DNA from: an uncultured Bacilli bacterium
GTDB taxonomy: Bacteria; Bacillota_I; Bacilli_A; RF39; UBA660
Reading direction: 5' to 3'
NCBI GenBank assembly: GCA_947628485.1
Contig: CANRAA010000005.1
Location: forward strand, 1-38,470
Length of the DNA: 38,470 nt
Shown here: positions 1 to 38,470 of the stretch, in pieces
Numbering within the stretch: the stretch's first letter is position 1
Layout: each line of letters opens with the position of its first letter
Notes under the pieces: model-generated
The model's input: the letters and a program-made list of their open reading frames with translations, nothing else
Databases searched by the model: none
Told to the model about the DNA's origin: nothing
Position numbers and translations under genes: made by a program

Positions 1-1
1 T

Positions 2-60
2 GCTAATATAAAAATGTAGGTTTTCCTACAAAATTATATTAGCCAAAACCTACATTTTTA
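2..60 (-). terminator. Three-arm hairpin region, probable terminator of the exported-protein gene
   Basis: Two overlapping foldings are visible. Positions 9-24 and 45-60 are a perfect 16-bp inverted repeat. Positions 2-20 can alternatively pair with 25-43, with TGTAGG/CCTACA closing a TTTT loop. The TGTAGG arm at 15-20 is shared, so the two hairpins exclude each other. The structure lies directly downstream of the minus-strand gene ending at 72, which suggests transcription termination. There is no long T tract, so the role is inferred. Confidence 0.5.
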
Positions 61-71
61 TGTTGACATTA

Positions 72-728
72 TCAACTATCCGTATTACATTCAAATTCAT
101 CTATTATTATATCGACATTTAATTTCTTATTTATTAAATATGATTGATCGTCATTCCTATTCGTAAATTTTAAATAAGCTTTTATATATTGTGTACTTTT
201 ATCTGTTATGACAAATTCTAATGAGGCTAAGTTATTATCTACTATTTTTGTTAAGTCTGTTATATTCGTATATATACCATTTACTAAACTTATTTCTAAG
301 TCTCCTTCTCTTATTAATGTAGCCATATCGCCACTTAAATTAACTTTAGCTTTAGCAGTACATACATGTTTCTCTTCTAATTCTCCAATTACTTCTACTT
401 TACCTATATCTGTTAATCCATCTTCTTTATTTGTTACATAAGGTAGTTTACTATCACTTGTGGCATAATAATCCCCTTGTCTATTATAGGCCATATCTTT
501 GACATCTAACTTAATATGAAAGTCTTCTAATCCTCCAGATAGTTTTATTTGCTTATTACTTCCAGTTGTGATTGTTACTTTAGTACTTGTTCCTTCTCCA
601 TTTACTTGTAAACTAAAGTAAGCATAAGTTGAACCTACTACCACTAGAAGTAATACCATTACTATTATGATACTTCCTATTAATATTTTCTTTTTATTCT
701 TCTTATTTAAAATATTATTCTCTTCCAT
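72..728 (-). CDS. Membrane-anchored or SipW-processed exported protein, TasA/camelysin-like signal
   Basis: A 218-residue protein with a basic N-terminus (residues 9-14), a single hydrophobic segment (about 15-32) and then the motif GSTYAYFS at 32-39. This hydrophobic-GSTYAYF pattern is typical of the SipW-dependent signal peptides of TasA/CalY-type matrix proteins and of many exported proteins in uncultured Firmicutes. The rest is hydrophilic and probably beta-rich, with two cysteines (about residue 122 and near the C-terminus) that could form a disulfide. No enzymatic motif is visible. The SD is AAAGGAGA just before the ATG at 728. The gene has its own consensus-like promoter at 835-863 and a hairpin after the stop. 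It is divergent from the small HTH gene at 914. No signal peptidase gene is in the window. Function as a surface or matrix protein is inference. Confidence 0.6.
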   Translation of the reverse strand: MEENNILNKKNKKKILIGSIIIVMVLLLVVVGSTYAYFSLQVNGEGTSTKVTITTGSNKQIKLSGGLEDFHIKLDVKDMAYNRQGDYYATSDSKLPYVTNKEDGLTDIGKVEVIGELEEKHVCTAKAKVNLSGDMATLIREGDLEISLVNGIYTNITDLTKIVDNNLASLEFVITDKSTQYIKAYLKFTNRNDDQSYLINKKLNVDIIIDEFECNTDS

Positions 729-814
729 TATACTCTCCTTTAAGTTGGACTATAAATATCTAAACTAATCAATATGTTGAAGATGCCGATATTAAATTGG
801 TTATATTCTATAGT

Positions 815-884
815 ACCTATTAGTATCCATAATTATAATAATATTTTAAATAGTAACTGTCAAGTACTATTTTAACTAATAGGT
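815..884. promoter_or_regulatory. Shared divergent operator region (10-bp inverted repeat)
   Basis: ACCTATTAGT at 815-824 is the exact reverse complement of ACTAATAGGT at 875-884. The half sites flank the minus-strand promoter (835-863). A further AATAGGT copy occurs at 901-907, immediately before the HTH gene. The layout suggests that the HTH protein encoded at 914 binds here and controls itself and the exported protein (inference). Confidence 0.4.
835..863 (-). promoter_or_regulatory. Sigma-A type promoter for the exported-protein gene
   Basis: On the minus strand TTGACA (863-858) is followed after 17 nt by TATTAT (840-835). The predicted start near 828 gives a leader of about 100 nt before the ATG at 728, and it lies next to the ACCTATTAGT half site. 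Confidence 0.6.
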
Positions 885-913
885 TCTATTTATATATTAA
901 AATAGGTCTTGAA

Positions 914-1147
914 ATGAGTGATAAAATGAAAATAGTTGCAAATGATTATGAACCAAAAGAAGTATTTAGAATGGTAAGAGAATATACGGGACTTACGCAA
1001 ACTGAACTAGCCAAAGAATTAAATCGGAAAAGTTATCATGGCATTAAAAAAATTGAAAATGGATCTAATAGATTTTATTTTGAAACTTTAATGGATATTG
1101 CTAAAAAACATAATTTAAAAATAATTATTACCAATGAAAAAAAATAA
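914..1147 (+). CDS. Small Cro/CI-family HTH regulator
   Basis: A 77-residue protein that is almost entirely one helix-turn-helix domain (residues about 16-70). The segment GLTQTELAKELN is a standard first and second helix of XRE-family domains, and IKKIENGSNRFYFETLMDIAKKH matches the usual end of the fold (shown split here: IKKIENGSNR, then FYFETLMDIAKKH). There is no sensor or effector domain. AGGT lies 7 nt before the chosen ATG; a second in-frame Met follows four codons later. It is divergent from the exported-protein gene and has a terminator directly after its stop. It probably acts as a local repressor of this two-gene locus, like small regulators in mobile or phase-variable loci (inference). 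Confidence 0.75.
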   Translation: MSDKMKIVANDYEPKEVFRMVREYTGLTQTELAKELNRKSYHGIKKIENGSNRFYFETLMDIAKKHNLKIIITNEKK

Positions 1148-1173
1148 CAGATTTATATCTTTCTGTTATTTTT
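1141..1173 (+). terminator. Intrinsic terminator after the HTH gene
   Basis: AAAATAACAGA (1141-1151) pairs with TCTGTTATTTT (1162-1172), leaving a 10-nt loop and a T-rich tail. The stem overlaps the stop codon. Confidence 0.7.
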
Positions 1174-1194
1174 AATTTGTTTGTATAATAATTA

Positions 1195-2436
1195 CTATTT
1201 TAATAAACCTTTAGAAGAAGTATTAACATAATCTTTATCTAGCTCATAACTATCTCTATTTAGATAATAAATATAAGGAACTTTTTGACTATGAATTTCT
1301 TTTATTGTTACATCATCATTATAATCAATATATTTAACTATTTCTTCCCAATTATTAGTTAAATATATTACTTTTTCAATAGTTTTTTCTATTTCTTTTT
1401 CTGGATTATAACCATTATTTAAAATAAAAGTTCTTAAATCTTCTGTTATATCTTTAGGTATAAATTCTTTCTTTTTAACTAGAGAAAATTTTAAATCACC
1501 CATAATATTTTTATTAAATTCTTTAGGAAAATCGGAGTTAAAAATAATATCTTTTATCAAAGAAGAACTATCACGTCGCGCTGATAAATTATTCTCAGAC
1601 CCCACAATTTCTGTGCCTAAATCTTTAACTTTTTCGCCCTTTTTATTTATCAAATATTTATGATATTCATACATATACTCATAAGGAGCGAATTCAGGAA
1701 TCCTGTAATAGGAATTATCTGGTCTTTTAATAAATATATGTTCTGGAGAAATATAAGGACAAGGAGAAATACATTTTTCAGAAGAAACAATGGTTAAACC
1801 ACCTTTAAATTGACCCATAAGGGCATAATTATTAGAGGATAAAGCAATATTTCCATATTCATCAAAGTAAACATACATATTAGTATGAGATGACTCATAA
1901 TCAGTATTAACTTTAGGAGGATTTACTAAACCCACTAATAAACCATCATGAAAATCAGCATCAAGATAATATAATTTCCTAGGTTCTATTTCTTTACCAG
2001 TTAATAGGGAAAACAAGCTGTAACTATCATCATGATTTTGAACTCTAATTAAATTTTCATTTAAAACGACAATATCTTTAAATTGGGTTGAACAAGGGAT
2101 TATTTCTGTACCTTCTTCATTTATAACGCCAATTTTATCAACAATATTGCAAAAATATTTATTAACATTTAAATCCTTTAAAGTTACAACTGATAAACCA
2201 CTTTTAAAAAGAGTTATTTTACTATATTGTTTAATTCTACCCCCATCTTGAAACCATATTTTTATTTTTTCAATATTTTCTTCTAATAATTCCGGAGTAC
2301 ATAAAATCGGCATATCATTTAAACTAAACTGACTCTTAATTAAATTAACTCTTTTTATTTTTTCTAAACGTTTTTTTGAAGTATCACTATCTATTGCATC
2401 AACGAAACTATGTCTTTCAATATTTGGGAATTTCAT
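1195..2436 (-). CDS. Uncharacterised WG-repeat-like protein
   Basis: A 413-residue soluble protein with no signal peptide or membrane helix. The middle (about residues 85-270) contains degenerate repeats of the WG / beta-propeller-like type, seen as strand-turn-strand units: DKIGVINEEGTEIIP, MYVYFDEYGNIALSS and KYLINKKGEKVKDLG. The N-terminal 80 and C-terminal 110 residues look helical and charged. No catalytic motif was recognised. It has its own -10 element (TATAAT, just upstream of 2460) with a weak -35, and lies downstream of queH with an 80-nt gap. Similar repeats occur in the two membrane proteins at 16041-18840. No function can be assigned. Confidence 0.55.
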   Translation of the reverse strand: MKFPNIERHSFVDAIDSDTSKKRLEKIKRVNLIKSQFSLNDMPILCTPELLEENIEKIKIWFQDGGRIKQYSKITLFKSGLSVVTLKDLNVNKYFCNIVDKIGVINEEGTEIIPCSTQFKDIVVLNENLIRVQNHDDSYSLFSLLTGKEIEPRKLYYLDADFHDGLLVGLVNPPKVNTDYESSHTNMYVYFDEYGNIALSSNNYALMGQFKGGLTIVSSEKCISPCPYISPEHIFIKRPDNSYYRIPEFAPYEYMYEYHKYLINKKGEKVKDLGTEIVGSENNLSARRDSSSLIKDIIFNSDFPKEFNKNIMGDLKFSLVKKKEFIPKDITEDLRTFILNNGYNPEKEIEKTIEKVIYLTNNWEEIVKYIDYNDDVTIKEIHSQKVPYIYYLNRDSYELDKDYVNTSSKGLLK

Positions 2437-2518
2437 TCAACCACTTCTTTCAAATAGTTTCGTTATTATAGCAAAAAAAAGGTAAAAAGTCTATATTTTT
2501 CCACCAAGCTATATTTAA

Positions 2519-3133
2519 CTATTCTTCAATATGGTGATAATTGCTAAATTCACAACCGCAATAATCTTGGCGATATAAATTATATTCTTTAGATAGTTCA
2601 ATACTTTTTTTATAACCATCTTTTTTCTTAAAATCACTATATAACCATTTTACTTGGTATTTTTGCTCTAACTCTTCGCCAATTTCATTTAAGAGTTGGG
2701 CATTTTTGTATGGACTAACTGTAAGAGTTGTTCCAAAGTAATCATAACCATTATTCTTGGCTATCTCGGCACATTTTTCGAGTCTTAAATTATAACAAAT
2801 GTGACAGCGATCGCCACCCTCTTTATCTTTTTCATGACCAACAATCACTTCACGGTACTTTTCATTTTCATAATCAATATCTTTTAATTTTACATTAGGA
2901 AGATTTAATTCTTTAATTAATCTTATTTGTTCAGCTTTTCTTTTTTCATATTCTTCTCTTGGTTCAATATTCGGATTATAATAAAGAACCGTAATATCAA
3001 AATAATCTTTTAAATAAGTAATAACGTAACTAGAACAAGGACCACAACAACTATGTAAAAGAAGTTTAGGCCTACCTTCTAAACTTTCCATAATCCTTTC
3101 TAATTTTTTATCATAATTAATTTTCTCATTCAT
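2519..3133 (-). CDS. queH: Epoxyqueuosine reductase QueH
   Basis: A 204-residue protein of the QueH (DUF208) family, which reduces epoxyqueuosine to queuosine at tRNA wobble position 34. It is the non-homologous replacement for QueG. Visible signatures are the N-terminal HSCCGPCSSY motif (Cys29, Cys30, Cys33), the CHICYNLRLEK segment in the middle, GTTLTVSPYKN, and the C-terminal YRQDYCGCEFS cysteine pair. These cysteines bind the Fe-S cluster and second iron in characterised members. Length is normal. It is the last gene of the lepA-to-queH block and overlaps the end of divIB by 8 nt, so it is probably translationally coupled. No other queuosine genes are in the window. Confidence 0.93.
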   Translation of the reverse strand: MNEKINYDKKLERIMESLEGRPKLLLHSCCGPCSSYVITYLKDYFDITVLYYNPNIEPREEYEKRKAEQIRLIKELNLPNVKLKDIDYENEKYREVIVGHEKDKEGGDRCHICYNLRLEKCAEIAKNNGYDYFGTTLTVSPYKNAQLLNEIGEELEQKYQVKWLYSDFKKKDGYKKSIELSKEYNLYRQDYCGCEFSNYHHIEE

Positions 3134-3887
3134 TTACAGGTTCTTCTCCTTCTGGTGGATTTACTACTTCTTCTTCACATTTATTAAAGTGATTATTTTC
3201 ACTATTACTATCTAAATATAGGCAACCTTTAACTTCCCCATTATTTTTATTAGCAATTACTTCATATATTTCTAAATAGTTATTAAATTTTTCGATATTA
3301 ATCGTATTTATATAAACCGTATTCCCATCATTCATCCGAAATAAAAATCTTTTATCATCAATAATCTTATCATTAATTTTGGAAGGATTATATTCAATTT
3401 CACTAACTTTACTTAAAACTTCCGGATTAATTATTTTAAGTTTTTCGACAAATTCTTGATATATTTCATCAGGAACATAGTTAATTAAAGTAGGAATTCC
3501 TAAAAATGAGTCTAGGTAATCTACTTCTCTTCCACTGGATAAAATAACTTTTTGGGTATTTAAATTATAAAACAATATATTTTCTTCTTTGACAGTAATA
3601 ACTAATGTCCCAAAATAATTCTTATGAATTTTAACTTCACTAATTATTTCTAAGTCCAGTAAAGTTTGTTTTATTTTCCTCCTGCTAACATTAAGAACGG
3701 ATTTTCCTTTTAGGGGTAACATACTAATAATTTCATTATCTTTTAAATAAGTATTTCCTTTTATTTCAATATTTTTAATAGGTAATGTCCATAAATAATA
3801 GATAAATAAGGAAATAAGAAAAAGAAAGAATACGATTAAAATTATTCCTTTAAATTTTAATTTTCTTTTTTTCTTCTTATTTTCCAT
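3126..3887 (-). CDS. divIB: Cell division protein DivIB/FtsQ
   Basis: A divisome protein that bridges DivIC/FtsL and septal peptidoglycan synthesis. A lysine-rich cytoplasmic start is followed by one membrane helix (about residues 14-33), then a POTRA domain that begins at LPIKNIEIKGNTYLKDNEII and ends near VTVKEENILFYN, then the beta domain with NDGNTVYINTINIEKFNNYLEI. The C-terminal tail is acidic and Pro-rich (NPPEGEEPVNE). The start at 3887 is preferred over the ATG at 3893 because GGTGA lies 7 nt before it. The gene follows murB with a gap of only a few bases, the classical murG-murB-divIB order of Firmicutes. FtsA and FtsZ are not nearby. Confidence 0.9.
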   Translation of the reverse strand: MENKKKKRKLKFKGIILIVFFLFLISLFIYYLWTLPIKNIEIKGNTYLKDNEIISMLPLKGKSVLNVSRRKIKQTLLDLEIISEVKIHKNYFGTLVITVKEENILFYNLNTQKVILSSGREVDYLDSFLGIPTLINYVPDEIYQEFVEKLKIINPEVLSKVSEIEYNPSKINDKIIDDKRFLFRMNDGNTVYINTINIEKFNNYLEIYEVIANKNNGEVKGCLYLDSNSENNHFNKCEEEVVNPPEGEEPVNE

Positions 3888-3894
3888 AATCATT

Positions 3895-4770
3895 TCACCA
3901 TTCTATTACTATTTGTTCTAATTCTAAATTAATTTTAAATTCTTTATAAACTTTTTCTTTAATAACTTTTATTAAATCTTTAATATCTTTACTGGTAGCA
4001 TCTCCTAAATTCACAATAAAATTAGCGTGTTTTTCCGATACTTGAGCTCCCCCAATAGTGTATCCTTTAAGGTGGGCATCTTCAATTAACTTACCAGATG
4101 CATACCCATCCGGATTTTTAAAAACACTTCCGGCATTTCTTTTATCAGTTGGTTGGGTCTTAAGTCTTTTTTCTTGACAAATCTTTATTTCTTCTTCCAT
4201 CTCTTCCTTAATACCATCAACAAATTCAAAGGTAGCCTCAAGTAAAATAGCCTTTCTTTCTTTAAAACTAGAATATCTATGCCCTATCTTAATATCTTTT
4301 CTTGCAATTACTTTTAACTCATTATCTTCTAAAACTAATACCGAAACTAAATAATCATATATTGATTTATCTTTATAAAATGAGGCATTACCATAAAGAG
4401 CTCCTCCTAAAGTACCCGGAATAGTACCTAGAGTTTCTATTCCTTTTAAGTTATTGTTAATAACTTCTCTTACGAGTTTACTTAAAATAACCCCACATTC
4501 TGCTTTAACAGTATGATTATCGATGGTAATTTTATTTAAATTCTCTAAACTAATTATGACTCCTTCAAAATCATTATCGGGTAAAATAACATTCGAGCCT
4601 TTTCCTAATAAATAATAAGACATACCCTCTTTATTTAAATAATTAATTAACCCTTGAATATGATTAATGGTATCAGGTTTAATTAAATACTTAGTTTTAA
4701 CTTTAATACCATAAGTATTATAATTTTCTAAAGAGACATTTTCTAACACTTCTCCATAATCACTTAACAT
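3895..4770 (-). CDS. murB: UDP-N-acetylenolpyruvoylglucosamine reductase MurB
   Basis: A flavoenzyme that reduces UDP-GlcNAc-enolpyruvate to UDP-MurNAc in the cytoplasm, the second committed step of peptidoglycan synthesis. The FAD-binding segment LLGKGSNVILPD is near residues 55-67, GTIPGTLGGALYGNAS near 120-135, and the MurB C-domain signature RNAGSVFKNP near 210. The Ser in that motif is the proton donor in studied enzymes. A Glu close to the C-terminus (ELEQIVIEW) matches the catalytic Glu. At 291 residues, and with RYSSFK rather than an inserted loop, it is of the short Firmicutes type (MurB type II). It overlaps murG by 11 nt, which points to coupled translation. Confidence 0.95.
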   Translation of the reverse strand: MLSDYGEVLENVSLENYNTYGIKVKTKYLIKPDTINHIQGLINYLNKEGMSYYLLGKGSNVILPDNDFEGVIISLENLNKITIDNHTVKAECGVILSKLVREVINNNLKGIETLGTIPGTLGGALYGNASFYKDKSIYDYLVSVLVLEDNELKVIARKDIKIGHRYSSFKERKAILLEATFEFVDGIKEEMEEEIKICQEKRLKTQPTDKRNAGSVFKNPDGYASGKLIEDAHLKGYTIGGAQVSEKHANFIVNLGDATSKDIKDLIKVIKEKVYKEFKINLELEQIVIEW

Positions 4771-5845
4771 CTTTTAAGTCCTCCTTAATATAATTATAAA
4801 TAACTTCACTACTTGGTTGAGACATTTCTTTTCCTAAGTTATTTTTTATTTCGTTATATTTTTCTTTATTATTAAAAAGGCTACTTACCATATCAAGTAA
4901 AGAGGTGCTAGTTAAATCTTTTTCTTCTAACATTAAGGCCTCATTTTTATTAACTAAAGATAAAGCATTATAATATTGATGGTTATTGGCAACGTTTGGA
5001 GATGGAATTAAAATAGAAGGAATTTTGGCATCGACTATTTCACTTAGAACTCCCGCCCCCGCTCTACTGATAATTAAATCACAATTTTTAAAGAAGGATG
5101 ATAGATTATCTAAATAAGGAATAACTTTAACATTATTACTAAATTTATTTTTCTTAAATTCCTCATAAGAAGATTTACCCGTTATATATAAAACTTCATA
5201 GTCTTCCCTAGAACAATTTTTTAAAAAATCTACCATTTTCTCATTAAGGGAGGTACTACCTAAAGAACCTGCAACAACTAAAACTAATTTTTTGGCCTTA
5301 CTAAAACCTAAAGAAGTTTTGGAAATACTTTTTACACTTCCCCCATTTTCTTTAGAAGGATTGCCACTGTAAACGATATTTATGTTTTGCGGAAAATACT
5401 TAGAACTATCAGGAAATGATGTAAATACGGCATCAACTCCGCGACTTAAAAATTTATTAGTTTTCCCAGGAATACTATTTTGTTCATGAATATAGCATTT
5501 GATTTTTAATTTTTTCGCCGCCATAATAACGGGCATCGTAACATAACCCCCTACCCCAATTACGACATCAGGTTTAAATTCTTTAAAAATATCAATGACA
5601 TCATAATAGGCTTTCATAACTAAATAAGTATTTTTAAAATCTTTGAAAATATTTTTACTAAAGCCATAAATTTTTATACTTTTAAAAGGAATATTATAGG
5701 ATGGCACAATTTCGGTTTCCATCCGGTTATGCGTTCCAATATATAAAACTTCTAAATTTTTTTCCTTTTCCTTAAATTTATTTAAAATAGCGAGGGCAGG
5801 ATAAATATGTCCCCCAGTTCCTCCAGCCGATATTACTAAGCGCAT
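4760..5845 (-). CDS. murG: Lipid II synthase MurG
   Basis: The GT28-family transferase that adds GlcNAc from UDP-GlcNAc to lipid I at the inner membrane face. The N-terminal glycine loop SAGGTGGHIYPALA is at residues 6-19, the acceptor-side loop VIGVGGYVTMP near 95-105, and HEQNSIPGKTNK near 122. In the C-domain the third glycine loop reads VVAGSLGSTSLN, slightly changed from the usual GGSLGA. ISRAGAGVLSEI carries the UDP-binding region, with NHQYYNA further on. Length (361) is typical. AGGTGAT lies just before the ATG. It begins the murG-murB-divIB-queH subset. Confidence 0.96.
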   Translation of the reverse strand: MRLVISAGGTGGHIYPALAILNKFKEKEKNLEVLYIGTHNRMETEIVPSYNIPFKSIKIYGFSKNIFKDFKNTYLVMKAYYDVIDIFKEFKPDVVIGVGGYVTMPVIMAAKKLKIKCYIHEQNSIPGKTNKFLSRGVDAVFTSFPDSSKYFPQNINIVYSGNPSKENGGSVKSISKTSLGFSKAKKLVLVVAGSLGSTSLNEKMVDFLKNCSREDYEVLYITGKSSYEEFKKNKFSNNVKVIPYLDNLSSFFKNCDLIISRAGAGVLSEIVDAKIPSILIPSPNVANNHQYYNALSLVNKNEALMLEEKDLTSTSLLDMVSSLFNNKEKYNEIKNNLGKEMSQPSSEVIYNYIKEDLKDVK

Positions 5846-5912
5846 ATAATCACCTACTTAAATTATACAATAAAAGAGCCAAAAATAGTAGATAAAGCGA
5901 ATTTTACTTTAC

Positions 5913-6503
5913 TTAATATTCCGTAATATAGTAAACACTTTGATATTTATAATTGGTATTTTCGCTTATTAGACCATAAGAAAAAATTTCTTTGTCCTTT
6001 AGACTTTTAATTATATTATCATTAAGTAAATTATTTAAAATACAAACAAAATCTAAATTCTTTAAGTTATCATCGGTGTTTATTACATAATTTAAGATAC
6101 CTACTTTATAAGTTCTATCAGTAATTAAACATTTATTAATTAAAGCATTAGAAAAACTCATAACATAAATATTTTGATAAGCATACTTTTTTAAAAGACT
6201 TAAAAATTTATTAAAGCTCGTAATATTTTTTATTTCAATTAAAAAGATTTTACGAGTTTTAATTTTTAAAATATCTTTAAGTCTTGGAATATATTTGGGG
6301 AGTTCATTAAATTTATATTCTCTTATTAATTTACCTTTTAAAGTAGGATTATGAAAGACAATAAATTCATGATCGATAGTTTCTCTAATATCAAATTCAA
6401 CTCCTAAGTATTTAGGATTATCTATAGCCATTTTGATTGCCTCATAAGTATTTTCTTTAATATTTTTAGAATATAAACCGCGATGTTTAATTAATTTTGC
6501 CAA
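5913..6503 (-). CDS. Glycerophosphodiester phosphodiesterase family protein
   Basis: A cytoplasmic GDPD-family TIM barrel, predicted to hydrolyse glycerophosphodiesters to glycerol-3-phosphate plus alcohol. Key family residues are present: HRG (His7, Arg8), ENT at 17-19, Glu36 and Asp38 in VEFDIRETID, and His51 in VFHNPTL (the usual HD is HN here). LIEIKN follows near residue 95. At 196 residues it is shorter than typical members, with the last strands trimmed, so its substrate is uncertain. Translation probably starts at a TTG (6501-6503), because AGGTGA lies just upstream and there is no closer in-frame ATG. Its SD/start arrangement mirrors that of murG. Confidence 0.8.
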   Translation of the reverse strand: MAKLIKHRGLYSKNIKENTYEAIKMAIDNPKYLGVEFDIRETIDHEFIVFHNPTLKGKLIREYKFNELPKYIPRLKDILKIKTRKIFLIEIKNITSFNKFLSLLKKYAYQNIYVMSFSNALINKCLITDRTYKVGILNYVINTDDNLKNLDFVCILNNLLNDNIIKSLKDKEIFSYGLISENTNYKYQSVYYITEY

Positions 6504-6537
6504 AAAATCACCTAGTAAAATATACTAGATGGTTTTA

Positions 6538-7239
6538 TTATTTAGAATTATTTTTAACAATATCTTCATTCATAATAAAGACTTTAATATCTTTTAAGGT
6601 ATCATCTAAATCTTTGGCTGCGCATCTTATATCTTTTTCAGGACAAGATATAAAGATTCTTAAACTGTTTTGAAAAATTTTTAAAGTACTTTTAAATAAT
6701 TGTTCTTTTTCTAGAGTATCTAATTTTTCTCTTAATGTTTCAATATTTTCCATATTATAAGGCTCTACTAAAATACTAGCTACTTCTAAAGAAACATTTA
6801 AACTAATAAGTTCTCTATTTGTTAAAATAGAAGAAACAAAAGTCGCGTGCATTTCATCATGAGCCATGAGCAAAATACGGACACTTTCCATATTTTTTTG
6901 TATATTCATTAAATCTTCATTAATCAAAACTTGATAAGCTAGTTTCTTTTTATAACCATATAAAGAGGTTAATAAGTTAATTCCTTCTTCATAATCTTCT
7001 TTAGAATATCGATCTTTATATTTTTCTAAATTTTTTAAATAAACCTCATTATTTTCATGCATTTCTTTATATAAATTAATAATAGTATCGACACTTTCAC
7101 ATAAGGATTTATTACTACTAATTAAATATAATTTTTTAAGTAAATTATCATCAATACTTAAGATAATTCTAATTTTACTATCATGATATCCTAATCTTTT
7201 TAATCTCGTTTTTAAAGCAATTTTTTCTTTCTCTTTCAT
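6538..7239 (-). CDS. Uncharacterised all-helical protein
   Basis: A 233-residue protein that is predicted to be mostly helical, charged and rich in Leu, Glu and Lys, without signal peptide or membrane helix. I recognise no domain. The N-terminal piece with RLKRLGYHDSKIR could be a short nucleic-acid-like helix pair, but this is speculative. The segment about 115-190 has regular heptad-like spacing. AAAGGAG precedes the ATG at 7239. It sits between the cadherin-like membrane protein and the GDPD gene inside the long co-directional block, so it is probably co-transcribed with hemW and lepA. Confidence 0.55.
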   Translation of the reverse strand: MKEKEKIALKTRLKRLGYHDSKIRIILSIDDNLLKKLYLISSNKSLCESVDTIINLYKEMHENNEVYLKNLEKYKDRYSKEDYEEGINLLTSLYGYKKKLAYQVLINEDLMNIQKNMESVRILLMAHDEMHATFVSSILTNRELISLNVSLEVASILVEPYNMENIETLREKLDTLEKEQLFKSTLKIFQNSLRIFISCPEKDIRCAAKDLDDTLKDIKVFIMNEDIVKNNSK

Positions 7240-7294
7240 AAGTTTTCTCCTTTATGACGACTATTATAAAGGAAAAAATTTAAGATTACAAGAC

Positions 7295-7696
7295 TTAAGT
7301 GTTTTTCCTTCTTCTAAAAATTAAAGCAAAAAAGAAAGTAATTAAAAAGAAAACTCCTAAAGATAAAAATTGGACATTTAAAACATTTAATTCTTCATCT
7401 TTCTTTACCTCTAAACTGTGTCTATAGTTCTCAATGCCACTCACATCTTCAGTTGTCTCTTTTGAAACATAAAAAGTATATAAAACATCGTTATTGACAT
7501 TATAGACATCTAAAGTAACAATACTATCTTTATCGTTTAATTCATTATTTTTAATTTCGACATAAGTATCTTCCGCTAGTTTATAAGAAAACTCTAAAGA
7601 AGTGACATCTTCTTTTACTTTAACTGTATAATTATAAGTATATTCATTAAAAGGTAGTTCTAAATTGCCATTTAAAATTTTTAAATCATATATCAT
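7295..7696 (-). CDS. Cadherin-like beta-sandwich protein with C-terminal membrane anchor
   Basis: A small protein (133 residues) made of one cadherin-like beta-sandwich (PF12733-type) domain, with the hallmark pattern L-x-L-NG-x-L-x-x-P-F-x-x-x-x-Y-x-Y near residues 5-22 and FYVSKET at its end. It is followed by a C-terminal membrane helix (about 106-124) and the basic RRRKNT tail. There is no visible signal peptide, so it may be tail-anchored or an odd remnant of a larger surface protein. ATG 7696 is preferred over 7702 because AAGGG is spaced 6 nt from it. It is located between hemW and a helical unknown. Confidence 0.6.
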   Translation of the reverse strand: MIYDLKILNGNLELPFNEYTYNYTVKVKEDVTSLEFSYKLAEDTYVEIKNNELNDKDSIVTLDVYNVNNDVLYTFYVSKETTEDVSGIENYRHSLEVKKDEELNVLNVQFLSLGVFFLITFFFALIFRRRKNT

Positions 7697-7733
7697 ATTC
7701 ATCCCTTAAATAGTTTGGGATGATAAAGTAATT

Positions 7734-8825
7734 TTATACAAGTTTAATTAAAATTTCATTCATAACATATAAATATGTGGGATTAATCTTTAAATAACCA
7801 TCTATATATAATAATTCTTTGTTTTGAAGAAGTTTTTTCACCGGAAAAACATCGGCAATATTAACGCCATATTTATTATAAAATTCTCTTATATTAATCC
7901 CCTTTGTTTTTCTTAAACCTAAAATAACTTCATATTTCATGATGGCCATTTTATCTAAAAGTTCTTCCTTATCTCTTCTTTTGCCTTTTAAATAGTTTGT
8001 TAAACTTTTAGTATTATCATAACGAACCCCAAAAGTATAACCCGATGCCCCACATCCAAAGCCATAATATTCTAAATTATGCCAATAAACTAAGTTATGT
8101 TTCGATTCATATCCCTCTTTCGCATAATTAGATAATTCATATTGCGTATAACCATTTTTGGTTAAAGTTTTGCGAATTAATTCATACATTTCATAATCGG
8201 TTTCTTCAGGTATTTCTTGAGTTTTAGAAATACCTAGACAAGTATTATCTTGAATCATTAAACTATAAGTACTAATATGGGGAACATCTAATTTTAAAAA
8301 GTATTTTAAATCTTCTTTTAACATTTTTATATCTTCCCCAGGAATAGCATAAATTAAATCGACATTGATATTATTTATACCAATATCTTTAATCATTTTT
8401 ATTTTATTCTCTACTTCTTGAAAATCATTTTTTCTTTTTAAGTAAGGATAATTTTCCTCTAAAAAACTTTCAATACCTAGACTTATTCTATTTACCCCAT
8501 ATCTTTTAAGTAAATTTATTAAATTTTCATTTACATCTTCAATATTGCATTCAAAAGTAAATTCTTCTAATTTATCTTTATGAAAGATATTCGTTAAATT
8601 TAAAACATATTCTATTTCTTCAAGGGAAAGAGCACTGGGAGTACCACCCCCAATGTAGATAGTTTTAACATCTTCACCCATGTAACTATCTAAGATTTCT
8701 TCCTTTATTTTAGGAAGATATGCTTTAACCCACTCGGAATTATAAATTACTTTACAAAAGTCACAATAAGGACAAATTTTATGACAAAAAGGAATATGAA
8801 TATAAACACTACTAACTTCTTCCAT
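7734..8825 (-). CDS. hemW: Radical SAM protein HemW
   Basis: A 363-residue radical SAM protein of the HemN/HemW family. The cluster motif CHKICPYC (CxxxCxxC) is at about residues 14-21, followed by DFC. TIYIGGGTPSAL near residue 60 is the SAM-binding glycine motif and NRISLGIESF near 135 is conserved in the family. In characterised bacteria HemW is a heme-binding protein that handles heme insertion; it is often wrongly called coproporphyrinogen oxidase. The C-terminal HemN_C-like part (LVYWHNLEYYGFGCGASGY) is present. In Firmicutes it commonly follows lepA; here one small regulator lies between them. Confidence 0.92.
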   Translation of the reverse strand: MEEVSSVYIHIPFCHKICPYCDFCKVIYNSEWVKAYLPKIKEEILDSYMGEDVKTIYIGGGTPSALSLEEIEYVLNLTNIFHKDKLEEFTFECNIEDVNENLINLLKRYGVNRISLGIESFLEENYPYLKRKNDFQEVENKIKMIKDIGINNINVDLIYAIPGEDIKMLKEDLKYFLKLDVPHISTYSLMIQDNTCLGISKTQEIPEETDYEMYELIRKTLTKNGYTQYELSNYAKEGYESKHNLVYWHNLEYYGFGCGASGYTFGVRYDNTKSLTNYLKGKRRDKEELLDKMAIMKYEVILGLRKTKGINIREFYNKYGVNIADVFPVKKLLQNKELLYIDGYLKINPTYLYVMNEILIKLV

Positions 8826-8826
8826 G

Positions 8827-9237
8827 TTAATGTCCTTTAGTATAGTGATCTAATTCTTCTTGAAATTCTTTATCATCTACTTTATGAATATTTTCATGTA
8901 AGGTCGATTTAGGTATCCCACTTTTAACCTCTAGTTCTCTTAAAGATAAGCCATTTTTAATGTAATCTTTCCCAAGTATTTTAGCGGTATCTTCATTTAT
9001 AGTACTTTTTCTTTTGCCAAGCATGCCTCCTTTTTTAACTCCGAGTAACATGATTTTTTGTTGGGCAAGGTCTAATTTTTGATGGAGAATTGCATCATAC
9101 CCTTCTTTAGTATTATCTCTTACAACACTTAAATATTTTTTAATACTACTTTCGGATTTACCAAAATGCTTGGCAGCCTCACTTATTGTATGCATATCTA
9201 TGATATATTCGGCCACTTCTTTTATTTGTTCATTCAT
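8827..9237 (-). CDS. SpoIIID-like protein with two HTH units
   Basis: A 136-residue protein that appears to contain the SpoIIID-type DNA-binding unit twice. The first (about 4-42) reads [20 protein letters not shown] then [14 protein letters not shown]. The second (about 85-122) has [20 protein letters not shown] then [14 protein letters not shown]. Both resemble the SpoIIID pattern of a tyrosine-isoleucine helix followed by an AKxFGVSKSTVHKDL recognition helix. The linker is basic and Gly-rich ([12 protein letters not shown]). Normal SpoIIID is about 90 residues with one unit. It overlaps lepA by 4 nt (ATGA) and is 1 nt from hemW, so it is surely in that operon. A role as a sporulation or developmental transcription factor is inferred. 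Confidence 0.65.
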
Positions 9238-11039
9238 TTTTTATCATCCTCACTACTTAAAATACTTAAGAAGGCTTCGGCTGGAACTTCCACTCTTCCC
9301 ACCATTTTCATTCTTTTCTTACCTTCTTTTTGAGCTTCGAGTAATTTTCTTTTTCTAGAAACATCGCCACCATAACATTTGGCTAAGACGTTTTTCCGCA
9401 TCGCACTTATATTTTCCCTAGCAATTACTTTTGAACCAATACTCGCTTGAATAGAAACTTGAAACATTTGTCTTGGGATAACAGTTCTAAGTTTTTCCGT
9501 GATACTTCTTCCTTTTTCATAAGCAAAATCTTTATGAATAATTAAAGATAGAGCATCAACTTTTTCCCCATTTAGTAAAATATCCATTTTAACTAAATCA
9601 CTTTCTTTATAACCAATTAAATCATAATCGAATGAGGCATAACCATTGGTTCTACTTTTTAGTTTATCATAAAAATCATAGACAACTTCCGCTAAAGGTA
9701 GTTCATAGTGAATATTTACTCTAGTATCATTAATATACTCAATACTTTTATAAATTCCTCTTTTATTTTGACAAAGTTCCATGATACTTCCAATATATGA
9801 TGCAGGAGCAATAATACTTGTATAAATGTATGGTTCCTCGATTTTGGCAAGTCTTTCCCGTGGAGGCATTTTATTAGGATTATCGACCATCACAACTTCC
9901 CCATTAGTAAGGTATGCCTCATATAATACTGTCGGACTAGTAACGACAATATCTAAATTAAATTCCCTCTCTAGTCTCGTCGTAATTATTTCGGAATGCA
10001 AAAGACCTAAAAAACCGGTGTGAAAACCAAATCCTAAGGCTTCACTCGTAACAGGCTCAAAAATAAGAGAGGCATCATTTAATTTTAATTTATTTAAAGC
10101 ATCTTTTAACATTTCATATTTATTGGCCTCGACTGGGTAAATCCCCGAATAAACCATAGGTTTCATCGGCTTGTAACCTTCTAAAGGAGTGGTAGCCTCT
10201 CTTTCTTTAGTAGTGATAGTATCTCCCACATGAACACTCGAAATATCTTTAATCGCGGCACAAACATAACCAACTTCCCCACTTTTTAAAGATTTTAATT
10301 GTTCTTCTTTCGGAGTTTTAACCCCTAGTTCGGTTACTTCAAAACTTTTATGGGTCGCCATCGTTTTAATCGTATCTTTTAAATTTATTTCGCCATCCAC
10401 AACTTTAACTAGTAAAACGACTCCTTTATAACTATCAAAATAAGAGTCATAAATTAAAGCTCTCGTGGGATTATTTAAATTAATCTTCGGTCCTGGAATA
10501 CGATTTACAACCGCATCTAATAAATCTTTTACCCCTTCTCCCGTTTTTCCACTACATAAGATAATTTCTTCTTCCTTAAAACCTAAAACATCATGTAATT
10601 CTTTAGAAACTTTAGGAATATCGGCATTGGGTAAATCAATTTTATTAATAACTGGAATTATCGTTAAATCATTTTGCATGGCTAAATATAAATTAGCCAG
10701 TGTTTGAGCCTCAATTCCTTGAGCAGCATCAACAACTAAAATAGCCCCTTCACAAGCCGCTAAACTCCGGCTTACTTCATACGAAAAATCGACATGTCCC
10801 GGCGTATCTATTAAATTCAAAATATATTCTTGATTATCTTTTTGATATTTTAACTTAACTGTATTAAGTTTAATAGTTATGCCTCTTTCTCTTTCAATGT
10901 CCATACTATCTAACATTTGCTCTTTTAATTCTCTTTTAGAAACTGCCCCCGTATATTCTAAAATACGGTCCGCTAGAGTACTCTTACCATGATCAATATG
11001 AGCAATAATGGAAAAATTTCGTATATTTTCTTCTTGCAT
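9234..11039 (-). CDS. lepA: Elongation factor 4 (LepA)
   Basis: A translational GTPase that back-translocates or rescues stalled ribosomes. The G domain shows [15 protein letters not shown] (P loop), RGITIKLN (switch I), [14 protein letters not shown] (G3) and NKIDLPNAD (G4). The EF4-specific C-terminal domain is recognised by [19 protein letters not shown] and by [20 protein letters not shown] near the end. The start is placed at 11039, because the protein then begins [12 protein letters not shown] like other LepA proteins and GGTGGTG lies just upstream. The frame could extend to a TTG at 11066. The product is 601 residues, full length. It is the first gene of the long minus-strand block. 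Confidence 0.97.
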
Positions 11040-11096
11040 ATAAACACCACCAATATAATACCACAAAAAAGCATCAAAAAAAAGAAGTATTAATAA

Positions 11097-11393
11097 CTAT
11101 AATAAGTCACTATGACTTCCAGTATTAACTAACAATAGTACTAAATCATCATCAATATACTCATAGATTAATAACCAATCAGGTTCAATATGACACTCAA
11201 AACAATTTTTATATTTCTTACTTCTTTTTAATGGATGATTAAGATATTTAGGTTCTAATTTTTCTTTGTCTGCCAGTCTATCTACAACATCAAATAATTT
11301 AGTAAGATCTTTTCCTTGACTCTCAACTTTCTTTATGTCTTTTTTAAACTTTGAAGAATAAAATACATTATATTTATAATCATTGTTCATCAT
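11097..11393 (-). CDS. YafQ-family mRNA interferase toxin
   Basis: A 98-residue RelE-superfamily toxin close to YafQ, which cleaves mRNA on the ribosome. All residues implicated in YafQ catalysis are seen: His53 (NHPLK), His68, Asp72 and Trp73 (ECHIEPDWLLIY), and His94 in the terminal GSHSDLL. The N-terminal segment FKKDIKKVESQGKDLTKL is also typical. The start overlaps the end of the antitoxin gene by 14 nt, the normal arrangement for this family. The toxin appears intact, so the module is probably active. The next gene downstream on the same strand is lepA, 57 nt away. Confidence 0.93.
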   Translation of the reverse strand: MMNNDYKYNVFYSSKFKKDIKKVESQGKDLTKLFDVVDRLADKEKLEPKYLNHPLKRSKKYKNCFECHIEPDWLLIYEYIDDDLVLLLVNTGSHSDLL

Positions 11394-11703
11394 CAGATAA
11401 TAAGGCTTTCATTAAATCCTCTCTATTGCTATATTTTGGATACTCATCAAGATGTTTTTTAATGTATTTTACTTCCTTCATCATTTCCTTGATTTCTTTT
11501 TTGGTGAAAAACTTTTCGATGTCATCTTCATATTCTTCTTCGGCAGATACTTCAAATGGTATTTTCTTTTTTAAGATAGTTTGTTTAATAGTCATATTAA
11601 TAAGGCCACTTAAAGTTATCCCTAATTTTTGCAGTATCTTACCGACTTCTTCCTTATCTTTAGTATTAATTTGAACACTTATGGTTGTAGTTAAATTTGC
11701 CAT
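11380..11703 (-). CDS. RelB/DinJ-family antitoxin
   Basis: A 107-residue antitoxin with an N-terminal ribbon-helix-helix of the DinJ type (TTTISVQINTKDKEEVGKIL followed by GITLSGLINMTIKQ) for operator binding and dimerisation. The acidic, helical C-terminal half would wrap the YafQ toxin. It is slightly longer than usual DinJ. GGAG precedes the ATG at 11703. Upstream, TTGATT and TATTCT with 17-nt spacing form a possible promoter (about 11725-11755). The surrounding imperfect palindrome (ATACAAATATGGTAT) could be the autoregulatory operator. Confidence 0.9.
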   Translation of the reverse strand: MANLTTTISVQINTKDKEEVGKILQKLGITLSGLINMTIKQTILKKKIPFEVSAEEEYEDDIEKFFTKKEIKEMMKEVKYIKKHLDEYPKYSNREDLMKALLSDDEQ

Positions 11704-11725
11704 AATTTCATCTCCTTACCTCATA

Positions 11726-11754
11726 AGAATACCATATTTGTATCGTAAAATCAA
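11726..11754 (-). promoter_or_regulatory. Putative promoter/operator of the toxin-antitoxin operon
   Basis: On the minus strand TTGATT is followed after 17 nt by TATTCT. The spacer contains the imperfect palindrome ATACAAATATGGTAT. This fits negative autoregulation by the RHH antitoxin (inference). Confidence 0.4.
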
Positions 11755-11850
11755 TAATTTTAGATATTTTTTATATAATTTTTATATAATTATTATATGA
11801 TATTTAATCAATATTATTCTCAATATATATCAATATAAATTTACACTAAT

Positions 11851-11879
11851 TTGACAATTTAAGGAAAAAGTGCTATAAT
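11851..11879 (+). promoter_or_regulatory. Perfect consensus sigma-A promoter
   Basis: TTGACA (11851-11856), a 17-nt spacer and TATAAT (11874-11879) match the vegetative consensus exactly. Transcription should begin near 11886, giving a very short leader with GAGGGGG before the ATG at 11905. Confidence 0.85.
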
Positions 11880-11904
11880 TTACCTAGATATGAGGGGGAT
11901 TATG

Positions 11905-12717
11905 ATGAGGTACAGTTTAGTTGTTTGTGATGGTAATCGTTTTCAAAAAGAACTAAAGGGGTATAGCAATATACCTAGTTTTAAAACGAACGAAAAAACA
12001 CTTGAAGGTATCACGGAGTTTACAAGTAAATTTACTTGTTTAAATGATTTAAAATATTGGCTTATGGACTCAAGTGTTATGGAACCTTCTGATTGGTCAA
12101 AAAACTTAGCTATTGCTGAATTTGGTAATGGTCCCTACCCTTGTACGCTATTTTTTAATTTAACATTTGCGGAAGACAAAGTTTTCTTAGATCGGGATTA
12201 TTTAGTAAATTTTTATCAAAATCATATAGAAGATGCCAAATTTATGAAAGAATTTTACTATCAGTTTCATAATAACAACTGGGGCAATCAATTATTTAGA
12301 AAGGTTTACTTAGAACTGGAATATCAGAATACTTTAGATGCTGATTTAAAAAATAGAACTCTTTTAGAAATGAAAAGATTTATTTATGAATATTCGTCAT
12401 ATCATAACCGGATTGAGGGGTATTTTGGAACTGACTTTAAAAGATTAAAACTTTTAGCGGGTTTTGCCATCAACTATGAAAAAAGGACTAATCCAAAACC
12501 AAAAATAAAACATAATCCAACTTCCCAAGATATTAAATTAGAATTACAAAATTTATATGCTCTTTTAAGGGATAATCCAACTGAAGAAGAAAAAGAAGCT
12601 TACACATCCAGAATAAAAGATATTAAAGAAGAATTAGCGGTTACGCAAAGACTTAATATGGAAGCAGTGGCATCCAAAAGATTTAAGAAAACAAGAAAAG
12701 ATCCTTATGCTAAATAG
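11905..12717 (+). CDS. Uncharacterised protein upstream of def
   Basis: A soluble protein of 270 residues that I do not recognise. The first half is mixed, with several aromatic segments (DLKYWLMDSSVMEPSDWSKN, GPYPCTLFFNLTF). The middle is helical (EFYYQFHNNNWGNQLFRKVY). The C-terminal 90 residues are highly charged with a probable coiled coil and a basic end (KRFKKTRKDPYAK). The start at 11905 is chosen because GAGGGGG (11892-11898) is spaced 6 nt from it; ATGs at 11890 and 11902 are in frame, and the first would be nearly leaderless. It is driven by a perfect consensus promoter and followed by def after 13 nt, so expression is probably high and joint with deformylase. Confidence 0.7.
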   Translation: MRYSLVVCDGNRFQKELKGYSNIPSFKTNEKTLEGITEFTSKFTCLNDLKYWLMDSSVMEPSDWSKNLAIAEFGNGPYPCTLFFNLTFAEDKVFLDRDYLVNFYQNHIEDAKFMKEFYYQFHNNNWGNQLFRKVYLELEYQNTLDADLKNRTLLEMKRFIYEYSSYHNRIEGYFGTDFKRLKLLAGFAINYEKRTNPKPKIKHNPTSQDIKLELQNLYALLRDNPTEEEKEAYTSRIKDIKEELAVTQRLNMEAVASKRFKKTRKDPYAK

Positions 12718-12730
12718 AAAGGAATAAATT

Positions 12731-13282
12731 ATGAAGTTACCAGATTTAAAAATATTAGATGAAAAAAATAAAACTTTAAGAAAAATTAGTAAGGAAGTTT
12801 CATTTCCTTTATCTAAAGAAGATAAAAAGACTATTGAAGATATAATTACTTATCTTACTATGAGTCAAATTGAAGAATATTCTGAAAAATATGATTTAAG
12901 ACCAGGTATGGGACTTGCTTTTATTCAACTAGGTATTCCTAAAAACATTTTTGTGATTGTGGAAGAAGTTGATGATGAAAAATTTGAAAATTACATCGTT
13001 ATTAATCCTAAAATGCTTAGTCATAGTGAAGAATTAATCTATGTTGGCGAAGGTGAAGGCTGTTTATCTGTTAATAGAGAGGTCTGTGGGATTGTTCCAA
13101 GATATGCGAGAATGCGCGTGCAATATCAAGATATGGAAGGAAACACCAAAGAAATAAGAGTCCGAGAAGACATTTCCGTAGCCTTTCAACACGAAATGGA
13201 TCACCTAAATGGAATTCTTTTTATTGATAAGATAGATCCGAAAAATCCATTTAAAGATAAAGAAAAAATGCGAGAAATTTAA
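12731..13282 (+). CDS. def: Peptide deformylase
   Basis: A metalloenzyme that removes the N-formyl group from nascent proteins. All three motifs are visible: GMGLAFIQLG near residue 60 (GxGLAxxQ), GEGCLSV near 109-115 with the metal-binding Cys, and QHEMDHL with His154, Glu155 and His158. The length of 183 and the insert DEKFENYIVINP suggest the longer Gram-positive type 2 enzyme. GAAAGGA lies before the ATG. It is the second gene of a two-gene operon and is followed by a bidirectional terminator. No methionyl-tRNA formyltransferase gene is nearby. Confidence 0.96.
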   Translation: MKLPDLKILDEKNKTLRKISKEVSFPLSKEDKKTIEDIITYLTMSQIEEYSEKYDLRPGMGLAFIQLGIPKNIFVIVEEVDDEKFENYIVINPKMLSHSEELIYVGEGEGCLSVNREVCGIVPRYARMRVQYQDMEGNTKEIRVREDISVAFQHEMDHLNGILFIDKIDPKNPFKDKEKMREI

Positions 13283-13299
13283 TTTAATCTCGCATTTTT
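13264..13299. terminator. Bidirectional terminator between def and valS
   Basis: AAAAATGCGAGA (13264-13275) pairs perfectly with TCTCGCATTTTT (13288-13299), leaving a 12-nt loop. A-rich and T-rich flanks serve both converging genes. The stem overlaps the last codons of def. Confidence 0.85.
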
Positions 13300-13302
13300 A
13301 TT

Positions 13303-15819
13303 TTAACTTAATAATTTATTTAATTCTTCTTTTTCATCTTCTAATTTTTGTTTTTCTTTTTCCACTAAATCCTTTGGAGCTTTACTAACAAAATTAGCAT
13401 TATTAAGTAAATTCTCTCTTTTATTAATTGAGGCTTTTAATTCATTAATTTGTTTTTCTTTTAGTCTTAAATCATCTTCCGTAATTTCTTTTTCATAATA
13501 GATAATCGCTTCATAATTTTTAGTATTTACTTTAAATGCCGTTATATCTTTTTCTTTATCTATTATTTTACCATCTAATTTAAGTATTTTATTTATTAAA
13601 ACTTCCTTAAAGTTTAATTTAACTTCGTAACTAGGTAAAATATTATTTTCTTTAACCGTTGTTCTAAAGTTTTTGATAAATTCAATTATCTCATCTACTT
13701 CCATCTTGCTACCCGTAAATATTTGTTTTTTATCATAGATAGGATAAGAACTAATCATAATATTTTCATCTTTTATTGGCAGATAATCATAAATGACATT
13801 AGTAACATAAGGTATAAATGGATGGAGCATTTTTAAAATACAAGTCAAAGTATATAGTAAGGTACTTTTTGTACCAACAGTATCAATACTAAACTTAGCC
13901 ATTTCAATATAGTTATCACAAAAATCATTCCAAATAAAGGAGTAAATCGCTGTATTAACATTGTTAAACTCAAACTTTTCCATCGCTTTGGTAACATCTT
14001 TAATGGTCTCGTTTAATTTGGTTAAAATCCATTCGTCATGTTTTTGTAAATTAGTTAAATCTATTTCTTTAACACTTTCAATATTCATAAGTACAAACCG
14101 AGAGGCATTCCATAGTTTATTAATAAAATTCCAAGTCGATTTTAATTTTTCTTCGTCAAATCTTAAATCCATTCCTGGAGCCGTTGAGGTTGTTAAGTAA
14201 TATCTTAAAGCATCAGCCCCATAGGTTTCAATCATATCCATTGGGTCGACTCCATTACCTAAAGACTTACTCATTTTTCTTCCTAATTTATCTCTTATAA
14301 GACCATGGATTAAACATTTTTCAAATGGTCTTTGGTTAGTAAATTCTAAAGACTCAAAAGTCATCCGACAAACCCAGAAGAAAATAATATCGTAACCTGT
14401 AACTAAAACATCAGTTGGAAAATATCTTTTATAAAGGTCTGTTTCATCTGGCCATCCCATTGTGGCAAATGGCCATAAAGCGGAAGAAAACCAAGTATCT
14501 AGAACATCTTCATCTTGATGCCAGCCTTCACCCGTCGGTGCATCATATCCTACATATACTTCATCATCTTTATACCAAGCTGGAATTCTATGCCCCCACC
14601 AAAGTTGCCGAGATATACACCAATCGTGGCAATCACTCATCCAATTATTCATAATTTTTTCAAAACGAGGAGGAATAAAATTAACTTTAGTATCTTTATT
14701 TTTTTGATTTTCCACTACTCTTTTGGATAGTTCATCCATTTTAACAAACCATTGCTTTGATAAATATGGTTCCACCATGGCATCCGTTCTTTCGGAATGT
14801 CCCACACTATGGGTAATTTCTTCAATTTTTATTAAGATACCTTCTTCATCTAAATCTTTAACTAAAGCCTCTCTGGCTGCAAAACGGTCCATACCTTCAT
14901 ATTTACCCGCATATTCATTCATCGTACCATCTTCATTTAAGACTTTTATTCTCTCTAAATTATGTCTAAGTCCTACTTCATAGTCGTTTGGGTCGTGCGC
15001 TGGCGTAATTTTAACAACACCTGTTCCAAATTCGGGATCAGCGTGTTCATCCCCAATAATCGGAATTAATTTACCCACAACTGGTAAGATAACATTTTTA
15101 CCAATTAGATCTTTATATCTTTCATCTTCCGGATTTACCGCCACTGCCGTATCTCCAAATAAAGTTTCTGGTCTTGTCGTAGCTACTTCTAAAAAGTCAG
15201 TGGTACCTTCAATAAAATATTTTAAATGATAAAAAGCTCCTTTAACATCTTTATAGATAACTTCTTCATTAGATAAAGCAGTCTTGGCTACCGGGTCCCA
15301 GTTAATAATCTTTTCTCCTTGATAAATAAGACCTTTATTATAAAGATGCACAAATACATATTTAACAGCCTTTTCTAGTCCTTCATCAAGTGTAAATCTT
15401 TCTTTAGTTAAATCAACCGAAAGACCTAGTTTGGCCCATTGTTTATGAATAATATCTTTATGTTCATCTGTCCATTTAAAACATTCTTTTAAAAATTCTT
15501 CTCTTCCCAGTTCATACTTATTGATACCTTTTTCTTTTAACCGATGAACTACCTTAGCTTCAGTCGCAATCGCGGCATGGTCCATTCCTGGAAGCCATAA
15601 AGTATCATAACCTTGCATTCTTTTAAAACGGATAATAATATCTTGTAAAGCCGTATCCCAAGCATGTCCTAAATGGAGTTTTCCTGTAACATTCGGTGGA
15701 GGAATAACAATGGCATATGGCTTTTTTGAGGTATCTCCACATTCAAAATAATGAGACTCTAGCCAATTGTCATAAACTCCTTTCTCTACTTCTAAATGAT
15801 TATACTTTTTTTCTAACAT
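13303..15819 (-). CDS. valS: Valyl-tRNA synthetase
   Basis: A class Ia aminoacyl-tRNA synthetase that charges tRNA-Val, with an editing domain against threonine. [15 protein letters not shown] near residues 38-52 is the HIGH motif, and [14 protein letters not shown] near 515 is the KMSKS loop. The editing domain contains [16 protein letters not shown]. The C-terminus is the usual coiled-coil arm ([20 protein letters not shown] onwards). The start at 15819 ([10 protein letters not shown]) is chosen because GGAGGAAAG precedes it; an upstream in-frame Met at 15852 lies inside the leader RNA. The 838-residue product is slightly short but complete. It is controlled by the T-box leader directly upstream. 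Confidence 0.97.
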
Positions 15820-15842
15820 AAACTTTCCTCCAAAAGAAAAAG

Positions 15843-16015
15843 ATAATACCAAAGGGCGAAATTACCGCGGTACCACCTTTATTTTTTCTTTAAATTATAA
15901 CGCATTTCTGCTTTTATACTCCATTGCAACAAATATATTCTTCTTTTATTAGTTTGCACCATCCACTAACTCTCTTTAAAAGAAATCCTATATCCCTCAA
16001 CTTCTTTGTATAAAC
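15843..16015 (-). promoter_or_regulatory. T-box leader (tRNA-Val sensing) of valS
   Basis: The minus strand carries the conserved T-box core AGGTGGTACCGCGG (15878-15865). Its TGGT bulge would pair with the ACCA end of uncharged tRNA. CGCCCTTT (15858-15851) can close the antiterminator stem. Upstream AGAGAG, GTTAGT...ACTAAT and GGTGCAA match the upper stem I region. GTT (15930-15928), followed by a purine and flanked by pairable GTTG/CAAT, is my best specifier (Val); GTA at 15919-15917 is an alternative. The downstream terminator is weak (GGTAAT/ATTATC, then TTTTTCTTTT). The SD can fold into CTTTT-GGAG-GAAAG, so control of translation is possible. Confidence 0.88.
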
Positions 16016-16040
16016 TTCTTTAATTTTATCAAAATTATTT

Positions 16041-16946
16041 TTAAACATCAAGAGTATCAATCACATTTTCCCCAATTTTAATAATTATCTTATTATTTTC
16101 GACTTCTGTATTTAACTTACCACTGGAAACATTATAACTCTTTAAATAACCATTACTAATATCTTTATAAATATATAACATATTATTACTAATAATTAAA
16201 AGATAATCTTTAACTAGCTTATAATCACTGATATTATAATCAATTAAATATTCATTTTTATCATAGTTATAAATGTGATAACTACTTCCTTTAGTAACAA
16301 TCAGCTTATCATTGAAATCAACTATCTTACTATCAAACTCCGAAGACTTTTTTTCATTATCTTTACTTACTAAATACCACTTATTATTTTTAGAGACGAT
16401 AAACATATCGGCATTTAAAGAACCATCTTCATTTATATTATCTTTTAATCCCACAAAACTATATTCAAAAGGTAAAATACTATTAATGTTTTCCGAAACA
16501 CTGATAGCTCCCCATAAATCATCTTGATTTTGTAAAATATAAATATTATCAAAAATATTGGTATTATAAGTTTTAACTTGTTTATAACTTTGTAAAACTT
16601 TACCATAATCTAAACTATAAAGATTAGTTAAAGCTCCATCTTTAATAAAAACATAATTATTATTAATAACTTCACTCTTTTTTAGATTACCATCTTTATA
16701 ATAATTAATATCTTCATCATCAATAACATATTCAGCATAATCACAAGAAGTCGTATTACAATGATAAGTATTAATTAAATCATTACCATCATAAAACCAA
16801 AGCATCTCTTTATAATAAAAATCATGACCAGGATTTTTATCAAAAGGGTTTTCTTTTTCTTTTAAGAAGTATGACGCAATCGTTAAAGGAACAAAAATTA
16901 TTAAAAGAGCAATAATGGTCGCAAGGACAGTCTTTTTATTAATCAT
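16041..16946 (-). CDS. Membrane-anchored beta-propeller-like protein (short paralogue)
   Basis: A 301-residue protein with one N-terminal membrane helix (about residues 7-27, VLATIIALLIIFVPLTIASYF) and an extracellular part rich in short beta hairpins (for example NNYVFIKDGALTNLYSLDYG, NKWYLVSKDN and SSYHIYNYDKNEYLIDY). One CysX5Cys pair (HCNTTSC) lies near residue 62. The repeats resemble WG / beta-propeller blades, but no catalytic residues are seen. Its start overlaps the end of the next upstream gene by 8 nt, and that gene encodes a longer protein of the same architecture; they form an operon ending just before the valS leader. Function is unknown. Confidence 0.6.
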   Translation of the reverse strand: MINKKTVLATIIALLIIFVPLTIASYFLKEKENPFDKNPGHDFYYKEMLWFYDGNDLINTYHCNTTSCDYAEYVIDDEDINYYKDGNLKKSEVINNNYVFIKDGALTNLYSLDYGKVLQSYKQVKTYNTNIFDNIYILQNQDDLWGAISVSENINSILPFEYSFVGLKDNINEDGSLNADMFIVSKNNKWYLVSKDNEKKSSEFDSKIVDFNDKLIVTKGSSYHIYNYDKNEYLIDYNISDYKLVKDYLLIISNNMLYIYKDISNGYLKSYNVSSGKLNTEVENNKIIIKIGENVIDTLDV

Positions 16947-18840
16947 AACGACTATATCCTTCTAAATCATATTTGTATTCTTCTCCATCAATCGTAATAA
17001 CAAAACCTTTTTCATCAAATTTAATTTCATATTTGTTATCTTTAACATCTAAATCACTACTTAAAATACCTAAAGCACTACTATATTTATAGACATTTAA
17101 ACTATTATTATTAATACCCACATAATATTTATCATATAAATCAATATAATCAAATTCATTACTTATCTTTTTAAAATTACTATCATAAACACTATAAGAG
17201 TCTTCTTTATTAACCATTAAATAATATTTATTATTATATTTTATTTCTTTATATTTAAATTCCACTTTTCCTTTAACATTATTATCGGTTATTTCAATAA
17301 CTCCATAGTTACCGGTATTTTCTCCCGTGGCACTTTGAGCAATTATAAAGGTCGATGTCGTATCAATTTGTTTGATATCTAAATCTATATCGGTATCATT
17401 AACAAAGATAATATCACTATAAGTTCCTTTAGTTTTTTTCGTTTTTAAATCATAAAGATAGATTTTGACATCACTATCTGATAAATTATCATATATAAAG
17501 GCATAGTTATTATTATAAATACCACTATATTTATTATCTTTAGTATAGATTGTACACCTGTCTAATATAGCATTATCTTTTAACTCATTTTTATTGACAC
17601 ATTTATAAGTACTTAATAAATCTTGTTTTTCATCATCTTTATAGAAATACAAACTACCATCAAAATAACTCATATAAGAAGTTGCACCACTTACTTTTCC
17701 TTCATTTAGATTAATAGTCTTACTCGTACTACCTAAATTAACTAAGACATCATTACCATTTACTGTAATTTCATAAGCCGCCTTAGTTTCTTTTAAGTTA
17801 TTATCTTTATCATAGACATACTTTTTAACATAATCACTACTTGTTAGTCTAATTCCTTCTTCATATAATTTTTGTAAATCATTATTAACTAAATATAAAT
17901 GACCTTTACTAACTAAAGAGATAATACCATCATGAAGGCCAATATAATCATAATCTTCTAAAAGTTTGGCGCCATCATAAGAATATAAAACATATTTACT
18001 ATTTTCTTTACTTACGACATAACTGTCTGAAGCACTCGCAATAATGCCTTTAACATTACCACTTAATTTTTTTGAAGTGCTATCAATAATGTAAGAAGTA
18101 TCTTTATCTTTAGCTACTAAATAAAGTAAATTACCATTAACAATCGCTAAATTATCATAAGATGGTCTAATTAAATAATTAACCCCTTCACTTGTAATTT
18201 CAATTAAACCATATCGGTCAGACTCATCCGATATAACAATGACATCTTTACTAGTTAGATATTCTTTAAAATTATGGAGCATTATAGCTTTGTCACTTTT
18301 CTTTATATCATATAAGAATAACTCTTCACCATCTTTAACAAAAACATAATTATCTAAATAAATTTTACTAGCCTTAATGATTTCTTCGCCAAGTTCATTA
18401 ACATTTATTATTCTTTCTATTTCATCACCTGTATAATCACTCTTGGCTACTAAACATTTTTCACTATCTTTGGTCGTACATTCATATCTGCCAAGTTCAA
18501 CATCATTACGGTCTAAGAAAATTAAATTACCATCCTCATAACGGTAGTTATCTTTTTCAACGATAACAGGATCTTTTTCCTCTTCTTCAGGTTTACTTTC
18601 CTTAAAGACGACAAAGTAAATAATTACCACCGCAATAGCCAACAAAACTAAACCAATACCGATAACGATACCTAATCTTTGCCATTTATTTAAATCATCC
18701 CAAAAATCTTTGAAACTTCTTTTCTTCTTTTTGTGTTGGACTCTTTCTTTAGGAGTTTCTTCTTTTAATTCTTCGTTTTTTTCTTCTTCCGTTTCACTTT
18801 CTAATTCAATTATCTCATTATCATAATTAAAGTCGTTCAT
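16939..18840 (-). CDS. Membrane-anchored beta-propeller-like protein (long paralogue)
   Basis: A 633-residue single-pass protein. An acidic cytoplasmic region (about 1-50, ending in the basic patch HKKKKR) is followed by a membrane helix (about 54-77, LGIVIGIGLVLLAIAVVIIY). About 550 extracellular residues contain repeated strand-turn-strand blades such as KYVLYSYDGAKLLEDYDYIG, LYLVNNDLQKLYEEG and SYSVYDSNFKKISNEFDYID. It shares this organisation, and a Cys pair shortly after the helix (YECTTKDSEKC), with the 301-residue gene it overlaps by 8 nt. The charged cytoplasmic tail suggests a partner inside the cell. An extended -10 promoter lies 25-30 nt upstream. Function is unknown; surface sensing or envelope support is speculation. 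Confidence 0.6.
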   Translation of the reverse strand: MNDFNYDNEIIELESETEEEKNEELKEETPKERVQHKKKKRSFKDFWDDLNKWQRLGIVIGIGLVLLAIAVVIIYFVVFKESKPEEEEKDPVIVEKDNYRYEDGNLIFLDRNDVELGRYECTTKDSEKCLVAKSDYTGDEIERIINVNELGEEIIKASKIYLDNYVFVKDGEELFLYDIKKSDKAIMLHNFKEYLTSKDVIVISDESDRYGLIEITSEGVNYLIRPSYDNLAIVNGNLLYLVAKDKDTSYIIDSTSKKLSGNVKGIIASASDSYVVSKENSKYVLYSYDGAKLLEDYDYIGLHDGIISLVSKGHLYLVNNDLQKLYEEGIRLTSSDYVKKYVYDKDNNLKETKAAYEITVNGNDVLVNLGSTSKTINLNEGKVSGATSYMSYFDGSLYFYKDDEKQDLLSTYKCVNKNELKDNAILDRCTIYTKDNKYSGIYNNNYAFIYDNLSDSDVKIYLYDLKTKKTKGTYSDIIFVNDTDIDLDIKQIDTTSTFIIAQSATGENTGNYGVIEITDNNVKGKVEFKYKEIKYNNKYYLMVNKEDSYSVYDSNFKKISNEFDYIDLYDKYYVGINNNSLNVYKYSSALGILSSDLDVKDNKYEIKFDEKGFVITIDGEEYKYDLEGYSRYD

Positions 18841-18863
18841 AATACTCTCCTTATTATATAGAG

Positions 18864-18872
18864 ATTATATCA
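18864..18872 (-). promoter_or_regulatory. Extended -10 promoter of the propeller-like pair
   Basis: On the minus strand TGATATAAT (18872-18864) is an extended -10, with no good -35. AAGGAGAG lies shortly before the ATG at 18840. Confidence 0.5.
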
Positions 18873-18966
18873 TAAATTTTCTTATATTAAAAGAAAAAGG
18901 CAAATATTTCTATTCACCTTAAGAATTTATTAAGTAATGTTTTAAATGCCGAATATCTATTTCACA

Positions 18967-18996
18967 TAATATGGTATTAAATATAATACCATATTA
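18967..18996. repeat. Perfect 13-bp palindromic hairpin in the priA downstream spacer
   Basis: TAATATGGTATTA (18967-18979) pairs with TAATACCATATTA (18984-18996) around a 4-nt loop. It sits in a 247-nt AT-rich gap between priA and the propeller-like genes that otherwise holds only the promoter for the latter. There is no T tract, so it could be an operator or a weak terminator. Confidence 0.5.
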
Positions 18997-19087
18997 CAAT
19001 ATATATTAAACTAGACAATATAACTATAAAATATATTTATTTTTTTATCTACCCTTTTACTTAAATTTACCTATTTATCGTTAACTT

Positions 19088-21274
19088 TTAAATATGTAAA
19101 GGGTCAATATCGATTTCTAAATTGACATCTTTATCATTTAAATAAATATTATCTAAGTATTTTAAAACACCCATTAACTTTGCGTCATAACGGTATTTAA
19201 TAACAATTTGAAACCGATAAGTATTATTAAATTTAAATAAACTAGCGGTGGTAGGTCCCAAAACAATCGATGATGGAGAAATACTTTTTTTTAGGTAATT
19301 CGCAATCTTGGTAGCATTTTCTAAAGATTTATCATAATCTTTCGCAATGATTTTTAAACTAACTAAATAATAATAAGGTGGGTATTTTAAAATATGCCGA
19401 ATATTCATTTCATAATTAAAGAATTTATTAAAATCGTTTTCTTTAACACAGTTTAAAACATAGTTATCGGGATTATATGTTTGTAATATTACTTCCCCGG
19501 CTAAATTACTTCTTCCAGCTCGGCCACTTGCTTGGTATAAAAGAGAAAATGTTCTTTCGTTACTCCTGAAATCCGGAATATTTAAAGAACTATCTGCATT
19601 GATAATACCCACTAAAGTAACATAAGGAAAATCAAAACCTTTACTAATCATTTGCGTACCAAGTAAAATATCATATTCATGATTTTTAAAACTCTCGATT
19701 ATTTTTTCATGCGAACCCTTTTTACTGGTAGTGTCTTGATCCATGCGAATAATTCGAGCCTCTGGAATAATTTTTTGTAACTCTTCCATTACTTTTTCCG
19801 TACCAATTCCTAAATAATTTAAAGCATCTTCATGGCAGTTGGGACAAACATTATCTTTAGCAATGCTATACCCACAATAATGACATCTTAAATTATTTGA
19901 AGACTTATGATAAGTTAAAGTAATATCACAATTGGGACATTTATAAGTATAACCACAATTAGAACAAGTAATTGTCGTACTATAACCTCTTCTATTTAAT
20001 AAAATCATGGCTTGTTCATGAGCCGAAACTCGCATCTTTAATTTAGTAATTAACTCATCACTAAAAATAAAGTTCTTTTTCTTGACTTCTTCCAGCATAT
20101 CGACAATCGATACTTGCGGTAAAGTCCCCTTACCGGCTCTTTTCGTAAGTTTTAAGTGACTATAAACTCCTTTTAAGGCTCTCGCTTTACTTTCTAAAGT
20201 AGGAGTGGCACTTCCTAAAACTAAAGGCGCATGATGGTATTTACATCTTACCATTGCTATATCTTTAGCATTATATCTCGGCATATTATCTTGTTTAAAA
20301 GTATCACTATGTTCTTCGTCAATAATAATGATGCCAATATTTTCTAAAGGAGCAAAGATGGCGGAACGCGTTCCTACAACTAAAGAGACTTCCCCTCGCA
20401 TAATCTTTAAATATTCATCATATTTTTCGCCACTAGATAAAGCACTGTGTAAAATGGCTACCCGACTTCCAAACCATTCATAAAAACGATTTACTAATGC
20501 GACCGTTAAACTAATTTCGGGCACTAACATAATCGCGGTCTTCCCTCTATTTAAGGCATCTTCAATTAGGTTTAGATAAACCTCCGTTTTCCCACTTCCG
20601 GTAATACCTTCCAGTAAAAAAGTTTTAAATTCATGAGTGTTTTTTACTATCTCAAACACTTTTTGTTGTTCTATATTTAAAGGATGTTTAACTAATCCTT
20701 CTAGAGAACTTTTGTTAATCCGGTATTCTTGTTCTTTTACTTCTTTAATTAATTCTTTTTCTTTTAAGGCTCTAAACGTATAAGCATCATAATCTTTTTT
20801 TAAGACTTTTTTTTCTTTTAATAATGTATTTAAAAGTATCGTTTGTTTATTTTCTTTACCATAACTTACTAAATAATCTAATATTTCTTTTTTGGTTTTA
20901 TTTAACATTAAATAAGTTTTATAAAAATTATAATTCGTATCATTATCTTTTATTTTTAAAGAACTCGGAAGCATTGTTTGATAAGCACTTATTTTAGGAC
21001 ATAAAGTTTTTTCTTCTAAATAAAGACCTAAACGCATTAACTCATCATTTAGTTTGAGTTCGGGGTCAACTATTTCGACAATCTCTTTTAATTCATAATC
21101 ACTATTAAAGGTATCTGTTATTTTCATGACAAAACCATTGATAGTTTTACTACCAAAGGGAACTTTTACTTTCATACCGGCTTGCAAAGATCCCCGCATA
21201 TCAAGAGGAACTTCATAAGTAAAATATTTATCAATTTTTTTGGTTGGGTATTCAATTAAAACTTCCGCATACAT
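19088..21274 (-). CDS. priA: Primosomal replication protein N' (PriA helicase)
   Basis: A superfamily 2 DNA helicase that reloads the replisome at stalled forks. The N-terminal 3'-DNA binding domain (MYAEVLIEYPTKKIDKYFTY) is followed by the helicase core with Walker A EGITGSGKTEVY near residue 220 and the DEEH box (IIIDEEHSDTFKQ) near 315. The zinc module is intact, with CSNCGYTYKCPNC and CHYCGYS, then CPNCHEDAL. The conserved DQDTTSKKGSHE and QASGRAGRSN follow. At 728 residues it is full length for Firmicutes. GGAGG is placed properly before the ATG. No coaBC, fmt or def gene follows, unlike in many relatives. Confidence 0.97.
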   Translation of the reverse strand: MYAEVLIEYPTKKIDKYFTYEVPLDMRGSLQAGMKVKVPFGSKTINGFVMKITDTFNSDYELKEIVEIVDPELKLNDELMRLGLYLEEKTLCPKISAYQTMLPSSLKIKDNDTNYNFYKTYLMLNKTKKEILDYLVSYGKENKQTILLNTLLKEKKVLKKDYDAYTFRALKEKELIKEVKEQEYRINKSSLEGLVKHPLNIEQQKVFEIVKNTHEFKTFLLEGITGSGKTEVYLNLIEDALNRGKTAIMLVPEISLTVALVNRFYEWFGSRVAILHSALSSGEKYDEYLKIMRGEVSLVVGTRSAIFAPLENIGIIIIDEEHSDTFKQDNMPRYNAKDIAMVRCKYHHAPLVLGSATPTLESKARALKGVYSHLKLTKRAGKGTLPQVSIVDMLEEVKKKNFIFSDELITKLKMRVSAHEQAMILLNRRGYSTTITCSNCGYTYKCPNCDITLTYHKSSNNLRCHYCGYSIAKDNVCPNCHEDALNYLGIGTEKVMEELQKIIPEARIIRMDQDTTSKKGSHEKIIESFKNHEYDILLGTQMISKGFDFPYVTLVGIINADSSLNIPDFRSNERTFSLLYQASGRAGRSNLAGEVILQTYNPDNYVLNCVKENDFNKFFNYEMNIRHILKYPPYYYLVSLKIIAKDYDKSLENATKIANYLKKSISPSSIVLGPTTASLFKFNNTYRFQIVIKYRYDAKLMGVLKYLDNIYLNDKDVNLEIDIDPLHI

Positions 21275-21311
21275 AAAAGATCCTCCTTAAAATTAATTAT
21301 AAGATAAATAA

Positions 21312-21338
21312 TTAAAAAAAGAAAGTATTTAACTTTCT
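21312..21338 (-). terminator. Intrinsic terminator after the transglutaminase-like gene
   Basis: On the minus strand AGAAAGT (21338-21332) and ACTTTCT (21326-21320) form a stem around a short AT loop, followed by a run of seven T. It starts at the stop codon of the gene ending at 21337. Confidence 0.75.
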
Positions 21339-22473
21339 ATTCGGCAATCGGATGAACCCCATAACCGGCAATTCCAACTTGACCATCAGCATAACCGACC
21401 CGACCATCCATAGTTAGTATTACCCATTGATGTGTCCACTGATTTTCATTAGCATGAGTCCAACTATAACCCATTTCTTCTAAAACCATACCTAAGGCTC
21501 TCGTTGTTCCCGCACAAGAAGACTCTCCTTTAATGAAAACCCCATAGGCCGTCCGGTAATCCACTCCACTTTCTTTATGAACTCCTTTTTGATAGTATTC
21601 ACTAACCCTTTCGGCAGCCTTAGTAACTTTTTCTAAATCGGTACTTCCCGTAATACTTTTGGCTATCTCTTTCGCAATTACCCGGGCTTCGGCCTCTTTT
21701 TCTTTAGTGGTTAACTCACCACTAGGTTTAGTTTGAGTACTATTGTTATTACTACTATTATTGTTATGGCTTTGATTACTATTATTGTTGTTATTAGTAT
21801 TTGGTTTATTCTTAACTGTTACTTTAAAAGTACCTTCAGTAACATTACCATTTTGATCGGTGGCTTTAACCAATACTTCATAAGTACCCGCTTTTTTGTT
21901 ATCAATGTTTCCGGAAACTATAAAAGAAACTTCGCCCTCTTTTTCGTCAATCGCTTTTATTCCTTCTTCTAAATTGATATTATCTCCCACATAAATTGTT
22001 TTATCACTTAACCCATTAATAATCGGAAAAATAGTATCTTTAACAACTACTGTATACTCTTTAGAACTTATAATATCTTCATGATAATTTTGATAATTAT
22101 AATCTGTTTCTAATATCATTTTTAATTTATTTTCTCCCACTAAAGAAAAAGTAATATCTTCACTTCCCTCTAGTAAAATATTGTTATATTCTAAAGAAAT
22201 ACTCGTATCTTGATACATTTTTTCTCTGTCTAAAAAAGTATCTATTAAATCGTTATAAGTAATAGTATCTAAATATTCTTTTTCTAATTCTTGATTTAAA
22301 AAAGCCGAATTATTGGTCTTTTTAATTAGATTAACTTCCCTTTCAATAATATTTTCGTCTTTTCTTTTTATAGCATAATTAATCCCAAAGATAAGACTTA
22401 GAATAACTAAAATAATAATTATGATAATTAACCAAATTAAATTTTTATTTTTATTCCTTTTTTTATTCTTCAT
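21337..22473 (-). CDS. Surface protein with bacterial Ig-like and transglutaminase-like domains
   Basis: A 378-residue exported, N-terminally anchored protein. After basic residues 1-10 comes a membrane helix (about 11-32). An adhesin-type Ig-like domain of the DUF5011 class occupies about 145-223 (VVVKDTIFPIINGLSDKTIY then VGDNINLEEG, ending in GTFKVTVKNK). An Asn/Ser/Gln-rich linker (about 224-252) leads to a C-terminal transglutaminase-like fold (270-378). The probable triad is Cys320 (ESSCAGTTRAL), His348 (WTHQWVIL) and Asp363 (VGYADGQVG). In other bacteria such domains act as cysteine proteases or crosslinkers on cell-surface substrates. It is a separate unit, followed by a terminator before priA. 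Confidence 0.8.
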   Translation of the reverse strand: MKNKKRNKNKNLIWLIIIIIILVILSLIFGINYAIKRKDENIIEREVNLIKKTNNSAFLNQELEKEYLDTITYNDLIDTFLDREKMYQDTSISLEYNNILLEGSEDITFSLVGENKLKMILETDYNYQNYHEDIISSKEYTVVVKDTIFPIINGLSDKTIYVGDNINLEEGIKAIDEKEGEVSFIVSGNIDNKKAGTYEVLVKATDQNGNVTEGTFKVTVKNKPNTNNNNNSNQSHNNNSSNNNSTQTKPSGELTTKEKEAEARVIAKEIAKSITGSTDLEKVTKAAERVSEYYQKGVHKESGVDYRTAYGVFIKGESSCAGTTRALGMVLEEMGYSWTHANENQWTHQWVILTMDGRVGYADGQVGIAGYGVHPIAE

Positions 22474-22523
22474 ATTCCACCTACTACTAGTATTTATTTT
22501 ATTATAAAATTTATGTAAATTAA

Positions 22524-22544
22524 ATAGTTAAAAAAATTAACTAT
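22524..22544 (-). terminator. Hairpin after xseB
   Basis: TAGTTAA and TTAACTA form an 8-bp stem with an A/T-only loop directly downstream of xseB. The following tail is T-rich but interrupted, so this is a weak terminator. Confidence 0.45.
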
Positions 22545-22554
22545 GTTTCCATAA

Positions 22555-22806
22555 TTAATTTTCGGGAGTCGTAAATTCTTTTAGTTCGCCATCACTTGAT
22601 AATATTTTATTAACTTTTTCGGTCGCATTGTTTAATTTTTCACTACAATCTTTAGCTAGTTCCATGGCCTCTGTATATTTAATAATGGCATCTTCTAAAG
22701 GAACATTGCCAGCTTCTAATTCTTTAACTAAATCTTCTAAATCTTTTAAATTACTTTCAAAAGTTTTTTCCGCAACTTTTGATTTTTCTTTCTTTTCTTC
22801 TTTCAC
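22555..22806 (-). CDS. xseB: Exodeoxyribonuclease VII small subunit
   Basis: An 83-residue protein with the XseB helical hairpin: FESNLKDLEDLVKELEAGN followed by VPLEDAIIKYTEAMELAKDC and SEKLNNATEKVNKIL. Several small subunits bind each XseA to form exonuclease VII, which degrades single-stranded DNA to oligonucleotides. The N-terminal Lys/Glu stretch (EEKKEKSKVAEK) is a little longer than usual. It comes 12 nt after an unrelated membrane protein gene that separates it from xseA, an unusual break of the normally adjacent xseA-xseB pair. Confidence 0.93.
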   Translation of the reverse strand: MKEEKKEKSKVAEKTFESNLKDLEDLVKELEAGNVPLEDAIIKYTEAMELAKDCSEKLNNATEKVNKILSSDGELKEFTTPEN

Positions 22807-22818
22807 TTTTTATTCCTC

Positions 22819-23532
22819 CTATCTTTCTTTTTTTAAATTGGGTCCCATTACTAACACGGGGTCAGTATCTAAATTAGTAACATCTAACCAAGTGGCAAAA
22901 GGCATTTCTCCATTACTTTTATTTTTTCGAATGTTTTTAAGATTAGAAAATAAACATAAAATTAAATTTTCAATATCTAATTTAACAAGACCAAGTTTAG
23001 CCAGTCTATCATTAACTATTTTTAAAGTTGCTTCCACTTCTTTATTGCGTTCTTCACTTAAAGTATAATCTTGAACTAATTTTTCATAATCAGGACTAGT
23101 TACATTTTTAATATCGATATTATCAATTTCTTTGATTTCTTTTTTATGTTTAATTTTGGTATTTATCATGCTACCTACCATAAATACCGGGCAAACAATC
23201 CCACTGAAAAGCAAGGTAAATTCGGTATTTCCTAAAAATCTGCCGCCAATTGCCCCGACTAAAACCATGGAAAGGCCCGCAAAAATTATATCAAGAAGAT
23301 TTTGATAATAACAAGTTTTCGAAAATTCTTTCATGTTGGAAAGTTCATTCCATTTTTCATGATATAAATTGGCTTTGGTAACTGTTAACTCTTGATGTAA
23401 ATTTTCTTTTTCTTTACTATCTTTTTCTTTTTCTAAGTTTAAGTAACTTTTAACATTTTGTAGTAAAGCATATTCCGCTTTTATTTCATCATATTTTGCT
23501 AAGTATTCTTTTAATATTTCTTTATTTATCAT
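22819..23532 (-). CDS. Uncharacterised coiled-coil protein with two membrane helices
   Basis: A 237-residue protein. The N-terminal 75 residues are charged and coiled-coil-like (EYLAKYDEIKAEYALLQNVK). Two hydrophobic segments follow (about 80-100, LLDIIFAGLSMVLVGAIGG, and about 108-127, FTLLFSGIVCPVFMVGSMI). The C-terminal part is again charged and helical. I recognise no family. It overlaps the 3' end of xseA by 11 nt and is 12 nt from xseB, so it must be co-expressed with both exonuclease VII subunits. Both tails probably face the cytoplasm. A link to membrane-near DNA processing is only a guess from position. Confidence 0.6.
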   Translation of the reverse strand: MINKEILKEYLAKYDEIKAEYALLQNVKSYLNLEKEKDSKEKENLHQELTVTKANLYHEKWNELSNMKEFSKTCYYQNLLDIIFAGLSMVLVGAIGGRFLGNTEFTLLFSGIVCPVFMVGSMINTKIKHKKEIKEIDNIDIKNVTSPDYEKLVQDYTLSEERNKEVEATLKIVNDRLAKLGLVKLDIENLILCLFSNLKNIRKNKSNGEMPFATWLDVTNLDTDPVLVMGPNLKKER

Positions 23533-24865
23533 TTCTTACCTCCAAAACTTCACTAGTAACTTCCCCTTTATGAAATTTAATGGTTATTTTATCTTTTACT
23601 TTTAAATTACTAACATCTTTAATAACTTTATCATCCTTTTTAACTAAAGAATAACCATTACTTAAGATATTTAAAGGATTAACCAATTTCAAAGTCGTAA
23701 TTACATTATCTAAATAATTATGTTTTTTAATTAAATATTTATCCATTAAATTATTTAAATTAGTTTTTAAACCTTTTAAAATATTTTCATTTTCATTAAT
23801 TAAGGCCATAGGACTTACAAACTGCAATCTGTTTAAATTTCTTTCTAATAAGACTTTTTTATTTTCCATATAATAAGTCATATTCTTTTGCAAATCTTCT
23901 AAAAGTTTATCTAATTTCTGTTCTTTTATTTCATATAAACTCATGGGATTTTTTAAGATAAAAGAATTTTTTAAATTATATAAAGATATAAACTTGGTAT
24001 TAACTAAATTTTTAATATTTTTATTAAGTCTTAATTTATATTGATTAATTAAATTGTTAATATCTAAGACAGTAGGAACAGCCATTTCGGCCGCCCCGGT
24101 TGGGGTTGGAGCTCTTAGGTCCGCGACAAAATCCGCAATGGTAAAATCCGGTTCATGCCCAACAGCACTAATTATTGGCGTTTTAGCCTTATAAATGGCT
24201 CTCGCCACAATCTCTTCATTAAAAGCCCATAAATCTTCAATTGAGCCGCCACCTCTTCCAACAATTAAGACGTCACACCCAAAGTTATCGGCAACTTCAA
24301 TTTGTTTTACGATATTCGGGGCTGCATCTTTTCCTTGAACAAGAGTTGGAAACAAGATGGCTTCACATAAAGGATATCTTCTTTTAATGGTACTCATAAT
24401 ATCTCTAACCGCCGCTCCAGTATCGGCTGTAACAATCCCTATTCTTTCAGGATACTTGGGTATTTCTTTTTTATGTTCTTTATTAAATAAACCCTCTTTA
24501 AGTAATTTCTCTTTTAACTTTTCATATTCTAAATATAAATTACCTAAACCATCCAGTTCCATCGAATCCACATATATTTGATAACTACCCATGGCCGGAT
24601 ACGCCGAAATTCGACCCTTTACTAAAACGTTCATGCCATCTTCCGGAACAAATGCTAAATTTCTCGCACTACTTTGAAACATAACGGCACTAATTCTTCC
24701 TCCATCATCTTTCAAAGTAAAATATAAATGCCCTCGGGTATGACACTTAAAGTTTGATATTTCCCCTTTTAAATAAATTCTATTTAAAAATAAATCACTA
24801 TCTAATAAACTTTTAATATATTCGTTTACTTCGGATACTTCCAAATATTTTATCTCCTCAAACAT
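23522..24865 (-). CDS. xseA: Exodeoxyribonuclease VII large subunit
   Basis: The catalytic subunit of exonuclease VII (447 residues). The N-terminal OB fold (LEVSEVNEYIKSLLDSD, ISNFKCHTRGHLYFTLKDDG) precedes the nuclease domain with RIGIVTADTGAAVRDI near residue 130, the acidic GRGGGSIEDLWAFNEE near 210-225, and SAVGHEPDFTIADFVADLRA then PTPTGAAE near 245-265. A long helical C-terminal region follows. All conserved blocks are intact. It overlaps the next gene by 11 nt. Upstream is the HipA-like gene, 12 nt away. Confidence 0.96.
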   Translation of the reverse strand: MFEEIKYLEVSEVNEYIKSLLDSDLFLNRIYLKGEISNFKCHTRGHLYFTLKDDGGRISAVMFQSSARNLAFVPEDGMNVLVKGRISAYPAMGSYQIYVDSMELDGLGNLYLEYEKLKEKLLKEGLFNKEHKKEIPKYPERIGIVTADTGAAVRDIMSTIKRRYPLCEAILFPTLVQGKDAAPNIVKQIEVADNFGCDVLIVGRGGGSIEDLWAFNEEIVARAIYKAKTPIISAVGHEPDFTIADFVADLRAPTPTGAAEMAVPTVLDINNLINQYKLRLNKNIKNLVNTKFISLYNLKNSFILKNPMSLYEIKEQKLDKLLEDLQKNMTYYMENKKVLLERNLNRLQFVSPMALINENENILKGLKTNLNNLMDKYLIKKHNYLDNVITTLKLVNPLNILSNGYSLVKKDDKVIKDVSNLKVKDKITIKFHKGEVTSEVLEVRNDK

Positions 24866-24877
24866 AAATCCTCCTTT

Positions 24878-25720
24878 CTATTTTAATTTTCTTTCTTCTA
24901 AAACACTTCCAAGTAATTCATAATTTTTTAGGTAATTTTCCAATATCTCATCTTTATGAGGAATAACAAATGGTACTTCGCCAAACTCCGTAATAAATTT
25001 TTCTTCACCTTCAATACTTAAAAGTAATTCTTCTAAGTATTCAGGCGTAAATAAATTATAATAAACTAAAAATAAATTAATAAATTCCTCACTCGAATCT
25101 TTTAAGAAATTATTAAATTCTTCTCTTTTAAAATCCTCACTACTATTAACTTTATTAATTTCATTATAATCATCTTCCGAAAAATAAGAGGATATCATGC
25201 TTTCTTGATTTTCAAACAAAAATTCATTATCTAAAATTGCCACTTGACGAATGTTATCATTATAATAAATACCCCAGTTACTAGCATGTCTATCAGAACC
25301 GCCAAAAAGAATATCATAAATATAAACTTTGACTATGTCCATCATTAAGTCTGAAACATTACCATATAATTTTTCTAATTTAAACCAAATTTGGTATAAA
25401 GAACAATTTTCTTCAAATAAAATTCCCAATTCCCGAGCTGTTTTAAATTTACCATTCTTATTTAATAAATCTTCACTAATACTATAATATTTATGATATT
25501 GTGACTTAAAGGAAATATCGCCATCATAGTCCAATATAACTACTTTATAATCCGGACATTTTAAATTAAAAATGGAGGCTAGTCTTCTTCCTATTACTTC
25601 ATTAACAGCTTCTTTTATATTCCAAGTATCTTTAATAAAGTAATTACCGGAAGATAAATATACTTCTCTTACATGACCCACTTTGCTAATTTTTTGAAAA
25701 TCCTTATTCGTTAATTTCAT
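24878..25720 (-). CDS. HipA-like / PI3K-fold kinase-like protein
   Basis: A 280-residue protein with a protein-kinase-like fold close to the HipA C-domain and PI3/4-kinase type. FIKDTW near residue 28 provides a candidate ATP-binding Lys, NEVIGRRLASIF near 41-52 resembles the conserved Glu helix, and DILFGGSDRHASNWGI near 136-151 is a catalytic-loop signature (Asp-Arg-His then Asn). VAILDNEFLF near 160-169 supplies the metal-binding Asp. It lacks the HipA N-terminal domain, and no HipB-type antitoxin is adjacent. It overlaps nusB by 17 nt and precedes xseA. Its substrate is unknown; a role as a toxin is not supported by the context. Confidence 0.65.
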   Translation of the reverse strand: MKLTNKDFQKISKVGHVREVYLSSGNYFIKDTWNIKEAVNEVIGRRLASIFNLKCPDYKVVILDYDGDISFKSQYHKYYSISEDLLNKNGKFKTARELGILFEENCSLYQIWFKLEKLYGNVSDLMMDIVKVYIYDILFGGSDRHASNWGIYYNDNIRQVAILDNEFLFENQESMISSYFSEDDYNEINKVNSSEDFKREEFNNFLKDSSEEFINLFLVYYNLFTPEYLEELLLSIEGEEKFITEFGEVPFVIPHKDEILENYLKNYELLGSVLEERKLK

Positions 25721-26108
25721 TTTTGGTAACCTTATCTAATACGGCATTAATTATTTTACGAACACTATCATCACTATATTTTTTGGCAAGTTCTATGGCT
25801 TCATTAATTACCACAATATCGGGAGTATCCGTATACAATAACTCAAAGATACCCATTCTAAGAATAGAGGCACCAGTCTTATCAATTCGAGAAATATCCC
25901 AATCTTTCATATATTTATTAGCTATTTCATCAATGGTATTTTGATAAGTAATAACCCCATAGACAATATCTTTAACAAAATCGTTTTCAATTTCCATATT
26001 ATCTTTGATTATTTCATCAATATTAGTTTGAGTATTATTTTTGAATAAATCCCATTGATATAAGATAATCATACATTTTTCTCTTAATTCACTTCTGGTC
26101 TTGGCCAT
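25704..26108 (-). CDS. nusB: Transcription antitermination factor NusB
   Basis: A 134-residue all-helical protein that binds BoxA RNA with NusE (S10) in rRNA antitermination complexes. The N-terminal ARM-like start AKTRSELREKCMIILYQWD and the C-terminal block VVINEAIELAKKYSDDSVRK followed by IINAVLDKV are characteristic, as is IDKTGASILRMGIFELLY in the middle. The start at 26108 is chosen because GGTGAT (26118-26113) lies just upstream; a GTG at 26120 is also in frame. It heads the nusB-xseA-xseB operon common in Firmicutes, here with two added genes. It overlaps the next gene by 17 nt. Confidence 0.94.
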   Translation of the reverse strand: MAKTRSELREKCMIILYQWDLFKNNTQTNIDEIIKDNMEIENDFVKDIVYGVITYQNTIDEIANKYMKDWDISRIDKTGASILRMGIFELLYTDTPDIVVINEAIELAKKYSDDSVRKIINAVLDKVTKNEINE

Positions 26109-26127
26109 AATTATCACCACACTTTCA

Positions 26128-26136
26128 ATTATACCA
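26128..26136 (-). promoter_or_regulatory. Extended -10 promoter of the nusB operon
   Basis: TGGTATAAT on the minus strand (26136-26128) is an extended -10 about 20 nt before the nusB start. It lies in the 50-nt gap after mutS. The -35 region is poor. Confidence 0.5.
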
Positions 26137-26158
26137 AATGTCCTATTTATTTACTAGA

Positions 26159-28702
26159 TTATTTTTGGACCTTTCTTTTTAATTCATATAAGTAATTTAA
26201 AGCTTCAAGCGGCGTCATATTAACTGGATCAATTTTATTTAATTCCTCTTTTAATAAGTCTTCACTTTTATCTTTTTCTTCTTCAAAATCAAAACTTAAT
26301 TGCACTTTTTCAATTTGTTTATTACTCTTTTTATTACTTTCGTAATTTCTTAATATGTCACTTGCTCTTTCTAAAAGACTTTCGGGTAATCCGGCAAGTT
26401 TAGCCACATGAATACCATAGCTTTTGTCAATCGCCCCATTTTTCACTTTATGTAAGAAAGTAATTTCGCCATTATTCTCGACTGCCTCAACATGCACATT
26501 TTTAATAAGTTTAAACTTTTTCTCTAAACTAGTTAGTTCATGATAATGGGTCGAAAATAAAGTTAAGGCTTTAATATTTTCACAAACATATTCTAAGATG
26601 GCTTGAGCTAAACTCATCCCATCATAAGTTGCAGTACCCCGTCCTAATTCATCAAAAATAATTAAACTTTTTTCAGTCGCATTCGCTAGGGCATTTTCCG
26701 CCTCTTTCATTTCAACCATAAAAGTAGACTCACCCGATACTAAATCATCAGAGGCTCCAATACGGGTAAATATTTTATCAATAATCGGAATCTTGGCTTT
26801 TTTAGCAGGAACAAAAGACCCCATTTGCGCCATAATTATGATAATGGCTACTTCCCTCATGAATGTTGATTTACCACTCATGTTAGGGCCTGTTATAAGT
26901 AAAGTACTTTGATTACTATTCATTACACAATCATTTGCCACATAATTATCTTTACTAACTACTTCGACAACAGGATGTCTTCCTTCAATTATTTCTAAGT
27001 CTTTACCTTCATTTAAAGTAGGTCTAACTAAATTATACTCTTCACTACAAATAGATAAAGATACTAAAGCGTCTACTTCACTAATAATATCGGCCGTCTT
27101 TTTAATTTTCAAAACTTCTTTTTTAATTATATTTTTAATTTCGGTAAATAAATTGTACTCAAGTTCAATAATTTTTTCTTCGGCATTTAAAATTAAAGCT
27201 TCTTTTTCTTTTAATTCGGGAGAGATATATCTTTCACAATTTGTTAAAGTTTGTCTTCTTTCCCAACCAAAATTTTCTTTAACTTCTTTAGCCATACCTT
27301 TAGATACTTCAATAAAATAACCAAAGACTTTATTAAAACCAACTTTTAAAGTTTTAATTCCCGTTTCTTCTTTTAATTTATTTTCAATTTGCAAAATAAA
27401 ATCTTTCCCATTACTCCGAATATTTTTAAGTTCATCTAAATCTTTATTATAACCCTCTTTAATTAGGTATCCTTCTTTAACACTGATTGGAGGGTTTTCA
27501 TATAAAGAGGCTTCCAACAACATATAGATATCTTGATGCGTATCAATATCTGGATACATATCAAGTTTAATTAAAATTTCTTTTAGTCTTGGTAAAACTT
27601 TTAAACTGTTTCTTAGTTGCAAAAGATCTCTTCCATTAACACTACCGGTGGCTACTTTCCCGCATAATCTTTCAATATCATAAATTTCATTTAATAAATT
27701 TTTAAGTTCATCTTTTAAAATAAAATTATTATTTAAACATTCAATTCTATCATATCTTTGATTAAGTAAATTTAGATCTTTTAAAGGATGCATTAAAAAA
27801 CTTTTAAGTTTTCTTGACCCCATCGCCGTCTTACATTTATCTAAAAGCCAAATCAAAGAAAAGTTGCGATCTTTTAATCTAATCGTTTCAAATAATTCTA
27901 AATTACGAACAGTGTGAACATCCATTTCCAAATAATCCAATTTATTGATTTCTTTTAGTTCATTAAAATGACTTAAATCTTTTAATTCTTTAACAACTAA
28001 ATAATAAAATAAATGGTTAACGCCCATTTTCTTCCTGGCATCATTGACTTTTTTTAAGAAAGGTAATTCTTCATTATAATAAGCATTACTAAAAACAACA
28101 TCAATCCCATATTTATTTTTTAGGGTATCTACTAACGTAACATTGGTATTATCTATTAAAATAACTTCTTTAATACCTAAATTTAAAACTTCACTATAAA
28201 GAGTATTTTCTTCTTTTTTTAAACTAATACTAGAAAGTTCCCCCGTCGAAATATCAGCATAAGTAATAATATAGATATCACTAAATTCTAGAATACTCGC
28301 TATATAAGAATTAACTTTATCATCTAAAAGTTCATAATCGGTTATCGTTCCTTTACTAATAACATCAACGACCCCTCTTTTAACAGTATCTTTAGTCGTT
28401 TTAGGGTCTTCTAGTTGTTCACAAATGGCAATTCGATAACCTTTATTAACTAATTTTTCGATATAACCTTTAACTGCATGATAAGGAACACCACACATCG
28501 GTACTCTTTCATCTAGTCCACAAGATTTACCTGTTAAAGTAAGTTCTAGTTCTCTTGAGGCCGTAAGTCCATCTTCAAAAAACAATTCATAAAAATCTCC
28601 AAGCCGAAAAAATAGAAGTTCATCTTCATAATTATCTTTGATTTCCATATATTGTCTCATCATGGGACTTAATTTATTTCTGTCTACTTCATTTCTTTTC
28701 AT
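26159..28702 (-). CDS. mutS: DNA mismatch repair protein MutS
   Basis: The mismatch recognition ATPase. The N-terminal mismatch-binding motif GDFYELFFED near residues 34-43 carries the Phe-x-Glu pair. The ATPase domain has GPNMSGKSTFMRE (Walker A), IIFDELGRGTATYDG (Walker B) and STHYHELT. The C-terminal KLAGLPESLLERA is also typical. The start is set at 28702: the frame extends to a TTG at 28738, but that TTG is the first base of a -35 box. Translation from 28702 gives 847 residues, and the N-terminus then matches the family (SPMMRQYMEIK soon after). No mutL follows. The mRNA may be leaderless. Confidence 0.96.
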   Translation of the reverse strand: MKRNEVDRNKLSPMMRQYMEIKDNYEDELLFFRLGDFYELFFEDGLTASRELELTLTGKSCGLDERVPMCGVPYHAVKGYIEKLVNKGYRIAICEQLEDPKTTKDTVKRGVVDVISKGTITDYELLDDKVNSYIASILEFSDIYIITYADISTGELSSISLKKEENTLYSEVLNLGIKEVILIDNTNVTLVDTLKNKYGIDVVFSNAYYNEELPFLKKVNDARKKMGVNHLFYYLVVKELKDLSHFNELKEINKLDYLEMDVHTVRNLELFETIRLKDRNFSLIWLLDKCKTAMGSRKLKSFLMHPLKDLNLLNQRYDRIECLNNNFILKDELKNLLNEIYDIERLCGKVATGSVNGRDLLQLRNSLKVLPRLKEILIKLDMYPDIDTHQDIYMLLEASLYENPPISVKEGYLIKEGYNKDLDELKNIRSNGKDFILQIENKLKEETGIKTLKVGFNKVFGYFIEVSKGMAKEVKENFGWERRQTLTNCERYISPELKEKEALILNAEEKIIELEYNLFTEIKNIIKKEVLKIKKTADIISEVDALVSLSICSEEYNLVRPTLNEGKDLEIIEGRHPVVEVVSKDNYVANDCVMNSNQSTLLITGPNMSGKSTFMREVAIIIIMAQMGSFVPAKKAKIPIIDKIFTRIGASDDLVSGESTFMVEMKEAENALANATEKSLIIFDELGRGTATYDGMSLAQAILEYVCENIKALTLFSTHYHELTSLEKKFKLIKNVHVEAVENNGEITFLHKVKNGAIDKSYGIHVAKLAGLPESLLERASDILRNYESNKKSNKQIEKVQLSFDFEEEKDKSEDLLKEELNKIDPVNMTPLEALNYLYELKRKVQK

Positions 28703-28709
28703 AGCCTTT

Positions 28710-28738
28710 ATTATACTATTTTTAAATAAAGAATACAA
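28710..28738 (-). promoter_or_regulatory. mutS promoter with predicted start at the ATG
   Basis: TTGTAT (28738-28733), a 17-nt spacer and TATAAT (28715-28710). The first transcribed base would be about 28703-28702, at the ATG itself. AAAGG between -10 and ATG would not be in the transcript. Confidence 0.6.
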
Positions 28739-28802
28739 GAAATAACCGTGGTTTTTTAATTTCCTTCAAAGACTTTAATTAAGCCATTTTCTAGGTAATA
28801 AT

Positions 28803-29144
28803 TTAATTCTTCATAACAGTCAAGACTTTCACTGGCTTATTTAACAAATAAATTAAAATATTCCTATTATGCAGTATATTTAAAATAATAACATAGTTAA
28901 GTTCCGCAAAAGAAGAGAGTCCAATATAACCTTTAATATTTCCTTTATCTTCATTTATTAAAAAATAAACATCGGTATTTTCCAAATTATGATAATATTC
29001 TTTTAATCTATTAACTCTATCTTTATTATTAGCAATTAATTTAGGATAATCTAAAACTTCATAATTATTACTTTTAAAACAATTAACCCAATAATCTATT
29101 TTCTTACCTAAAGAAAGACTTCCTGATAAAACAACATTATTCAT
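28803..29144 (-). CDS. Nucleoside 2-deoxyribosyltransferase-like small protein
   Basis: A 113-residue protein with a flavodoxin-like/Rossmann core resembling nucleoside 2-deoxyribosyltransferase-type proteins: NNVVLSGSLSLGKKIDYW at the N-terminus, NTDVYFLINED near residue 60 and YIGLSSFAELNYVI near 73-86, where the SS/SxxE pattern corresponds to the family's catalytic Glu region. It is shorter than characterised enzymes, which are about 150 residues, so its activity is uncertain. Its ATG overlaps the stop of the metalloprotease gene (TAATG). mutS follows about 100 nt downstream with its own promoter. Confidence 0.5.
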   Translation of the reverse strand: MNNVVLSGSLSLGKKIDYWVNCFKSNNYEVLDYPKLIANNKDRVNRLKEYYHNLENTDVYFLINEDKGNIKGYIGLSSFAELNYVIILNILHNRNILIYLLNKPVKVLTVMKN

Positions 29145-29776
29145 TAATATCTTAATTTCTTTCTTTTAATCTTATAATCCGGTATTACTTCTTCTACGAT
29201 ATGCCAGAAATTCTTACTATGATTAGCCTCAAAAAAATGAGCCATTTCATGAACAATAACATAGTCAATTAAAGAAATATCTTTTTTAAGTAGTTCGCTA
29301 TTTAAAGTGATAATATTTTTTCTCGTGTTACAAACTCCCCATCTAGTCCGCATTTTTCTAATTTTTAAATCAAAATCCGGTAAATTATTAAAGCACTTTT
29401 TACAAACATCAATTTCCTCTTTAAATACTCTTTCACATTCTTTAGCATAAAAATTCTCTAAAGCCTCTTCATTAAAGCAAGTAATCGTATCTTCATCAAC
29501 TTCAATATCTTTTACTCTGTTATCAAAATTAACTTCATAACTTTTACCTAGATACCAAAATTTTTCTTCTCTTTTACTTCTCTCTAAGGCATCTTCATAC
29601 ATCTTTAAAATCGCACTGGAATTTTTCATAATTAAATTTTGAACTTCTTTATCACTAATAAAACGGGGAGCTGTGATAATTAAATTACAATTTTCGTCAA
29701 AACGAAAATAAAGATTTTTATTATCTTTTCTTACTACTTCATAATTAATAATGTAATCATTTAACTTAAATTTCAT
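29144..29776 (-). CDS. YgjP-type (DUF45) zinc metalloprotease-like protein
   Basis: A 210-residue protein of the YgjP/WLM-like metallopeptidase family. The zinc-binding helix is HEMAHFFEANH (His176, Glu177, His180, with a third His at 186) and is preceded by the family signature RKMRTRWGVCNTRKNIITLN near residue 142-162. The N-terminal 90 residues form a beta-rich domain (YEVVRKDNKNLYFRFDENCN). There is no signal peptide, so it acts in the cytoplasm. The function of the family is not settled; members are often linked to DNA-processing genes. It is immediately upstream of, and overlaps by one base, the deoxyribosyltransferase-like gene. Confidence 0.88.
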   Translation of the reverse strand: MKFKLNDYIINYEVVRKDNKNLYFRFDENCNLIITAPRFISDKEVQNLIMKNSSAILKMYEDALERSKREEKFWYLGKSYEVNFDNRVKDIEVDEDTITCFNEEALENFYAKECERVFKEEIDVCKKCFNNLPDFDLKIRKMRTRWGVCNTRKNIITLNSELLKKDISLIDYVIVHEMAHFFEANHSKNFWHIVEEVIPDYKIKRKKLRY

Positions 29777-29810
29777 TATTCACCACTATTTAATTTTAGC
29801 ACATAAATCT

Positions 29811-30227
29811 TTATCTTACAAATTCATTTAACCAAAAATAATCTTTATTTTGAAAATCACAGACAAATAAATTATCACTATTTAAATAATTTAAAAGTAA
29901 GGTGGGATTAATAATATTACTTTTTAAAATAATATGACTGGGGTAAACTTTTAAAATACTTTCTTCACCGCGATATTTATTATAAATAATATGTTTCTTT
30001 TCAATATAATTATAATAGCGATTATTTTTAAATAAATTATAAATTCTTTTATTAACATACATGGGATCAAAAGATAAAAATAAATCGTCATATACTTCAT
30101 AAGAGGCTCCAAGATCATAAGTATCTAAATAATATAAGCCCTCAATTGTTTTATATAAATTATAAGGGGTCTCTTTAGTTAAAATAGTCATTTCCCGATT
30201 AATTTTAAAAATATAAAAGCATCGCAT
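29811..30227 (-). CDS. sirA: Probable sporulation inhibitor of replication SirA
   Basis: A 138-residue protein that resembles SirA, which binds DnaA domain I and blocks new rounds of replication on entry into sporulation. The fit is at the N-terminus (CFYIFKINREMTILTKETPY), where a short YxxY/F-type strand begins SirA, and at the C-terminus (LFVCDFQNKDYFWLNEFV), which mirrors the SirA ending FDFNSKRYGWLNPV. The middle is diverged. The start at 30227 is preferred because GGTGAT is 4 nt before it; an ATG at 30245 is in frame but overlaps the -10. TATAAT at 30249-30244 and two Spo0A boxes at 30271-30287 support the identification. Homology is by eye. Confidence 0.6.
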   Translation of the reverse strand: MRCFYIFKINREMTILTKETPYNLYKTIEGLYYLDTYDLGASYEVYDDLFLSFDPMYVNKRIYNLFKNNRYYNYIEKKHIIYNKYRGEESILKVYPSHIILKSNIINPTLLLNYLNSDNLFVCDFQNKDYFWLNEFVR

Positions 30228-30243
30228 AATTATCACCATTTTC

Positions 30244-30249
30244 ATTATA
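30244..30249 (-). promoter_or_regulatory. -10 element of the sirA promoter
   Basis: TATAAT on the minus strand gives a predicted start at about 30237. No consensus -35 is present at the right spacing, as expected for an activator-dependent promoter. Confidence 0.55.
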
Positions 30250-30270
30250 TAACAATATTCACAAATAAAT

Positions 30271-30287
30271 TGTCGAAGGGTGTCGAG
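30271..30287 (-). promoter_or_regulatory. Two tandem Spo0A boxes upstream of sirA
   Basis: TGTCGAA (30271-30277) and TGTCGAG (30281-30287) are a perfect and a one-mismatch match to the 0A box core, in the same orientation and exactly 10 bp apart. They lie about -34 to -50 relative to the predicted sirA start. This is the activating position at sigma-A promoters. Confidence 0.65.
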
Positions 30288-30306
30288 TGATAAACAAATT
30301 AGATTA

Positions 30307-30340
30307 TGTTAATTTAGCGAAAAATTTCGCTAAATTAACA
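30307..30340 (-). terminator. Perfect 16-bp hairpin after the DUF1016 gene
   Basis: TGTTAATTTAGCGAAA pairs with TTTCGCTAAATTAACA around 2 nt (AA). The stem lies 13 nt past the stop of the DUF1016 gene, and it insulates sirA. The tail is only moderately T-rich. Confidence 0.6.
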
Positions 30341-30352
30341 ATAACTATTAAA

Positions 30353-30916
30353 TTATTTGCTTTCACAATTTTTTCTCATCGCCTCCATTACTTCTTCCAT
30401 TCCCTCGATTACTATAGTTGACTCACCTGTTTCTAAAGAAAAATTATATAAACTTTCAATTAGTTTAATATTCTTTTTTTCTTTTTTAGAAAGCTTATTA
30501 TAACAATCGTTTATTATTATTTTATGAAGGTCAAATAACGATAAATTGTTATTAATAATTTCATTGAAATAATAATTTCTTTCGCTTTCATCTTTAATTG
30601 GCAATAATTCAACAATATATGGCCAAGGAATTTGAGAGGATAAGATATAATCATCTTTAAATGTATTATAAAACTCTTGCATTAATTTTAAATTAAATTC
30701 GGTAAAATCCTTGCCATAAGCCTTTGTTAATGTTTTTGACCATTTATTAATGTATTCTTCATTTGAGCCACACTTTTCTTCCATTTCTTGAAGATGTTTG
30801 CCAACCATCCACTTCATATGCAAATCTTCCATATTATTTTCAATTGCTCTAACATAACTATTAACTTGTGATTTTTCAATTGTTCTCATTAATTCATCAT
30901 ATTTTTCTTTGTTCAT
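30353..30916 (-). CDS. Solitary DUF1016 (YhcG) N-terminal domain protein
   Basis: A 187-residue protein matching the N-terminal domain of YhcG/DUF1016 proteins. The core pattern of long helix, VGKHLQEMEEKCGSNEEYIN, then LTKAYGKDFTEFNLKLMQEF, IPWPYIVELLPIKDESERNY and NLSLFDLHKII corresponds to the usual (G)xxLxxxYGxGFSxxNLxxMxxFY...SWxxxxxLLxixdxxxRxFY...WsxxxL. Normal YhcG proteins are about 350 residues with a C-terminal PD-(D/E)XK nuclease-like domain that is missing here. The last 30 residues are short and acidic with no nuclease motif. GAGGT precedes the ATG. It could be a decayed defence-related gene or a stand-alone interaction domain. Confidence 0.8.
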   Translation of the reverse strand: MNKEKYDELMRTIEKSQVNSYVRAIENNMEDLHMKWMVGKHLQEMEEKCGSNEEYINKWSKTLTKAYGKDFTEFNLKLMQEFYNTFKDDYILSSQIPWPYIVELLPIKDESERNYYFNEIINNNLSLFDLHKIIINDCYNKLSKKEKKNIKLIESLYNFSLETGESTIVIEGMEEVMEAMRKNCESK

Positions 30917-31002
30917 TTTTTACCTCTTTTCTTTCTTTTTTTAAATGATGTTTTGCTCTTTTTTATTCTTTTTGATTTTGTGCCTATTTTTCCTCCCTTC
31001 AC
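30913..31002 (-). CDS. Possible 29-residue highly basic microprotein
   Basis: A GTG-initiated frame of 29 codons ends in TGA and overlaps the ATG of the DUF1016 gene by 4 nt (ATGA). It would encode a very Lys/Arg-rich peptide starting VKGGKIGTKSKRIKKSKTS and ending KKRGKK. Against it: there is no SD in front of the GTG, the only strong SD-like sequence (AAGGGAGG) lies inside the frame, and an A/G-rich strand gives Lys/Arg codons by composition alone. It is listed as a candidate only. Confidence 0.22.
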   Translation of the reverse strand: MKGGKIGTKSKRIKKSKTSFKKRKKRGKK

Positions 31003-31085
31003 TATTATTATTAAACTTTTTTTCCGGATTTCCTTTTTTTTCAAAGATAATTTTTTAAAAAATTTACAAATGTGTAAAATTTGAC

Positions 31086-31113
31086 ACAAAATGTTTCTTT
31101 ATATACATTTTGT
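31086..31113. repeat. 9-bp inverted repeat in the DUF1016 leader region
   Basis: ACAAAATGT (31086-31094) and ACATTTTGT (31105-31113) flank a 10-nt AT segment. It is in the 200-nt leader or promoter zone before the DUF1016 gene, a long region with many poly-T tracts and no other gene. It could be an operator. Confidence 0.3.
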
Positions 31114-31146
31114 TTACTGAAAATTAAATGTAATTTAAACGCCAAA

Positions 31147-31178
31147 AAATACACCTTTTGACAATAAAAGATGTATTT
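31147..31178 (-). terminator. Intrinsic terminator after the transketolase-like gene
   Basis: On the minus strand AATACATCTTTT (31177-31166) pairs with AAAAGGTGTATT (31159-31148) with one G-U pair and a 6-nt loop. It is followed by TTTTT. Confidence 0.75.
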
Positions 31179-31203
31179 AATATTTACTATTTTATATTTA
31201 AAA

Positions 31204-33150
31204 TTATTTCTTCATTTGTTCAATAATTTGCGCTTTCAAACTATCGATATTAAGATTATAAGCATTTAATAATTCTTCTTTAGTACCACCAAGAACATAT
31301 TTATCTATTCCTAATATATATTCTTTACCAGTAGCATACTTATACCAAAAATCTTTACTACTATACTCGACAATAAATGTTTTAACGTGAGAAGGAAGTA
31401 ACATATTTTGATATTTTTCATTTTGCATAGCAAATAATTCACTACTTGGCATCGATACTACCCGAAAATCAATACCATAAGGAGCCAGTTCGGTCGCTAG
31501 TCTTAAGGCAATTGGTACTTCACTACCTGAGGAAATAATTATGGCGTTAGCTTCTTCTCTTTCTTTTCTTACTCTATAAGCTCCCCCGAGAACATATTTT
31601 GGATTAGTATCTTCTAATTTTTTAGTATTAATATTCCCCACAATGATTGCCGTCGTTTTTTTATGACTCGTAATTATTTCGTAAACCCCTAAAACTTCAT
31701 TAATATCTGCTGGCCTAAAGGTAATTAAACCAGGGATACTTCTTAAATTATTAATCTCATTTATTGGGTGAAATCCTAGTTCCTCATAAGTATTTAGGAA
31801 AGTATCTTCTGTAAATACATAAGTAATATCTAAATTATTTAAACTGGCTATTTTAATAAAAGACTCCATTGCACTTTCGTAAGTTAAGGAAGTTGCAATA
31901 AACATTTTAAAGCCTAAACTAGCAAGCCCTAAAGATACACTACCTAAAGCTAAAATTCTTTCCCCAAATAAAATGTTTCTGCCCGTTTTTTCTTCTTTAT
32001 TCATAAAAGAAGTATTATTAATTAAACATTTATTATAGTAAAAATTATCATTACTAGCCGCTAGAACAAAAGGACTTTTGGCTGCGATTAAATTAAATAT
32101 TTTACTATTACTTAAAATTAATTCTTCTTCATAACTATCATTTATTTTGATGTTTTCACTTTTAAAATTAACATTAACTCGTCCTAATTCTAAAAAGTCA
32201 ATTATTTCATTTATCTTTTTATTTTCCCGATATTCTTCCACAAGTTCATGCCATTTACTAAGTGGTTTAGCAAGTCTTCTTGCGAGTTCCTCCTTAATTT
32301 CTACTTTTACTTCTTCAATGGTAGCAAAAGCCGAAGGAATACCATACTCATTTCTTAAAGCATCCATATTATCTTTATCTAAAGGAAGATCCGTATAGAA
32401 CTCATCCTCCTCTTTATCTTTAATATTAATTAGAATAACAGTTGATTTTTTATTTCTTTTTGCATCATCTATCGCATCGTCAATCGCACTTAAATTATCA
32501 TTAATAACATCTAAATCAATATTTAAAGCCATTAAACGGTCCATTAATTCTTCCGTAAATACTTCACTAGTTTTACTATCTTTACTAATATCGTCATTAA
32601 TAACGATATAAATTAAGTCTTTTACTTCTTCCGTTGAGGCAAAAGATAAAGCTTCATAAGAAGTACCACTCATTAAATCGCTTAATTTACAAATACAATA
32701 AGTTTTAAAATCTAAGATACTATTTTTTTTGAGTTCATCTTTAATTAAAGTATCTAAATATCTTTTACCTAAAGAAATACCAACGGCCTCTCCGATAATA
32801 TCGCCCGGATTAATACCTCCAACTTGGACTCCTGGAGTCATACTCGTAAGGATGCCTGGGGTAGGACTATCCATTCTTTTAAAATCTTTTAAATTATCAA
32901 TAGTTAAGTTTCGTGTAAACAAATAATTGGCAGCATAATAAGTTGGTAAAAATTCATTATTAACCAACACTCTATCTCTATTAATATAATTAGGACGATG
33001 GATTTCAAACATCAAATGTTTTAAATATAACGTATAAAACACTTTAGATGCGGCAATATTTAAGAAAACATTACCATGACCAGCCTCTCTAATCATATCT
33101 AAACTTAACATCTTTAAATTATTTATTATTAACTTATCTCTTTTACTCAT
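31204..33150 (-). CDS. Degenerate transketolase-like protein, probably catalytically inactive
   Basis: A 648-residue, uninterrupted protein that aligns by eye to transketolase along its whole length. The C-domain is clear: AIIISSGSEVPIALRLATEL and FRVVSMPSSELFAMQ match the family. The active site is lost. The NGHGS motif is replaced by NNEFL (64-68), TPGHPE by TPGILT (97-102), the Mg/ThDP motif GDG by LSD (156-158), and DSHGAPLG by FYTDLPLD. HDSIGxGEDGPTHQP is replaced by EDTFLNTYEELGFHP. Only the first His (AGHGN, 25) seems kept. An active enzyme would have to be encoded elsewhere. It lies 3 nt after the glycosyltransferase gene, so they form an operon; a terminator follows. Confidence 0.8.
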   Translation of the reverse strand: MSKRDKLIINNLKMLSLDMIREAGHGNVFLNIAASKVFYTLYLKHLMFEIHRPNYINRDRVLVNNEFLPTYYAANYLFTRNLTIDNLKDFKRMDSPTPGILTSMTPGVQVGGINPGDIIGEAVGISLGKRYLDTLIKDELKKNSILDFKTYCICKLSDLMSGTSYEALSFASTEEVKDLIYIVINDDISKDSKTSEVFTEELMDRLMALNIDLDVINDNLSAIDDAIDDAKRNKKSTVILINIKDKEEDEFYTDLPLDKDNMDALRNEYGIPSAFATIEEVKVEIKEELARRLAKPLSKWHELVEEYRENKKINEIIDFLELGRVNVNFKSENIKINDSYEEELILSNSKIFNLIAAKSPFVLAASNDNFYYNKCLINNTSFMNKEEKTGRNILFGERILALGSVSLGLASLGFKMFIATSLTYESAMESFIKIASLNNLDITYVFTEDTFLNTYEELGFHPINEINNLRSIPGLITFRPADINEVLGVYEIITSHKKTTAIIVGNINTKKLEDTNPKYVLGGAYRVRKEREEANAIIISSGSEVPIALRLATELAPYGIDFRVVSMPSSELFAMQNEKYQNMLLPSHVKTFIVEYSSKDFWYKYATGKEYILGIDKYVLGGTKEELLNAYNLNIDSLKAQIIEQMKK

Positions 33151-33153
33151 AAA

Positions 33154-34284
33154 CTACCTCTTACTAACTATTAAATTATGAATTTTTTCTACTGACTCAT
33201 TATTATCTAATTTTTTTAATCTTTCATGGGCTTTTTTTATAAACGTATCATTTACTTCTAATCTTTCTAATACTCTTTTAAAGCTCCAGATATTTCTGAC
33301 CTTTAGGCCATATTTTTTTCTGGCTATAAACCTTGCATTGTATTTCTCTTGACCCCCCACACCCGGAACTAGTATCATTGGAAGTCTCATCTCTAAAGAC
33401 TCGGTAACTGTTGCTCCACCAGGTTTCGATATCACGAGAGTACTTATCTTCATTAAATTTAAAACATCTTTGGAATATCCTAAAACTAATACATTCTTTA
33501 TCTTATTCTTTTTAACATATTCTTCGCATTTTACTTTTAATTTTTCATTCTTACCACTTATAAAGATAATATATTTATCTAAATTTAATTTACAAATGGT
33601 TTTAAAGTAATCATAGTAATACATACTCCCGACAGATGAACCACCAAAGAATAAATAAATCTTTTTATCTTTTTTTAAATTATATCTTTTATAGATATCT
33701 TCTAATTTATCCAAATGTTTAATTTTATCAATATTTAAAGGAAGACCAAAGGGGAATATTTTTTTGCTTTCCACTCCTCTTTTAATTAATTCTTCTTTAA
33801 CCACATCATTACCAACAATATAACCATCTTCTAAATGTTTATTTTTAATCCAACATTCATGAGGACTATAATCCGTAATAATCGTATATAGTTTAGGGTT
33901 AATTAAACCTAACTTTTTATAATAAGTAATGATATTGCTAGCATAAAAGTGCGAAGATATGACAATATCAGGATTATAATCCACAATAACATTTCGTAGG
34001 GTTTCATTATCATAACTCTTCTTAGCAAATTCATTATGGGCAAGCGTGGTAAGACGATGGTCCATTAACTCATAGAAAAAATTAAAGATTAAAGCAGGAC
34101 GATATTTTCCTACAAAATCCATTACTTTAACACCAATCCGGCCTAAAAAATTACCATAGTCGCTAATATCTAAAAGTTTAACATTTAAACTACTATCTTC
34201 ACTAAGGTAATTAGCAACATATTTAGCTATGGCCTCATGACCAGATCCATAACGAGCATATAATACTAGAACTTTTTTCTTCAT
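33154..34284 (-). CDS. MGDG-synthase/UgtP-family diacylglycerol glycosyltransferase
   Basis: A 376-residue peripheral membrane glycosyltransferase of the MGDG synthase type (GT28), related to UgtP/YpfP, which transfers glucose to diacylglycerol to make glycolipids for membranes and lipoteichoic acid anchors. The N-domain begins KKKVLVLYARYGSGHEAIA, with FVGKYRPALIF near residue 75 and ITDYSPHECW near 155. The C-domain has LFFGGSSVGSMYY near 215 and the UDP-sugar site ISKPGGATVTESLEMRLPMI near 295-315. The start at 34284 is chosen because GAGGG is 8 nt upstream; upstream Met and TTG codons in frame extend into the promoter. A TTGTTT-17-TATAAT promoter (34332-34304) drives it. Confidence 0.9.
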   Translation of the reverse strand: MKKKVLVLYARYGSGHEAIAKYVANYLSEDSSLNVKLLDISDYGNFLGRIGVKVMDFVGKYRPALIFNFFYELMDHRLTTLAHNEFAKKSYDNETLRNVIVDYNPDIVISSHFYASNIITYYKKLGLINPKLYTIITDYSPHECWIKNKHLEDGYIVGNDVVKEELIKRGVESKKIFPFGLPLNIDKIKHLDKLEDIYKRYNLKKDKKIYLFFGGSSVGSMYYYDYFKTICKLNLDKYIIFISGKNEKLKVKCEEYVKKNKIKNVLVLGYSKDVLNLMKISTLVISKPGGATVTESLEMRLPMILVPGVGGQEKYNARFIARKKYGLKVRNIWSFKRVLERLEVNDTFIKKAHERLKKLDNNESVEKIHNLIVSKR

Positions 34285-34303
34285 ACTTCTTACCCTCATC
34301 CTA

Positions 34304-34332
34304 ATTATAAAACAAATTGCAAAATAAAACAA
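34304..34332 (-). promoter_or_regulatory. Promoter of the glycosyltransferase-transketolase operon
   Basis: TTGTTT (34332-34327), a 17-nt spacer and TATAAT (34309-34304) on the minus strand, close to the upstream gene's terminator. Confidence 0.6.
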
Positions 34333-34352
34333 TGAATTTACTGATTCATTGT
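34318..34352 (-). terminator. Terminator of the 46-codon gene
   Basis: ACAATGAAT (34329-34337) pairs with ATTCATTGT (34344-34352), leaving a 6-nt loop. On the minus strand the stem is followed by TTTTATTTT. The stem overlaps the last codons of the small ORF. Confidence 0.8.
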
Positions 34353-34478
34353 TACATTATAGTTATTATTTGCTAGTTCATTAAGATATGAAAATCTTAC
34401 TTCCAGGAGCAATACTCCTAAAACAATTACGCTATAAAATAAGATTAGTCCTCCAAAATGACTTAACATTTTTTTCAT
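34338..34478 (-). CDS. 46-residue single-pass membrane protein divergent from lexA (putative SOS division inhibitor)
   Basis: A minus-strand gene of 46 codons, too short for usual gene calls. The product starts MKKMLSHFGGLILFYSVIV and continues with LGVLLLEV, one strong membrane helix (about residues 9-27), then a 19-residue polar tail ending NVTMNQ. With Lys2-Lys3 in front, the N-terminus should be inside and the tail outside. AAGGAG (34491-34486) is 7 nt before the ATG. It has its own promoter (TTGATT-17-TATGAT), whose spacer holds the AAAC-N4-GTTT palindrome, and its own terminator, so it looks like a real monocistronic gene. Divergence from lexA recalls YneA of Bacillus and SosA of Staphylococcus, single-pass SOS-induced division inhibitors; there is no LysM domain as in YneA. 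Function is inferred. Confidence 0.75.
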   Translation of the reverse strand: MKKMLSHFGGLILFYSVIVLGVLLLEVRFSYLNELANNNYNVTMNQ

Positions 34479-34499
34479 TATATCACTCCTTCTAAATCA

Positions 34500-34528
34500 A
34501 TCATATCAAAACATAAGTTTGTAATCAA
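34500..34528 (-). promoter_or_regulatory. Promoter of the small membrane-protein gene
   Basis: TTGATT (34528-34523), 17 nt, TATGAT (34505-34500). The LexA-like palindrome AAACTTATGTTT (minus-strand reading of 34520-34509) lies within the spacer, so bound repressor would block RNA polymerase. Confidence 0.7.
34509..34520. promoter_or_regulatory. LexA-like box 1 (AAAC-N4-GTTT), small gene
   Basis: AAACATAAGTTT. It shares the half sites AAAC/GTTT with box 2 and differs from the Bacillus GAAC-N4-GTTC core by one base on each side. It is inside the promoter spacer of the minus-strand small gene. Confidence 0.6.
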
Positions 34529-34555
34529 GGGCAAAAAAGAAATTTTAAAAATTTT

Positions 34556-34567
34556 AAACATTTGTTT
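34556..34567. promoter_or_regulatory. LexA-like box 2 (AAAC-N4-GTTT), lexA promoter
   Basis: AAACATTTGTTT overlaps the -35 (TTGACA, 34566-34571) of lexA, an autorepression position. It is 47 bp from box 1. Confidence 0.65.
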
Positions 34568-34594
34568 GACATTTTTTAACTATTGTTGTAAAAT
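34566..34594 (+). promoter_or_regulatory. lexA promoter
   Basis: TTGACA (34566-34571), 17-nt spacer ending TG, then TAAAAT (34589-34594), an extended -10. AAGGAG at 34601-34606 serves translation. Confidence 0.75.
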
Positions 34595-34617
34595 TATTTT
34601 AAGGAGATGATAATTTT

Positions 34618-35241
34618 ATGATAATACCAGAACTTACACCAAGACAAAATGACATTTTAGACTTTGTAAAAAAATATACGGCTGAACATGGATATCCGCC
34701 TGCCATTAGGGAAATTTGTAAAGGAGTTGGCTTAAGTAGTCCCGCTACTGTATTCGTTCATTTAAAGAATTTGGAAAACTTAGGTTATATTAAAACCACA
34801 AGTAATAAATTTAGAACGATTGAAATTTTATGCGAAAATGAATACTTACCAGTTAATGAAGATGTTATTAAAGTACCACTTCTTGGTAAAGTAACAGCAG
34901 GAAATCCTATTACGGCGATTGAACAACCAAATGAGTTCTTTAAAATTCCCGCATCCTTAGTACCAGCAGCAGCTACAATATTCACTCTTCATGTCAGTGG
35001 TGAAAGTATGATTAATGCCGGTATCTATGATGGCGATTATGTTATTGTGGAAAGACAAAGTACAGCGAGAAATGGTGATATAGTTGTTGCCATGACTATG
35101 GAAGGGGAAGCTACGATTAAAACTTTCTATAAAGAAAATGGTCATATCAGATTACAACCTGAAAATGACACGATGGACCCAATTATATTAGATAATTGTG
35201 TTATCTTAGGAAAAGCCATTGGCTTATATAGAAAATTCTAA
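34618..35241 (+). CDS. lexA: SOS repressor LexA
   Basis: A 207-residue repressor protease. The winged-helix N-domain (about 1-70) includes LTPRQNDILDFVKKYTAEHG, YPPAIREICKGVGLSSPATV and FRTIEIL. The C-terminal S24 protease domain has the Ala94-Gly95 cleavage site (KVTAGNP), catalytic Ser130 in SGESM and Lys168 in EATIKTF, all as in E. coli and Bacillus. RecA filaments stimulate self-cleavage after DNA damage. Upstream is a consensus promoter overlapped by an AAAC-N4-GTTT box; a terminator follows. The divergent small membrane gene shares the operator region. No other clear AAAC-N4-GTTT promoter box was found in the window. Confidence 0.96.
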   Translation: MIIPELTPRQNDILDFVKKYTAEHGYPPAIREICKGVGLSSPATVFVHLKNLENLGYIKTTSNKFRTIEILCENEYLPVNEDVIKVPLLGKVTAGNPITAIEQPNEFFKIPASLVPAAATIFTLHVSGESMINAGIYDGDYVIVERQSTARNGDIVVAMTMEGEATIKTFYKENGHIRLQPENDTMDPIILDNCVILGKAIGLYRKF

Positions 35242-35259
35242 TTAATTATTTAAACAAGC

Positions 35260-35296
35260 AAAAAGATATTTAGGCAAATACTTAAATATCTTTTTA
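35260..35296 (+). terminator. Bidirectional terminator of lexA and mtaB
   Basis: AAAAAGATATTTA (35260-35272) pairs with TAAATATCTTTTT (35283-35295), leaving a 10-nt loop. The plus-strand side ends in a T run, the A-rich arm serves mtaB on the other strand. Confidence 0.8.
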
Positions 35297-35308
35297 TATG
35301 TCTTAGTT

Positions 35309-36556
35309 TTAAGAATTTACAGCAGCACTTTCATATATTATATTGTAAATTTTATTCTTAGTTAGTTCTTTATCAATTACTACTCTAATATAGTTTGAAG
35401 AGCGGCCAATTGATTTACCATCCTTTACTTCTTCAATTAGAATGTCTAATGGTTTACCAATAAATTTAGCTTGATATTGTTTTTCTAAGATATCAGATAG
35501 ATTAAGAAGTTTATGATCTCTTTTCGATTTATCTATGGAAGATACTTCTTTCATTAGACTAGCTTTCGTGCCATCTCTTTTCGAATAAGGAAAAACATGA
35601 ATTTTACTAAATTCTAATTTTTTCGCATTTTCATAAGTCTCCATAAAATCTTTTTCGGTTTCTTCAGGGAATCCGACAATGATATCGGTAGAAATAGCAA
35701 TATCAGGTCTAATCCTTCTTATTTCTTTTATTTTATTAAAGAAATATTCCATATTATATTTTCTATTCATTAAAGATAGAACATGATCACTTCCCGCTTG
35801 TAAAGGAATATGTAAATGATTACAAAACTTTTCATTAGTTTTAAGCATTTCCATAAACTTATCATTAAGTTCCGTAATTTCCACACTAGATAGTCTTATT
35901 CTTTTAATATTATCTATTTTAGATAACTCATTAATAACATCTACTAAATCATAACCATTATCATTATAAGAACCAGTATGAATACCAGTTAAGACAATTT
36001 CTTGATGGTTTTTAGAAAGTTCCTTGGCCTCTTTAATGATTTCTGCAAAGTTTTTACTCCGACATTTACCCCTCATAAAAGGAATTATACAATAAGAACA
36101 AAAATTATCACAACCATCTTGAATTTTAATAAATGCTCTCGTATGATTAAAATCATTAATCATCATACTTTCAAATTCTAAATCGCGATTTTTATCGACA
36201 TAATAATATTTTTCATGAGTATTTAGATACTCCTTAATTAATTCGGGTATCTTTACTTTATTTTTATTACCAAGTAAAATGTCTACCCCCATTTCTTTGT
36301 ATTCTTCGGGTTTATTTTGCGTACTACAACCAAAGACAACTAAAATAGCCTTAGGATTTTCTCTTTTTACTCTTCTAACAAACTTTTTACATTTACTATC
36401 AGAAGTATTGGTAACCGTACAAGTATTAACTAAAACAATGTCCGCCTCATTTAACTCATGCGTAAATAAGAAACCTTCACTTATTAAGGCTTCTTTTAAA
36501 AAGTTCGACTCGTAAGCATTTACTTTACAACCAAAAGTTTCAATATAAAACTTCAT
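35309..36556 (-). CDS. mtaB: tRNA t6A37 methylthiotransferase MtaB
   Basis: A radical SAM methylthiotransferase that converts t6A37 to ms2t6A37 in tRNAs reading ANN codons. The N-terminal UPF0004 domain carries ETFGCKVNAYES near residue 6 (first cluster Cys), NTCTVTNTSDSKC near 44 and VFGCSTQ near 75. The radical SAM motif is CDNFCSYC near 145-152 (CxxxCxxC), followed by IIPFMRGKCRSK. The C-terminal TRAM-like domain is near IGKPLDILIEEVKDGKSIG. GCK in the first motif and the length of about 415 favour MtaB over MiaB or RimO. The start at 36556 is set by GGGTGG; GTG at 36565 is also in frame. The gene follows the acidic membrane protein by 12 nt, so is likely cotranscribed with it. Confidence 0.93.
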   Translation of the reverse strand: MKFYIETFGCKVNAYESNFLKEALISEGFLFTHELNEADIVLVNTCTVTNTSDSKCKKFVRRVKRENPKAILVVFGCSTQNKPEEYKEMGVDILLGNKNKVKIPELIKEYLNTHEKYYYVDKNRDLEFESMMINDFNHTRAFIKIQDGCDNFCSYCIIPFMRGKCRSKNFAEIIKEAKELSKNHQEIVLTGIHTGSYNDNGYDLVDVINELSKIDNIKRIRLSSVEITELNDKFMEMLKTNEKFCNHLHIPLQAGSDHVLSLMNRKYNMEYFFNKIKEIRRIRPDIAISTDIIVGFPEETEKDFMETYENAKKLEFSKIHVFPYSKRDGTKASLMKEVSSIDKSKRDHKLLNLSDILEKQYQAKFIGKPLDILIEEVKDGKSIGRSSNYIRVVIDKELTKNKIYNIIYESAAVNS

Positions 36557-36568
36557 TAAAACCACCCT

Positions 36569-37153
36569 TTAATTTAAGAGTTCATTAAGTTCCTTTAAAG
36601 CATTTAAGAAAGCTTCTTCTTTTTCATAACTAATAACTCTTACTTCTTTTACTTCATCTAATTCATTTTTATTTACTAAATCATTTAAATCAACTTTTTT
36701 AACGACTAAATCGTCCATTACTTCTTCTTTTTCATAATTTACAGCATACTTATTTTTCTTTTGTAATAACTCATCATAACTAATAATAGCTTTTTCTTCT
36801 TGTTCTTTTTCATATTCAAAATTACTAGAGGATTCAATATTTTCACTTTTAAGTTTCTCGGTTAAAGCCTTTAAATCTAAAAGTTCGCCTTCTTCATCAT
36901 TATACTCTTCTACCTCTTCTTTTTTTGGCTCTTCAACTTTAACTTCTTTCACTTCTTCTTTTTTTGCATCTTCATTAATATCATTTTCTAGATGTTTAAA
37001 TAAATCTTCACTATCTATCACATCTTTATTTATCTTAATAAAATAAACTAAAGTTACTAGTAAGATAAGTAAAGCAATAATGGCAAAGAAAAAGATTATA
37101 TCAACCATACTAAAAGAATTAATTAAATAGAGAATATCTTCTAATAACTTCAT
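36569..37153 (-). CDS. Single-pass membrane protein with long acidic cytoplasmic tail
   Basis: A protein of 194 residues with one N-terminal membrane helix (about 16-38, DIIFFFAIIALLILLVTLVY) preceded by a short non-charged segment. It is followed by KINKDVIDSEDLFKHLEND and an extended, very Glu/Lys-rich tail (about 60-150) with low complexity. Two short similar motifs near the C-terminus (ISYDELLQKKNKYAVNYEKE and ISYEKEEAFLNALKELNELL) look like helical docking elements. The tail is probably disordered. No family recognised. The start at 37153 (MKLLEDIL) follows GGTGGTG; GTG codons at 37165 and 37162 are in frame. Its promoter resembles that of the neighbouring 37350 gene. It probably forms an operon with mtaB. 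Confidence 0.65.
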   Translation of the reverse strand: MKLLEDILYLINSFSMVDIIFFFAIIALLILLVTLVYFIKINKDVIDSEDLFKHLENDINEDAKKEEVKEVKVEEPKKEEVEEYNDEEGELLDLKALTEKLKSENIESSSNFEYEKEQEEKAIISYDELLQKKNKYAVNYEKEEVMDDLVVKKVDLNDLVNKNELDEVKEVRVISYEKEEAFLNALKELNELLN

Positions 37154-37263
37154 CTTTTTCACCACCTCTACTAATTAGTTACATAATCATTTTAACACTT
37201 TGTGTAAATAAAAATAAGTATCTAGCATTTGCTTTACATAAATGTTTGCAAATGTTGACACTT

Positions 37264-37292
37264 ATTATAACACAATATTATAAAGTATTCAA
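37264..37292 (-). promoter_or_regulatory. Promoter of the acidic membrane protein-mtaB operon
   Basis: TTGAAT (37292-37287), 17-nt spacer, TATAAT (37269-37264) with TG one base upstream (TGTTATAAT). An almost identical element is found at 38062-38090. Confidence 0.65.
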
Positions 37293-37349
37293 TTACTCTA
37301 CAACAATTGATTCATAAAATCTGCTAAACTATTTTTTACACAAGAAATT

Positions 37350-38036
37350 CTATTTTGACAAAGTTCTTGTTTTTGGTTTTTCTTCAAAAGATGTTACTGG
37401 TAAACAGTCAGTCATTACACCTTTAGGAACCTCTATTTTTTTGCCTTTAGTATACATAAGATAATCTTCAAGATTTTCATTTATTAAAGGCAATAATTCA
37501 AAAGGTAATCCAATTTGCTCAGAAATTATTTGTTTGGTTTCATCTTTTAAATTATGATTAATTACATCATCTGTTTTTTCGTCTATAATTATTAATTTAT
37601 CAATATTTGCATCATCAAAATAAGTATTATTTTTAAATTTTGTAATAACTTCTTCTTTATTAGCAAATGACCATTGTAATGTGAAAAGTTTTTCAACATC
37701 TTCTTTAGTAGTATAAAATGCTGTTGGATTGCCATAAGTTTCAACAAGCGCTAAATAAAAATCACTTAAAGCCGCTAGTTTCTCTCCTACAGTACTATTT
37801 TTTGTAACATTTCCTACACTAATTCTGAAAGCCCCATCAATATAACCGTCAAGACAATACCTTATATAAAAAGGAAGACCAGGTTGAAACATCTCGCTAT
37901 AAGTACGATATTGAGAAAAATATTCACCAAAAAGATTAGTATTATCAACTCCATAAATATTTATTTTCTTTCCTAATTTATCCTTTAAAAAATGCTCAAG
38001 TTCATAACAACTTACAAATTCAAACTCAAATTTCAT
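37350..38036 (-). CDS. Uncharacterised soluble protein
   Basis: A 228-residue protein with no signal peptide or membrane helix and no family I recognise. The N-terminal 120 residues are mixed alpha/beta (MKFEFEFVSCYELEHFLKDK, NIYGVDNTNLFGEYFSQYRT, then PFYIRYCLDGYIDGAFRISV). The middle has alternating acidic segments (IDKLIIIDEKTDDVINHNL) and the C-terminus is basic and threonine-rich (KPKTRTLSK). The SD is excellent (AGGAGGGG, 3 nt before the ATG). It has its own promoter at 38062-38090. It lies between mtaB and the repeat-rich right edge and may be accessory. Function cannot be assigned. Confidence 0.5.
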   Translation of the reverse strand: MKFEFEFVSCYELEHFLKDKLGKKINIYGVDNTNLFGEYFSQYRTYSEMFQPGLPFYIRYCLDGYIDGAFRISVGNVTKNSTVGEKLAALSDFYLALVETYGNPTAFYTTKEDVEKLFTLQWSFANKEEVITKFKNNTYFDDANIDKLIIIDEKTDDVINHNLKDETKQIISEQIGLPFELLPLINENLEDYLMYTKGKKIEVPKGVMTDCLPVTSFEEKPKTRTLSK

Positions 38037-38061
38037 ACACCCCTCCTAAATAATGTCGTTT

Positions 38062-38090
38062 ATTATAACACAATATTATCTAATAGTCAA
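38062..38090 (-). promoter_or_regulatory. Promoter of the 37350 gene, duplicated element
   Basis: TTGACT (38090-38085), 17 nt, TATAAT (38067-38062) with TG one base upstream. The 18 bases ATTATAACACAATATTAT are identical to those at 37264-37281. Confidence 0.65.
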
Positions 38091-38091
38091 T

Positions 38092-38118
38092 TACTCAGTA
38101 ACGATTTGGTAAGGATTT
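38092..38118 (+). repeat. Direct repeat, copy 1 (27 bp)
   Basis: The 27 bases at 38092-38118 recur exactly at 38371-38397, 279 bp further. The copies start TACTCAGTAACG and end AAGGATTT. The stretch between them is the structured element. Confidence 0.85.
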
Positions 38119-38120
38119 GT

Positions 38121-38179
38121 GAATAATTAGTAAAAATGTCCCTTTTTTTGGTAACGAATAATTAGTAAAAATGTCCCTT
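38121..38179 (+). repeat. 24-bp tandem direct repeats
   Basis: The 24 bases at 38121-38144 (GAATAATTAG, TAAAAATGTC, CCTT) are repeated exactly at 38156-38179, with an 11-nt T-rich spacer. Related diverged units continue at 38398-38440. Confidence 0.85.
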
Positions 38180-38191
38180 CATATTTTTTTG

Positions 38192-38291
38192 TTGACAATA
38201 GGCAATTATGTGATAGGCATTTTTAGCCAAAGGCTGATAATATAAGCCTTTGCAAGCCGATAACATCACATAATTGGGTTCCTATTGTCAA
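38192..38291. repeat. Long nested hairpin in the element
   Basis: TTGACAATAGG (38192-38202) pairs with CCTATTGTCAA (38281-38291), and CAATTATGTGAT (38203-38214) pairs with ATCACATAATTG (38265-38276), with a 4-nt bulge (38277-38280). A second hairpin CAAAGGCT/AGCCTTTG (38228-38235 / 38245-38252) is nested in the loop. This would be a stable cruciform or RNA fold. Confidence 0.8.
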
Positions 38292-38370
38292 TAAAATAAA
38301 TTAATAAAACGAAGACATTTTCATTAATTATTCAATTTTTAAATAGGGACATTTTCAAAAATTTTTCACA

Positions 38371-38397
38371 TACTCAGTAACGATTTGGTAAGGATTT
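38371..38397 (+). repeat. Direct repeat, copy 2 (27 bp)
   Basis: An exact repeat of 38092-38118. After it the sequence resumes with a diverged version of the AATT...AATGTC unit, so the repeat may be part of an element end rather than a target duplication. Confidence 0.85.
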
Positions 38398-38470
38398 ATG
38401 ATTAATTTATGATAATGTCTTAAGTGTTAGTATTTGAAAATGTCTCAAAACTAATATAATATATGTCACT

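Follow-up and report, generated by a model that had tools for sequence, protein, structure and literature searches.

The SOS-induced division inhibitors known so far in Gram-positive bacteria are single-helix proteins encoded beside lexA (PMC6851548). YneA of Bacillus and Listeria (NF010723; 103 to 109 aa) is encoded divergently from lexA, with LexA boxes lying between the two genes, and carries a single N-terminal membrane helix and a LysM domain. The helix binds FtsW TM7, and other SOS inhibitors have been modeled, at low confidence, to bind the same segment; in B. subtilis, a YneA helix on its own localizes but does not block division, for which LysM is required (PMC13396833). SosA of Staphylococcus (77 aa) is likewise a small single-helix protein divergent from lexA; it has no LysM and requires conserved extracellular residues (PMC6851548). 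A very short SOS-induced single-helix inhibitor, SidA of Caulobacter (29 aa), acts on FtsW (PMC4211646); it comes from an unrelated lineage and is likened to the present protein by description. Literature searches returned no description of a lexA-linked division checkpoint in the family of uncultured gut Bacilli considered here.

The divergent lexA locus and its operators

The window analyzed, 38,470 nucleotides, is one contig of a 1.30-Mb genome assembled in 98 contigs. lexA (positions 34618 to 35241, plus strand; TIGR00498, E value 2.8e-66) starts 139 nt from an ORF of 46 codons on the opposite strand (34338 to 34478, with the ATG at 34478 and the stop codon ending at 34338). This micro-ORF was delimited from the ORF list, its conservation, and a helix model, and its predicted product is a single-helix membrane protein (MKKMLSHFGGLILFYSVIVLGVLLLEVRFSYLNELANNNYNVTMNQ). 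An earlier note on this DNA had described a compact unit here, and each of its elements was recovered on the minus strand. The promoter (34500 to 34528) consists of a −35 hexamer, TTGATT (34528 to 34523), a 17-nt spacer, and a −10 hexamer, TATGAT (34505 to 34500), both of which are retained around the LexA box in relatives. The ribosome-binding site AAGGAG lies at 34486 to 34491, and GAAGGAGTGATAT is retained in most relatives. The palindrome AAACATAAGTTTG (34509 to 34521), identified by motif search and comparison with relatives, sits inside the promoter spacer as a LexA box. Motif searching placed a second box, AAACATTTGTTTG, at 34556 to 34568, where it overlaps the lexA −35 sequence TTGACA (34566 to 34571). 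Downstream of the micro-ORF and on the same strand are genes for a UgtP/MurG-like diacylglycerol glycosyltransferase (33154 to 34284; profile matches) and a transketolase (31204 to 33150); in Bacillus and Listeria, a transketolase gene lies downstream of yneA as well.

The paired boxes are a constant feature of the genus. The gaps between the ORF and lexA in 33 genus loci held 65 RAACNNNNGTTY boxes, against a mean of 0.58 and a maximum of 3 in dinucleotide shuffles, and 32 of the 33 carried two: one overlapping the lexA −35 and the other within the micro-ORF promoter, 30 to 40 nt upstream of the ORF and flanked by the −35 and −10 hexamers. A box search of the source genome gave six places, namely the two described here, recA, ruvB, a Y-family polymerase gene, and one before fmt; since a reversed control pattern gave four, the evidence lies in which genes were matched and not in their number. 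In one related genome (G031) lexA is on another contig, and the micro-ORF is still found beside the glycosyltransferase gene with its promoter and a box carrying one mismatch. Judged from the operator sequence and its conservation, the micro-ORF is almost certainly under SOS control.

Some minor features of these sites were also recorded. The box before fmt, AAACAAATGTTTG (L042, about 1501), is about 75 nt from the gene and may be a chance occurrence. In G031 (L051, L034) the relocated lexA adjoins a PilB/GspE-type ATPase gene, and the micro-ORF at the old site now faces a gene for a SpoIVB-like S55 peptidase.

The 3′ end of the unit is a hairpin followed by a T tract (TTTATTTT; 34321 to 34352, minus strand), as also reported earlier, with a 9-bp stem formed by ACAATGAAT and ATTCATTGT (34352 to 34329). 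Its folding energy was −7.2 kcal/mol (z, −1.7), and it was not called by a terminator scan, for which the stem is too A+T rich. The 5′ arm is coding sequence for the terminal Met-Asn of the protein, with the stop codon in the loop; the same overlap was seen in approximately 20 of 36 relatives. A frequent C-terminal MN was considered as a protein signal and dropped, as its codons, ATGAAT, form the terminator arm. Because relatives without the hairpin also usually differ at the protein end, conservation of the terminus appears to be at least partly at the RNA level. A −10 sequence read by eye, TATAAT (34309 to 34304), precedes the glycosyltransferase gene, which is thus probably transcribed separately from the micro-ORF. 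Within 34304 to 34352, this promoter seems to overlap the 3′ arm of the terminator.

The overlap of hairpin and stop codon could suggest that the micro-ORF is only a leader peptide or transcribed spacer for termination or attenuation ahead of the glycosyltransferase gene. This is very improbable, given that the helix is constrained at the protein level, that several relatives lacking the hairpin keep the protein, and that the downstream gene changes between relatives and seems to be served by a promoter of its own.

Conservation in the genus and the wider family

The micro-ORF peptide had a clear match in 33 of the 36 other genus genomes sampled and none in any sampled genome outside the family. 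Related records are mostly metagenome-assembled genomes labeled "uncultured Bacilli" or "Tenericutes." The three genus genomes in which no clear match was found (G016, G021, and G036) also gave no lexA match, but this shared absence carries little weight, the two genes being neighbors and the assemblies incomplete. Relatives adjoining lexA were 44 to 93% identical to the peptide and always frame intact, consistent with the prediction of the earlier note that a functional gene would keep its frame beside lexA. lexA adjoined the micro-ORF in every one of the first 30 loci, with the same glycosyltransferase gene following in nearly all, and the frame was open in all 36 collected sequences, two of which are prophage copies (see below).

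Pooled pN/pS, which is only a rough measure here because synonymous sites are few, was 0.41 in residues 1 to 33 compared with 1.05 in the tail. dN/dS was 0.18 to 0.26 in several close pairs and 0.6 to 1.0 in some others. The part under selection is the membrane helix together with the RFxxLN that follows it, on one helical face, and the tail is unconstrained at the protein level. Purifying selection, which the earlier note had asked for, is thus present in the helix. The micro-ORF is a real gene.

The earlier note had treated the gene as a single case, which proved too narrow. Searching with one micro-ORF profile recovered the gene in just 42 of 243 family genomes. It diverges too rapidly to be captured by a single profile, so members were located by position, using LexA loci to sample the family. 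Across LexA loci on 80 named contigs, where LexA identity fell as low as 60%, most had a short single-helix ORF at the equivalent place, mostly of 42 to 56 aa. Under a strict rule such an ORF was present in 71 of 89 family LexA loci (80%) and in 1.5% of shuffles; a less refined rule for start codons had given 55 of 96 loci. By hhalign, the genus set, a second group, and a polA-linked group were detectably homologous (99% and 95%), and a tkt/yneF-linked group was linked weakly to the polA-linked group (66%). Another family of the class has a 57-aa single-helix ORF between lexA and ynzC (L133; L139, about 2295). In some family members (e.g., L077 and L080) the micro-ORF is absent beside lexA; at these two loci it appears to have been lost, the glycosyltransferase gene starting 97 nt from lexA. 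The short length alone might suggest an ORF that arose by chance beside lexA, but this reading is refuted by the conservation, by the 65 boxes against 0.58 in shuffles, and by the 71 of 89 loci against 1.5%; its probability is negligible.

The genes downstream vary across the family and include those for the UgtP-like glycosyltransferase and transketolase, ynzC, yneF, and polA, indicating that the micro-ORF is tied to lexA. Such tight linkage, together with the UgtP-type enzyme adjoining it in the genus, could be read as the mark of a protein that regulates the SOS response (e.g., LexA/RecA feedback) or another envelope protein (e.g., the glycosyltransferase) and not division. However, a LexA or RecA regulator would not be expected to consist of a membrane helix and a short external tail, different genera have different downstream genes, and the micro-ORF persists in G031 after lexA has moved away, all of which make this reading improbable.

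Comparison with known inhibitors and a proposed mode of action

Sampling of lexA loci across the phylum reached no Bacillaceae. In Bacillus, Cytobacillus, and Listeria, for which YneA loci were taken from plasmid-collection records, the gene order is lexA, yneA, (recombinase), DUF896/ynzC, and transketolase, followed in Listeria by yneF. The micro-ORF occupies the yneA slot, and transketolase is the second gene beyond it, after the glycosyltransferase gene of the genus. Despite this shared position, the product has 46 aa, with fewer than 20 aa after the helix core and no LysM detected by Pfam, whereas YneA is more than twice as long and its LysM is essential in B. subtilis. The peptide gave no match to NF010723, against which a real YneA scored 92 bits, and none of 38 genus genomes had a match above the cut-off. 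No YneA homology of the helix was detected by hhalign (2.9% for the genus, 9.5% for the nearest group; range, 0.3 to 9.5%), and no Pfam, NCBIfam, or PHROGs family matched the peptide. On present evidence, the micro-ORF product does not belong to the YneA family, although it may work like YneA. The suggestion that it is a short YneA/SosA analogue lacking LysM fits its position, SOS operator, single helix, and LysM absence, and is one of analogy.

Structure modeling gave one helix (residues 2 to 44), with confidence dropping in the tail, in agreement with the single membrane helix first predicted for the 46-residue product. F14, Y15, G21, L25, R28, and N33 were invariant in genus alignments. Along the helix, conservation had its strongest periodicity at 100 degrees per residue (P = 0.004 by permutation, or 0.02 with a scan over angles of 85 to 115), and this one-sided pattern suggests a binding face.

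These features bear on a second class of SOS-induced peptides. E. coli type I toxins of the TisB/DinQ kind are short, hydrophobic peptides under LexA that depolarize the membrane; they are encoded outside the lexA/yneA slot and are paired with antisense RNAs. DinQ, at 27 aa, is LexA controlled and depolarizes the membrane (PMC3567139). The micro-ORF product matches DinQ in size, hydrophobicity, and LexA control and could in principle lower membrane potential and growth without acting specifically on division. We consider this unlikely: conservation on one face and the invariant juxtamembrane Arg and Asn suggest a protein partner, and the micro-ORF lies in the yneA slot.

By analogy with the described inhibitors, the micro-ORF product is instead probably an SOS-induced, membrane-embedded minimal division inhibitor. 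Following DNA damage, RecA-stimulated cleavage of LexA would free the two operators of the divergent region, and lexA and the micro-ORF would be induced together. The peptide would insert as a single helix, with its N terminus predicted inside and its short tail outside. The conserved helix face and the juxtamembrane Arg-Phe-x-x-Leu-Asn would then bind a membrane partner of the septal wall-synthesis complex, and septation would be held until repair was finished. Genes for FtsZ and for three SEDS proteins are present in the genome, one of the latter beside mraY. FtsW would be the likeliest partner, although by analogy we place its being the target slightly short of an even chance.

Several points weigh against an inhibitor of this kind. 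The YneA helix alone is insufficient in B. subtilis, SosA needs extracellular residues, homology to YneA was not detected, and the lexA locus of some family members has no micro-ORF. No conserved extracellular tail residues of the SosA type were found in the micro-ORF product, where the tail is unconstrained (pN/pS, 1.05), but the conserved juxtamembrane RFxxLN could be their counterpart.

A division inhibitor at this position would carry the lexA-linked checkpoint into a large family of gut Bacilli that are uncultured and have small genomes, and whose members offer minimal sequences as a natural series. In B. subtilis, YneA cannot inhibit without LysM even though its helix binds FtsW. By what means a helix stops FtsW can be tested directly with a protein that has hardly anything beyond its helix. 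The locus also suggests that genes of fewer than 60 codons in the lexA-adjacent slot are easily missed by annotation.

Prophage copies

A second copy of the micro-ORF was found in two genus genomes, in prophage early regions (L033:1609-1767, within L183, G002:C17; L035 and L184, G007:C7). These copies encode 52 aa, with the same helix and a different tail, and have no lexA adjoining. The neighborhoods include genes for a serine integrase, repressor-like proteins, and SSB, and in one case a primosomal-type protein. No LexA box was seen before the prophage copies, and scans of viral contigs for the copy gave no match.

More tentatively, the family as a whole may use helix-only SOS division inhibitors for which LysM or any outside domain is dispensable, with temperate phages of the same hosts carrying copies to halt host division; we regard this broader proposal as possible but somewhat doubtful. 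If it were true, all function would reside in one helix face and a short juxtamembrane stretch. Gp11 of phage PhiNM1, an early membrane protein of small size that prevents the host from dividing (PMC11237401), offers a precedent for the prophage copies; it is likened by description, and its targets differ, being MurG and DivIC. Another prophage, in a third genome (G437; L185:3051-3317), encodes an 88-aa helix-plus-LysM protein that is YneA-like and scored 52 bits against NF010723, below the cut-off of 60. The presence of both protein types in prophages of these hosts is compatible with, though not proof of, a division-blocking role.
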